From NCBI GenBank assembly GCA_006384855.1, contig VCJN01000598.1, positions 62,001 to 126,000 on the forward strand: a stretch of 64,000 nucleotides of DNA, read 5' to 3'. The notes beneath the pieces are model-generated. The model ran no database searches. It was not told the origin of the DNA and saw only the letters and a list, made by a program, of their open reading frames with translations. This DNA comes from Tetraselmis striata (Eukaryota; Chlorophyta; Chlorodendrophyceae; Chlorodendrales; Chlorodendraceae). Position 1 is the first letter of the stretch, and each line of letters opens with the position of its first letter. Of this stretch, positions 1 to 64,000 are shown in pieces. The translations under genes were made by a program, and so were the position numbers.

Positions 1-793
1 GGCGCCTGAACAGCATCGTCAGCATCTTCCGGCGGGTATATATATACAGCTCGGAAAATCCGACGCTAACACTCGTCGCTGACCGGCGCCTTTTCGGGGC
101 TGATACCCGCAGTATCCCGACACCGGAGATACACTCTATTCCATAGATATGCAGAGTTGTAGTGATGGTCGTAATGGCCATGGTCTGTGATGGCTTGTCA
201 GATGAGGAAGAGCTATGAGACTGACACGCAAGTCCGCGTGTCTTCGTGCAGCTGGTGCTGGAGTATCTTATTCAGGAGAGATCCGGCTGGGCGGTTCAGG
301 TGGCACTCGGACACCCCAAGGCTCGAATGATCTCAGCGAGTGATATGGCGCGCCAGGCTTGCTGACTTGGCCGTGACAGTGAGCTCTCGTGTGTGTGGTA
401 CGGGTGCCGTGTCACTTAATGTAGACTCTGTCTCACGGCAGTGGGGTACATAGTGTATAGTAAGTACATACAGCAGTGCATACTACATTGAATAGAGTGT
501 ATAGTAGGACATATTTCGCAACTTGATGACGCATATTTAAAAAGTATCTAGACACACCAGGGTTTCACGAGGAATGGATATGTGTTAGCGTGCAAAGCTA
601 TTACCGCCATGGCGTCACGATAGGTGTGCCGCCGCGGGCTATGGTCACCGTCCCGTAACTTGCTATCTTGTGGGCCGCCTTCCGAATCCCCAGGCCCTCT
701 GTCATTATTCGCTGCGGTGCCGACTACCAACAGATAGACACGCCGCCAACCCCTTTTGCTGATATGATGCGCGCAGGCAACGGGGCGCTCCGG

Positions 794-2157
794 CTACTGG
801 ACGGCCGAGCACTCCACCAGCTTGCAGCCCTGCTGCCGCAGAGCGCTGTCGATAGTCGCAATGGCCATCGTGGCGACCCCGTCAAGCGTACCGGCAGCAC
901 CTCCACCAGAGTCTGCACACAGTTGCAGCAACACGGGAATGGCAGCCCAGCAGTGGCCGGGCTCCGTGCCAGCGCGCGGCGAGCTTCTCAGTACGCTTCT
1001 CAACACTCATGCGTCATTAGAGAGCAAGGCAACCGATGGCCCATCGGCATGGCCGGCAGCAGCGCATGCAGTGCACAGAAGGGGCGCAGGCGCACCACCA
1101 CAGCGATTTTCGCTGTGAGCTTCGAAAACTTCAGCAGTGTTGCGATCGTAGTCTCGGCCGTCTCTGCGTGCCCATTGACCGTCACCGAAAGAGAGCAGCC
1201 GGCGCGCTCTCTGTCCCCTGCCAAATACCCTGCCAAAATCACCTTCCGTTACGAGGCGGACATGCTGACCGCTTGCTTAGCTGAGTGCCGACCTTGAGGT
1301 GTCCAGTTGGAACAGTTAATCGAAGGGGAGATGAAGGGGGGAAGGGATGGGGGGGGGGGGGGGGGGGGAGAGAGCACTACCTCCCCAAAGTCCGCGTGGA
1401 CTGTCAAGTGCTTCTTCCTCATCTCCATCAGGTTGTCCAGCTGCAGCCTGCTCCTCTTTCGCCGGGAGGCACAGCACAGCGCACAGCACAGCTTCACACC
1501 CATATATATCCCGGCCGCAGCGGTGGAACTGAGACGCTGGGAGTGCGGGCAGGTGAGGTCCTGCTGGGGGGGGGGGGGGGGGATGGTGGTGATGGCGATG
1601 AGAGCGGCTGAGGTAATTAATGGCGGTGACGGTGGTGGTAGTGATGAAAGGGTGACAGTGGACGCACCGAGGATCGCAGCAGCCACAAACGACTCGAGAT
1701 CATCATTGGGGCAAGCTCGTTATAGGGCACGCTCCATGGTATGCGGTTGTCTTCCAGCGACACAAAGTGGGTGTGCAAGGGGTTAACAGCTATGGCGGCC
1801 CCAGTCTACATGCATCCGCCAGGACAGTGCACAAGTATCAGCCATTGACCGCGGTGTTCAGCGATGTGGCGGACACCGTGGATGAGCACGGATTCCCCTG
1901 CGGAGATACCGGCGCCGAGCTGAGACGGCGCGAGCACCGGGCAATACATACGCCGCCTTCATGTTGTCCACCACTGCCCGCTCCGCCTCCCCGACTGCCA
2001 CATGCCCAACGTCCGGGATGCTGGCCGCACCCTGCTTCTTGACAAGGGCCACAAATAGCCTGGCTGGGGCGAAGAGCCGATACCGGACTACCGGTGTAGT
2101 CGCTGCTGCATTTATGTCACTACTCGCGCCGCCCCGCCGGATATACGACTCGACCAT
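794..2157 (-). other. Coding-like minus-strand segments, possible gene relic
   Basis: Two minus-strand open segments (2157-1858 and 1006-794) have an amphipathic, Ala/Leu/Val-rich composition like that of helical-repeat proteins; examples are IPVLLQL and ALRQQGCKLVE in the lower one and LFVALVKKQG in the upper one. I cannot join them with convincing donor and acceptor sites and recognise no family. They could be exons of an armadillo/HEAT-like gene, a decayed copy, or chance open frames in GC-rich DNA. Confidence 0.18.
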
Positions 2158-2402
2158 CAGCGTGCAGCAAGGATGAGCGATGCCTCAGTGCTTTCCGTGC
2201 ATTGTCTAGTGTGCACTCGCTACAGACGCTTTCCCTAACCAAAACCCAATCACATGAGCGCTGCCAACAAATCAGTGCGCGCAGCCGCGGCTGCCTCGCA
2301 ACAGCCACGTCGCGTCACAAGCAGCTACCAGTAGCCCCGTCGTATTATTCATTAATTGGTCGCTATAGAGCGCGCGGTAAATCAGATGATACACGCATAC
2401 CT

Positions 2403-2404
<2 letters not shown>

Positions 2405-2434
<30 letters not shown>
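2405..2434. repeat. (GA)n microsatellite
   Basis: Fifteen uninterrupted GA units, directly visible; no gene overlaps it. Confidence 0.95.
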
Positions 2435-2439
<5 letters not shown>

Positions 2440-3550
2440 CTGATGGTGATGTAGGTGGCTAAATATAAGGGCATCGGAGAGTCCCCGGTGGGGTATATCG
2501 CCATGGCCATGTCATGCATATAAGTGACATTATTGCATACATAATAATATCTCCATATCAAAGTACTGGTAGGTAGGTTGAATAGCAGGGGACAGTCGGG
2601 ACACAAGGGATGAGGAGATGAGAAAAGGAATGCTTTCAGTGAAAGCTGTCTCGGGATGTCTTGATGACAAACCTGGTGCTACTTGTGCTACTTGTAGCCC
2701 GACACCGGGCGCACTGGGCGGCCGGTGCGGTGGTACTCATAGGCTTATAGCGAACTCGCTATTGGTGATGAATGCCTAACACTGTACAAGACAAATCAAA
2801 GCAAAGGCTAATAGGCGTCACATCGCCTGGAAAGTGGGCCGGAGCGCCGTGATGGGATGACTTATTAGACATGAAGGAAGCAGGGGTAGGGTTTGGCTGC
2901 ATGGCATGCCTAGGGCAAGCAGACTTGCCAACAATAAGTACGGCCTGCTAAGTACTTTCAAAAAGTGCAATTTATCGATATTATATAATAATAATATCAA
3001 TATCTGTCTTTCGCGCTCTTATACATCATTCCACAAAACTTATGGTGCTGAGTGTGTTCCACAGCAGTGGCGGCCATCCCAATACCAGATCCGCCACTTG
3101 TTCAGCTACGGTATTTCAGCTACGGCATTAAGTCTTCGAGGCTTCTAGGGACAGGTCGAGGTCACCTGCTGCCCTTTATGGGGTCTCAGTTGCAATGGCA
3201 TTGTTTTGATGATTACTTATTACGCACCACTGTAGTTTTCTTTAGCTATTTTGAGACCTGCGCATGCTAGAGAGGGGGTCTGTTGTTGCCATGAAAGGCA
3301 CAGCGGGCAGTAAAGTACATGTGATGTCAACTGACGTGGTCGCCAACAGCATGCCAACTACATGCACATTCCTCTACCGGTACCAAGTTAACGGCGGAAT
3401 GATGTATGTATCCTAGTACATGGCAACAACAAACACTGTCAAATAGGCTGGGGAGTCAGGCCGAGTCCCCTGCCCGCTCATCCGTATAGAACTCCGTCAC
3501 GCGTGCCTTTAATGGTTTAACAGCATCGGGGATACTCATCACCGGCTGGC

Positions 3551-6173
3551 TCACTCGCGCTCTGCTTGACACAGATCGGCGATCTCCTGGCCGATGGCGT
3601 CCGCTGACATGACAGCCTTCCCTTGGCAGCTGGTCACGGCGATGACAGAACCACCGGCAAGGCTTGTGAGCTGCAGCTCGCCGTCGGCAGAGCAGGTGGT
3701 GACGCAGGGCTTGCTGAACATGGAGTGGAACTTGACGCCAGGCATGGCGTGGCGCAGGACCGCCTCCAGCCGCCCCGCAAGCGCAGCATCGCCGCCCGTG
3801 GCGTAGAAAGAGGCGAGCTCGCTGGGAACGTCATCGACGCCATCGAAAAAGTCGTTTGGCCCGCCTCCGATTTTCACAAACCAGCGGCCACCGTACTCGG
3901 GGTAGCAAATGGGAGGTAGGATATACACGCTCGCGGCCTCGGTGGCGCTGTGTCCTTCCGGCGCGCTGGCGGTGCCGGGCTGCACGAGGTACTTGAGCGT
4001 CGGCATGTTGGCAAGCGGCCCGAGCGCATCGGCCTCGGACACCTCCGCCATGAGGACTGTCCGCCGGGAGACACGGACGGCGGCCAAGGGCGGCGGGCAC
4101 TGGAGCCCCGATGCTGACAGCAGCGGCAGGGTGTAAGCGCCAGCGCACACCACCGCGATGTCTGCGTCGACCTCCTCCCCTCCAGCGGCTGCCGGCACCG
4201 CCACAACGCGACGCTGTGTGGCGCCGGCGGATGTCGAAAGCAGCCGCAGCTCGCCGACGGTAGCGTCCGCAACGACCCGCGCGCCGAGGGCCTCCGCGCG
4301 CGCGTTCTGCGCGGCGACCATGGCCATCGGGTCCACGTGCCCCGCAGCGGCGTCCAGCACGGCAAAGTCGTCGTCGTTGGTTGCGAGGAAGGGGAAGCGC
4401 GCCGCTAGCTCATCGCCCCAATGCTCCACCGGGACGACGCCTTGCGCGGCACGCTCTGCGAACGCCTTGTTGCCAACGACCAACGCGCCGCACTCGCTGT
4501 AGAACGGCAAGCCGGTGTCCTGCTCCAGCTGCCTGCGGAAGACAAGTCGAGGGGGGAGTTTAATAATGTGGTCTTCTGTCTGCAAAGGTATGGATTCGCG
4601 GACTATAAACGAGTGAATCAAGGGCAGAAGCTCCTCATGAAAATACGCATCAACCAAAGAGTCGTGGCCTTCATTGTCTTGCGTAGTTCATTGGATGCAT
4701 GTCCCGCTTGTGGTAGGTGGCACATGCACATACATATACACATACATATACATATACATATACATCTACATCTACATCTACATCTACATCTACATCTACA
4801 TCTACATCTACATCTACATCTACATCTACATCTACATCTACATCTACATCTACATCTACATCTACATCTACATCTACATCTACATCTACATCTACATCTA
4901 CATCTACATCTACATCTACATCTACATCTACATCTACATCTACATCTACATCTACATCTACATCTACATCTACATCTACATCTACATCTACATCTACATC
5001 TACATCTACATCTACATCTACATCTACATCTACATCTACATCTACATCTACATCCTCATCTACATCTACATCTACATCTACATCTACATCTACATCTACA
5101 TCTACATCTACATCTACATCTACATCTACATCTACATCTACATCTACATCTACATCTACATCTACATCTACATCTACATCTACATCTACATCTACATCTA
5201 CATCTACATCTACATCTACATCTACATCTACATATATTAATATTTATGTATGCACATATGTACATTTATGTACTATTTATCTATATTATGCCAGCTACCG
5301 CAACCGAGAGCTGATAACAGTCACCGCGCCTCCAAGTGGCAGCCCACCCCGTACCACCTATGCCGCGCCGCTAATAGTTAGAAGGCATACGCAATCCACA
5401 TCCCACATGCAGGTAATTATGTATGCACGGGCACTAAATGCAGGACGCATTAGCTTCCGGTATCAGATATTATCCAAGCCGAGTCTGATATGAAGGCCTG
5501 CGCAGCGAGACTTCTGAAGGCGTTAGATGTGATACAGTACCGGGCCAATGTTGTCCCTCCCAGGTCATGTTTGGACCGGCGAAGGCATGAGAATGTATTC
5601 ACCGAGGATGTGTTGGTGCATCTCCACATCGGAGGATTCAAAGGCTTAAAGGCATTTTGCCTAGCAATGCTGCACGGTATATCCTAGCTGGGTGGGCGGG
5701 AGCACAGCGGATGCTGAGGTGGCCCCACCTGAAGGCGGCCAGTGACTTGGCATTCCGGCTGGCCCACACCGCGTTGCCCTCCGCGTCAAGGGCTCGCGCG
5801 ATGCGGCCGCGGTCCTGCGAGGAGGAGGTCAGGCGGGTGGAGCCCAACACGGTGACGTCTGCGCCAGCCTCAGCTAAGTGGCGCCCTGCGGCGGAGCCCA
5901 GCTGGAAGGGGGTTGCAGCGTGCCATCTCAGTGCATGCCTCCAGGCTGACAGGCGTTCATTGCGGGGGACATGGGCAATGTGCGGGTGAAAGATGTTCCA
6001 TCTGAAAAAATGCGAACAGCCGCAGGTACTCGTAAGGCAGCACAGCCAAGGCGCCTTGGTGCCGGTAGGTGCGTGTAATGCGCGAGGCACCCGCCTGAGG
6101 TGCAGGGGGAAGCAGGCAGCAACGTGGCACGTACGGGCCCGTTGCCGATCACCACGACGCGCAGCGGCATCAT
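3551..6173 (-). CDS. FAD-dependent oxidoreductase (DAO/sarcosine oxidase-like), 3 exons
   Basis: Minus strand, exons 6173-6135, 5901-5729 and 4532-3551; joined they give 397 residues in one frame. Introns are GT-AG: the first (233 nt) is phase 0, the second (1,196 nt) phase 2. Exon 1 starts at ATG 6173 and encodes [13 protein letters not shown]; exon 2 continues [13 protein letters not shown], so the FAD-binding GxGxxG motif (GNGPLG) is split by intron 1. Further DAO-family marks are [27 protein letters not shown], the AGAYTLPLL strand near residue 205 and a C-terminal [15 protein letters not shown] helix. The family oxidises amines or amino acids with FAD; the substrate cannot be read. No transit peptide is obvious and the N-terminus starts directly in the Rossmann fold. 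The large second intron carries the hexanucleotide array, an oddity but not a break. I saw no TGTAA signal in the first 250 nt after the stop. Confidence 0.75.
4728..5235. repeat. Hexanucleotide array (TACATC)n in an intron
   Basis: About 78 copies of TACATC (4763-5232), preceded by a short (CATATA)n stretch from 4728. There is one clear interruption near 5050 (a CATCCTCATC variant); otherwise the units are essentially identical. It lies wholly inside intron 2 of the FAD oxidoreductase gene. The unit is a multiple of three, so all frames stay open across it; the resulting His-Leu, Tyr-Ile and Thr-Ser repeat frames are not genes. Confidence 0.97.
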
Positions 6174-8420
6174 CTCGGCGGCCTCCGGACGCCTTGCCCT
6201 CTGCACTACACGTGACAGCGGCGGCGGCGGGGCAGGGAGAGGAGTGAGCGGACTGTAAGAATGGGACTGAAAGTGAGTCTGCCGGACCCGCGTTCGCTTC
6301 GTCTGACAACTCGTGTTGTTTGTGGCCGGTCGCGGAGTGACGGCAAAGCAGTTCCGTACCTGAAACGAGGAGCAGGGAGCAGCGAGCGCCGATGGATGAT
6401 GGCGCGCGGCGCGCGGCCGGGATCGGGGCTGCTCCGCGCTGGTGTTATTGCTTACAGTCAGGATACCTGTACTACTGATGATATGGCGAGGGCGATTTCC
6501 TTATATCGTCTTTCGCAGCTAGCTCATGTATAAAGCTCTTGTCCGAGGAGCGAGCAGCAGTCGTGGCCTTCGTGGGGGTCGCCCGAAGGAGGAGCAGGGT
6601 AGGTGGAGCAGACGGTATTGTTACGGCGGCTCGTAACGATACTGGTGTGCCGCGGCGCGCGCTTGACGTACATTATTTTTCCTGCGCTGGGCGGCGCAGA
6701 ACCGCAGCATGCCAGCACCACTATGGCGGTTGTATCTAGCGACTATCATTAATCCATCTTGCACTGATGTCTCATGGCCATACTCTAATCATCAATGCCG
6801 ACTGGTGACCATACAATAGCAACTACCCGGAATGAATGGATATATAGCCTATAAATCGATACAGATCCTCGGCACTCACACGCACCCGTACGCGACTCGA
6901 GCGGCACTCTCCGTAGGGGCAGATATAATGAACGCGTCGTGCTAGGGGGGGATTAATTGCAGCCGCTGATGCTGTCGCATGAGTGCTGATGCGAACACGA
7001 GCCCGCCTGCCATCCCCAATCGACCTTACATCGAGGAGGACCGCAGTGATCGCTGCGCGCTCATCACGCGGGTTCCCACCTGGCGACAAGCTGGCAAAGC
7101 CTGCACCGCCTTCTCGGACGCAATAACTGCGATGCTTCACCTATGCCGTGATATCTGCATGCTGTGTGCGCCCATGACACGTACCTAGAGGAACATGGTT
7201 GCGGCCCAGGAATCACCAGCTTCAGCTTCAGGTGGCACCCCGACGTTCGGTGTGAAATGCTTACTGCAAGCGGCCGCAATATACGCATGCACAGTTGCCA
7301 CTGGGCCGCCGAAACATGATGCTTACATGCCGTATGTAATTCTCATGATACCGATACTACTCCGCATGTACAACCATACATGTGGAGTTCCGACCCTGGA
7401 AGTTGTCCGGTTGTACCTGAGCAATACTTGAGCAATGTCCGTCTAGCGCGTGGCAGGGAACCCGTCTACCCCTCCCTGGTGGGTACTTACGCGGCCGCCA
7501 GACTCGGTGCGACTCCGCCGTCATGCAGTTCCCACGGGCCCGCAAACAGCGCGAGCGCAGTGCTGACATGCTTGCACTGGTGCAGAGTGGTGGCCGATCT
7601 ATCTGACAGCGAGCGCCAGTGGACGGCGGCGGCATGGGCCTTTCCACACTCACGCATTCTTGCCATCAACCCCGCCCCCCCCGCCCCCCCCCCCCCGCCT
7701 TCGTTGGCGACCCCCGCATACGCAGAGGGTCGATGGCCGGTCTCTCCTGCCCGCCGCTGGCAGCTACGATGAGGCCGCGTCAACCACGAGCTGCTGCACC
7801 AGGCCGGACAGCTGCGTGTACCTGCGTGGCCATCCCGCACACACGGCGGGCGGCGTCAGTGGCGGCGGGGTCCGTGCGTAGCCGGATGGAGAGAATCCGA
7901 TCCGCGTCGCTGAACAGCAGCCTGTGAGGCCTGCATGGGGCTCCGAGCGTCTGAGGCCCAAGCACTGATCGCGGCTCATGGTAAGGGTGGGGGAATCAAA
8001 CGGAATATTATGCAGTCAGAGGAATAAAGTACAGCTGTGGATGTGGATTGAAAGGCCCCTCAGAGCCCCAGCCCAGCACCCTGGCACGTGGAAACCGACC
8101 CGCCTGAGACGCCCAGACCAAATACAAAGAGGCGCTACCTACAGCACAGGCTTGCCGACGGCAGTGATAGACAACCCGTATGCTAGTACCGGTACAGTAA
8201 TACAGGCAGCACTGGCGCCACCGCTGCTGACTGGCGGTCGCACAGGCGGGTCAATCCACAAAGAGCAGCTGTGCCAGGGCCCCCCCTCCCCCCTCCCACC
8301 TCCCCCCCCCTCCCCCCCGGCACACTATGCTGACCAGCCCGAGCCACCGCACCCCGCGGGCTTGGGTGGCAAACGCGTGTGCATGGGGATGTCTAGCGCC
8401 CTCGCCATCGAGGGGCATGA
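6174..8420. other. Intergenic stretch, no confident gene
   Basis: Lies upstream of the FAD oxidoreductase start and downstream of the ADP-ribosylglycohydrolase. I find no promoter motif I would defend. A minus-strand segment at 7965-7764 has repeat-protein-like composition (DADRILSIRLR, then LSGLVQQLVVDA in a shifted frame), suggesting a decayed coding piece, but no gene can be built from it. C runs occur near 7675-7695 and 8281-8320. Confidence 0.4.
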
Positions 8421-8668
8421 GAGGTGCTACGCAGCGAACCGGCGGCTGTTGGCGTTCTCCTGCTGCACTGTGCAGGCGCGGCGCCCACCGGCGGGTGGGC
8501 GTGTGGCAGGGCCGGGGGGAAGGTGGGAGGGGGGGCTGCGGTGGCTAGGGTTAATCAGCATAGTGTGCCGGGACTCCAGGGCGAGATGACACCTGAGGTG
8601 CTGTCCCCGGATACCCACGGGGCGCGGGGGCGGGGGGAGGGGGGGGGGGGGGGGGGCGGGGGGCTCAC

Positions 8669-10196
8669 CTTCGGACTTGAGAGCGCCAGCTCTCCGGAAT
8701 GGCGGCAGCGCCTCCCTGCGCCATCCGCACCGTCAGCGCCCTGAGGGGTGTCTTTTGAGAAGGGAGGGGTTCAAGGGGCCGGGAAGGGGGCGCACCTCAG
8801 CTCCAAACAGCGCGCCGAGCAGCGTGGCGCGCGAGCAGTTGTCGCCGCCGGCGAGGATGGTCCTGCGGACCGCCTCCTCGTAGCTCGTCGATGAGAGCGC
8901 ACCGTGCAGCATTGACTCAAAGCTGCCAGGTAGGTGGCAGGTCTGGCCGAACTTGCGGACCGCCGCTGCCGGGAGGGGACAGGGGGGGGCATGGGGGATG
9001 CTCAGGGGGACGGACCGCCGGGAAGGGGGCGCGAGGGGGCCTGCGGCCACAAGGCAAAGGTACAGGGGGCAGAGCCGGAGCAGCGGGGAGGGGGGGACTC
9101 ACCTGTGTGCTGCGAGTGGCGGCTGCGATGCGCGTTGCTCAGGAATCGCCGCCCGGAGTCGGAGAGGTGCCCTGCCTGGAGGCCCCACTCAATGGCGCCG
9201 GACACCGAGCCATGCTGGCCGCCCAGCAGAGGGGTTTGGGGGATGAGTGAGGGATAAGGAAAGGATCACAGACCTGGAGCCCCATATGCTTATGTCATAG
9301 TGCCTTGTGCACCAATCCCTTGGCAACCCCCCCCCTCTCCCCCCTCTCCCCCCCCCCCCCGCCCTCACCAGGATGACGTGCTCCAGCAGCTTGGCGGCAT
9401 CCACCGCAGTGGAGATGGACAACGGGTGGCTCTGGTGCGCGCGCACTGCCTCCTCCATCTTGGCCACCAGCAGCGGGGAGCCCGCGTAGCGCGCTGCCAC
9501 AACCGCGACCTGCCAGAGAGAGAGCACCGCTGTCAGGGTCTCAAAATGCCCCCCCCCCTCCCCAAGTGAGACAAGTCCGCCGTCTCCGCCGCCAACGCGG
9601 ATGCACTGGACAGCGCCGTCGCACCTTAACCAGCCCGTGCGCCTGGTCGTCCTGGGGCGCGCAGTCAGGGTAGGCGCACCCCCTGTCCACGGCCTGGACA
9701 AGCTTGGTGGACGCCGAGTTCAGGCGGCCCCCGTAGGCCTTGAAGCCTCGGTACAGAGCCTGCGCACGCGAAGCCCGTGTGAGCGCTCGCACGGAACATA
9801 TCGCCGCGGCAGCTGGGCCGCGCCGCTGCAAACGCGCCGACCCCACCTGCTGGATGGCCGCTCCGTCTACGCCCTTGCCCTCTACCACCGCCTGTAGCAA
9901 CAGCAGCTCCTCGTCGCCGTAGGGGCTCTGCTCCCCGCTCTCGTACTGCGATCGGGGGCGCGCCCTCAGTGCCGCACGTAAGCCTGGCAAGAGCCCTGGC
10001 ATTTTGGCCCGGCAACCCCCAGCTGCCAGGCTGGCATAACCGCAGGCGGGCACACCTTGTAGAAGGGGCACGCTGGGGGTTTATGGAACTCCGGCGGCCG
10101 GCCGTCGACCATCTTGGCCAGGCGTGTCGTGTCGTAGATCCTGCCAGCGAAACCGGCCCGCCATCAAGCCAGGAAGCGACAGGATCCAAAGGGGGG

Positions 10197-10230
<34 letters not shown>

Positions 10231-10625
10231 TGGAAGGCAAGCAAGCAGGCAAGGGAGCCCCACCAGTGGAGTCCCATTGCCGCGGCGTCCGCAGTGAAAG
10301 AGCCAAGCACCGCACCCGCCCTGCGGTCTGCCACATCGGGCAAGCGGCTGCGGTTGCGTGCGCCGCCCAGCGCGGGTTGCTCATCCGCAGGCGGCGCCAG
10401 GACCGGGACACGAGAGGCGACACGTCGCGACGCGGCTGGGCGCGAGCTGTAGGGCGCAGCGGCGCGCGACAGGGGCGAGCCCTCGGGTGGCGCCACTCGC
10501 TGCGCCAGCCAGCCGCACGCCAGGGTGAGAAGCGCCGCCACCGCGATGTCCCGGGCGCGAGACCTCAGGAAGCCGCGGAGCCCCTTGACGGGCGCCTTTC
10601 GAGTGTCCTCCGCGGCCGCGTCCAT
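8669..10625 (-). CDS. ADP-ribosylglycohydrolase family protein (8 exons resolved)
   Basis: Exons 10625-10264, 10140-10056, 9945-9847, 9759-9625, 9509-9369, 9214-9103, 8965-8796 and 8715-8669 join in frame with GT-AG introns (383 residues). Family marks: GSFTADAAAMGLHWIYDT spans exons 1-2 (the GS..aDa.gmplEw/W-IYD region); FYKYESGEQSPYGDEE spans exons 2-3; the C-terminal half has LPGSFESMLHGAL, SYEEAVRRTILAGGDN and CSRATLLGALFGAE, the metal-binding GGD(N/T) segment, then GGAAAIPESW. The family hydrolyses ADP-ribose conjugates or related substrates with Mg2+. A hydrophobic stretch (IAVAALLTLACGWLA, near residue 25) before the domain suggests a signal anchor or transit region. I chose ATG 10625; ATG 10700 is in frame and possible. 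The last exon is not settled: the donor after 8669 is clear (AAG/GTGAGC), but several acceptors near 8480-8500 fit. It is divergent from the MsrA-like gene. Confidence 0.8.
10199..10228. repeat. Poly-G run (poly-C in sense) in ADP-ribosylglycohydrolase intron 1
   Basis: Thirty uninterrupted Gs on the plus strand. In the sense orientation of the host gene it is a C run about 55 nt before the intron 1 acceptor. Similar runs recur in the other introns of this gene (8636-8656, 9349-9361). Confidence 0.9.
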
Positions 10626-11464
10626 TCCACCGCTGACCTGCTGCGCCGACTTCTTGGGGTTTGGTGTGGTGTGGGGGCCGCCTCCGGTGCCCCGCAACAT
10701 TCCCTGAGTCCCCCGGGCCTGCTCACACCCGTGGCATCCACTGACGTCAGCGGTGTAGGCTGCCGCGGTCCAGTCGGTGCGCTCGATCAACAGATCAGCA
10801 ACAGCAGCCACAGCCTGCTCATGCTACCCGAATTAGCTGGGCGGCCTCTTATTGGCTCCGCCTGCTCTCCGAGTTCAGGGCTTCTCTCAGCTGGCTGTCG
10901 GCGGTGGGCGAGAGGCGCCGCAGCGCGATGTGCAGTTGCAGCGACAGGCAGGCGGCCGGCAGCGCTGCTGCTATCGGAGGACCGGTGGAGGCCCCTCCCC
11001 ACGCCCGGCCCTCATCATCCGAGCAACGACCGCATCCCAAGGCACGAGCGCAATCCGTCTTTACTAGTGCTTACCAGCAGCGTCATCACGCTGCGTGCCC
11101 GTCGCGCCGCGCGCGGGCTTCGCGGCTCCGGCGCCCTGGCTCGCTTATTATCGAGTTCAATGCTACCGGTACTCAGGTACCTATATACCGTACTATGTAT
11201 TCTTAGTTAGCATGATGGATGATAGCGACTACTGATTCATGCTGGAGTTCTCTAATATTTGATCACGCCACCTCTGTGGGACTAACAGCAGTATTAGCGC
11301 CAAGGAATACCCATTCTAAAGTGAAGAACAGGGACGATTAGATGTTGTCAGCGCCCCGAGTGTGCCCATTGCAGAACACGCACTAACCAGGGGGCGCGCC
11401 TCTTACCGCCTGGCTGGCGCATCAGTCGCGGATTGTGTCTTCGAGCGTCTTGTCATCGGGGACG
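10626..11464. other. Divergent intergenic region
   Basis: Separates the minus-strand ADP-ribosylglycohydrolase from the plus-strand MsrA-like gene, so it should hold both promoters and 5' leaders. The part near 10626-11110 is GC-rich and may be leader or upstream exon of the minus gene; 11150-11360 is AT-richer. I see no TATA box I would call. Confidence 0.4.
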
Positions 11465-12870
11465 ATGCGCTGCCAGCTCACCGCCCGCGCTCAGCTCCTG
11501 GCGGGCCGCACCTCCGCCGCGCTGCCCCACAGGCCTCACATCGAGGCGGCACTGCGGGCGGCCAGGCGGCGCCATCGCTCCGCCTTGGCAGGCTCCGCCT
11601 CCTGCCGCGCTAGTCTAGACCAGAGTAGCGAGGGTGAGCAGCGTCGAGATGGAGCGAGGCTGTGGCATCCCCAGCTGGTGACCCTGGCGGTTGGCTGTGC
11701 ATCAGTGCTGACTCTGCAGCAGCCGGCGCAGGCGGAGGTGCTGCAGACTGCTTACTTTGCGGGGGGCAACTTCAGCTTCCTGGAGAAGCAATTTCTGGAT
11801 TTAAAGGTTGGACTGCCATGCCATCATCACGTATACAAAGGCAGATCGCCTGACACTCCCCATCAATGCTGCGGCTCATGATCTCATGAAAAACCGGACT
11901 GCAACGTTTGCGGTTGCGCATGCACGAGTCTGACGGCCATCCAATGTGGGCGGTTGTGCAGTACGCGGGCGTAAAGGACGTCGTGCCTGGCTTTGCAGAT
12001 GCTGATCACATTGAGACGGTGAAGGTGTGTGCTGGATGCCATGTGCAATTCCACCCCACAGGCGTGTATGTTGGCCATGATGGCATGGAGCGAGGGGAGG
12101 TGCTTATACGCCAACTCACTGTTGTGCTGTAACGGTGCTCTGTGGAGCGCAGGTGGACTACGACGCGGACAGGATACCGTTTGAGCAGCTAGTAAGGACG
12201 TACTGGAAGTACGTTCAACCAACGCAGACAGATGGGCAGTTCTCCGAGAAGGGCCCACAATACAGGAGCGCCATCTGGGTGGCGGATGGAAAAGAGAAAT
12301 CCTTCGTGCAGGACTGCATTGTGCGCTTCCCATCCCAGCAGGATGCAAACAGTTCCCATGCCGTGTCAGGGGTAGTCCGCCACTGTGCGCCTCTCACCAG
12401 ACCCCCCTGTCCCCCCTTCCCTTGCCGTAATGGCATCTGTGCTGAGCAGAACAAGCTGGACAGGAGTGGCATCTTTGGCAAGGCTCCCATTGTCACTCAG
12501 GTACTAGACGCGCCGCCAGTTGATTTCGAGCCAGGCCCTGAGGATCGGCGGCAGGTGCTGCGGACCGCGCCCAAGAGCCTGCAGAAGCTGGCCAAGAGCC
12601 GCGACGCCTATTTCAAGGACCACTGGGGGTTTGTTCAGTTTTGTAAGGTACGCTCGCTTACTGCAGGGGTTGCGGCCGACTCGGGGGGTGCTGACATGGG
12701 GGATCAAACCTGACGCCGCTTTGTCCTTATGTTTGCAGGATAAAGTGTGTGGCTACGTTAGATTCGCCCCGCGGTGCACTGGGGAGTGCGCTGACGTGTT
12801 TCCAGAGTATGTGGAGCGAAACTTTGGGGTACCAGAGCTTGATAGCAGCGTCAAGATCACCGGCAAGTAG
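11465..12870 (+). CDS. MsrA-like protein lacking the catalytic Cys, probable thylakoid-lumen targeting, 5 exons
   Basis: Exons 11465-11806, 11962-12024, 12153-12320, 12450-12647 and 12739-12870, all phase 0 with GT-AG introns, give 300 residues. The third intron (12321-12449) is also open in frame, so retention would add 43 residues. The first ~85 residues are Arg/Ala/Ser-rich like a transit peptide, followed by a hydrophobic run ending QQPAQA before EVLQ, typical of a lumenal cleavage site. The domain matches methionine sulfoxide reductase A: TAYFAGGNFSFLEKQF corresponds to the family's AGGCFWC region, and TDGQFSEKGPQYRSAIW is the conserved GGQF..GSQYRS block. The nucleophilic Cys of GCFWC is Asn here (GGNFSF), and the GYxGG..PTY segment is shortened in exon 2 (VVPGFADADH). 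Reductase chemistry is therefore unlikely; binding or a structural role is inference. The C-terminal extension has three Cys (VCGY, RCTGEC). Confidence 0.7.
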
Positions 12871-12931
12871 CGCTGGTAATTGAGCAAAGCGATCCGATGG
12901 CAGCTGTAGAGCAGTCATGCGGTGTCCTTGA

Positions 12932-12936
12932 TGTAA
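12932..12936 (+). promoter_or_regulatory. Candidate poly(A) signal TGTAA
   Basis: TGTAA 62 nt after the stop of the MsrA-like gene, the usual chlorophyte signal at a usual distance. Confidence 0.5.
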
Positions 12937-14242
12937 CCACCAGCCAGAATATAGTAGCACGGCGCACCGCTGCGAATTAGGACGCCTTTACAGGTACGTA
13001 CCTGTGCCAATTGAAGGGCAGCATGCGGCACATGTTCTGTTGACGAGGTCTAATGGCCCTTGGTTGTCATGAACCCGTACGCACGGAAAGTATTATAGTT
13101 GCCTCAAAAGCACATTGCCCCTGCATGCCCCAAAAATATGCCCCAAAACATATGCGACTGGCTGTGCTGATCACCTGAGTAACCAGCTGAGTGGGTTGGG
13201 TCAGGAGGAGGTGCTCAGCTCGACAATTCTGTGCTCTGGTGCTGTGTCAGAAATGGCCTCCCCTCCTACTCATTCCCCAACTGCACAAGCGCGCTAAGCC
13301 AGACAGGCTGGGCAACTTTGCACTTTCTCAGCGATGCAGTCGTCACTGCGTCAGTCGGCCAGGCAACGACGCACAGCAAGTTGCACACTCGTTCGGATGT
13401 GTAGTTCACCGTAGTTGAGTACACTTGGCAGTTCTGTATATTATCACATTTACACGCGCGCGCGGGGCTGCGCCAGAGTGGTACAGGGTGGGTCAGGGTT
13501 ATTCAAAAACGATGACCGTAAAGTTGTGCATATCACATCGACGTAGCATCGTGCTGCCACGAAGCACACCTCGCCTTGTTGTTCGCAATTATGATGCCAC
13601 GATATAAACCCTTGCAAGGACGGGGTTCTTTTGCCATACATTCTTCACGATCCGGTAAATTTATTACACTCGTACAAGTAGGTCGCTACTGGTAAGGGCA
13701 TGACGGCAGCCGCTTATGCAGCAGCCAATTCTGATGGTACGTTAATGTATGTTAACGCAGCGCATACTCGCTATCATACTCAGCACTATGTCAACATTTC
13801 CAGGTCTTACTAATCGTTACTACAGACAACATGAGGCGCGCGTTCTGGCGCCTAGCTGGCAGACAACTACGATTGTCCGGCCCGCGATGCAGTAGGGACA
13901 GCTCTAGAGGGTAATACCCGTAGCTCGCCATAACGAACGCGATTCATAACTCAATACAGCTTTATGTACTGGTTGCACCACGTACAGGCTGTACGACCCA
14001 TCGTCAGACGTCAGCACAGCATCGGAGAACTACGCGCGTGCTCCATGCCCCGCTCTCGTCACCTCCGGGGGCTCGTCTCGCAGCAACTGGGGACCTCGAC
14101 CCTGGCTATTTAGTTCCACGCTATGCCTTTTTGAAAAGCACAGTGCACAAGCTCCCAGGCCTGCATCTTCAACAAAATACACACTGTCACATACGGCAAC
14201 ACCTGCACTCACTGATATCGTGTTCCACGTCCTCCGTTCACT
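12937..14242. other. Intergenic, no gene seen
   Basis: Mixed composition, with no splice-joined frame or domain. The last ~100 nt should be the leader of the following gene. Confidence 0.45.
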
Positions 14243-14752
14243 ATGGGATATCTTCGCAGCCTGTCAACAGCCCAGCCAGTAGCAGCCTTCTCTGTCGGAC
14301 CTCGCGCGGCTGTTCGCAACACAGCGCGGCCCGGTGTGTCCTTACGCACCATCCTGCCTCAGCCCGGCGCCGCGGGCGTCAATGGCTTGGTTCCGTGCCG
14401 TCGTATGCCAAGCGTCGTCGTAGCCGCTCGCAGTGACTTCAACTGGCAGGACGAGCTGGAGGAGTTCTACGAGGACGGAGACATAAAGTTGGAACCCAGC
14501 TACGCCCCGCCTGGCAAGACTGCCGGGAAGAAGTCGAAGAAAAGCAAGGGCCGGAAGGGACCTGCGCCTGAGCAGGACATCTACACCTCGATCATGATGG
14601 AGGACGCGATGTATGAAGAGGGCGTGGCGGAGACGAAACGCAGCAAGGGCAAGGGTGGCGGCAAGGGGAAGGGCCGCCGGCAGAGAAAGGATGAACTCTA
14701 TGGCGACGATTACGTCACCGATGGCGATACCGAAGTCTATGGCTATGCCTGA
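14243..14752 (+). CDS. Hypothetical plastid-targeted Lys/Gly-rich protein
   Basis: Single-exon frame of 169 residues from ATG 14243 (context CACTATGG). The first ~60 residues are rich in Ser, Arg, Ala and Pro with almost no acidic residues and reach VVVAARSDFNW, which reads like a chloroplast transit peptide with cleavage near VAA. The mature part starts acidic (DELEEFYEDGD), then has two basic Lys/Gly clusters (KTAGKKSKKSKGRKG and KGKGGGKGKGRRQRK) and an acidic end (DDYVTDGDTEVYGYA). No enzyme motif is visible. The alternating basic and acidic blocks suggest nucleic-acid or ribosome contact, but that is inference. A TGTAA lies 168 nt past the stop. Confidence 0.6.
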   Translation: MGYLRSLSTAQPVAAFSVGPRAAVRNTARPGVSLRTILPQPGAAGVNGLVPCRRMPSVVVAARSDFNWQDELEEFYEDGDIKLEPSYAPPGKTAGKKSKKSKGRKGPAPEQDIYTSIMMEDAMYEEGVAETKRSKGKGGGKGKGRRQRKDELYGDDYVTDGDTEVYGYA

Positions 14753-14919
14753 ACGACCGACCTCAACCTCCAAGATACGCAGGCGCGCCATCTCATCTGT
14801 ACTATAGCGTAGACAATCAGCAAAATCTCATCAGCACAATAATCAATAAATGTGCTCACAGTCAGACATATTTCTGGACCTGTACCTCTAAAGCGTTGTT
14901 TCCACACTCTGGTTACACA

Positions 14920-14924
14920 TGTAA
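14920..14924 (+). promoter_or_regulatory. Candidate poly(A) signal TGTAA
   Basis: Lies 168 nt after the stop of the Lys/Gly-rich protein gene. Confidence 0.5.
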
Positions 14925-16599
14925 CTGCATAATCTAAACTACAACAGCTATTTCCAGCGTGCTTTGTGAACCCCATATCTGACGCATGCACTGTCACAAG
15001 CAGTGGCTACCAGCGTGCATTCCTGCACCTATGTGAGAGAGCCTCACAAATCAGGGTGGTACTATCATCATCTCGCCTGCAATCCGTTATGCCCCCAGTC
15101 CCCCAGTCCGTTATGCGCATAGGTAAGCAGCACGATCTTTGTACAGCAATTATTTTTAAATGCGGGTGTGGCTTTGTCTTGGCCGTGTGAACAGGAATTG
15201 TTGCGTTTACACTCGGACAACTCATTCTCGATGACTGTGATGATAGGTCCATCAATACACATGTCTGGTTCTATTGTGATTAGCTGTCCTGACTTCAGAT
15301 GGGCATCCATGCGGCAGTCCAGCTGAGACTGCCACAGCAGGTATACCCATGCCACAGATGCGCATGTACTCTGCATATGATAGAAATGCATGAGAGGTAT
15401 CGTAGTGCAACAAGCACAGGCAGTGCGGTGCAGTGCGTGACGCAGGTACAGAACCCGTGCATTTAACGATTCCATGGTGACACATCTGTAAGAGAGAAGG
15501 ATGCGTGGCCAGAGGTAAGTATGACCTGCTTCAAATTCCATTGAGAAATGTGGTGGGGGTGGTGGGTACAACAATGCGGATACACACAACGCGCAGGCAA
15601 TTACACTCAAGCACCACAACATAATTTGTGCGCTGTCCGACAGGCTAGTTTTGCATGCACTGTGAAGAGGCACCTCCGCTTTACCAAGTGGGGTTGGTCA
15701 CATGGGTTGTTCATGATGCTGGTGATCTATTTGGGTCCATGTTGCGAGCATGTATATGTACATTGGATGGGTGTGTTATGTAGAGAAGTCAAGAAGGGGA
15801 GGGCATGCATGTATTTATCGCAACTGTCAGGGCCATTGGCTTAACACGGTGGTACATACAGGATGGTGAGATTCACAACGATTTCAAACCTCTGAAAACA
15901 CAGCGCATCACAATGCCACATCAGTCATACACAGTGCATTCACTCAATTGGAGGCAAACGGCTGGCTGGCCTCTGTCACATCATGCCACAAACCCCATAT
16001 TATTGTTGCAATACAAACACTGGTGTCTCAAAATGCCAATTTCATTGCTGCCGGGGGCCTGCCTATATACTTATGCGGCCGCAACTGAGGTAGCATTCAT
16101 GATTATTAACTCGTGTCATACTGGCACAGTAAACTATTTCCCGCCCGCCCGGCCTTGGGTGGCGTGGATTTTCATTCTGTGGACTGTTTTCCTTGTTTTT
16201 CGTACGGTGCAGCTCTGAAGGCTACTTGCTGGATGGTGATTTTGTGCTTTCTTTCTGCATGCTGTGGTGCCGGATTTTATTGGCGTTATTGTTTTGACTG
16301 AAAGGGCTCATTTTGTCAGATTTGTCATTTGGTTCGAGTGGTGCTTTGTTATTGGCAGATACTGCTGGCATGGAGACTATTGCGTGATGGCCAGTGGCAG
16401 CAGTTTTCTGGTAGCGTATCCTTCACTTCCTGAAAGGCTCACCCCTTGAGACCATACCGATACGGGTACACAGCGAGGTTTCATTACAGCTGTGTACTGT
16501 GTCACAATGCTGCCGCCTTGGTAGGCGCCAGGCACATACATTGATAAAGACAATACTTCTGGCACCCTGCTGTTGATCTCCTGGTACACGTACCGGTAT
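14925..16599. other. AT-richer stretch, at most one weak minus-strand frame
   Basis: A minus-strand open frame (15673-15068, ~200 codons) contains LKSGQLITIEPDMCIDGPIITVIENELSE in composition-normal sequence, but its Cys/His/Leu-rich remainder fits no family and I cannot place splice sites. The plus strand shows only short Trp/Phe/Cys-rich frames typical of untranslated DNA. This may be flanking DNA or a decayed element next to the Copia insertion. Confidence 0.3.
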
Positions 16600-16663
16600 T
16601 GTATTTTTGGAGTTGGTGCAGGTTGCCTTGCAGACAAGCAGCAGCTGAAGGTGGCTTAGAATC
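16600..16663 (-). repeat. Copy of the Copia leader outside its 3' LTR
   Basis: This ~64-bp segment matches, with three or so differences, the sequence just inside the 5' LTR (about 24,413-24,472), i.e. the element's own post-LTR leader. It sits beyond the 3' LTR and the match stops at about 16,600. It therefore looks like the start of a second element sharing this LTR in tandem, now truncated. No target-site duplication can be expected on this side. Confidence 0.7.
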
Positions 16664-17128
16664 TGTTACAGTTCTCAGGGCTCAACATAGCCCTTAGTTA
16701 GTACTATCAGCAGCTACACATGCTGGCTATGGGCTCAGCTGGGGATGCTAGCTGGTGCACTTTGGCAGTGCTGTATTCTAGTATATAAATAAAGCATGTT
16801 GAGCCGCCATTCTGGCGGCTCCTGTCTCTAAACTACTGACTGAGGTGGTGCCCAGAATTGCATGACCATCTGAGGTCATTCTAGAGTGGGCATGTTCGCC
16901 TCATGCCTGCTGATGGCTCTCTAGGAACTGGGCTCCTGGTGGAGCTCTCAGCTCCTTAATACATTATGCCATTTATGTACCATACCTAAGTACTACTGCC
17001 TAATATCGGCGCAACACATGCAGCTCTCAGTGGGCAGTGCAGTCTGCCTAACACTGCAGCCGGTGGCCTTACTTACAGTCAGATCAGTAGATCAGTAACA
17101 GACCAGTGTAATCTATTACTACTCAACA
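16664..17128 (-). repeat. Copia 3' LTR
   Basis: 465 bp, TGT...ACA ends. It contains TATATAAATAAAG near 16,780-16,800; the other LTR has a 4-bp shorter version. The inverted words GAGCCGCCATTCTGGCGGCTC near 16,803 form a small hairpin shared by both copies. Confidence 0.92.
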
Positions 17129-19064
17129 CCCCTCCTCACTGGTTGCTGCAGCTTGCATATCATTCAGGATCTCAGCCCTGAGTGCCTCAAATTGAAGTCG
17201 TGGCAGTGCCTTGGTAAACATGTCTGCAAGCATCTCATGAGTGGGCACATAGTGGATGTGCACGGCACCTGCTTGATGGGCGTCGCGCACAAAGTGAAAT
17301 CGGATGTCCAAATGCTTGGTGCGCGCTGATGTCACATCCGTGGTGGCGATGACTATGCACGCCTGGTTGTCCTCACCGACGGGAGTGGGTGCTGTCTGCT
17401 GGAAGCCCAAGTCTTCTAACATTTGGCGCAAGAACACTGCCTCTTGCACTGCCATGCACAGAGCGATGTACTCTGCCTCTATCTGCTGTGGACAAGGCCA
17501 CTAGTGCCTGTAATTTCGACAGAAAGCTGATTGCTCCTCCACAAAGGAAGAAAACGTAGCCGGTAGTAGACTTGCATTGACTGGGGTAGGTCGTCGGGAA
17601 GTTGGCGTCACTGTATCCATATAGTGCCAGCTTGTCGTCGCCACCAAAGGTGATTCCATGGCTGTGTGTCCCCTTGAGGTACCTCAGACAGTGTCGTGCG
17701 TCCTCCAGGTGTGCCTTGGTTGGGGTAGACATGAATCGGCACAGTCGGGTGACCGACTCTGTGATATCCGGCCGAGTGGCGACTGCGGCGTAGAGAAGAG
17801 CTCCCACAAGGCTGCGGTAGGTGCTGACCTCAGTCTCGGTGCACTGTTCGGACTCGCGGGGGTCGTTGGCCACACTGGGAACCTTGGCTGCACAGCACTG
17901 CTCCATTCCCAATCGAGCGAGCAGGTCATGGATGTACTTTGACTGATGAATGGTGATGGTGCGTGCTGCTCGGTCTCGCTCAACCTTGACTCCCAATAGC
18001 CATGAGCAGCTGCCGAGGTCCTTGATGTCAAATCGGGCTGCCATGGACTCCTTGAATGATGCGATCCAGGTTACAGAGTTGCTGGCGATCATGATGTCGT
18101 CAACGTAGATGGCGATGATTGCCAGGATTGCTGAGTCGCTGCTGCGATAGACATAAGCACCAGGATCTGTTCGTAGCTGTCTGCAGTTCATGGTGGTCAT
18201 GAAGTCCTGAAGAACACGGTGCCAATTGTGTGGCGCTTGCTTCAATCCATAGACGGCTTTGAGGAGGCGAAAGACGAGGGGGCTCCCATCAGGGCCATAT
18301 TCAACAAAGCCCTTTGGCTGCTCCATGTAGATTTTCTCATCCAGGCTGGCGTAGAGGAAGGCGCAGTCGACATCAGTTTGTTCCATGTGCAGGTCAAGGT
18401 GAGCAGCAATGGAGAAGATGACTCGGAGGGTGGTGAGCTTCACAGTCGGTGCGAAGGTTTCCGTGAAGTCAAGGCCTTGGACTTGGGTGAAGCCTTTGGC
18501 GCAGAGCCTGGCTTTCTCCTTTGACACAGTCCCATCTGCATTGTGTTTGGTTTTGTACACCCACTTGGATTTAACGACTCTGCGACCACCTCCAGGCTTG
18601 GGTACCAACTTCCACGTACCACGGCTAACCAATGACGTGAGTTCATGTCTCATGGACTCCATCCATTGTGGTGCCCTGGGGCCATTAATCGCCTCTTCAA
18701 ATGTGATAGGGTCACCAGGCGCCTCGCCTGCCACGAGTGCCCAGTCGGCTGGGTCAATGTTGCGGCTGAAGCACAGTAATGACAGCTCATCATGTACGGG
18801 GCACTCGCCAGTCATCACCGCTGATGCATAGGACTGAGTCTGCCACGAACCATCATCTGGGTTGTACACTCTGCGGTGTGTGTTGCGCACTCCGCGGGTG
18901 CCCTGTCGGGTACGCGTTGCTGCAGCTAGTGTTGGGGCGGTTGATGAAGACGGTGCGGTCGCAGGTACACTGCCGGATTGTAGTGGCTGATTGAGGACGA
19001 TCGGTGCGCAAATGACTGGTGTCGGGGGCAGTGGGGTGATAATCGGGGGCTGAGCTCGTGGCAT
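17123..19064 (-). pseudogene. Copia reverse transcriptase and RNase H (frameshifted)
   Basis: The frame from 19064 has the Copia RT signature: WKLVPKPGG, SKWVYKTK, ARLCAKGFTQVQGLDFTETFAP, TDVDCAFLYASLDEKIYMEQP, LLKAVYGLKQAPHNW and the catalytic IYVDDIMIA, then RNase H with TTGYVFFLCGGAISF. At about 17,493 the expected STAEAEY reads STAD, followed by an out-of-frame run. Four extra bases (GATA) account for it. The correct frame continues from 17455 as EAEYIALCMAVQEAVFLRQ through ADMFTKALPR to 17123. RT core residues are intact. Confidence 0.92.
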
Positions 19065-19352
19065 AGGAGGAGGACGAGTGATTTCTCTGCTCGGAGGCGG
19101 AAATGTTGGGTCGCGAGGCGCTGCAGGCTTTGAGGAACTGGGAGCCGGGGGTAAGGTGCTGTCAGGAGTATCACTGTGGTTGCTGTCGTCGCTGTCGCTG
19201 TCGCTGTCGCTGTCACTGTGGATACGGTTGCAGCTCCGGGTAGAGCCCCAGGCAAGAGGTAGCGGGTCGATGGGCTGCGGTGCTGCGCATGTGGGGCAGC
19301 GGGGGTTCGGGGCTTTTCCAGAGGAGGACGCCCCTCCTGAGGTGGACGCCCC

Positions 19353-20800
19353 TCATGAGGTGGACGCCCCTCCTGAGGCTGATGGTGGTCTCAACCCCTC
19401 CTGAGTGGCAGCAGGCCACTCATCTGGCACATCAGTCGCCACAGCGGGACCACGGGGCGTCTCATCGAAGGCGACGGACCGGCTGGCGATGACGGTGCGT
19501 GTGTCAGGCATGTAGACTAGCCACGCTGGGGAGTCGGGCGAGTAGCCAACGAAGATGCCCTTGCGGGCTGAGTGAGCGAGTTTGCGCCGATTTTCTCGGG
19601 GGGTGTGGACATAGGCTGGACATCCGAACACTCGCAGGTAGGACAGGTCGGGCACGGCGCCGGTGATTTTCCGCAGTGGGATATCCGCGACGCCTCGCCG
19701 CATGGTGCGGTTGTGGATATGGACGGCGACCATCATACCATACTCCCAGTACGAGTCCGCGAGAGCGGCATGGGTAAGCATGCAGCGCGTCCAGGTACTG
19801 AGAGTGCGCCACGAGCGTTCAGAGAGGCCATTATGGAACTGGCTGTACGGGGCTGCATATGTGCGACGCACTTGTAGCACGTCGCAGGCGGCAATGTATG
19901 ATGCGCTCCGGAATGCGGTGTCATTGTCAAGTCGCAGGGCTTGTACAGTGAATCCGAGGTTGACGACCATTGTGTTGAAGGCGCGGAGACAGGTAACTGC
20001 CGCAGAGCGAGAGCGCACAAAGTACAGGCATGCCATGGACGAGGCGTAGTCGAAGGCGCCACAGCAGTATGTATTGCCTTGCAAAGATGGAGTCCTGGTT
20101 TCCCAGAAGTCCCAGCCCACCAGTGAGAAGGGGACAGTGGGTTTGTCGTGGCATCGGCGCGGCATCGGTGCAATGGTCGACTTGACCAGTGCACATGCCT
20201 CACAGAACGGTAAGCTGATGTGTTGGAGGTGACCATAGCGGGGGACGTCGTGGTCTGCCAGGGCGGCATCCATTGCACGCTCATGGAGATGACCGAGACG
20301 AGCGTGCCACAGCATCTTGATATGTTCCTTCGACAAGCGCACGGCCAGCAGGCCTGTGGAGCTAGATGTGTCAACGGGCAGCGATGACTGAGCGGTAGTG
20401 ATTGCTGTGTTCAGCACAAAGAGCTGACCATTGATCTCAATGGGGACAGATACAACATCGGATAGCTGCATGGCATTGCGCTGAGCTGTCATCAGCACTT
20501 TGAAATCTGGATTGGCTATCTGAGCGGCTCGCGCACTGAACAGCCGAAGTACGCGTCCATTTGATTTCGATGCCAGGCCGGGGACGTGCATGCAGTTGCG
20601 GACCATGGAAGACATAGAGCGTCCACTCTCAGTCTGCATGGTAAGGTGGACTGTGCCCACACCCACTGTGTACGCGCCAAGCCCACTGATCCATCGTCGG
20701 GTTATAGTTCGGTAAGCACCGGCGCTGGCGTAGTCTGCGAAGCAAGCGGCCATATGGGACGTGGCGCCGGTGTCAAACACCCACTGGTCAGGAAAGGTGT
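19353..20800 (-). CDS. Copia protease and integrase
   Basis: Within the minus frame that starts in the methyltransferase end (21278). The aspartic protease active site reads VFDTGATSHM (Asp codon 20774). It is followed by a glycine-rich flap region, then the integrase HHCC finger (HARLGHLHERAM ... CEAC) and the DDE core: Asp of GWDFWE, Asp of RLDNDTAF, Glu of FHNGLSERSW, with the usual spacing. The GKE/GPY-like tail includes LRVFGCPAYVHTPRE and KGIFVGYSPDSPAWLVY, standard Copia features. It stops at 19353 in a region of short GAGGTGGACGCCCCTC repeats; the RT frame resumes downstream in the same register. Confidence 0.92.
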
Positions 20801-20849
20801 GGATGCTGGGCAAGGCTGTTTCACCCTTCCAGGATGTCACGGAGATAGC

Positions 20850-22125
20850 GAGAGCCAACCAGCGAGCAACGTTGGCATCAATACACGCTCCAAGTGCACG
20901 ACGTCGTAGGTCCTCAGATATGCCAGGGAGGTTGAGCGTGGACTGATCGAAGCCCATGCTTTCACAGCGGATGTCGCAGTCAGGTTCCGTCCATACTCCA
21001 TCGAGGAGCAGCATGCCGCGGCCCGGGGCTGGGCCGTGCATTCTATATGCCCAGGTTCCCTTGCGAGACATGAGTTTTGGAAGGACGCTGTCTTTCAGGT
21101 GCGGGGGAGCCGCCCATGCAAGCGAGAAGTTGCCACGGGTAAGCATGTCATCCACTGTCACTGGTGGTCTCACACATCGCTGATAGTATCGTCGCAGGTC
21201 AGCAAGGCTGTGAATGTTGGTCCAGAATAGGGTGTCACGTCGTGCAGTGGAGCCCAGTTCGTGCGCTCGTGCGAGCATGGGCTGCCCAAGGGCTGCGCGG
21301 ATCTGTGGTCATTGACCGAGCCGCGCCAGTGACATTTTCAACCTTATAGTTGAGACCACGCGGCTGTTGGCGCTGGATCCCATAAATGAGTATGGTCGTC
21401 GCATAGAATGCCCGTGCTCGGTCGTCTCGCAGGCCTAGACCGAGCCCCGCAGCAGAGAACGGTTGACACGGTGGGGAGCTGACCACCAGGTCGACAGGTG
21501 GCAGAGATTGGAAGTCCTCAGCCGAGAGTTGGTTCACATCTTGTGATGGGAGGCGATCAAACGCATTGTCCACGGCCGCACGTGGCAAGCTGTGAGACCA
21601 TTTGCTTTGCAGGGTATGTAGCTCGGACTGAGCTGCTGCTGCGATTGCACGGTCTCTCTCTACCAGTGTCACCATACTGAAACGATGCCCTAATGAGCAC
21701 AGCTCGCCAAGGATGGCGAAAGTTGCTCCGCTGCAGAGGCCAACGTAGTGAATAGGCCGTGACTTGCTGCAGGCTGTGCTATCGGGTTTCAGGTGTTGAA
21801 TCTCTGTGAGAGGGGCAATGCTGTCCTGGATGTCACGCTCTTGTTGTTGGCACGCAGCCCATACTGACAGTTGGTCTGTAGCGTCAGTGCGGGTGCACCA
21901 ATGATGCGCGCGGCGGCGAGCTCGGCGGCGTTGACGTTGTGTGCGGCGTCGCCAACGTCGCTTGGCATCGCGGTCAATCAGCCCATTGTCATGGTGACGA
22001 GCTTCATCGTGGTGTAATTCTGCGAGCGCCGTTAGCGCACGCCTCAGGTAAGCACCTCCAGGAGAATCATCATCGTAGTCCGGATCACTGGTGTCATTGG
22101 TGGAGTCAGGAGCGAGAGACGGCAT
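20850..22125 (-). pseudogene. C5 cytosine DNA methyltransferase domain captured in Copia (one frame change)
   Basis: Frame 22125-21235 (296 codons) holds the N-terminal half of a C5 methyltransferase: motif I VGLCSGATFAILG (residues 128-140), motif II-like LVERDRA, motif IV SSPPCQPFSAAG with the catalytic Cys at residue 220 (codon 21468-21466), and motif VI KVENV at 261-265. It is preceded by an Asp-rich then Arg-rich tail (RRRTQRQRRRARRRA), possibly DNA binding. The C-terminal half continues in the next frame (from ~21,290): STARRDTLFWTN (motif VIII, cf. the ..AHRARYFWGN segment of DNMT3-type enzymes), a target-recognition region, and RRRALGACIDANVARWLA (motif X). Protease follows at once, so the enzyme would be part of the polyprotein. 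All core motifs look intact apart from the frame change. The family transfers methyl from AdoMet to cytosine C5. Confidence 0.85.
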
Positions 22126-22185
22126 GTCTTTCTCGGTGTGCGCGGTGTGGGCAGTGCGCTCATGCTCATCCTTAGCAGAGTCATC

Positions 22186-23330
22186 TCACGTGTCAGAGTT
22201 GGATTCGAGGCGAGGCGTGTCTCCATCATTGCCTGTCTGGATAGTGTAGGTATCGCTGACATGCATCAGGTTGCCTAGGCCTGGAGTGCTGCGCAGCCGT
22301 CTGGGGTGCGTCGACAGTGAATACCGCGCCGGGCGCGGGATGTTCATGGCGGATGCCGAGCGCATCGAACCGCCCCTCGGCTGTCTCGCGAGCAGGTGAG
22401 ACCCATAGAAGTCGTAGTCCTGAGGTGTGCTCTGAAACGCTTCCATAGCCGCAACTGCAGCTGAGCTCTCCATCTGTTATGCGTGGGACTGGCGAGCCAT
22501 ATGGGTCTTGTCCGGTTGAGCAACCGTTTTCGGCAGGGGCTGGTGTCTGCCCCGCATGCGGCTGAAAGCTTGTCACATCTGGCGCTTGGTGCGACGGCCA
22601 CTCGGCGGTAGGGTTGTTAGATGCGGCGATGCAGCTGGTACACGCTTGAGGTGACTTGCGTACACGTACTGATGTAGCCATTTGAGCTCCTCGTCACGGC
22701 GTTCCGAGGAGCTGAGGATTGCTGGCTCCGAAACCAACTCCTTGATTTCCATGACAGGTGTTGCAGCCACTTCCTCCATCGCGGCTTGTGTGGCCCGCTC
22801 TTCCACTGCGAGGGCATGCGCTCGAGCGAGTGTCTCACGTTGCCGCACACGGAGAGGCTCTTCGTCATGGCCACCAAGGCCACGCCCTCCCGCCAATGCT
22901 TGGTACGGGTTGACTGTGGTCGTTGTCAGCGGAGTGGTTACCGCGCTTGTTGCGCCGATGCCGTGACGAGTCTTGGTTGGCACCCACTGCCACATGCCTG
23001 CATCCCCTCCATGCGCGCTGGGACTGCGCGCATCGGGCATGGGCGCCGGACCTTTGCCCTCGGCACACGCTGACAAGCGGCGTGCCACAGGAGGGCTTGA
23101 GCCCGCACAGATGGGCTCGGGTGTGGGTGAGCGGACTAGTCCAGAGATTATGAGCGGTCTGCTCTCGTCGACAAAGGTGAGAGTGCCAAACGGGCTATGC
23201 GGCAGGGACACTTGGGAGCTACCTGCGCACCCATTTGACACCGGAGCTGTCAACCGACCAGGCTTGCGGCGGCATTGGGGGCGGTGGGGTCGCGGCGGGT
23301 GGGAGACTCGCGTCATCTGCAAGGAAGCTA
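22186..23330 (-). pseudogene. Copia polyprotein spacer between gag and methyltransferase
   Basis: Minus-strand open frames, mainly in the register of the downstream methyltransferase, encode a Pro/Ser/Thr/Ala-rich, low-complexity region with short conserved-looking blocks (FGTLTFVDESRPLIISG, LKWLHQYVYASHLKRVP). It is interrupted near 22,573 and by a TGA at 22188-22186, after which the same frame continues into an acidic stretch (DSAKDEHERT) and the methyltransferase. No domain is recognised. A change of CGA to TGA would explain the last stop. Confidence 0.5.
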
Positions 23331-23332
23331 AA

Positions 23333-24169
23333 TTACAATGCGCCAAAGTCGTGAGTAGCTGCGGTAGCTGTTGGAACAGCGTCCACGGCAACATGGGTCT
23401 TGGCGCGACATTCTTATTCACGGTGCCCCGGACGCCCGCAGGTCCAACACTTGCCAGTGAACGGACGAGAGGTGCGGGGGCCACTAGGACCGGTGTGGCG
23501 GCCCCGGAGTCTAGTGAGTTCCTGCGACTGAGCTTGGATCTGAGTTTGCATCTGTGCCATCTGCGCCATCAGGGCGGCAATGTTACCTGATGGAGCGGTC
23601 GGCGGTGATGAAACGGCTGCCAGTGGGGGTGCGGATGTCCGACCAGACATTGCGGTGAAGGCTCCAGTCGGGTCCGTGCTGGGACTTGGGAGTGATTGGA
23701 AGAGCGCTGCTTTGTAGCGAGCAAAAGTGGTGAGTGAGGTGACCATTCGCAGTGCAACGCGGTACATCTCCATCTCGGGATTCATGCCATGTTTGGAGAG
23801 AGTCAACATTTCACGATCTGTGATGTGACCACCTGCATCCACGAGCGCACTGCGGCATTGCTCCATACGGCGAGCGTAGTCACGCACCGACTCGGTTGAG
23901 CGCTGCTTCTCATCCAGGTCACGACGGCGCTCGAGGGCTTCACCTTCATGACTCGGGATGAACTCGAGACGCAGAGCTTCCAAACAGTGGTAAGCTTGCC
24001 GACCATTGGGCCCGGCATCCTCACGGGCTGTCAGAATCGCATTGACTGCGATTGGGTGGTTGTCAAGCAGTGACAAGAGCAACTGGGAGACCTGCTGGTT
24101 GTGATACGCGCTGCAGGTGTCATCGGCATCACTGGGCTCAAAGATGGTGCGATGGCATCCGGGGCACAT
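23333..24169 (-). pseudogene. Copia gag with zinc knuckle, interrupted by stops
   Basis: The frame from ATG 24169 encodes ~251 residues of a helical Gag core (AYHNQQVSQLLLSLLD, then RRDLDEKQRSTESVRDYARR, the usual ..S+..y...f segment) and a Gln/Met-rich coiled stretch (MAQMAQMQTQIQAQSQ). It ends in a CCHC knuckle, CWTCGRPGH. A TAA falls exactly between the His and the last Cys (H-R-E-stop-E-C). Reading through restores the spacing CX2CX4HX4C, so this is a nonsense mutation, not the natural end. A second TAA follows 26 codons later. Another frame upstream (24446-24170) has helical composition and may be the displaced Gag N-terminus. Confidence 0.75.
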
Positions 24170-24472
24170 TCTCGATGGATTGCTTGAATTGCACGAGGAA
24201 CATGCGGAATGCTGCGATAGATATCGTGACAGTCTGAAACTTGGAGGTATGTGAACTGCTTGGGCCTGAGTTCAGCGTCACGGCGTAGATGGCGGTCATC
24301 TGCCGCAGCATGGGCAGCAGCTGCAGCGCGAGCTGCAGTTGTTGCCGATGAGCCTCTGTAGCAGCAAGAGCGGTTGCAACATCACTAGGCGGGGCTTGGA
24401 GTAAGCCATAACCTTTTGGAGTTGGTGCAGGTTGCCTTGCAGACAAGCAACAACTGAAGGTGGCTTAGAATC

Positions 24473-24933
24473 TGTTACAGTTCTCAGGGCTCAACATAGC
24501 CCTTAGTTAGTACTATCAGCAACTACACATGCTGGCTATGGGCTCAGCTAGGGATGCTAGCTGGTGCACCTTGGCAGTGCTGTATTCTAGTATATAAAGC
24601 ATGTTGAGCCGCCATTCTGGCGGCTCCTGTCTCTAAACTACTGACTGAGGTGGTGCCCACAGTTGCATGACCATCTGAGGTCCTTCTAGAGTGGGCATGT
24701 TCGCCTCATGCTTGCTGATGGCTCTCTAGGAACTGGGCTCCTGGTGGAGCTCTCAGCTCCTTAATACATTATGCCATTTATGTACCATGCCTAAGTACTA
24801 CTGCCTAATATCGGCGCAACACATGCAGCTCTTAGTGGGCAGTGCAGTCTGCCTAACCTTGCAGCCGGTGGCCTTACTTACAGTCAGATCAGTAGATCAG
24901 TAACAGACCAGTGTAATCTATTACTACTCCACA
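24473..24933 (-). repeat. Copia 5' LTR
   Basis: 461 bp, the partner of 16664-17128 in the same orientation. The element's leader follows it at lower coordinates. A copy of an unrelated dispersed repeat abuts its outer edge. Confidence 0.92.
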
Positions 24934-24938
24934 TGTAT

Positions 24939-25258
24939 AATCTAAACGTGTTCATGGGGTTTTACTAACAATATAACTGTCTGCGACCCGTACGGTCTGT
25001 AAGTGGTTTCAACTGGTTGAATAACCGGTACCATCGGCTTTCAGTACGGGCTGCCCCATCGCCTACGAGCCCTGCGCTCCCGGCCGGGGAGCCACTTCGG
25101 ACAGACACCAGCAGCTCGTCTGCCATCTTCCAGCTCGCTGCCTTCGGCAGCGGCTTCACGTACGTATGTGCGCGAGGGTCACAGATGCTGAACAAGTCCG
25201 CACCGAGGTTAATTCATCCGGCAGTGAGTCGTCGTGCCACACACATGCGTTACATGTA
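24939..25258 (+). repeat. Dispersed repeat family R, copy 1 (variant a)
   Basis: Shares a ~200-bp core (from TCTAAACGTGTT to CCATCTTCCAGCTCGCTGCC) with copies near 47.6, 49.8 and 52.9 kb, and its second half with the 49.8-kb copy (…CACCGAGGTT…GTGAGTCGTCGTGCC). It begins within a few bases of the Copia 5' LTR. The core contains the palindrome GCTGCCTTCGGCAGC. An open frame across the core is conserved in the copies but is not convincingly a gene. Confidence 0.85.
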
Positions 25259-25726
25259 ATAACACACATGCGTTATCACTAGGGTGCCGCACGACTTTGT
25301 AATTTTACTGTAATACCCTGTACTTATCCTATAATCTTACCAGTAGTATGACACTCGTCTGTAGTCATTCCGCGACATATTCGTGACAAACTGCATCAGG
25401 CGCATATCACTCATCATCGTCACGACGCTATATATCCGCGTAGGAGTATATTCGCATCTGCATGGATTTCTTGAATTTTGCAGTATATTCGCATCTCGCT
25501 CTAGAAGGCAGACAATCTCTCTGCGCTCTGGCCTAATCCGCGATAGAGCGCACATGGGAGCAGTGCCGGTGAGTGGGGGCATGGCAGTGGGCAACGAGGC
25601 GCGCGGTAGTGGGCGGGCGGAATAAAATCATTTACATCCGCTTTCGGCCGGGTCCGCCACGGTGGCCGGCCTGCTGCTCGCGGGTGGAGGCAGTGGCTAC
25701 GGCGGTCTGGCGGCCGGTCCGCGACC
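25259..25726. other. No gene seen
   Basis: AT-rich to 25,600, then GC-rich. The 3' end of the following minus-strand gene is at the right edge. Confidence 0.4.
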
Positions 25727-27317
25727 CTAACGCCCCACCGCCCGCCCCGGCCCCGGCACCACCCCGGCCCCGGGCCGGCACTCTAGCCGCCGGCTTGGCG
25801 GGTTGCTTGCCTTCTTGGCCGGGGGCTCCGGGCTACTGCCCTCGTCGACGTTGTCGCTGGGGACGGCTTGCGTGGCGGCCAGGTTCTTGACCGCGTTGGT
25901 GTTGTGCTTGATGACGCTGCCAGCCCTCTTTTGTTGTTGCGCCATCACGCCCACCAAACCGTGGAGCTTTGGCGACGCAGCGGTGCCCGACATCGGCAGC
26001 GACACGACCTTGTTGCGTTGAACACTCGATACAATCGACTTACCGCCAAACGTAGAGGCTGGGCGGGGGTGTGACGCAGCAACTGCGAAAGTCAATATGC
26101 GTGTTGATTGCTTGTCGCGGCGCGGCGGTGGCTGTGTAATGGAACAAGTGCGAAAACAAACGCGACTCACCTGCGGCTTCCGATAGCGGCATCACCTCGC
26201 AGACTTCCTCCTCGTCCTTGACCATCACGTTTAAAAGGGGACATTTGCCGGCTTGGTAGTACGAATCCAGCTGGCTATGCTGCCAGGCCTCTGCATGGTC
26301 GAGGGCCTTCGCGATGAGTCGGTCCTCGCTCGGCAATGGCCCCTTCTTCCTACCTACGACTTGACCGTCTTTGCCCTCATCCTGGAAGTAGTACCGAGCG
26401 AGGTAGTTCCTCACGTTCCCTTACTTCATGTACACTACAAGGTGCACTGTCAGCACAACCCACAAGGATGGTCGCAGTGGGGTTGGGAGGAAGGGGGAGG
26501 GTTGTACTCTCGGAACGCGGCGATGACGGTCTCCTTGGTGTAGATGTAGTTTGCGGCTGTGTAGCCAGCACGGTAGTTGAAGGTAGCGTAGCAGATCCGC
26601 TCGATGTACGGGGGCGCGGCGATGGGAAACCTCAGCGTCTTCTTCAGAAGGTAAGGGATACCCGTCTGAGTGTCACGTGGCCAGCGGCATTCGTCAAAGA
26701 CATCCGACAGCACCGCGTTGTCCTTGGTTGTATGAGCAACAACAAAAACGCGGCATAGGGCGGTCAACGCATGTGAAATTCAAATCCTCCTCGCAGTCAT
26801 GTCAGCCACACGCCAACTCAATCTACCTTTAATAAGGGTGGACTCCAGCCCCTGGCTCGTAGTGATAGTATGGGATGGACCGTCAACGGAGGCGTTCTTA
26901 ACGCCAGTGCCCATGTGAGATCCTGAGGGGGGGGGGGGGGGCTCGGGTGATGGGCTCAAGATCTGGGCACGCGTCGCGTCGGGTACGCACGAGGTAAGGT
27001 ACATCGTGATGATACCCGAATTGGACACTTGAAAACCTGCCACAAGCTTCTTGCCGGCTTCGCCGCACTGCTTTGGCTCAGCGTAGTTGTTCAGTATATC
27101 CGCGAAAGCATAGCCGAACGTAGGCGTCCTCGCCCTGGGGTTGCTCTGCGTGAACGCGGATGTGGTTGTTGGTCGCCTGACCGCTGAACAGTGCCTGCCC
27201 CACGTCCTCAACGATGCGGCTCGTGCTGCACAGAGCACCGAGTGGTATGGTAATGCCATCATGCCTCGTAGCTTTGCCATAGGGGGTGCCCGGAATTGGC
27301 TTGGCGGGGGTGGCCAT
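25727..27317 (-). pseudogene. Unassigned multi-exon gene, probably frameshifted
   Basis: Read on the minus strand. From ATG 27317 comes MATPAKPIPGTPYGKATRHDG...CSTSRIVEDVGQALFSG; after GEDAY the sense frame moves by one base to FGYAFADILNNYAEPKQCGEAGKKLVAG, so exon 1 seems frameshifted. Plausible later exons encode GVKNASVDGPSHTI, DNAVLSDVFDECRWPRDTQ...YIERICYATFNYRAGYTAANY (acceptor AG at 26724-26723), VRNYLARYYFQDEGKDGQVVG...DHAEAWQHSQLDSYYQ, and a C-terminal part with PPAKKASNPPSRR. I recognise no family. It lies beside a transposase relic and head-to-head with an F-box-like fragment, so an element-borne accessory gene is as likely as a host gene. Confidence 0.4.
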
Positions 27318-27757
27318 GATGGAGGGTGTGTGCTGGGGGACGAGCATCTACGGTACTGTCTAGCGGGTGCGAGTGTGCGTTGGGTGGGCGCAGCTGTTGC
27401 TTTCAAAAAAAACAAAGTCCGACCCCGCGCCTGGACGACTTCTCATCGCGCTCCGCTGTTATTTATATAGCGCACTCCGGCTTGCTGCGTAGCCATCGCG
27501 TAATATGTTCCGTATATATATATTGTATTTAGCGTTTACATGAGGACACATTTGACACACACTTTCTACAAAGTCGCAATCGGCCGTAGGTACCCCTTGT
27601 AACGGGGAATGGGTCGCGATATCTGGCGTACTCCGCTTTTAAATCGATTGTACGCGTCTGCACAAGCCCAAACAGTGAGCCAAGCGGGTTGATTACGTCA
27701 AGGCTGCCGATGGTGGGGTAGGTCATAACAACACAAATATTGCCCAACTGCGTGCGA

Positions 27758-28116
27758 TATGGGTGCAGCCCCGGACGTGAAGCCACAGCCCGTGGCGAAA
27801 CGGGCAGCCCCCGGACCCGAACCCGACGAGGTGCTGCACAATCGGGGGGGAAACGTCAGCCACCGCGCCCGTACCCGGCGAGGTGCTGCACTGCCCGTGG
27901 GACGATCTACCTGAGGACGTGTGGGCGAACATTCGGGGAAAGGCCGCTAACAGCGGCCTCGTAGTGTTTGGATCCCTAAAGGAATGGCTCCCTCGAAGGA
28001 CTGTGAGCCGCGCGTGGTCTAAGGCTTCGCTGCTCCTCCAAGAGCACACAAGCTTCAGAAGAATTTGGCGGTTTCAGGTCACCGCAACCATATGTGCCTA
28101 CGTACAAACGAGGTGA
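27758..28116 (+). pseudogene. F-box-like fragment
   Basis: The frame ending at 28116 encodes CPWDDLPEDVWANIRGKA ... RRTVSRAWSKASLLLQ. That is the L-P-x-D-v-w..I.......R.vSr.W..a pattern of an F-box, which in complete proteins links SKP1 to a substrate-binding region. ATG 27758 opens another frame (MGAAPDVKPQPVAKRAAPG). A near-repeat of CGAGGTGCTGCAC (27,826 and 27,879) separates the two, so a ~65-bp duplication or an unspliced intron breaks the gene. Nothing recognisable follows the F-box. Confidence 0.35.
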
Positions 28117-28680
28117 TCTTGTGACGCCTCATGTTGCCTTGCCCGACCCACTCTCCCCCCCCGCCGTTCTACAACGAGTATGACTCCGCTGCAGCGGTCT
28201 ACGCTCTACAACGTTCTAGAGCTGTCCATAGCGAGTTGCAGTACTCAAAAAAGCTGAAAGTAGCGAGTAGCAGTACTCAAAAGTGCTGTAGTTTTACTAT
28301 GTGTAACAATACGCGAGCTGTATCCCTATACATGATATTCCCAATTGTGTCACCTCTCTCGGCACTCCCACGTCGTACCCAACAAACTGCCAGCAGGGGG
28401 CTTCGGATGGTGGAGACCTCGCAGCCGCCGCTGATCAAACCCGCAAGGGGGCTAGGTTTTGGGCGGTGGGCGAGGGGTGCGCAGGGCAGCGGTGGCGCCG
28501 GGACGCTGCGCGGAATTGGAGGGCATCATTACTTTGACCAATTAATATGGTTACCAGCTATACGGAAATTCAGCTAGTAGTGCAGAGTCAGTATTGTGTT
28601 ATATGTTCACCACACATACTGATGCCCCACATTATGTGAGGACATGCCAAACTTGGATAAGTGTTGGTTTTTCACTATGT
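28117..28680. other. No gene seen
   Basis: Contains two near copies of GCGAGTxGCAGTACTCAAAA (28,231 and 28,263). No domain was found on either strand. Confidence 0.35.
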
Positions 28681-28685
28681 CCGGA

Positions 28686-31600
28686 TCAGCATAGAAGCAG
28701 AACATTTTCTCCTCCATGCATGTGCTTCAGCGCGACAGGGAAGGCGTCATGCCCCTTGCGAAGGGACGCCTCGCTCTGCCACACATAAGTGCCGAGGGGG
28801 GACCCTATCACCATGCGCTCAGCTGAGTGCAGTCGGCACACAACGAGGGTGAGTTCCGGCACCGAAGGGCTGGTGTGGGTCACCTCCAGGAAGTACAGCA
28901 CTTCATCCCCAACACACACGTCATTGTCACGTTGCTCCACCTCGGCACGCCTGTCTCGCTATATGGCATGCTTGATGTACTCCACAGTGGGCACCCATTG
29001 CTCGTCCCATGTCTTGTGCTTGAGGACCACAGGCCTACTCCGTGTCTCGGGCTTCTCATGCACAACTTGCATGTGTATGTGTAATAGAACTCAGCAGGGC
29101 GACACTATGTAGACAGTTTGGAGTCAGGCGTGAGGGAAGCGGGTAGTGTCTTTTATCCGGTAGTTGCGCTTCCGTCCTTGTGTCATGGTGTACGATGTAC
29201 AGAGGTAGCCAAGAATGATGTCCCCTCCCCTATCTTGCAGTGGTGATAAAGGCTGTACCTGCGGGATAGCAGTGCAACAACCTCATTAATCACAATCAAC
29301 AATCAGAATAATCATTGTTGACCGCGGATAAGAGTGAAATCGACTACTTTCCGTCGATTTCACAACCCGCATTTCCTTTGCTAGCGAGGCCGGGGCAGCG
29401 GAGCGCCAGCGCGCCGCGGCATGGGCAGCGGGGTGCCAACGCGCAGCATGGTAGCAACGCGCACCATGGTATGTAGTAAATAGGCGGTTCACATGGTAGT
29501 AGGAAGTTGAGTATACCTGGAACCTGCGGCGTTAAGATTATGACCTATGAGTGACTTGCGTAGTTACGATTCCAGCTAATTGGGAGGTAGAGCGCGGCAT
29601 GGGGCCGGGGGGAGGGGGTCACTTGATGTCATGTGCATAATACTAGTCCTCCCATGTGGCGGGGGGCCTGAGGTGCCTGGCTCCACAGCGGCGCCCCTGC
29701 AGCCCGGTCCCGTGCCCTCAAACATATCCACCGCATCATCTACGCCAAGGGCCTCCCACTGTTCCACAAAGCCTGGCCGGCACGGAGGTAGGCTAGGGAA
29801 GTCTAGGTCCAGGCCCGCACGCATGAACTTGATGCGTGCCTCAAGTAAGAACTGCCGCCCGTATGCCCGCTCCGTGTAAGTGGCGCCACTGCTACCTCTG
29901 GCCACGCACTTCACGTCCCGCATCTGCATATGACATAGGGCATGTATTCAGAACAACAGCGTAGACACAGTGCGTATGAGGGCAAAAGGCGGGAGGGGGT
30001 GGGAGCGCACGACGGTACGCTCCATCCATGGCTCTGAGTCGCGGGCAGTGCTACCCCTAGCCGCCTCATGGGCTCTGACTCGGCAGACCAGATTGTGCAT
30101 GTTCAGTTTCACCATCTCGTCATCAAGCAAATATATGATCCACATCTGCGCATAGGTCAGCAAGCAGTGGAAGCCCTCCTCCCGCTACTTCCCGATGTAC
30201 TCGTTGACACGCTGGCACTTTTCACGGTCAACATGAGCGTCACACTCCTCGCAGTCCCTCAGGTAGTGGATGACCGATGCTTGCATCATATGCCTCATGA
30301 TTGCCAGGTGCTGATGCTCTGCGCTATCAAACATGTCCCTGCAACAATTGCCGCGCATGTCACGTACTCATTAGACAGCACCCCGCAACAGCGGAGCTGA
30401 GCTGTGTTACTCCTAGCAATAGCAGCGAGGGGCCCTCACCCAAGGACGAGCACCGCCACAGTCTCCGCAAAGTGTAGGAAGTCCTCGAATGTTCAGTTGG
30501 CACACATCATACCGCTAGTGCCGGCTGACGGCAGCATCGGCCGGACTGGCCTGCCAAAGTCACTGGTCAGGGCGACCATCGCCATCCGCCTATCCATCTT
30601 CTTCATCTTGGGCCGCATGCCCAGTGAGGGCACACACATATCAGCAACGCCCCTTGCGGCAGGGACCACGGGCGGGCAGCAACATCGATGTAAAAGATCA
30701 CTAACCGTCGGGGTGCCGACATACTCCCAAAAGTTCTTGACTATCCCTAGCAGTTGTGCATGTGCTATCGGCAGCGGCCAGAAGCCAACATAGCTTATAT
30801 ACATCAGCCAGCGCACAAATGGAGACAGGCCCGCAGTGCCGGCTATCGTGGGTACGATGCGCCCCGCGCCGGCCTCCATTGCCAGATACCGCATATTTGC
30901 GTTGGACAGCTGCAGGTGGGCATCCACGCAGTAGGCAATGCTGGGTTCGTAGTCGTCGTCGGCAGTCTTTCCCTGCGCTGCATCCATCAACACCATATGC
31001 ACGCCGTCTCTATAGCCTTCGCAGTAAAGGGCTTCTGGACGGCAAATCCGAAGAAGTATTTGCCTGCACCCCAAGCCGCCCCCGCCCATGTATGATCAGC
31101 TTCATCCAAAGTAAAACTACGATATCTGCATGCAGACACTTACCGCATGCACGGTCATACCTTTTTTCTTGTCCGTGCTCTATGTACTATGTAGCAGAAA
31201 GTAGGAGCAGCCGTGCCACAATGTAAGTCCACCACGCTTCATAGCCTTGAAGCGTCCATGCATGTCAGCTAAGAAGGCGCCAATGTCTATCTGAGGTCCA
31301 TCAGCCCACATTGTGCAGGTCAGTGTTATATGCCGGCAGCAGCCAACCGCAGGCCATCATATCCACTTCATGTTGACACTGGGTGCACACCTGATGCTAC
31401 AAGTCACGGCACGCTTTGGACTTGTTGCCATCGTTGTCAATCACCTCATACACATCCTGAACAATCAGTGCGACCTCCGCGCTCTGCGTTATGACAATTG
31501 CCTTGAGTGTCTCCTCCACATATATGTCACTGTGCTTTGGTGCAAAGGGCCATGGGATGATGATCAACACTTTCTTGTTGCGCTTCTCCCCCGATTTGAT

Positions 31601-32434
31601 GATGGCATGTCTTGACACCTGCAGTATTAGGCCACACCGCACTACATCAGGTCAAAACCACCCACCCATAATTATTCTCATATATCTCGCAGCATGTAAC
31701 AACACTGGGGTACAAACCTAATGCCAGATATCTAGCAAGGATATGCTTTGCTGTAGTGCAGCTCCACCCCATCTCCGCATAAATCATACACCCCGTTGTC
31801 TTTATGAGAAAACTGCCCGTCGGTGGCAGCATCCATGGCCTTGTAGGCTTCAGAGTTCCAAAAACCATTGATAGATTGGTCGTTGCATGTGACTCTGCGC
31901 AGAGCCCATTCCTCATCCCAAAAGAATTGCTTCACCACTTGCATTGTGTTTCGTGCAACATCAACAATAACTCAATTAAGCTTTGTGCTGACAATGCTGC
32001 CGATGAGTGGGGGCAAACGGAAGGGGGCGGGGGCGCATCACCTCACATACGTTGAAGTGGTAGTAAAACTTGCACGGTTGAGGCGTGGCGGGGCGCGGGT
32101 GGCGCAGTGAGTCGGGTGTCCAGCGCGTCACATGATTCAGCGATGAGGGCAGCGGTCGTCGTAGCTCCAGTCACCATCCAGAGAGTGACCGTACCGATGC
32201 TCGTCGCACGGGCAGCAATGAATGATGTACTTATTTATGTCCGGGACGTTCAGGCACTGCTCCATCCGGTACCACATCTCGGTAAGCTCTGACCCGTCCT
32301 TCGGTAGGTAGCATGTGCTTCTTCAGCAGCTTCGACAGCCTCTCGAACGCCGCCGTCTTGATGTTGTGCTTCAGCTTCCACTCACAGAGGCTGAGCGCGG
32401 CCTCCATCAGGGTGGCGTCGGCACCATTGTACAA
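28686..32434 (-). pseudogene. CACTA/EnSpm-like (Tnp2-type) transposase relic
   Basis: Scattered minus-strand segments in transposase order: GADATLMEAALSLCEWKLKHNIKTAAF (32430-32340); EMWYRMEQCL...INKYIIHCCPCDEHRYGHSL (about 32,275-32,132), resembling the C-C-H finger stretch of Tnp2 proteins; KQFFWDEEWALRR ... NGFWNSEAYKAMD ... SHKDNGVYDL (31935-31790), resembling their ..P.l+..F.d...a ..D..+W.SE segment; KVLIIIPWPFAPKHSDIYVEETLKAI (31580-31500); KLNMHNLVCRV...SEPWMER (30110-30020), the conserved ..N.H.l.H......G....W..E; and a C-terminal GDEVLYFLEVTH (28890). An in-frame TAG occurs at 30187-30185, and many segments need frame changes or introns. Tnp2 proteins cut and move CACTA-ended DNA elements. 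I did not find terminal inverted repeats. Confidence 0.45.
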
Positions 32435-32499
32435 TTGATGGCGTCTGTTGCGAAGGGGGGTGGAGGAACATGTGTTAGCAACGGACTAGTAGACACCAC

Positions 32500-32522
32500 A
32501 CAGGAGGGGAAGGGGGGGGGGG
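32500..32522. repeat. G-rich homopolymer tract
   Basis: AGGGGAAGG followed by 15 or so Gs, between the transposase relic and the Tudor-like fragment. Confidence 0.7.
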
Positions 32523-32833
32523 GGTCGACACGATACATGCTCACCTCTTCCAGTCGTCGTACTTCCCTCGAGCGTTGCTGGTCCCGGTACTGAAGTCATA
32601 CCTCGCGCCAGCGTCTCCTTCACTGTCTGTCGCTGAGGCTGTCGTCAGAGGGGTTGTCTTCTACAACCCCCGCGACAATGCCTTCGGCGTCGCTGTCGGC
32701 GTCTAGAAGTTCGCGTAGCTCCTGTAGGTGCACATGCGCGCAAGCATGTAAACGAACGCGTGCGTAACCGTCATCTTCAACAAATCATCGTTTGCACCTT
32801 GCCAGCAATGCGATATTCTTACCAATACCTTAA

Positions 32834-33041
32834 CTATGAGGCAACAACGCGGGCAAGCACCCCCCGAAGGCACTGTCGGTGGGTGCGCAAGGGGCGCACC
32901 GCCGGTACATCGTCAATGGCGCCTTGAGGCACTATGTGATGAGTGAAATCGCTCAGCTGCTGTGTCGTCAGGTATAGCGGTTGTATCTCTGAGCCAGTTA
33001 GCTCTTCCGAGTCGCCGTCGCTGTAAATCACCTTCATCGCA
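32834..33041 (-). pseudogene. Tudor-like exon fragment cut by an LTR
   Basis: The minus strand reads MKVIYSDGDSEELTGSEIQPLY, the V.YSDGD.EEL pattern of Tudor/Agenet-like folds. Its 5' side ends exactly where the TGTTGGAATC LTR begins (33042). A similar YEDGD-type segment occurs in the plus-strand gene at 34.8 kb, suggesting two members of one element-borne family. Confidence 0.35.
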
Positions 33042-33258
33042 TGTTGGAATCTGCCCGATACCCTAGCTCCGACCGATGCCCTAGCACCCGCTAGGCACAT
33101 GTCGTGCGCGACTTTGCACGCGCGCGCCTGTCTCCCGGCCCGCCGGGCGCTCTGCTTTCACTCTCTCCCTGTCCACAGTCCCCGCAGCTCGAGTCCGGCT
33201 CACTGCTCCCACTGTAAGATGCTGCGAGCACTTCGACTCACCATCACCTCCGCGGTTG
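33042..33258 (+). repeat. LTR of a second Copia-like family, copy 1
   Basis: About 215 bp starting TGTTGGAATCTGCCC, ~90% identical to 42450-42670. No polypurine tract precedes it and no pol follows, so it is probably a solo LTR. It interrupts the Tudor-like fragment. Confidence 0.65.
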
Positions 33259-34328
33259 AGTTGTTTCGGTTATGGGCCCTCACACGTCACATGAGCGCGA
33301 GCGGGGTGCATGGAGAAGTCCGTGCGTTCGGCGCACGTCCGGAGTCCGGAGTTCGAAAAGCGGCCGAGGCGGTTGCCACAAGAGCGCCGAAAACAAGCCC
33401 ACGAGGGGCGGGGGATGCACACTGAGCCTCCGGGGCAAGTACACAACCCTCTTGACACCGTATCGGGGTTCCGCCTACCGGATCGAGATAGCCAGCCTCC
33501 GGGGCTGCGCTCAAGACAAGTCCCCGGGATTTTGTCGAACCCCGCCACCACTGTCCTTAGCTATGAAATCTAGAAATTAGAGAAAGCTCAAGAGCATTTC
33601 AGCGCGGAGCGCGTCGTTCATAAGCCAGCATCCAAGATCGTCGCAGCGAGAACCACACACGAGCCGCCGAGGCGCCTGCCTACCCAGGTCTAGCCTACAA
33701 CAACCCGCCCGCAACACTGTGAGATTCAGATGTGACGTAAATGTGCCCTACTGGTGACGAACGACGACATACGGGGACGATACGGGACGGACGAGGGACG
33801 TGGATTTCATACCCAGTAGCGACGACTATCGCGCGCGACCTGTAAAGTACTATATGAATTTCTCGTTTCCATAATTTCATCAAATTGATATGCGCACGCG
33901 GGCTCGCGTGTCGCCCGCCGACGCGGAGCACCCGGGCTAAGTACAAGCGGATGTACGCACTCATTGCACATCGCCGCACATCGCTGACCGCACATCGCTG
34001 ACCGCTGACCCCGCGGTGTGCGGCGATGTGCGGCACGACGGGCGGAGGTGTGGGCGGATGTAAGTGGTACGGTAGGTGGTAGGCGGTAGGTGGTGTTCGT
34101 AAGTGCGCGTTTTAATGCAGCCGCCCTAACTGCTGATGATTGTGTAACGCCCCAGCACGCGCATGAAGTACGGGGTCGCCTCACGGTCACCGCCGCTCAC
34201 CGTTGAATCAAGCGCGGACAGCCGCGCACTCGCATCTGTGTTGCCTGCCGGTGGTGGGTTACATCCACCCCAACTCTCAACCCCCCCCCCCCCCCCTCCC
34301 CCCCCGCCCCCCGCGCGCGGCAGCAGGC
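33259..34328. other. No gene seen; short tandem GCACATCGC words
   Basis: Near 33,965-34,030 the words GCACATCGC/GCTGACCGC repeat several times, and near 34,060-34,095 GGTAGGTGGTAGGCGGTAGG. Otherwise there are only short frames. Confidence 0.4.
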
Positions 34329-36611
34329 ATGCCGGCAAAGGGATGGATAGCGAGTGTGTCGAAGGATGGCGTGTACTCATGCAAGCACTGCCGGGGCAAC
34401 GTGACGGGCACATGTGATAAGATGGCGCGAGAGCGGCACTTCCTAAAATTCCCGAACTGTAACCACTCGTTGAAGCGTGCGGCTAAGTTGCGCCGCAAGG
34501 CCGCCTTATCACAAGCAGCAGCAGCAGGGGCGGCAGCAGCAGCAGCAACAACAACAGGGGCGGCAGCAGGAGTAGCTGCAGCCGTCGGAAACGGCCCGCC
34601 GGCGCCGGTCTCGGACGACGGCGGCTCGAAGGTGGACGATGTGATGGGCGTGGGGGAGGACCCCCTTGGCGAAGACGGTATGGACATCGACGCGCCTGCG
34701 TGGCCGCCGGCGGGCGTGGAACCCGCGATGAGGGCGTGATATGGAAAGGCGATCCCGGCGACTTCTACATGAAGGTCATCGCCAAGAAGTTCCGGGGAGT
34801 ATGGCACTACGGCGCGATAACCGGCGTCGTTACCGAGTGGGTGTTGGAGGACTACGGCGGGGCGACCCAGTGGCGCGCTGTTTTCGAGGACGGGGACATT
34901 GTGGGCCTTCTGCGTTCAGAGGTGAGTGGGCCCGGCCTGCGTGCTGGTGGCACCACTCAACTGCGGTTGTATGGAAGCACACGCACCCGCCCGGTCGGCG
35001 TGGCAGGTTGTGGAGGCTATGGCGGCTGCCCAGGAGCACCCCCCTGTGGATGCGGACGGGGAGGCTCGCTTGGTAACCGTCCATGAAGGCGATGACTTGT
35101 CCAGTGAATCACGCACCTTGCCCGGCGTGCGTTCAACACAACCCGGCTGGCGGAGGCCAAGCAGAACACTGGTTGCCATGGCGTGTGCCATGTGCATGTG
35201 GTCCTAGGCTATGTCAGCATGGTCAACCTCTTCCCCCTCGCGCCGTTCCACCTGTTTTTTTTTGGCTTGGGAAGGGACTTCAGGAGGAAATTTGTCACCG
35301 TGCAGGGCCACATTGGGTTCCGAGCTGTGAAGCAGGAAGACCGGCGCCATGCTTTAGTCCTGATACCCAGCAACTTTGAACGCGGGTTGCGCCCTTCGTT
35401 TGCAGTGTCCAAGAATCGAAAGGTAAACCCCCCCCCCCCCCCCCCCCCCCGGGCGTGGGCGTGGGCGTGGGCGTGACGGCATTCCCCTCCATGACTGCAG
35501 GGTCAAGCAAGGTGACGGTGCAGTCCAGCTGGGTCATGGAGGACTGCTTGCACCACATGAAAACGTTTTCCATTCTTAACGCCGGTCCGCTGCTCGAGGA
35601 GGCCCGGGTGAAGGCGATCATGACCGAGAAGGAGCTTCGCGTCCCCAGGCGGTGCTTGGGCACATGTACAAGCGCATGCAAGGAGCTGCGTGGTTCGTCA
35701 CGCGGTGGGGGTTGCAGAATGTGGTGACGGAGGAGGACGGCCCCGAGCGCAAGGCGCAGGTGGACGCGCTCACTAGGGAGGGGAGGACTCGATACCCAGC
35801 GCGGCGCCAAGGCGCGGCGGCCGGGGCAGCGCGGCGCCAAGGCGCGGCGGCCGGGGAAGCGCGGCGCCAAGGCGCGGCGGCCGGGGCAGCGCGGCGCCAA
35901 GGCGCGGCGGCCGGGGCAGCGCGGCGCCAAGGCGCGGCGGCCGGGGCAGCGCGGCGCCAAGGCGCGGCGGCCGGGGCAGCGCGGCGCCAAGGCGCGGCGG
36001 CCGGGGCAGCGCGGCGCCAAGGCGCGGCGGCCGGGGCAGCGCGGCGCCAAGGCGCGGCGGCCGGGGCAGCGCGGCGCCAAGGCGCGGCGGCCGGGGCAGC
36101 GCGGCGCCAAGGCGCGGCGGCCGGGGCAGCGCGGCGCCAAGGCGCGGCGGCCGGGGCAGCGCGGCGCCAAGGCGCGGCGGCCGGGGCAGCGCGGCGCCAA
36201 GGCGCGGCGGCCGGGGCAGCGCGGCGCCAAGGCGCGGCGGCCGGGGCAGCGCGGCGCCAAGGCGCGGCGGCCGGGGCAGCGCGGCGCCAAGGCGCGGCGG
36301 CCGGGGCAGCGCCGTGCCAAGGCGCGGCGGCCGGGGCAGCGCGGCGCCAAGGCGCGGCGGCCGGGGCAGCGCGGCGCCAAGACAGCGCATACAGCGGAAT
36401 CGGCGGAAAGGGATGCATTACAAGCTGTGGACGGCAGCCGCTGAAAACTATGCGGTCATGCCGCAACAACCCCAGCATTGGCTTCTGGATACCTCTGATC
36501 TGGCTGGCGGCGGCGGGCTGCGGGATGCAGGGCCGCATGACTGAGGTGGCGGTGCTGGTGAGCCCGGACAGTCTGCATGCGGCGGAGGCGGCGCAGCCGC
36601 ATAGGCACTAG
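34329..36611 (+). CDS. Element-type protein: Cys/His finger, Tudor-like segment, Arg/Ala minisatellite
   Basis: ATG 34329 (MPAKGWIASVSKDG) leads into CKHC...RERHFLKFPNCNH, a C-x2-C...C-x-H finger resembling a BED-type domain, then an Ala-rich linker with runs of Ala and Thr and an acidic tail. The frame changes near 34,735 (intron or frameshift) to DFYMKVIAKKFRGVWHYGAITGVV...WRAVFEDGDIVGLLRSE, a Tudor/chromo-barrel-like pattern. A GTGAGT donor follows at 34921. Later exons may include VVEAMAAAQEHPPVD, VTVQGHIGFRAVKQEDRRHALVLIP and WVMEDCLHHMKTFSI. The last frame (from ~35,652) runs through the 30-bp minisatellite to a stop at 36611. BED finger plus Tudor-like segment in a transposon-dense region suggests a DNA-transposon accessory gene. 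Exon joins after 34,920 are uncertain. Confidence 0.35.
35801..36380. repeat. 30-bp GC-rich minisatellite, ~19 copies
   Basis: The unit has a GGCGCCAAGGCGCGGCGG core and 30-bp period and is nearly invariant; differences occur at about 35,865 (GGGGAAGC) and 36,310 (GCCGTGCC). Thirty is a multiple of three, so most frames on both strands stay open. In the likely gene frame it encodes the decapeptide period ARRQGAAAGA. Confidence 0.95.
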
Positions 36612-36984
36612 ACAATGCTCTGAAGCGAGCCCCAATTGTCTGCCCAGCGCCTGCCCCAATGTAACGCACCAGCTTGGCAGCAATTGGCAGCTCTTTTGCC
36701 CCCCCTCCACCCCACCGACACACTACCAATACCAGTTTCTCATCCCGGCGGGCAGTTGATGCGTATACCCAGGCTTGTGCGTACGCGGTGCGGGAGGGGG
36801 GGGGGGGGGGGAATCACTATAGCTAAGCTAGTGATGTGAGATATGAGTGCAGCAACAGATATTGTGCAAGATATAATACGATGGCATGCAAGCGGGTCCC
36901 CGCTCTTCCACAATCATTGGCCCTGCTCCCTCTTGCCCCGCCCCCGGTGCCCTTTAGCTGCTCTCAGCATCCCGAGTGGGATGG
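36612..36984. other. Spacer, no gene seen
   Basis: Contains a G run (36796-36811) and a TGTAA near 36660. Confidence 0.4.
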
Positions 36985-37692
36985 GCGGGGCAGCGGTTGC
37001 TACCGAGTGAGGCGTAGCATCGTTTGCAGTAGCAACGCAGCCTTTCCGGTGTGACGCCGCCTAGATGTAACCCGGCAGTACGCGCAAAGTGCAAGTGCAA
37101 GCTGCTGATGGCGGGGATCCCGCGCGGGGGGGGGGGGGGGGGGGGGGGCAGCGGCTGTGGGATAGGCGCGGCAGCGGTTGCTACAGAGTGAGGCGTCGCA
37201 TCGTTTGCAGTAGCAACGCAGCCTTTCCGGTTGCATAGTGTGACGCCGCCTAAATGTAACCCAGCCATACGCGCAAAGTGCAAGTGCAAGCTGGTGGTGG
37301 CGGGGATCCACGCGAGGTCGCAGGACGGTGCGCGAGGGGGGGGGGGGGGGACAGCGGCTGTGGGATAGGCGCGGCAGCGGTTGCTACAGAGTGAGGCGTC
37401 GCATCGTTTGCAGTAGCAACGCAGCCTTTCCGGTTGCATAGTGTGACGCAGCCTGGATGTAACCCAGCAGTACGCGCAAAGTGCAAGTGCAAGCTGCTGG
37501 TGGCGTGGATCCACGCGAGGTCGCAGGACGGTGCGCGAGGGGGGGGGGGGGGGGCAGCGGCTGTGGGATAGGCGGGGCAGCGGTTGCTACCGAATGAGGC
37601 GTAGCATCGTTTGCAGTAGCAACGCAGCCTTTCCGGTTGCATAGTGTGACACCGCTTGGATGTAACCCAGCAGTACGCGCAAAGTGCAAGTG
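36985..37692. repeat. Tandem array, ~203-bp unit with internal G run
   Basis: CAGCGGTTGCTAC recurs at 36991, 37172, 37375 and 37578, giving spacings of 181, 203 and 203 bp. Each unit also has TCGTTTGCAGTAGCAACGCAG, TGTAACCC, GCGCAAAGTGCAAGTG and, in three of them, a 13-23-nt G run. Minus-strand frames across it repeat a Cys/Arg-rich peptide by register and are not taken as a gene. Confidence 0.9.
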
Positions 37693-37734
37693 TTACACGT
37701 CCGTGTGCCCCACCCAATGACATTGCGCCCGACC

Positions 37735-38541
37735 TCACTGACGGCATGTCTCGCTCTCCTTCAGCTCCTGGGCCATCCGCCGCCTCACCCTGCGCACCCT
37801 ACCAGCCGCGCGTGCCTTCTCGGAAGCCTCACACACGGCGGCGCGAGTCGCGTCGTGGAACGCGTCCCTGACATGGCGGAACTCCGCCCTCACCGTGGCC
37901 GTGGTTGGGCAGGGGACTGCCCGCTGATGGGTCGCCATGCATGGGTACTTGGGGCCGCACAAAGCCGGGGTGCCGTCGCAGCAACACTCCCAGTCCGTCC
38001 GTTGGCCGCAGTCCACGCATGACGGGCGTCCGGCCAGGACACGCACATGATAGTGCATGTGGCCGCCTCCCGCCACTGCTCGTAGTGCTCCGGTCAACAT
38101 GGCGACGAGCAAGTCGGCATGTCCCGCAGGTGGCTGCGGGGCGGGTGGCGCGAGCGCAGCCCCCCTCGCCCCCACAACCCCCTCAGCCCGATCAGTCGCC
38201 TCGACCACGGCCTCCTCCGCCTCCTGACGCGGCGCACCAGGCGCATCATCGTCGCCTGGCAGGGCTTCCCCCCCCGCAACGGCGCCGTCGGCGGTGGCCG
38301 ACGCCGTCGTGGCGGGGTGTTGTGAGGAGGTGGCCCTAGACATAGGTGGGGCCGGCACCGCCATGTGTTGCTCCACATGCGGTGCGGTTCCTGACGCGAC
38401 AGCTCCGTCGCACCGGTACCGGCGCCGGCACCCCACGCCTGCTGGGATTACCACCAACCGGCGTGTTTCCTTTGGGAGGCGGTTCATCCGCGTCGGAGGT
38501 GAGCGGCGGTGCCTGTGTGGGTGTGGATACTGCCCGGCCAT
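37735..38541 (-). CDS. Hypothetical Cys-rich protein
   Basis: 268-codon frame from ATG 38541. The N-terminal half is Ala/Pro/Glu-rich and disordered. The C-terminal half has a compact cysteine cluster, CVDCGQRTDWECCCDG...CGPKYPC...PC, likely to bind zinc, followed by a long charged helix (FRHVRDAFHDATRAAVCEASEKARAAG) and RRVRRRMAQELKES. I recognise no family. It lies between two tandem arrays in the element-rich zone, so transposon origin is possible. Dense GC makes chance frames long here; the Cys spacing and the helix are the arguments for it. Confidence 0.35.
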   Translation of the reverse strand: MAGQYPHPHRHRRSPPTRMNRLPKETRRLVVIPAGVGCRRRYRCDGAVASGTAPHVEQHMAVPAPPMSRATSSQHPATTASATADGAVAGGEALPGDDDAPGAPRQEAEEAVVEATDRAEGVVGARGAALAPPAPQPPAGHADLLVAMLTGALRAVAGGGHMHYHVRVLAGRPSCVDCGQRTDWECCCDGTPALCGPKYPCMATHQRAVPCPTTATVRAEFRHVRDAFHDATRAAVCEASEKARAAGRVRRVRRRMAQELKESETCRQ

Positions 38542-39179
38542 TAGGGCTCCCGCCGCCTGCCGCTCCGCCGACCCAAGCCGCGGCGTGTGCTGCGCCCCGC
38601 ATAGTCGCCTCGAATATAATATACATGACGCGGGGACGGGGGGGGGGGGGGGGGGGATTCGTGCGTTTCGTATGTCGGCGGAAAGGCGTGCGAAGCTGCG
38701 GCTGGCGAAGGTGGTGGAAGTAAGCGTGGCGGCGTCGGCGGCGTATTACCGTGCGTGCATGCGTGCGCAACCCCGCGGCAGCAAGCGCCGGACTCGGCGT
38801 GTGCCGGCGGCAGAGCTGCGAAGCCATGGACACGGTACGGGATGCCAAGTCTGGCTAAGCAACTGCCGAGGCTGGCGGCTTAACCCCCATGTCCGGCGGT
38901 TAAGGGACGGAAAGTGCGTAGAAGTTGATCGGCAAAGCGGGCATATAAGCCTGGCTGTGCTAGGTTCCTATTAAGTAATGGCGGTTTGTGCTAAGTAATT
39001 CGTAGGGGTGGACCATGCAGCGCAGGTAGGGGGCGGTATAAATGAGGCCGGGCACATATACTGCTCCACGAAACGACACTGTCGCACGTGTAGTTGAATA
39101 GACCCGCCGACCCGCCACGGCATGTAATATCTGTCATGCATCGCCGGGGTATGTGTGAGTGGATGCCCCGCCGCCACAT

Positions 39180-39213
39180 CCCCCCCCCCACCCCCCCCCC
39201 CCCCCCCCCCCCC
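39180..39213. repeat. Poly-C run
   Basis: C run of ~32 with one A near the start, just before the 376-bp array. Confidence 0.85.
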
Positions 39214-39299
39214 ATTTACACTTGTGCACTCATTAAGTTTGGGCTGGTTTCGGAGCAGTACATGTACGTATGTATATACATACAATGGAACGTAGGACC

Positions 39300-40105
39300 T
39301 GCGCGGAAAGAGGCGGGGCTGGCGGAGTGCGTTGGGGGTGCGTAGAGTAGCGTGTTGGTGAGATTCGGGGTGCATCGGACGCCGGATGCCCATCCACCCA
39401 GCGTAAAAGACGCGTACGTAATATTCACACTATATATATTCACACGCAAATGTGTGAAAACCGGACATTCCGTGCCGGATGGGTGGGAATACGGCGTCCG
39501 ATGCAGCCAAAACCCCAGCAACACGCTATTCTATGCACCGCCAATGCACTCCGCCAGCACCGGCTCATTCTCTCTCGATTTCGAAAACGCCTTCACATTA
39601 TCCACCGCTAATTGCAATTGCCACCGTGTAATGTTGTCACGATGTGCGCACACAACAACACTTACTACCGGTTCCGACGCGGATGGAGGCGAGGCTTGCG
39701 GAGTGCGTTGGGGGTGCGTAGAGTAGCGTGCTGCAAATAATTGGGGTGCATCGGACGCCGGATGCCCATCCACCCAGCGTAAAAGACGCGTAATATTCAC
39801 ACTTTATTAACACACAAATGTGTGAAAACCGGACATTCCGTGCCGGATGGGTGGGAATACGGCGTCCGATGCAGCCAAAACCCCAGCAACACGCTATTCT
39901 ATGCACCGCCAATGCACTCCGCCAGCACCGCCTCATTCTCTGTCGATTTCGAAAACGCCTTCACATTATCCACCGCTAATAATTGCAATTGCCACCGTGT
40001 AATGTTGTCACGATGTGCGCACACAACAACACTTACTACCGGTTCCGACGCGGATGGAGGCGAGGCTTGCGGAGTGCACTGGCGGTGCACAGACTAGCGG
40101 GAGAC
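39300..40105. repeat. Tandem repeat, ~376-bp unit with internal inverted arms
   Basis: GGAGTGCGTTGGGGGTGCG occurs at ~39,325 and ~39,700, with a third partial start near 40,070. Inside each unit the left part (GTGCGTAGAGTAGCGTG ... GCATCGGACGCCG) is matched in reverse complement by the right part (CGGCGTCCGATGCAGCC ... CACGCTATTCTATGCAC). Each unit can therefore fold into an imperfect hairpin with arms of ~70 bp. It resembles a small inverted-repeat (MITE-like) element duplicated in tandem. Confidence 0.8.
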
Positions 40106-40500
40106 TAGATCCATTGTCGCTTATTTACAAGCACGGGCGGTACCGCCAGACCTGATCGTCTACGGCCGATATAATATTCACACTATATTAACATCGGTGC
40201 ACACCGCCGCACACCGCCGCACACCGCCGCACAACGCTGCGCGCGCACATTCGTCGCACACATTATCCCGGATTCACTCGCCGTATCCATTACGCCGTGC
40301 TACTTCAACAATAAACTTTGCGAAATTACACCGACACAATGCCGCACCGACTAGCTCTTGACAATACGTGCATATAAATAGTAGTGGCGCGCTGCTCCTC
40401 GCCTCCGATGTGTCGTTGACTGCTGCGGAAGGCGGTAGTCGACTGGGTGTTAGTTTCTCCACCTCGGCCCCCCCCCCCCCCCCTTCACCGCTCACAGCGC
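40106..40500. other. Short CACCGCCG repeats, no gene
   Basis: Four ACACCGCCGC words near 40,200-40,235 and a C run at 40469-40483. Confidence 0.4.
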
Positions 40501-40862
40501 CATGGCCGACCTCGCCCCCCCGGGCAAAAGTGGGCGGCGAGCCTTGTTGTCTCGCGTGTCCGCGCCGCCGGCATCGAGGAGGACGAGAGAGACATGAGGA
40601 AACGCGTGACAAGGTGGGCGCGCAACAAAACACTCCATCCTCCACATTAGCACGCACCCACTCGTGGCTAACTTGTGCCGCGCGCAGGTTCGTCCGGGAG
40701 CGCCGTAAGGCCCATCTCAACGCCAAGGCTTCCACAGTGCCAGCGGCGCAACTCGTGGTGGCCGAGGAGGCCGCATCCTCAGCCGCTTAAAGGCGAAACG
40801 ATTGTGGCTTGTTGTGGGTGTCTGGGCACAGGGGGCGTCCCGACGCGAAGGTAAGGAAGCTC

Positions 40863-41096
40863 ATGGCGGCGTCGTCGACGGCACAGCCTCCCGGGGTGGT
40901 GAAGACACTGAGGGATGACAAGAAGCGGAAGAGGCCAGTGAAGAAACGCCGAGGTAAGAAACTGACGGTCGCGGAGTCGGAGGCGGAGGCGGAGGCGGAG
41001 GCGGAGGCGGAGGCGGAGGCGGAGGCGGAGGCGGAGACAGCGAGATCGTCGAAGCGGAGGGTCCCCCGGGCACGCAAGAACAAGAACAAGCAGTAG
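40863..41096 (+). CDS. Small basic protein with Glu-Ala repeat (weak call)
   Basis: ATG 40863 opens 77 codons: MAASSTAQPPGVVKTLRDD, a nuclear-signal-like cluster KKRKRPVKKRRGKK, an (EA)n run from a GGAGGC hexamer array (40977-41036), then SSKRRVPRARKNKNKQ. Immediately upstream, a plus-strand pair of segments joins well across a GT-AG intron (donor 40612, acceptor near 40,686): IEEDERDMRKRVTR to FVRERRKAHLNAKAS, ending SSAA-stop at ~40,790. Both pieces may belong to one decayed element gene. No domain is recognised. Confidence 0.3.
   Translation: MAASSTAQPPGVVKTLRDDKKRKRPVKKRRGKKLTVAESEAEAEAEAEAEAEAEAEAETARSSKRRVPRARKNKNKQ
40977..41036. repeat. (GGAGGC)n microsatellite
   Basis: About ten hexamer units, coding Glu-Ala in the plus frame. 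Confidence 0.9.
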
Positions 41097-42438
41097 CCCC
41101 CGCCCCCTTACCCCCCTCCCCTCACTCCCCCGGCGGGAGCGGCGGGGGGGGGGGGGGGGGGCGCGGGGGCGGCGGGGGGACCACGCCCGCCCGCCTCCCC
41201 ACCCCCCCCCCCCGGGCCACATTCCCCGATGGCAGCTGTCGCGAATATTGTAATTCAAACATTCTTCGGCAACCCGCTGCCTGCCCCCGCCCTCCCCCTC
41301 GCGAATATTTATGTCACGTGAGCACTCTTTGGCAAAACATGGCAGCCAAACCGCCCATCTGATGACCTTTGATCGGACGGCTGGCAGGCCCGTTCAGCAG
41401 TACTAGCTATAATGTACACAAAATTCCCCAGTGTTACCAAATACGTACGGCTGCGATTTGCGCTCCCATGTACTAATAGTCGTAGTTATCCACAGGACGA
41501 CTAGGGTTCGTACTAGATACCCGGTACCGGCTTAATAAATATATCGCGTACTACCCGGTACTACGCGGACAACCTTGTACCTTATACGTCAGTGCCATGT
41601 AACGCTTGACCGGGCTGGTACGACTACCAGAATGATGACAAAAAGGATTTATCGCCCGCCGGCAATAACGCCGGATGTACTCGCACGTAACTGGATGGAC
41701 GTGCCGCCACCAGCAGCAGCCTTCACGGATAAATGATAGTCGCTAGTAGTAGTGCTTCGTCACCCGTATGTCACATCTGAATCTCACAGTGCAAGTACGT
41801 CCCGCTCGCATGTCCGACAAGGCCCCCAGTGTCTCCCCAAGCATCCTACCGGCATGGGGACGCACTACGGCCTCGTTCTACCGGACGGTCCGAGGATGCA
41901 ACCTTGTGTATGATCTGCACCGCCGCAACACCTTGCTCATGCAATTATCTACGATCGGAGCGTCGCATCGTCGAGCCGGCTCGTTTCTCGCGAGGTACCC
42001 GGCAGCGGAAAGAGCGCCAAAGCCATGATGTCGACCGAGGGGGGCGACCCGTCCTCAGCCGACAGCGGCAGCCCGCCGAGCTATGCGAGTCGACTGTGCT
42101 CAGCAGTCTCGCCGCTCGCTGAGAGGCTGCCGGAGAGCGTCGTGCGCAACGCACTGCCCCGCGCCGCCCAGGGCACGAAGATGACGCCAAGCTCGCGGCG
42201 TCGCCCTTGGCGACGATATTCAGCTGCAACGGATAAGCCGCAAGTCCGCCAAAGACAACACGGCGGGGACACGCTGCAGCACGCGGGAGCACATCGCCCG
42301 GAAGCTATCAAGAATGTATAACGTAGTCGCTATTGATTACTGCCACTAAGGATTATTCGGCACTACATTAGCGTCATATTCCGACCATTGTTCCAATTGC
42401 ACACAGCGGTCAGACGAAGATGTCCCCCGTGTACAATT
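41097..42438. other. No confident gene
   Basis: A G run (41146-41161) and an AT-richer part (41,250-41,760). The short plus frames at 41,768-42,321 carry no motif. The last ~100 bp should be the 3' internal end of a Copia-like element, since a polypurine tract and LTR follow. Confidence 0.35.
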
Positions 42439-42670
42439 GAGGGGGAGGCTGTTGGAATCTGCCCGATGCCCTAGCTCCGGCCGATACCCTAGCACCCGCC
42501 GGACACATGTCGCGCGCGCCTTTGCACGCGCGCGCCTGTCTCCCAGCCCGCCGGGCGCTCTGCTGTCACTCTCTTCCTGTCTACAGTCCCCGCAGCTCGA
42601 GCCCGGCTCGCTGCTCCCACTGTAAGATGCTCCGAGCACTTCTACTCACCATCACCTCCGCGGTTGAGCC
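42439..42670 (+). repeat. Polypurine tract and LTR of a second Copia-like family, copy 2
   Basis: GAGGGGGAGGC (42439-42449) directly precedes TGTTGGAATCTGCCC, the classic PPT/3' LTR junction of Copia elements. The LTR is ~90% identical to 33042-33258. No pol domain is recognisable upstream, so the element's body is lost or too decayed to see. Confidence 0.65.
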
Positions 42671-43753
42671 GTTTATCACATGCTCCCTATCCGCCGGGTC
42701 TGCGTCCTCGTTATCCCATCTCGAGCTGTTGATATGTATGTTGGGTGATACACACGGCTAGCTATCACATGGCGGCGGTGGGCCTATGGTCGGTATAACG
42801 GGACGTCAGGGAGGGCAACATGGGGGGGGGGGGGGGGGGGGGGGAGACGACATGGCCGAGAAAGCTCCCCCGCACGTGAAGCTTGGCATTCATCTCCTGC
42901 GCTGCCATGCTTGCTGCCAAGCCGCCATGAGATGACACCGAACGCCCTTCCCCGCCGTTGGCTGGGTAGTAAGGGGCTCGCTGATTCGTTTCGGGGAGAC
43001 GGGAGCGGCGGAGAGGGAGGCGGGGGCGATGGCGGCGGCGACGGCATCGATGCATCACCCGACTCGCCCCGCGTTTCGGTTTGACCGGGTCCGGACGGAG
43101 CAGAGGCGTGACGGACGTACGGTGCAGCAGGGGCGCCATCACCACCGGCTACGACAGGCGCGGCGGTGTCTGGCGGACGCTCGGCGCACGCCTCCGTCCA
43201 TCCGTAAGTGTCTTAGAAGCGAGTCTTCGAGACAGAGGCGCCACACGCGTGGCAACGCACTCTCGTGGTCACCTCTTCCCAAGTCCCCTTGGCAGCGGTT
43301 CAGCCCTCCGCATTGTCCTCAGGAATACGGCGCTTGGAGTTGCGACGCCCGATGGCACAGCACTACCCGGCGCCGGCGGCTCGCAGCGGAGGGGATTGGT
43401 AGGAGCTAGTCACCGGCGCTCACGCTGCTGCGATGCATATAGTTAACTGCCCGCGCGATGCATTGTAAAATGTTATACTACATTTCCCTTTAGCCATGAT
43501 GTTCTGCTATACTAGCAGGTATTACTCCCCGCAAAGGTAGTACGACTACGCATCCGCGGAGTCGCTGTATATATTAGTATTTACATGAGCTAGCAGCAGA
43601 AGGCGATATCGGAAATCACCAAAATAAAAGGCAATCAGAAAGGTCCCCTACAGCGACTGCGGGGTGGAAGCAGTAACATGAGAAGACGCAGAGTGGGCAC
43701 GAGCACACGCATCAGACTGTATATATTAGTATTGCGGGTGAAAATACTAGTAG
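42671..43753. other. No confident gene
   Basis: A G run (42821-42843), then GC-rich frames without motifs, then AT-rich DNA up to the Gypsy LTR. Confidence 0.4.
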
Positions 43754-44034
43754 TGTAAGGCCGAAGACTGTTCTGGAATTCTCTAGAGTTCTCTGACTCA
43801 AGCCTTACGTGGCTAACACATCACGGGTATCCCATGACACCCGGCTAACATAACACAGGTATGACTATGACCTCGGCGGGTATAAATACCGCCTCGGACA
43901 AGTCTACTAGGTAGAATTCAGAGACATACTATAACCAAGGAACCCCTGTAACCAGAAGAGATTGGCCATACTTTCTAAATCCTTCCGCTGCATCCTAAAG
44001 GGCCTAAAGAACAGGCTTATGCTAGAGCCTAACA
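43754..44034 (+). repeat. Putative Gypsy 5' LTR
   Basis: TGTAAGGC...CCTAACA (281 bp) with a TATA box TATAAATA at 43881-43888 and TG/CA ends. It is followed by TTGGTTTCGGAGC, close to the TGGTATCAGAGC primer site that pairs with initiator tRNA-Met. No second copy in the window confirms it. Confidence 0.5.
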
Positions 44035-44199
44035 CTTGGTTTCGGAGCTTAGACAGCGGTATGCGACGTAAAGATGGCTACATCATGAGAGACGCCACAT
44101 GAGGACAGCGGAAGCTTTCTGGTAGCGGCCACTGCCGGCGAAGCACCGCCGATTCCGCTCAGAGGAGGTCAAGAGGGCACGCAACCGACCCTCGCAAAC

Positions 44200-45242
44200 A
44201 TGATGAGCATGCTTCAACAACTAGCCGACCGAGTCGAGACTATGTTGACGGAGCAAGAGAAGATGCAAGAAGTAGCGCGAGCTACAACGGCGGCAACGGC
44301 GGAGATTCGCCGCTTGGACGAGTACGTGCGACAAGGCTTCAGTCATTTCGACGACCGAGTGAACCGGAGCCGAGCTGTAGAGCAGAAGATGCGAGACCGG
44401 CTTCGTTCTGCCCGGACCAGCGACATGCCTGGGCTCATGCCGAGCGATGTGAAACCAACGAAGATCGAGAAGCTATCGACTACGAATATCGACGAGCTAC
44501 GGAACTGGTTTCGTCATGCACGGGGTTACCTGAAATATCACAACGTAAACCCGGAGGAACCTCGTAGCGTGTACTGGGCATTTGGCTATTATCACGGACC
44601 TGTATCGAAGTGGTGGTACGCGCAAGTGGCGAGTACGCACGACGAAATTGGCGGCGGTTTTACCGGTATTACGCACATGCATGGAGGCGGCACTAATCAC
44701 CGAATTCTGTGGACGTACACCGGCGAAGCAAGCTCGTATCAATCTGGATCGCGCGACACAGCGGACTACAGTACAAAAGTACGCGAATTATTTCCGCGAG
44801 CAACTACTGCAGTTATGCCATCGTCACGAGGAAGATAATGTACACGACTTCCAGCGCGGACTGAAACCCCATATTCGAAAGGAAGTTGCCATGAAAAACC
44901 CTAAGACCCTCGCAGAAGCTGTACAGGCAGCCCTGGTTGTTGAAGCTGCGGAGCGGGAGATAGATGTACACCGCGAGATCCGTGGCGAGCGCCTGAACAT
45001 CATGGACGACGATGGCGACGACGACGAGCAGTACTACAGCAGTGCTTAGGGTGAGGCTACAGAACAAGTAAGAAGACGACCTGTTGATGGCGCGGCGATT
45101 GACCGAGGAGGAGTTTGAGAGATTTAAGAAGGAGGGACGCTGCTTTATCTGCAGGGTGAAAGGTCATGTTGCGTCCGCGTGCCCGAGTAAGAAGAAGAAG
45201 ATTTCTGATTATCGACCCAGAAAGACCCGGCCGGGAAACTAA
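44200..45242 (+). pseudogene. Gypsy gag with CCHC zinc knuckle (frameshifted)
   Basis: ATG 44200 starts a coiled-coil N-terminus (MLQQLADRVETMLTEQEKM), then LRNWFRHARGYLKYHNV. The frame shifts near 44,650-44,690 to the Gag core: TVQKYANYFREQLLQLCHRHEEDNVHDF and KNPKTLAEAVQAALVVE, ending 45049. A third frame (45087-45242) carries the knuckle CFICRVKGHVASAC (45141-45182, CX2CX4HX4C) and a Lys-rich tail. Its stop TAA (45240-45242) is in register with the next frame, so only this codon separates gag from the downstream module. That is either a readthrough-type junction or a mutation. Confidence 0.8.
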
Positions 45243-45245
45243 GAC

Positions 45246-46283
45246 GTGATTCGGCCGCGCGCGGCGCGCGACAGGGTGAAGGACTGTCCCCTAGCTAAAA
45301 CGGCTACAGAAGTACAGCCCTCGTATCCTCGAACGACACTGAGGCATGATTTCCTCCACAAGGATTTCAGCGACTGGATGGTACATCGCGAATTATTTCA
45401 CGAGTACACGAAGAAATACGGACCCTGCGACCTGGACGGAGCTTGCGATAATGACGGCCTGAATTCTCAAGTTTCTGGTAGTTTTTGCTGTCCGACGCGC
45501 CCATTTCAGGAACAGGATCTCGGAGAATATCGGCGTATTTGGCTAAATGCCCCGTATGACCGAATTGAAGAATTTTTGGGCCACTACCTTCGACAGAAGT
45601 TATTGCATCCGCATCTACGAGCAATTATTGTGGTCCCAAAATGGTCGCGTAAGCCGTGGTTTCGACTACTTATAAATTTTCGTTTGGTGGATGAGTTACC
45701 AGCGGAGACTTCTGTGTTAACGTGTCCAACGAACGATGGCATAGAAGGTGCGAGACAAGATGTTGGCCCCACTCGATGGGCGACACAGATCTACGCTGAC
45801 GATGGCGCCGGCGTACGGTTTCTACCGCAGCACCTGAGAACCCCACCGAAGCCTGAGTGGACGCACTCGAAGGTTATAGTAACCGATGGCAGACGAGTGC
45901 TTCTGACTGTAGAAGACAGCGGACTGATTTGGTTTCCAGAAGGCAAGCGCGGCGACACGGATGCGACGCCGGAGACAACAGCAGTACGACGATTACTCGA
46001 GCAAACTGGGTACCGGGTACAGGAGAGCAATCTACGGTACCTCGGCACTCAGCGGACGGGAGACAACCGGTGTCATGTATACCTGTATCGCGTTCGTCGT
46101 AATACTGTACCTACGAAGACCCCTTTGAACCGTGCACTATGGACAACCTGGAAGAAATTATTGAAGGCACGAAGTACGGGTTATCTGGAGACGGAGACAG
46201 TACGCTACCCACTACGGTACGAGAGCTTCGGCGAACAAATTGATGAATATGTCAACCGTAACGTCCGACTACGTGGCGGAGAC
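45246..46283 (+). CDS. Dam/DIRS-like N6-methylase-fold domain plus Nudix-like domain, in Gypsy
   Basis: One frame of 346 residues up to the LINE insertion; it continues in frame into the LINE by chance. Residues 40-145: DWMVHRELFHEYTKKYGPCDLDGA ... RIWLNAPYDRIEEFLG ... LRAIIVVPKWSRKPWF. That is the helix / D-x-(F/G)A / W-x-N-P-P-(F/Y) / vvP.W...pW pattern of the Dam-related domain known from DIRS-type and some other retroelements. The NPPY motif is NAPY here. Residues 205-285: VIVTDGRRVLLTVEDSGLIWFPEGKRG, then RRLLEQTGY, a Nudix-box-like sequence. Against the REUxEExGU consensus it keeps Arg, one Glu and Gly but has Arg and Gln in place of two metal-binding Glu residues. A region LWTTWKKLLKARSTGY follows. 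The start is unclear: 45246 is GTG and the frame is open from the gag TAA. Function in the element is unknown. Confidence 0.7.
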
Positions 46284-47065
46284 ATTTGCCACGACGTGAA
46301 GTCCGCGCTGGGCGTGGGTGTCCAGATCCTCACGGACCCGTCGGTGCTTGTTTCTCTCCCGAAGGGCAGCGACGGCCGGCCGGCCGATGTTGGGCTTTTC
46401 GGGTATGGCGGTATCCGCGGAAACACGGTTGCTATCGATACCACCATTGCCCCCATCCTCGGCGTGTCAAGCTCGGATCCAACGACTGCTTTGAGGGCTG
46501 CAGAGCGCCACAAAATCCAGAAGTATGACGAGGGTGTCCGAAACGCCGCCGGCATGCTTCGCTTTGTTCCATTCGCCGTTTCCGAGTTCGGCTCGCTGGC
46601 CCCGCATGCCGAGGCTTTCTTGGTGGAGCTCGCGAAAGCTAGCCACACACACACTGGCCAAAAAATCGGCCAGCTCTTGTCTGCGTGGCGCCGCCGTTTC
46701 TCCTTGCTCATCAACATGGCACATGCAGACAACGTTCTTGGCGGGGTCGCGTCCGCGCGTGCGGCACGTGATGGTACTCCTGCGCCTGCGTCGCGTCGCT
46801 CGTCGGCATGTGTTGCTATGACCCGGGTCATTGGCTGCAAGCGTCCTCGCCGCGGCTGATAGCTTACCCCGGGGCGGGGGTCCCTTTGGTCCCTGGCAGC
46901 TAAGTGATTTCGTGGTTCCCTTGGCTCCTTCTTGGTTCTTGGCTCCATGTCCTCCTGCTCGACCTTGGTTTCATGCTCATGTCTCTTTTTTGCTGGCAAC
47001 CTTTCACAGTTGACGTTAGTTCTGTTTGTAGTGCGCTTTTGTGAAAGCCCTTATGTAATCATAAT
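46284..47065 (+). mobile_element. 5'-truncated non-LTR retrotransposon (LINE) inserted in the Gypsy element
   Basis: The 14-bp word TACGTGGCGGAGAC stands at 46270-46283 and again at 47066-47079 as a perfect target-site duplication. The insert begins inside a coding frame: CHDVKSALGVGVQIL, GRPADVGLFGYGG, VAIDTTIAPILG, AAERHKIQKYDEG, FVPFAVSEFGSLAPHAEAFL. It stops at 46859 and is followed by a ~205-nt 3' UTR ending CTTATGTAATCATAAT. The R-P-A-D ... (V/A)-x-D-x-T ... E..K..KY pattern matches the C-terminal region found at the end of many algal and plant LINE polyproteins, possibly a nuclease-like fold. Loss of the 5' part and a variable-length duplication are typical of LINE insertion. Confidence 0.78.
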
Positions 47066-47225
47066 TACGTGGCGGAGACTCCACATCGCGCATTTGTGCA
47101 ACGTATCTTCACCGAGTGGTACCCGACTACTGACCGTTACTGGCGAATTGCGAGGACGACACTGTAAAATACTGGTAGACTCTGGTGCAACCGAAAATTT
47201 TGCGCGTACTGACAGTATTCGACAG
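47066..47225 (+). pseudogene. Gypsy aspartic protease start
   Basis: After the LINE the element resumes with LLTVTGELRGRHCKILVDSGATENF: the D-S/T-G-A active site of a retropepsin (Asp codon 47178-47180) in a frame different from the upstream module. It is cut by the SINE. The C-terminal end of the protease (GWKQLVANPDIDWTAKIL, like the ..G.dWl...np.idW segment) reappears at about 49,980-50,030, beyond the inserted block. Confidence 0.75.
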
Positions 47226-47483
47226 TAAAGTAAAGTAAAGTTCGCCCCGGGACATCGGCCGAAGCCGCCCCAGCACTTGACCTCGTGCGCCAACTGCAGT
47301 CGTAGGTCTGGCATAGCCCATAGACCATTGCCTCATTCGAACCCCGAAGGGCTAATGCATCAACCGAGTAAACCCGGGACACGCCGGGCCGATATTGCCG
47401 AAGTACATCGGCCAGGAATCGAACCCGGTACCTCTCGCACACGAGACGACCGCTCTACCGAGCGGACAAGGGATGTACCTTGT
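47226..47483 (-). mobile_element. tRNA-derived SINE
   Basis: Minus strand. Pol III A box TCGGTAGAGCGG (47461-47450) and a perfect B box GGTTCGATTCC (47425-47415) sit at tRNA-like spacing, followed by a ~190-bp body and a short (CTTTA)3 tail (plus-strand TAAAG repeats at 47226-47240). GTATTCGACAG flanks it at 47215-47225 and 47484-47494 as an 11-bp target duplication. The 5' part is too altered to fold as a functional tRNA gene. Confidence 0.85.
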
Positions 47484-47512
47484 GTATTCGACAGTATTCG
47501 ACAGTATTCTCG

Positions 47513-47903
47513 TTTCAATCATGCATTCGAGTCTGGTTTTGCCAAAAAGGGTGCGGAGGCTGTTTTACACGGAAAAGTGCCATTTTATGGCTAGGAAGGT
47601 TCAGCGAAAGGGGAGGGAATGTCGGAGGAGGAGCCCGCAGGGCGGAGGCGGAAAACGGGAGGGCGCTGCCGAAGGCAGCGAGCTGGAAGATGGCAGACGA
47701 GCTGCTGGTGGCTGTCCTAAGTAGCTCCCCGGCCGGGAGCGCAGGGCTCGCGGGCGATGGGGTAGCCCGTACCAAACCCCGATGGTAACGGCTTCAAACC
47801 ACTGCAGACCGTAAGGGTCGCACTAGGACAGCTATAGTCCGTTAGGAAACCCCATAAACACGTTTAGATCATTTCAATCATGCATTCGAGTCTGGTTTTG
47901 CCA
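47513..47903 (-). repeat. Dispersed repeat family R, copy 2 (variant b)
   Basis: Core plus the alternative half (CCCTCCCGTTTCCGCCTCC ...). It is bounded by 32-bp direct repeats at 47513-47544 and 47872-47903 that begin TTTCAATCATGCATTCG. The same bracket occurs around copy 4 in the opposite orientation. Confidence 0.85.
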
Positions 47904-49651
47904 GTTTAAACGCGGTTCGTTTACGACTGCGAGCGTAGACAGTCGGCAGGCGTGCCGACCAGACCAAGGCGGAAGATGTCTTGAGTTGTAGAGGGGTCTC
48001 GCGCCAAGAGGACCTCGATCGAGGCGCAGGCGCATCAGACACGGGCGGGAGATGTTGACGCCGGCATGACATAGGCCGGACGTGTCGCGGAATTAAGGCG
48101 CCGTCTCCCGACGGCGCCCTATAGCATTGGTTGCGCGCCATGGTGGCGTGCGGCACGAGCCGGAACTGCAGGCCAGTAGAAGCAGCGGGGGTAGCACAGC
48201 CCAAGTTGGCGACGAGCGCCCAGCAAAGCAGCGGCACAGGCACGAGTAGGACGAGTACAGCTGCGCGCACGAGCGCGCGAGCGCGCCGAGTACAGTCAGG
48301 TGAAGTACTGGTGCACTGTACCCGACGCGATGATAACTCGTACCCTGTACCTGTACTGGCGATGCACGTTACGAGGGGTGGACACGCAACAACTCGCGAT
48401 GACAGCGATGTACTGATGCCGTCATCACCAGCGGTGGTTGTTTCGCCCTCTTGCGCCAAGAGCGGCGGGTGAAACGCACAACGCTGAGGGCGCGGAAATG
48501 TGGAACCCTGTGTGGTCGTGCCGTACCGGTTCAGGTGTGTCGGGGTCGGTTGTCGGCGACGTCGCAGAAGACCCGCCGACTCGGTTAGCTGTCGCCGTGG
48601 GTCTTTCTTCGCGGAGAGCGGTGAGCCGACCGCCGTTGCTGCACCAACGACGGCTGCTGACCAACCCACAAAGCGTAGGCTTAGGATGATGCCACGAAAC
48701 GCACAAGTCGCGTTAGGTGGCGGAGCTGTCCCCCGGCGGGCAGCTCGTGGTGTCACAGATGCGTTGCCGTGACGTTGGAAGCGGGTTGGCCGGCGTAGAG
48801 GCCCTTGTAGCCTATGCCGGCCCGTAACGATGCCAATGATGTCGGAGCGAGGGTGACGACGAGGCGGCCGCTGCTGCTGCACCAGCGACGGCCGCCGAAG
48901 TCCCAAACCCAGAGTTGGCCAAGAGTAGTTACGTACACCACGAGACGCCAGGCACGCCAGGTGGTAGAGCTGCCCCCCGGCGGGCAGCTGCAGGTTGTCG
49001 TGGTCCTTGTGACGACGACGTTGGAGTAGGAGACGTCGGAGACGCATCGGCACGGGCCGCACAAACGCCTCCCACTGCGACCACATCAAACGTTGCTGAA
49101 GCTTCATTGGGGCGAGGGCAACGAGCCCTCTCAAAACACCGGCGCGTGAGCGGCGCCACCCATGTAACAGGCCAATTACGCGAGTGTGGTCCGGAAAACC
49201 ACAGCATGTAACGACCGTTGATGCCACGGCGCCCTGCTGCGAGGACACGGGGACTGGGTTGCAGTGTCTTGCGGGACAACAAGTGGTCGCCCCGACGACA
49301 CGGACGTCCTCCTCCGTCCGCGCCGATTTGTTGCGGTGGGCGTAGTTGTCGTCGTTGACAACCGTGACGAGCAGCGGCCATGGTGCCGAGCGCGTCCACC
49401 TCACCTAAACCTCAAGAGTTAACTACTGCGAGAGGGCGCTCCACTGCGGGAGCCCCGAAGGCCTGTATTGCGACTCGACTTCGGGTGTTGAGGTTTAAAC
49501 CCCCCCAACGGGGACCCCCCAGCTCCAATTCCTTGCCGTGCGCATCGCCATCCGAAAACGTCCCAACTGCAAAGCCAGGGCAAAAACGGAAAACGACCTC
49601 GGGCGCACGAGTAGGGAAAACCACACTACCGAGGGGCTGTCTGTCGCTGCC
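47904..49651. repeat. Unclassified inserted block X
   Basis: Lies between copies 2 and 3 of family R inside the Gypsy protease. Its first ~280 bp (47904-48190) match 52408-52702 in reverse complement. Within it, 48,600-48,760 and 48,850-49,020 are diverged direct copies of each other (shared words GCTGCACCA, CGACGGC, GCTGTCCCCCGGCGGGCAGCT-like). A 508-codon minus frame (49404-47878) crosses these repeats and one R-family boundary; I see no domain and do not call it a gene. Confidence 0.6.
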
Positions 49652-49966
49652 TGATGTTGTAACGCATGTGCGCGGCACGACGACTCACTACCGGGTGGAT
49701 GAACCTCGGTGCGGACTTGTTCAGCCTCAGTGACCCTCGCGCGCACAAGTACGCGAAGCCGCTGCCGAAGGCAGCGAGCTGGAAGATGGCAGACGAGCTG
49801 CTGGTGGCTGTCCTAAGTAGCTCCCCGGCCGGGAGCGCAGGGCTCGCGGGCGATGGGGTAGCCCGTACCAAACCCCGATGGTAACGGCTTCAAACCACTG
49901 CAGACCGTACGGGTCGCACTAGGACAGCTATAGTCCGTTAGGAAACCCCATAAACACGTTTAGATC
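49652..49966 (-). repeat. Dispersed repeat family R, copy 3 (variant a)
   Basis: Same core as the others; its second half agrees with copy 1 (24939-25258). The Gypsy protease end starts immediately after the terminal GATCTAAACGTG word. Confidence 0.85.
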
Positions 49967-50954
49967 AGACAACCTTGGCTGGAAACAGTTAGTCGCTAAT
50001 CCTGACATCGACTGGACTGCTAAAATATTAAACACCGGAAGACTGGACAACACATTGTTACAGCGGAACAGTATACATTACCTACGACGGTTTACCACCT
50101 AGACGCGGCTAAGATGGCGAAGGAGCTGAGGAAGAGTCGCGGCGAGGAACTGTTTGCTGTTGCGGTACGCGAGGTGTTCGATGCGGTAGCTGAGCTGCGC
50201 ACGGACCAGTCGACCGAGTGGACCGAGGAGCTCAAGGAGTCCCTTATGGAGTTTGCAGACATCATCGCGTAGCCTACTGACCTGCCACCGGAGCGCGAGT
50301 TCGACTTTGAGATCAACCTGGAGAGCGATGAACCCCGCAAGGAACGAACGTATCGTACGTCACTAGCGGAGTTGCAAGAGGTACGGTCACAACTGGAGGA
50401 ATTGTTGGCAAAAGGGTGGATTCGTCCGTCCAAGTCAAACTACGGCGCCCCAATTTTATTTGTGCGTAAGAAAGACGGCACTCTGCGTATGTGTGTAGAC
50501 TACCGTAAATTGAATGACCTTACGAAGAAAGACCGGACCCCGCTTCCTCGTATCGACGAATTATTGGACTCATTGCATGGTGCGACTACTTTCAGTACTC
50601 TGGACCTGTATAAAGGCTACCATCAAGTACGAATTAAACCGGAAGACATCCACAAAACAGCGTTCCGGACACACTATGGACTCTACGAGTACTGTGGTGT
50701 TACCTTTCGGCTTGACAAACGCCCCAGCTGGATTCCAGACCATGATGAACCGTGTTTTGAGTCCATATCTCGGCAAATTCTGCGTGGTATACCTGGACGA
50801 CGTGCTGATCTACATCAAGACAGCTGAAGAGCATCTCGAGCACATCAGATTGGTGCTACTGGAGTTGCAACGACACCACTTGCATATCAAGCTGTCGAAG
50901 TGTTCGTTCGGCAGTATTAGCGTGGAGTTTTTGGGCCATATCGTCGAAGCATGA
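49967..50954 (+). pseudogene. Gypsy protease end and reverse transcriptase (broken)
   Basis: Protease tail at ~49,980-50,030, then the RT: AKGWIRPSKSNYGAPILFVRKKDG, MCVDYRKLNDLT, PLPRIDELLDSLHGATTFSTLDL, HQVRIKPEDIHKTAFRT. The frame shifts at ~50,705 and continues LPFGLTNAPAGFQ and the catalytic VVYLDDVLIY, then FLGHIVEA and TGA (50952-50954). The same frame resumes at once with KMDPRKVEAIQQW, so the TGA is a point nonsense mutation. A TAG at 50270-50272 is a further defect. Confidence 0.9.
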
Positions 50955-50963
50955 CAGATCAAG

Positions 50964-51660
50964 ATGGACCCCCGGAAGGTGGAAGCAATTCAACAGTGGC
51001 ATGTACCGAAGACAGTAAAGGACGTACGAGGTTTTCTCGGCCTTGCTGGCTTTTACCGCAAGTTCATCCATAACTTTGCGGCTATTGCGGCGCCATTGCA
51101 CGACCTGGCGAAGAATCAACCGGAGTTTGTGTGGACGCCTCGTGATGATGCGGCGTTTCGTGCATTAAAGGACGCAATGGTACGAGCACCTGTACTGAGT
51201 ATACCGGACACATCTGCGGACGCCCGTTACACATTGTATACATATGCTTCTGGATTTGCAGTGGGAGCTGTGCTGCTGCAAGATCAAGGCTCAGGACTTC
51301 GACATGTTGCGTACCATGCACGCAAGATGAACAAACACGAAGTTCACTACCCGGTACATGAGCAAGAGTTGTTAGCGGTTCGTGATGCACTCATCAAGTT
51401 CCGATGCTACCTTGATGGAGCGGCGGGCTTTACGGTCATCACCGACCATGACACGCTACGACACTTCTTTCGCCAACGCGATTTGTCGACGCGGCAAGTA
51501 CGATGGCTACAAGTGTTTGCGCCTTACCAACGACATATGGACATCGTCTACAAGCAAGCGAGGAGCTGCCAATCATGCGGACGCCCTCTCTTGGCGACCC
51601 GACTTGAAGGATGCGCTACAGAAGCTAGATGTGCTAAACAACTGGTCAGAAAACGAGGCT
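50964..51660 (+). pseudogene. Gypsy RNase H
   Basis: DVRGFLGLAGFYRKFIHNFA (RT thumb), then TLYTYASGFAVGAVLLQDQG with Ala-rich first motif (canonical D..D/T..iGavL; here the first Asp is Tyr/Thr-rich), HYPVHEQELLAVRDAL and FTVITDHDTLRHF. The frame is lost after MDIVYKQAR; the correct continuation (ANHADALSWRPDL) is in the next frame. Confidence 0.88.
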
Positions 51661-52407
51661 GACTGCGAAATAAATTCAGTTTTATTTGCTATGGAGTCGC
51701 GACTACATGCGGACAACAAGTTTTACGACGAAATCAAGACCGCATATGACTCCGACGAATACCTGAAATCGCGGAAAGCTTTACCATCCTGGCTTGTACG
51801 TCACAGTAATGGTCTATTGTACGCCTACGGCTCACGACTTTACGTACCAAATGTGGCGGACCTGCGACAACGAGCACTGTACGAACTACATGACGCGCCT
51901 ACTGCTGGACACCCAGGAGGACGACGACTGCTGGCGCGTACTGTGGAACTGTACTGGTGGCCCCGTATGAAACAGACTGTCACCAACTACGTGCGACGCT
52001 GCCCTACCTGTCAACGTACTAAGGCGGCCCGGCATAAGCCATACGGCTTACTTCAGCCCCATGACGTACCGTCACGACCATTTGAGGTAATATCCCTGGA
52101 TTTAATCACATATCTGCCGGAGTGCCAGGGGTATGACTCAGTAGTGATTTTCGTATGTCTACTGTCAAAGCGAGTAATTGTTGAGCCAACTACGAAGACA
52201 GTTACTGCTGAAGGCCTGGCGGAGATTATGCATCGCTCAGTTTTTCGTCATTTCGGCCTACCGGCTAAACTCATCTCTGACCGAGACCCAAGATTTATGT
52301 CGGAATTCTGGCAAGATATGTTCAAGACCATGGGTACTAAGCTGAACATCTCTAGTTTTTCATCCAGCAACCGATGGCCATACGGAACGGACTAACCAAA
52401 CTTGGCC
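51556..52407 (+). pseudogene. Gypsy integrase, truncated at the 3' end
   Basis: H..H..CC finger (LHDAPTAGHPGGRRLLARTVELYWWPRM ... CPTCQRTK), then the core: SLDLITYLPECQGYDSVVIFV (Asp 1), LISDRDPRFMSEFWQ (Asp 2). After LNISS the frame slips; HPATDGHTERTNQTW, containing the catalytic Glu, is in another frame. Element sequence ends there, where block X homology begins in reverse. Confidence 0.88.
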
Positions 52408-52702
52408 GCTTCTACCTCTGCTTCTCTAGCCTGCAATTCCGGCTCGTCCCGCACGCCACCACGGCACGTTGCACATGATGTAGGGCGCCGTCGGGATGGA
52501 GACACGTCCGGCCTATGTCGCCGGCGTCAACATCTCCCGTCCGCGTATATTCTGCGCCTGCGCCTCGATCGAGGTTCCTAACCTCTCGGCGCGTGACCCC
52601 TTCTGCAAGTCAAGACATCCTCCGATCCTCCGCCCTTCATCTGCTGGTCGGCACGCTTGCCGACATCCCACGCTTGCAGTCGTAAACGAACCACGTGTAA
52701 AC
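52408..52702 (-). repeat. Block X end, inverted copy
   Basis: Reverse complement of 47904-~48,190 at roughly 75-80% by eye (shared words AATTCCGGCTCGT, GCGCCGTCGGGA, CTGCGCCTCGATCGAGG). Together with copy 4 of R it forms the mirror image of the block at 47.5-48.2 kb. Confidence 0.7.
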
Positions 52703-53100
52703 TGGCAAACCAGACTCGATTGCATGTTGAAATGATCTAAACGTGTTTAAGGGGTTTCGCAACACATTTCGCTGTCCTAGTGCGACCCGTACGGTCTGCT
52801 AGTGGTTTCAACCGGTTGAATAACCGGTACCATCGGCTTTCAGTACGGGCTGCCCCATCGCCCGCGAGCCCTGCGCTCCCGGCCGGGGAGCTATTTCTGA
52901 CAGCCACCAGCAGCTCGTCTGCTATCTTCCAGCTCGCTGCCTTCGAGCGCCCTCCCGTTTCCGCCTCCGCCCTGCGGGCTCCTCCTCCGACATTCTCCCC
53001 CCATTTCGCTGAACTTTCCTAGCCATAAATTGGCGCTTTTCCTTGTAAGACAGCTTCCACACCTTGTTTGGCAAAACCAGGCTCGATTGCGTGTTGAAAC
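52703..53100 (+). repeat. Dispersed repeat family R, copy 4 (variant b)
   Basis: Bracketed by direct repeats starting TGGCAAA (52703-52732 and 53069-53100), as in copy 2 but in the opposite orientation. Confidence 0.85.
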
Positions 53101-54140
53101 TGCTAATTGTCGCTCGCGGTGGATTTGTTACTGGCCTTTTGTAACTCACACCGGTGCCTACCTCGATAGTCGAAGACCTGCCAAAGCGCCCGCGTCAGAA
53201 AGGACTACCAGCAGAAACGTCGAAACGTACAATAAAGTCAGTTTTGGAAGACAGTACGATTCGTGCCGTATCAGTTGTACGAGCATCACACTGGCGTGTT
53301 GGTTTGATTATTTACAAAACGGCCAGCAGGAATAAATCCTCGCGTACTGGTGCCCCTGGTGTTAATTCCCACCAGCAGTACTAAAAGATGAACATAGCAA
53401 GCCGCCTCAATGAGGCCCGCATCCCGCGCGCGAGGCGGGATGGATGAGCAGTGATGCGTGCACGGTTCAGTCCGGGCCACGCGTACAGGTACTGGTGTGA
53501 ATTACAAAAAGGTCAGTGCCTAAAAGGTACTGGTGTGAATTACAAAAAGGGCAGTTCCCCATAATTAGAAAATCAACACAGCAAGCCGCCTAAAAGCGGC
53601 CCGCATCCTAAAAGGTACTGGTACGAGGAGGCTCCGGCCGATTCGTTCGAACGCCTGGAACGTTCCAGTCATTTGTATGTGGCTCATGGCTCGGAGTGGC
53701 CATATTTGCCCGGCCTCGTTTTCCTCATTTTCCCGGCCTTTTTCCGGCCTCGTATGAGTGCCAGTAAACATAATGTAGGTGGGCGTAGTATGTAGCAGAG
53801 TACTGATAGCGACCAATTGCAGCAGCAGATGAATGTGCGGATGAAAATGCTGCTAATCCTTACATGTACGCTGATGCTGGCAACGATGATGCTACGAAAA
53901 TGCCGCGCAGAGTGAGACATAGTCGCTATGTATTAAGGATTAATAGTGATACGTAAAACATGTTCGTATAGCGATGATACTAAAGTCCTTAATACTGGAA
54001 TCCATGTGCTGCTGCTGATTCATCACTTTAGATGCAACAGCACTATTATTACATCGATAGTGCTACCAGTTGGAATACCCCCAGGTGCTGCCCGTGTAAC
54101 GTTACAACCGTATCGTATGGGATAATCACTTCCTGATGAT
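53101..54140. other. Element-flank DNA with short direct repeats, no gene
   Basis: AGGTACTGGTGTGAATTAC occurs at ~53,488 and ~53,527, and an AGCAAGCCGCCT...GGCCCGCATCC word at ~53,395 and ~53,582. No coding motif was seen. The part after 54,140 is taken as the 5' leader of the AdoMetDC-ODC gene. Confidence 0.45.
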
Positions 54141-54777
54141 CCTACGTGGTTAATAGGTTTGGACGTTTCGTTACACGCGGGGTATACAGCCGGGCGAGGG
54201 CAAAGTACTACTACGAGCAAAGTACTATCACTTGCTCATCCTTGATTCCTTGGTCCTTATTGCGCGCCGCGTCGCCGCCGCCAGCAGCGGCCTTCCGCGA
54301 ATCTTCGGTGCTTACAGTGCGCGGCGTGCTGGGCCCCGCGCACGCCCGCGCCCGCCTTACTCCCCAAGTGCATCATCCGCCAGCCCATCAATCCAGCAGC
54401 CATCACCAGCTGACTTAATTTTGATCTGGGCGCACACCCACCCCCATCGGCGGCCGCACCCATTGCGTTCTACTCACCTACCTGAGCTTCCTATCCTCTC
54501 GCCCATCAGGGCAACTATTGAGCTGTTTATCCAGCATATCTGACTCCAAGCGGCAGCCGCCTCTCGTCGCTTCCGTGTGGGTCGCTCTTTCCGCCGCCGC
54601 TGCCGCCGCCACCTTGTATCGCCGCCGCCACCGCCGCGTCCTACCTGCCTCAGCCCTCGGCTTCCCATCCGATCCGTCCGCCCGACGCAGCCTGGGCCCG
54701 AAGACACGCTTGCCAGCACCAGGCAGCTTTCCAAGCCGCTAAACTGGCGGCCTTCAACCACTTTGCCAACGAAGTCA

Positions 54778-54978
54778 ATGGATCTTAGCGAAAGCGACAG
54801 TAGTGGTTTTTGTTGCAGCTCTCCCGCGTGCGCGAAGCAGTGCAGCCACCCGTGCGAAGCATCTCCACGCCTGAACCGTGCTCTGGTCAACACACTCCAG
54901 GTTGAGGACGTCCGCCCGTGGGGTGGTGCAGAGAGCTTCAAGGACAGCCTTCCCGTGTGCCTGCGCAAGCCCTCCTGA
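54778..54978 (+). CDS. Conserved AdoMetDC-type upstream ORF (66 codons)
   Basis: The encoded peptide ends VEDVRPWGGAESFKDSLPVCLRKPS-type (key pieces EDVRPWGG and the terminal RKPS). This matches the C-terminus of the small uORF of plant AdoMetDC mRNAs, which carries EDVRP(H/N)GG and ends RKPS. In plants that peptide stalls ribosomes when polyamines are high and so represses AdoMetDC. ATG 54778 (context GTCAATGG) is the first ATG for more than 600 nt, and no ATG lies between its stop (54976-54978) and the main start 165 nt downstream, as expected for a real leader uORF. The tiny overlapping uORF of plants (stop TAA sharing an A with this ATG) is absent; the bases before ATG are TCA. The N-terminal part is longer and Cys-rich compared with plants. 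Confidence 0.85.
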   Translation: MDLSESDSSGFCCSSPACAKQCSHPCEASPRLNRALVNTLQVEDVRPWGGAESFKDSLPVCLRKPS

Positions 54979-55143
54979 CATCGCTAACGAGGAGCACACC
55001 ACAAGCAGTTGATAGCTGCCGACTTAGAATATCTTGAAGAATCCCACGCGCGCCTTAGAGAAGCAACCTCTGCGCTCCTCTCGCCGACCCTAGGCGCAGG
55101 TTCCAGCCCTTGCCCCGCATTCCGGTCCGCGCTTGCCAACACC

Positions 55144-57648
55144 ATGGCTCCTTTGGAGGACGAGGTCCTGCCGTGCCCTCACTTTGAGGGTTCTGAGAAG
55201 CGCATCGAGATCGACTTCTGCTCACGCCCGGCAGACGCGGCGCAGCTGGGCCTGCGTGTTCTGCCACGCGCAGCTCTGGACGAGGTCCTGGCATTGGCCG
55301 AGTGCACAATCGTTTCGGTGCGCTCCAATCCCTACTTCGACGCCTACGTGCTATCCGAGTCCAGCTTGTTCGTGTACCCGCTCAAGGTGATCCTGAAGAC
55401 TTGCGGCACCACCAAGCTGCTCAACGGCGTGCCCAAGCTACTGGAGCACGCACGAAAGGTGGGTATGCACGCGGTGCGCGTTAAGTACAGCCGCGCCGAC
55501 TACCTCTTCCCCGACGCGCAGCCCGGCGAGCACAAGTACTTCCGCGACGAGGCGCGCTTCCTGGACCAGCACTTCGGGCACCTGGGCCTGGAGGGCGGCC
55601 GCGCGCTTGTGCTCGGTGATCCGCTGCGCGGGCTGCAGTGGCACGTGTACCTCGCGGGCGCGGACGTGCCGGCCACCCGGCCCACACAGACGTTGGAGGT
55701 CTGCATGACCGGCCTAGATCGTGCCAAGGCGGCCCAGTTTTTCCGGGACGACAAGTTCGTCAGCGTGGAGGACACCACGCGCGACAGCGGCATTCGCGCC
55801 CTCGCGCCTTATGCCGATCTCGACGCGTATGTATTCGAGCCCTGTGGCTACTCCCTCAACGGGCTGGAGGGTCCCGGCTACCTCACGATCCATATCACGC
55901 CCGAGGAGGCGTGCAGCTACGCGAGCGTCGAGTTCTGCGGCTTCCCCGCCGGCAGCTACTGCCCCGGCGACCTGGTGGCGCGCGTGGCTGCGGTTTTCGA
56001 GCCCAAGGCGATGAGCGTGCTTATGTCGACCGACCTTGCCGTGTGCGGCGATTCCTGGGACGCGAGGCTGGGGCTGCCGATGGAGTTCAGCGAGTGCCAC
56101 CGCGCGACGCAGGAGCAGCACATCGGCGGCCACATGACGTACCTCGCCGGCAATCGACTGGCGAAGGACGTCTGGGCGCCCGGCCAGCCCTCCTCGCCCT
56201 CCGGTCCGCTGTGCCGAAACTTCTCCTTCTCGCTGCGCTCCAGCAGCAGCAGCCTGTCCACCTTCGCCAGCGTGTCGGCCGGCGACAGCGCCGACAGCCC
56301 CGTCTCGGACGGCTCGCCCGCCTGCCCGCTGGCATCCGGCGAGGCCGGCGCTGCGTTGGTCGCCAAGCTCACCGATGTTGCTGGCGGCTCGGTCGAGATG
56401 GCCGGCGTGCTGGCGGCACTGGGAGCCGTCCCCGTCGCAAGTCCCGGCCTGCCGTGCCTGCGCAAGCAGGCGGAGGCGATCGTGCGCCACTCGGACCCTC
56501 TGGAGCTCGACTTCTTCTACCTGTATGACCTCGGCGTTGTTGCGCGCCTGTACCGCGCCTGGAGTGCCGCGATGCCGCGCGTGCACCCGCACTACGCCGT
56601 GAAGTGCAACCACAACCCGGGGCTGCTTTCCGCGCTTGCAGCGTGTGGCGCTGGCTTCGACTGTGCCAGCCGCGGCGAGGTGGACCTTGTGCTGGGGCTG
56701 GGCGTGGTGCCAGACCGCATCGTGTTTGCCAACTGCTGCAAGCTGCCGCGAGACATCCGCCACGCGGCGGCGCGCGGTGTCTCTGTCTCGGTGTTTGACA
56801 GCGCCAGCGAGCTGATCAAGACGGCGGAGCACTCGCCCGACACGCGCCTTCTGCTGCGCATCCGCGCTGATGACCCCGAGGCCCGCTGCGGCCTCGGCAA
56901 CAAGTACGGCGTGGAGACCATGGAGGACGCCGCAGCCCTGCTGGACCAAGCCGCCTCCCTGGGGCTGTCTGTTGTCGGCGTCGCCTTCCATGTGGGCAGC
57001 GGCAGCAAGAACCCTGCCTCCTTCGCGGAGGCCATTGAGCGCTCGCGCATCGTGTTCGACATTGCAGCCGCCCGCGGCTTCGACATGACCATCCTCGACA
57101 TTGGTGGTGGCATGAATGCGGAGCTCCGCGACGATGGCACCGTGGACATGCTGGGTGTTCCGGACGCCGTCAACGCTGCGCTCGACGTGCACTTCCCTGA
57201 CGGCTGCGGGGTGAGCGTCATCGCCGAGCCGGGCCGCTTCTTTGCGGAGCACGCCGCGCTGATGGCGACGGCGGTGATGGGCCACCGCGAGCGTGCCGCC
57301 CCCACAGACGCGCCTGGCGCCCCCCTCCGCGACTACTATGTCACCGATGGCCTCTATGGCTCCTTCAACTGCGTGCTGTACGACCACGCAGAGCCAACCT
57401 GCGAGACGCTGCGCTCCCCGCTGCTGCCGACCCCGGGGCCGGAGGACTCGGCGCTGGCGCGCGGCTGTGTGTTTGGCCCCACCTGCGACGGCCTCGACGC
57501 AGTGCTGCCCGACACGGAGCTGCCGCGACTGCGCAACGGCGACTGGCTGCTCTTCCCGCGCATGGGCGCCTACACCATCGCCGGCGCCACCGACTTCAAC
57601 GGCATTAATGTCACCCACATCCCCACCTACTTCGTCTACTCCAACTGA
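55144..57648 (+). CDS. Bifunctional S-adenosylmethionine decarboxylase-ornithine decarboxylase
   Basis: 834 residues, no intron, start ATG 55144 in a perfect context (ACCATGG). The open frame reaches further up, but its earlier start would be TTG at 55009. Residues ~10-335 are a plant-type AdoMetDC proenzyme: FEGSEKR gives the two active-site Glu residues (15, 18); YVLSESSLFVYP holds the self-cleavage site Glu72/Ser73, which makes the pyruvoyl group; KTCGTTK has the acid Cys87; CGYSLNGLEG and TIHITPEEACSYAS have the processing Ser and His. A Ser/Ala-rich linker (~340-440) follows. Residues ~450-834 are a complete PLP-dependent ODC: HYAVKCN (PLP Lys), FDCASRGE, FHVGSGS, DIGGGMN, AEPGRFF, YYVTDGLYGSFNC, the catalytic Cys in FGPTCDGLD, and MGAYTIAGATDFNG. 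One protein would make putrescine and decarboxylated AdoMet, the two substrates of spermidine synthase. The upstream uORF should control both. TGTAA lies 271 nt past the stop. Confidence 0.96.
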   Translation: MAPLEDEVLPCPHFEGSEKRIEIDFCSRPADAAQLGLRVLPRAALDEVLALAECTIVSVRSNPYFDAYVLSESSLFVYPLKVILKTCGTTKLLNGVPKLLEHARKVGMHAVRVKYSRADYLFPDAQPGEHKYFRDEARFLDQHFGHLGLEGGRALVLGDPLRGLQWHVYLAGADVPATRPTQTLEVCMTGLDRAKAAQFFRDDKFVSVEDTTRDSGIRALAPYADLDAYVFEPCGYSLNGLEGPGYLTIHITPEEACSYASVEFCGFPAGSYCPGDLVARVAAVFEPKAMSVLMSTDLAVCGDSWDARLGLPMEFSECHRATQEQHIGGHMTYLAGNRLAKDVWAPGQPSSPSGPLCRNFSFSLRSSSSSLSTFASVSAGDSADSPVSDGSPACPLASGEAGAALVAKLTDVAGGSVEMAGVLAALGAVPVASPGLPCLRKQAEAIVRHSDPLELDFFYLYDLGVVARLYRAWSAAMPRVHPHYAVKCNHNPGLLSALAACGAGFDCASRGEVDLVLGLGVVPDRIVFANCCKLPRDIRHAAARGVSVSVFDSASELIKTAEHSPDTRLLLRIRADDPEARCGLGNKYGVETMEDAAALLDQAASLGLSVVGVAFHVGSGSKNPASFAEAIERSRIVFDIAAARGFDMTILDIGGGMNAELRDDGTVDMLGVPDAVNAALDVHFPDGCGVSVIAEPGRFFAEHAALMATAVMGHRERAAPTDAPGAPLRDYYVTDGLYGSFNCVLYDHAEPTCETLRSPLLPTPGPEDSALARGCVFGPTCDGLDAVLPDTELPRLRNGDWLLFPRMGAYTIAGATDFNGINVTHIPTYFVYSN

Positions 57649-57919
57649 GGCAACGCCTCGCCAAGTGACCCATCACCAGTCCAGCAACCCCAGTGCCATC
57701 ACGCCACTGGGAGCCGAATCCTCACGATCATCTCGATGGACACAGCTTATGTCTAGGCATCAGCCTTCAAGCCCGGGCACCATCAGTTTTTCTCCCCGCC
57801 GCCACCACTCTCAGCTCCTGCCATCTTTCTGCGTATCCCAATAGCAAACGGTGACGCAGGCGGACATGGTAGCAAACAGCAACTCCCATTAGTGGCGTAT
57901 AGGGGGAGCACAGGAGGCC

Positions 57920-57924
57920 TGTAA
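57920..57924 (+). promoter_or_regulatory. Candidate poly(A) signal TGTAA
   Basis: In CCTGTAATATTTT, 271 nt after the AdoMetDC-ODC stop. Confidence 0.5.
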
Positions 57925-58030
57925 TATTTTGCCCACCACCTTCACCCGTCTACCCCCATCGACGGCCATTTGCGCCCGGCTAGGTAGCGTGACCATGGTG
58001 GACACCGTTTCAGGGAGGCAAGGAAGCTGA

Positions 58031-58091
58031 GTCAACTCTGCCCCCACGTGACATTGAGACCCGATACTGTGCGATTGGGGGCAGAGCTGAC
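58031..58091. repeat. Inverted repeat, 16-bp arms
   Basis: GTCAACTCTGCCCCCA (58031-58046) and TGGGGGCAGAGCTGAC (58076-58091) are complementary at 15 of 16 positions with a 29-nt loop. Confidence 0.8.
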
Positions 58092-58352
58092 AGCCCATTG
58101 CCCATGGTCAGAGGGTGTCACATTGGGGGTTGAGGAATCTCCCCATGCAGCTGATTCGCCGCTCAGCTTCGCTTCAAGGTCACCACCGCAGATCCCTGTC
58201 CACTGCTGGCAAAATTAAAAGTCAAGAGATGGAGATCATCCGGGCGCGCATCAGGCCACGGTTATCTGCTGCCCGATGGGGGCTGATGTGCTGCCAACGC
58301 CCCGTCCGCCGAGACATTGATGCGCAGTGGGCAGTTTGGCAGCCTGGGTGTT

Positions 58353-58745
58353 GGGGAGCTTTTGGGTGATTGTTGTCCGAGTGTGTAGGCGGGGGCAGCC
58401 AGCTCGTACAGGTGGCGCGTGTCGACGAGTGGGTGGGGAGGGGTGGGCGCGCAGGACAACACGCAGCCGATGTGAGCAGCTGAGAACCTGCTGTCTATAG
58501 TCCCATCCCTATTCCTCCTTCACACATCACCCCATCATGTGTGCCTGGGGGAGCTTTTGGGTGATTGTTGTCCGAGTGTGTACGCGGGGGCAGCCATCTC
58601 GTACAGGCGGCGCGTGTCGATGAGAGGGTGGGGAGGGGTGGGCGCGCAGGACAACACGCAGCTGGTGTGAGCAGCTGAGAACCTGCTGTCTATAGTCCCC
58701 TCCCTATCTATCCCTGTCCCGTCCTAACACACATCACCCCATCAT
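58353..58745. repeat. Tandem duplication, ~194-bp unit
   Basis: GGGGAGCTTTTGGGTGATTG starts both copies (58353 and 58547). The copies are ~90% alike through CTGCTGTCTATAGTCCC and CACATCACCCCATCAT. Confidence 0.93.
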
Positions 58746-60117
58746 AATACCTTTTCATCCCTTATTACTCGTTATATTCTCCTCTGTCGTACAATCATTA
58801 TTTCTGTCCAGGTCTGTATTTTCCTGATATATCGTAGAATTAAATGCGGTCCGCGGAACCAAAAAACAATGAATTGTTTGCACCTTCGCGTCAGAGTATT
58901 TGTGCTGTGCTGTATTCCTGCTTTATTCTGATTCATTTCTCCGTTTGAATAGCTTCTTTCGTTTCGTTGGGGGGGGGGGGGGGGGGGGGGGGGTTCGAAA
59001 ACGTTATTTATGATGTAGTTACGATTAATGATTTATTTAGCCATGTGATGTTTGCAGCGGAGATCATGACCCATTTGCCATCCCAATACCCCACTATCTG
59101 GATCCCCCATCATTTCAACTTCACATCCCCTTCTCTCCCTACATGCCCCCATCCCTCTATCCCCCTATCTGCATCACCCTATCATTTCACCTCATCCTCC
59201 TTTGTATCTCCTTTTTATTATCTTCGCCGTTTTCCCTGTATCTATATCGCTTTCATTTCATTCTATTATTTCCTTTTAGACCCATTACTATACCACTTGC
59301 GGACGCCGTGGGAGCTTGCTCTGGGGCGGGCCGTTACGGCAGGAGTGAGGTTGCCAAGCGCAGTGGCATTGCATGAGAAATACTCCGTTGGGAATCGACG
59401 CGTGGAGGAAGCTGCCTGCCTGCCTGCTTGCTGAGTGACCGCCGGCTGCTTGGCGCCTGTGGCGATGGGACCATTGAAGGGGCGTGCAGTATCCCCGGGC
59501 TTCTCCCGGGGAGACGGCGCGGTGAAATGTCTTGAGGCCTTGCATACCCGACCACTACGGGGCTCCCGGGCCAGGCGCGGTCAGGGGTTCATGTGCAAGG
59601 AAAGAGGAGGGTGGAGGAGAGGAGGAATGCCGATGGATCCCAGCAGCCAGCGGGGGGTGCCCATGCCTTGGGGCCCTGACAAAGCTGAGAGTGCCGAAGC
59701 AGCGGGCGGCAGGCTGAGCGACGCTCCTATACGGGTGGACAACCATCGCAGTGGGGCTCCCTCACGGATCCAACCGCCGCTTATTGATCATGATATTTTG
59801 CTAATTCTTGGTTTTGATCTTCTCTTGCCTCATCCTTCCATCTCTGCAGAAAATCGGCGCGGCCCCGGCCCACATGCCGCCACCAAACCTGCCTTGGGGG
59901 GAGGGGGGAGGGGGGCAGTCGGTGGATTGGTGGCAGCGGAGGTTGAAGCCCCAAGTGATCATGGGCAGCAGCCGGTAGCCGGCCGAAGCAGTGGCCATCT
60001 CCATGATGGACCTGGTAGAGGCCCGGGTATGTGGCGAGGCTGCATGCACATGAGTAAGTCAAGGTTTCTGAGGCAACAATGCTCAGCACCGCAACCGTGC
60101 ATCCAGTGACCAACCAG
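58746..60117. other. Intergenic; G run and pyrimidine-rich DNA
   Basis: G run at 58970-58993, then a CT-rich stretch (59,090-59,280). Plus-strand frames at 59,435-60,109 have no motif. Confidence 0.45.
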
Positions 60118-60155
60118 TTTAGGGTTTTAGGGTTTTTTAGGATTTTAGGGTTTTA
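60118..60155 (+). repeat. Interstitial telomere-like tract
   Basis: TTTAGGG, TTTTAGGG, TTTTTTAGG, ATTTTAGGG and a partial unit in a row. TTTAGGG and TTTTAGGG are the plant and Chlamydomonas telomere units. Only about four degenerate units are present, inside a gene-bearing window. Confidence 0.75.
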
Positions 60156-60579
60156 TCAACCATTGACCGAGACATTTATTTTGAATGTCTGTTTCGACAT
60201 CCTGAGGAGACGGGTACTACGCCTGGTAGCTGAGGGACCTGGCCTTTAGTGGGCTGCAAGCTTCGCGCGTTCACTATGCGGGTTCGTGCGGCCGGGCCGT
60301 GAGACAGCTGGCCTTATTTAGATCTTGTTTTTAGCATCAAAGACTACGTGTGCCGACGCGCTCGTAAGAACCCACAGTTTTTGCTCCCAGGAAGTGGGTG
60401 CCAGCGCAACGATTGGAGCTTCGTGATCGTTTCGCCTATATTTGAGCTCTATCGGGCACATGGCTTGTTCTGGTAGGTTGGGTTGGTATCATCGCTTCGG
60501 CCCCCGTAATCAGGATACAAAGTCGTGAGAATTTTCAAATTTCAAACACCCTGATGATGCGCATTGCTGTGTGACGTGC

Positions 60580-60584
60580 TTACA
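60580..60584 (-). promoter_or_regulatory. Candidate poly(A) signal TGTAA (minus strand)
   Basis: TTACA on the plus strand, 137 nt beyond the stop of the armadillo-repeat gene. Confidence 0.45.
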
Positions 60585-60720
60585 TACCTTTTAGAAGGAG
60601 GGTTTGGAGGGGGGGGGGGGGGGGATTCATGCTAATGGGGTCAAACACACCGGGCGTTTGGCCGCTGCCGCAGCCGCCGCCGCCGCTACTGGAGGTTACT
60701 CTGCTAGGTGGCATGGCGGG

Positions 60721-62097
60721 CTAGTGGTCGCCGTTGGCGGTGACTACGCTAAACCGCCCCATCGCCTGCTTCTTGTCCGCGGAGAGGTCGCTCAGGATCT
60801 TGACGCACACGTCGCGCGTCTCCTTGTCCGTCATCTCGTCCTCCATCAGCCCCTGCGTCGCGCCAGGCGCCGCCCGTTTCAGGCCATTCCTTTCCCAGAC
60901 GTGACACTGAAATTGATTTTTTGATTGAAATCCAAATCTCGGAAGAGACACAGTGCTATCGTGACCGCATTGCCGCGGAGCGCCTTTCTGGGTGCTACTG
61001 GTACGAGAGCGTGTGAGACGAAGTGCTGCCGCGATGGGAGACAAGATTTAGGGTCGGAGGGTGTGGGCGTGTTTGCGTGGGGTCCCTCGTCGGAAGGGGT
61101 TGGGTCGGAAGGGATGGGGATTGGGTCGGAAGGGAAGGGAAGGGAAGGGGATGGGTCGGAATGGGTTGGGGGGCACCTTAAGGACCGGCGGCAGCCCCGC
61201 TTCCCGCGCGCTGTGCCGGGGCTTCTCGTCGGCGATGATGTTGCGCAGCGCGCGCAGCGCCGCGAGGTTCGTGACGTGGAGCTGCGGGTCCAGGAGAGTG
61301 GGGGGGGGGGGGGGGGGGGGGCTGGCTCAGCGAGCAACGGGAGGCCAATCAGGGGGGCGACGCGCGCTAGGGTAAACTTGGGTATGCAGATACGAGTGGT
61401 TCCGCATTGTTAATCTAGGAAAAGGGATCAGGGTACCAGAGTAGGGACATGCAGTGAAATGTCTATGTATGTGCTCAAGCCAGAAATAGCCGCAACTTAG
61501 GTTTTCGAGTGAAAGTTTAGGGTGTTTAGCCCACTTTCCATGCACCCTAATGTCGTGATTCTTTCGTGGGCAGGAGGCGGTGTCATGTCAGGAAGTTAGG
61601 GTATACGTCGCTACAAGATAGGGTATACTTTGCCCGAATGTAGGGTACGGCCCGGAGGCGCGCGCACCTCCTTCTGGGTTGAGTCCGGCAGCGTGCGCGG
61701 CACCACGGCCAGCATCTTGACCAGCCCCGGCACCACCAGCCCGCCCGCCTGCATCTGCGCGCGGTTCTCGGGGTGCATCGCGAGGTTGGTGAGCGCCCGC
61801 GCGGCCGCAGCGCGTTGGCTCGCGCTGCGGCTGCTGACCAGCTTGCCCAGGCTCGGGATGGCGCCCGCCTCGGCCACCTGCACCGTAGCCGCCGGAGCGC
61901 AGCGGTCAGCTGTCGTCGCAGTCGGCGGGAAAGCTCGGTAGACGGCGGGTTCACCGGGAGAGGGGAGGGGGGGGGGGGGATGGGAATATAACACCTCGTG
62001 CCGTATGCCCTCGTTCTGTGTGAGGTTGACGAGCGCCTTGGTGGCAGCCTCCCTCTCCTGCGAATTCCGGGCGCCACATGCGGCATCCTGTGAGCAG

Positions 62098-62130
<33 letters not shown>

Positions 62131-63268
62131 AAGTGCCAAGACCCGATGGTCGTGCTGCTCCGTGCACCGCCGTGCCGCTATTCAATGTGTGAACAGATAC
62201 AGGGGATGCGCACGGTCTTCACATGGTATAGACAGTCTTCACGGGAAAAAGGGAAGCCATGGCAAGCCTGCCTGTCACAAGTCACAAGCAGACGAAGCTA
62301 TGGCGGAACTACAGTATGGCGAACGCTCTTTTAGGTTGCACGCAGGCCAAATTCGAGGCTCACAATAAGAGGTCAATTTTATAATGTGCATCGGCAACCG
62401 GAGTTCATCATACTAGTGGGACAGGCCACACACACACATAAGTACGTGTGTATATAGCGACTGCATGCATACTATACATGTATTGATGTATTTCGTATTT
62501 ATGTAAGTATATATGTATACATATATAGCAACTACATATATAAACATATACACATACATATACCTATAGTCCGTCGCCTATACATGTATGTATGTATGTG
62601 TATGTATGTTTAATGGTGATAGAGCAAGGTCTATATAAAGGTTTATAAAGGTTGGGGGGGGGGGGGAGCTCGTGCCTTGCAGTTGTCGCTCTTGAGCAGC
62701 GTGACCAGCGGGCGGACGCCGCCCACGCGAGCGATCCGCAGCCGGTTGCCCTCCGCGTAGGCGAGGTTCCACAGCGCGCGCGCCGCGGCGTGCTTGTCGG
62801 GGTCGTCGTTGCGCAGCATGTCCACCAGCAGCTCCACGCCGCCGGCGTCCGCGACCGCGCTGCGGTTCTCGCCGATGTAGCTCAGGTTCCACAGCGCCTT
62901 GGCGCTCGCCTCGCGCAGCCCGGCCGAGGAGTCCTGCTGGGCAGCGGGCATGCCACGGCGTCAGTCCGCACATCCAGAGAAGCACGGTGCTCCTGGTTGT
63001 GTACTTCGCACTGCATTATATGTGCATTCTTCCACAATGTACAGTTCAATGGAGGGCGATGGACTGTACTGAGTCCAACAGGACACCGGCCCCATAGCTC
63101 TTGGATGGGAATGCGTCGCCGCCATTGCGCGTAGGCGCGTCTTCCTCTGAGAGAGTGGATGCGCACCTTCAAGCACTGCACGATGATGGGGATGCCGCCG
63201 GCGTCCTTCACGACCAGGCGGTGGGTGTCGTTGGTGGCGATGTTGGTGATCACATTCATCGCATTGAT
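60721..63268 (-). CDS. Armadillo-repeat protein, 3' six exons (5' part not found)
   Basis: Exons 63268-63167, 62933-62676, 62087-61995, 61877-61668, 61281-61177 and 60852-60721, all phase 0, give 299 residues to TAG at 60721. ARM repeats are clear: INAMNVITNIATNDTHRL, DAGGIPIIVQCLK, AKALWNLSYIGENRSAVADAGGVELLVDML, RALWNLAYAEGNRLRIARVGGVRPLVTLL, AATKALVNLTQNEGIR, AEAGAIPSLGKLV, RALTNLAMHPENRAQM. The C-terminal exons (LRALRNIIADEKPRHSAREAGLPPVLK; TRDVCVKILSDLSADKKQAMGRF) look like the last, weaker repeats and a short tail. ARM proteins are helical scaffolds for protein binding; no specific orthologue can be named. The intron after 62676 starts GC (AAG/GCACGA) rather than GT. Two acceptors are preceded by long C or G runs. 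Upstream exons may lie beyond 64,000; none is recognisable in 63,269-64,000. Confidence 0.85.
62099..62128. repeat. Poly-C run (poly-G in sense) next to an intron acceptor
   Basis: Thirty Cs on the plus strand. In the sense of the ARM gene, a G run sits where a polypyrimidine tract would be, ten bases before acceptor CACAG at 62092-62088. Confidence 0.9.
62430..62640. repeat. TA/CA/TG-rich simple repeats in an ARM-gene intron
   Basis: CACACACACA, GTATATA, ACATATATA and TATGTATGTATG words in a low-complexity block. Confidence 0.8.
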
Positions 63269-64000
63269 CTGCAGGAGGGGAGCGGCGGAGCGGGTCAGCC
63301 TCAGACGTCCGCAACGTTTCGCGCAGCGGAACGCAGCAACGGGATTCGTTGCGTGCGGTGGTCGCAGCGAGTAATGCAGGACTAGGGCAATGGTGACAAG
63401 CCGTGTCAGCAGTTGAAACAACACGCTTTATCTACACTAGTGCGTAGGTGACAACATTCCAAAAGGCGGTGCCGTGTTCTGCCTCCCTTCTGCCGTTTTT
63501 TACTATTTCTATATCTATTATATTCTGGTATCATTCTTTGCTCTGCGTCTTATCATTGCTGACGCTTCAACGTTATAACAGACAGGACGCGATAGAAAGA
63601 ATTGCGTAATCTTTCATGTCTGCAATATTGCTGCAATACATCCTAACGCTATACTACATGAAACTATCTAATACTACATGTACCAACGAATGCCAGGAGT
63701 ACTCGCGCTATTAATACCCGTGAACGCATTCCGAGTGTGGTGTAACTAACGTCATCTTATCGTAAGGTTACGCATCGACCCGCATTCCTCTTTTGCTATA
63801 TTATTAGATTATAATAAGAACAACGCACGTGTGTTTTTCTTGAATAAATGGGCCATACAAACTCAAAAAATGTACTTAGTGCTATCCGAAATCGATTCGC
63901 AGTACGACCACAACGATACAATTCTCAATTCTCTTTCGGAACAATCCAATCTCTCAACACATATTCACCTATTCTATTCCATTCCATTTCTTATCGCCGA
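63269..64000. other. AT-rich DNA, intron or upstream region of the ARM gene
   Basis: From 63,430 the sequence is AT-rich with no coding motif on either strand. It is either a long intron or the 5' flank of the ARM gene. Confidence 0.45.

Follow-up and report, generated by a model that had tools for sequence, protein, structure and literature searches.

Our results show that the window (the whole stretch of 64,000 nucleotides of Tetraselmis striata DNA analysed here) contains a Copia LTR retrotransposon whose Gag-Pol polyprotein is predicted to include a DNMT3-like C5 DNA methyltransferase (DNMT) between the CCHC knuckle and the protease. Hosts classically fight transposons by methylating cytosines, and this silencing tool of hosts may be portable equipment of the jumping genes themselves. 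The explanation that we consider probable as a whole is that the window element belongs to a Copia family, family B, with a conserved DNMT3-like domain, that this domain would be used for self-methylation of the element cDNA, and that it belongs to an enzyme lineage common to Copia, LINE and Gypsy elements.

The window is located on contig C468 of the 224 Mb genome (2903 contigs), and the element occupies positions 16605-24933 on the minus strand. Its LTRs of 520 and 524 bases are 96.6% identical over 524 columns, with 14 mismatches and 4 gaps, and the 5-bp target-site duplication ATACA flanks both sides with no shift needed. The features, from the 5' side of the element, are:

24934..24938, minus strand: target-site duplication ATACA, 5' side (flank comparison)
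24414..24933, minus strand: 5' LTR (TGTGG...CAAAA), 96.6% identity to the 3' LTR
23414..24271, minus strand: Gag frame with a CCHC-like knuckle (CWTCGRPGHRE, by eye) at its end, frame shifted relative to the intact relative L019
21235..22185, minus strand: open frame that covers the spacer and the N-terminal portion of the predicted DNMT (motifs I, IV and VI; PF00145, 3.3e-7)
20844..21810, minus strand: predicted C5 DNA methyltransferase domain, DNMT3-like, with a frameshift near 21310 (genome search, alignment to L019)
20568..20783, minus strand: protease region (FDTGATSHM; Pol_BBD slightly under cut-off), residues 176-247 of ORF 19353-21308
19842..20132, minus strand: integrase core (rve, slightly under cut-off), residues 393-489 of ORF 19353-21308
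19458..19661, minus strand: SH3-like integrase C-terminal domain, residues 550-617 of ORF 19353-21308
17871..18617, minus strand: reverse transcriptase (RVT_2), residues 246-494 of ORF 17373-19352
17123..17500, minus strand: Pol end, RNase H region by position, in another frame (aligned to the end of the L019 ORF)
16605..17128, minus strand: 3' LTR (LTR pair comparison)
16600..16604, minus strand: target-site duplication ATACA, 3' side (flank comparison)

The methyltransferase coordinates derive from two genome matches, C468:82844-83317 and 83193-83810, the window position being the contig position minus 62000. The domains run in Copia order by Pfam, with DNA_methylase (3.3e-7), gag_pre-integrs, SH3_retrovirus and RVT_2 (1.3e-58) above cut-off; Pol_BBD, at 23.3 of 27 bits, and rve, at 31.6 of 32.6 bits, fall slightly short of it. 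Neither the Gag frame nor the Pol-end frame of the window has a Pfam match of its own; zf-CCHC was above cut-off in L009 and marginal in L019 (18.1-19.6 of 20.8 bits). An integrase upstream of the reverse transcriptase (RT), one polyprotein, an RT of the RVT_2 type, and a TG-starting LTR pair with a 5-bp duplication place the element in Ty1/Copia. Alignment to the intact L019 revealed that the frame is split near 24200, 23210, 21310 and 17480. These splits fall in gag, the DNMT and the Pol end, and the window copy is therefore dead and unable to make the enzyme. Its DNA identity to L019 and L020 is 96% in the internal part and 93-94% in the LTRs and, judged by its sequence, the window holds an old, broken copy of the family B DNMT-Copia. 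Short tandem repeats of 6 bases (window 19188-19219) and 18 bases (19317-19378) lie in the integrase-RT linker, where L019 has, by eye, more of the 18-base units than the window.

An earlier note on this DNA had described a methyltransferase between gag and protease, on the element's own strand and bracketed by LTRs, and the Pfam order, the LTR pair and the ATACA duplication bear out this arrangement. The motifs that it named are present as well: motif I (LCSGATF), IV (SPPCQPFS), VI (ENV), VIII (STARRDTLFWTN) and X. They do not share one frame, however, since the frame shifts near 21310, between VI and VIII. The interval 20850-22125 assigned to the enzyme has to be corrected to 20844-21810 for the domain itself, about 300 bases of spacer having been included.

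Genome searches showed that the window element is one of many. There are at least five families of DNMT-Copia in T. striata, A to E, and a search with the family A DNMT returned at least 134 match rows, at least 58 of them in open frames of 1000 aa or more and at least 20 in frames of 2000 aa or more; these are lower bounds because the best candidates were scored, and among the 58 long-frame rows C1713 is counted twice and 4 have stops inside the match. Identity to A among full-length rows was 85-100% in A, 49-52% in B (the family of the window), 46-48% in C, 33-36% in D and 31% in E, the family bands being our own sorting by identity. The loci read were L009-L014 (A), L019 and L020 (B), L021 (C), L022 (D) and L016-L018 (E). 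A single ORF of 2130-2483 aa is present in at least one copy of each family; the long frame is uninterrupted in L009, L011-L014, L016, L017, L018, L019, L021 and L022, and split in two in L010 and L020. The common order is gag with CCHC knuckle, spacer, DNMT, protease, integrase, RT and RNase H, the last by eye. Pfam established this order in L009, L016, L019 and L022, and for L021 it was read from an alignment with A and B; the knuckle was recognised by Pfam in A, by a marginal Pfam match in B and by eye in C, D and E. A DNMT match lay 1.9-2.35 kb upstream on the same strand in 50 of the 56 RT matches from A-C and near kin (at least 58% identity to the RT of A). The other 6, on C2171, C253, C870, C553, C2640 and C1156, had no DNMT within 6 kb, and on C2171 one lies about 9 kb upstream of the RT match. 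EukProt jgi/Tetstr1 proteins share 91-99% identity with family A in the stretches that match.

The DNMT is thus a conserved part of these Copia elements, with one-ORF copies in all five families and purifying selection on the domain. In informative within-family comparisons its dN/dS was 0.20-0.33: 0.20-0.21 for A against A2 (dS about 0.18), 0.28-0.30 for A3, 0.29 in C, 0.30-0.33 in D (dS 0.04) and 0.32 in E (dS 0.02). Near-identical pairs gave noisy values (0.56, 0.85 and 1.35), and between families dN/dS was 0.25-0.32 with dS near or past saturation. The earlier note had taken the enzyme to be element cargo and had looked to full-length copies of the same domain order for support; such copies occur in all five families, and the enzyme moreover forms clades with other retroelement-borne enzymes. 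The idea that a host gene was inserted once into a single Copia copy, with a single-copy host gene as close kin, which that note had named as its refuting case, or that the domain is a chance alignment, is excluded by more than 100 match rows, five families and a near-fixed position, and nothing was found in its favour.

The families have also been active recently. Of the 14 DNMT-Copia loci tested, the window counted, 12 have an LTR pair, complete or cut; the repeat at L014 is a piece of a neighbouring element copy, L013 has none in its stretch, and L019, L020 and L021 have one LTR cut. The LTRs of a pair were 99.4-100% identical in A, 99.8-100% in E and 98.5% in D. Duplications of 5 bp also flank L009, L011, L012, L016-L018 and L022, and L010 has a 6-bp match, in a search that tolerated shifts of up to 8 bases and covered the loci other than L013, L014 and L019-L021, where an LTR is cut or absent.

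The nearest profile to the window-type enzyme is DNMT3. The nearest solved fold is also DNMT3, as examined on the ENA protein P0011 and not on one of Tetraselmis; there DNMT3 is ahead of M.HhaI/DNMT1 by about 3 Z units, and in the sequence profile search M.HaeIII nearly ties DNMT3A (6.6e-10). By profile and by the fold of this relative, then, the enzyme is classed as DNMT3-like. The motifs expected of PF00145, namely I, IV (PC), VI (ENV), VIII and X, occur in order. The first of them departs from the consensus to differing degrees: A-C have loose versions of motif I (CAGATFG, CSGATFA and CAGALHS), whereas those of E (PCHGPSAS) and D (CCGGTLS) are weak and poor matches, and motif IV of D reads PCCEP. 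Such weak forms of motif I mean that some families may bind SAM poorly. In E (L016-L018) and D (L022) the motif IV Cys is kept while the SAM-binding motif I is strongly altered, and the DNMTs of families D and E may be inactive. The same degeneration could indicate that the domain has lost catalysis altogether and acts in the particle by binding DNA or RNA or as a structural component, which we regard as unlikely: all 7 aligned rows (five Copia families, the LINE and the Gypsy) have the motif IV Cys, the motif VI ENV and the motif VIII Arg without variation, and the within-family dN/dS values given above also argue against it.

Related enzymes were found in other retroelements. The profile search covered 5.8 billion proteins and considered candidates of 0.55-1.75 times the query length, so that long host DNMT3s fell outside it. 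Among the best 120 of 167 matches, 13 retro-type proteins stood at E values of 1.7e-34 or below, followed by a gap, the rest being at 5.8e-12 or above; one further retro-type piece, P0035, was at 1.2e-6. The ENA records resemble different element classes. P0011 is of Copia type, with a DNMT followed by Pol_BBD as in the T. striata Copia; P0009 has a Gypsy RNase H, DNMT, PHD and integrase, with 37% DNMT identity to family A; and P0035 has PCIF1_WW by Pfam followed by the start of a DNMT. The cluster of the P0009 Gypsy Pol has 35 members, and its DNMT and PHD finger sit between RNase H and integrase. Compared with the fetched loci, P0004 and the 11 ENA-only proteins (P0009-P0018, P0035) had top identities of 37-53% over at least 60 residues, and the EukProt controls P0001 and P0005 were 96% and 100% identical to fetched loci (one 100% over 875 residues), which suggests that the ENA-only relatives come from other organisms.

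T. striata itself also has a DNMT-bearing LINE at C2687:12680-23194 (L023, L015), with one intact ORF of 3505 aa that carries an APE endonuclease (4.2e-7), RVT_1, PCIF1_WW, DNMT and RNase H. Along the L015 frame align P0012, with a DNMT and an RNase-H-like end, and P0013, with a PCIF1-like end and a DNMT. PF00145 matches on C653, C2172 and C596 score equal to the LINE DNMT and may be LINE copies. The site motif of PCIF1 is NPPF; the PCIF1-like site of the LINE reads NPEY.

In phylogenies the DNMTs of Copia, LINE and Gypsy elements are recovered as one clade. A mixture-model tree of 22 rows united the 13 retro rows (100/99) and joined them to human DNMT3A pieces (99/95) against eight other C5 methyltransferases; these pieces are its only DNMT3 rows, the tree has no known DNMT1, DNMT5 or algal DNMT3 rows, and partial or near-identical proteins (P0001-P0003, P0005-P0008, P0015-P0018) were left out of it. 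A 58-row tree placed 15 retro rows in one clade (97/97), on a side with P0019 and the DNMT3A pieces (94/96). LINE-type rows grouped at 86/57 in the 22-row tree, and a constraint that kept the Copia and LINE rows of T. striata apart from all others as one group was rejected (p-AU 0.0001). The window-type enzyme therefore has the marks of a retroelement-borne DNMT, being inside an element ORF, in many copies and in a clade with like enzymes, and the grouping with other such enzymes that the earlier note had hoped a phylogeny would give was obtained.

That note had also considered an independent capture possible. In this scenario a host DNMT3 entered Copia elements within the lineage of Tetraselmis or of chlorophytes, and the LINE and Gypsy enzymes go back to separate captures of similar algal DNMT3s that are lost or unsampled. 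For dinoflagellates and Klebsormidium, the accessible text of PMC5890265 derives the enzymes from the host, and a hidden source is possible because algal host DNMT3s are absent from the trees and long host DNMT3s from the protein search; in addition, the Copia rows group weakly, at 55/37 with P0004 in the 22-row tree and at 85/61 with P0004 inside in the 58-row tree. Nevertheless, all 13 retro rows form one clade, P0011 has an equal domain order in a Copia DNMT-protease protein from ENA, and rejection of a T. striata-only grouping speaks against a private capture, within a sampling that has algal host DNMT3s outside it. Green-algal MMETSP transcriptomes yielded no DNMT3 according to the parts of PMC9998398 available, and a human DNMT3A piece had no match in the T. 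striata genome, in a search run without a positive control. Our results thus lend independent capture no support, and we consider it rather unlikely. We infer instead that retroelements gained the DNMT lineage on one or a few occasions and that it then travelled with Copia, LINE and Gypsy elements, the number and direction of transfers being part of this inference.

Among the PF00145 matches of the genome that were read, several other C5 methyltransferases were considered as host sources of the domain and, on inspection by eye, set aside as not DNMT3-like: the DNMT2-like L053, which has introns; the Dcm-like L049 and L050, both likewise with introns; L051, of bacterial appearance; a repeated bacterial-type C5 methyltransferase (L001, L008, L052, L054); L007; and the short piece L055. 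As to a viral source, the DNMT profile picked up two weak matches in IMG/VR, with 32% and 43% identity over short stretches. The repeated bacterial-type enzyme is found in L001-L006, L008, L052 and L054, with a 325 aa frame in L001-L006, and beside it L001 has further ORFs and a tcggcacggcgcgtcc repeat, so these may perhaps be Polinton-like or viral integrations. A bolder and tentative reading is that a portable DNMT3-like module moves across Copia, LINE, Gypsy and hosts, and that in Tetraselmis, where we saw no native DNMT3 gene, the elements might be the only source of de novo DNMT3-type methylation, their own cDNA being methylated.

A Copia family without the enzyme coexists with the others. 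The remaining 94 of the 150 scored RT matches had 50-51% identity to the RT of A and were assigned to family N. Like its closest relatives by Pol, A-C, family N has Gag, protease, integrase and RT, but the only copy read (L024, an ORF of 1561 aa) has no DNMT by Pfam, and its protease motif is at residue 452 instead of 925-1251 as in the DNMT-Copia. Since family N is very abundant, the DNMT is not needed for success. A midpoint-rooted Pol tree placed N with A-C, apart from D and E (100/99), which implies either a loss of the DNMT in N or two gains of it; IMG/VR and PDB held no outgroup for the Copia RT tree, which makes gain and loss indistinguishable. N-type RT matches occur several per contig on C805, C776, C1776, C440, C1137, C1230, C2881 and C411, possibly as centromeric or nested arrays.

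For the function of the domain we propose methylation of the element cDNA, on the precedent of SymbioDIRS-Dnmt3. The DNMT would be packaged with the RT in the virus-like particle and freed from the polyprotein by the protease; it would then methylate CpG sites of the double-stranded cDNA no later than the integration step, and new copies would enter the genome already methylated and escape handling as foreign unmodified DNA. We hold this sequence of steps, from packaging through premethylated entry, to be possible but on the doubtful side of even. A self-encoded enzyme could also restrain the element or aid the host, by self-silencing or antiviral methylation, with tolerance as the gain for the element. 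Such roles are proposed in the portions of PMC5890265 and PMC6338049 available, and a DNA virus infects T. striata (PMC4517135, in the part available). Yet recent copies with identical LTRs indicate that the families are still spreading, and our present results link the enzyme to no virus, which makes this alternative improbable.

The base composition of the elements bears on cDNA methylation as well. CpG observed/expected was 0.28-0.32 in LTRs of A, 0.19-0.20 in those of B and 0.47 in part of one C LTR, against a median of 0.85-0.92 in the coding parts of A and B. CpG-poor LTRs in A and B mean that the promoter would be spared CpG methylation, but they are no rule, since D and E LTRs are without depletion (0.83-0.86). 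The CpG poverty of A and B LTRs (0.19-0.32) is seen in young and old copies alike, both window LTRs (24414-24933 and 16605-17128) included. Family B decay, counted in 14 sequences against L019, reached 2.24% of sites for CG>T, 2.35% for CHG>T, 1.23% for CHH>T and 1.21% for A/T transitions. CG decay is about 1.8 times that of CHH and CHG decay is as high as CG, a weak footprint that falls short of proving methylation.

Whether elements methylate their own cDNA, and what that pays, is a long-open question. A DNMT conserved in several successful Copia families, together with a kindred DNMT in a LINE that has a PCIF1-like methyltransferase domain besides, makes cDNA self-methylation testable in one culturable alga, where DNMT-bearing families, families that lack the enzyme and copies whose LTRs are identical coexist as natural controls.

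The chlorophyte DNMT-Copia, the PCIF1-DNMT LINE and a clade shared across element classes seem to be new; our literature search, with most subscription journals and bioRxiv outside its coverage, turned up no chlorophyte Copia described as carrying a DNMT. Prior reports of DNMT-bearing retrotransposons in dinoflagellates and a charophyte, which the earlier note mentioned, are indeed in print, but the charophyte element is a Gypsy and not a Copia: the accessible text of PMC5890265 describes DIRS and LINE elements in dinoflagellates and a Gypsy in K. nitens. The same text proposes cDNA methylation by the element enzyme and reports de novo CpG methylation by SymbioDIRS-Dnmt3 domains in yeast; those of KnitGypsy and SymbioLINE showed no activity in that assay, which its authors called inconclusive. 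In its available part, PMC12344493 (2025), which cites PMC5890265, lists LTR Copia and DIRS elements with DNMTs in streptophytes and dinoflagellates, so that the streptophyte element is named LTR Copia there and Klebsormidium Gypsy in PMC5890265. A single clade that spans several classes of element is at odds with the published account, in which each host was the source of its own capture.

Compared with the catalytic domain of animal DNMT3A and DNMT3B, the elements have no ADD or PWWP by Pfam and the Copia motif I is weakened. The closest likeness in PMC5890265, as far as its accessible text goes, includes KnitGypsy-Dnmt3 of Klebsormidium nitens, an LTR element with an intronless, divergent DNMT3-type domain in its polyprotein under purifying selection; it is a Gypsy, whereas the window element is a Copia, and P0009 may be KnitGypsy-Dnmt3 or a relative. 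SymbioDIRS-Dnmt3 and SymbioLINE-Dnmt of Symbiodinium are likewise retrotransposons with DNMTs, but of DIRS and LINE class, and it is by element class that we set them apart from the window Copia. In SymbioLINE the DNMT is mostly in an ORF upstream of the RT ORF (PMC5890265, accessible text), whereas the T. striata LINE encodes both in its single ORF.
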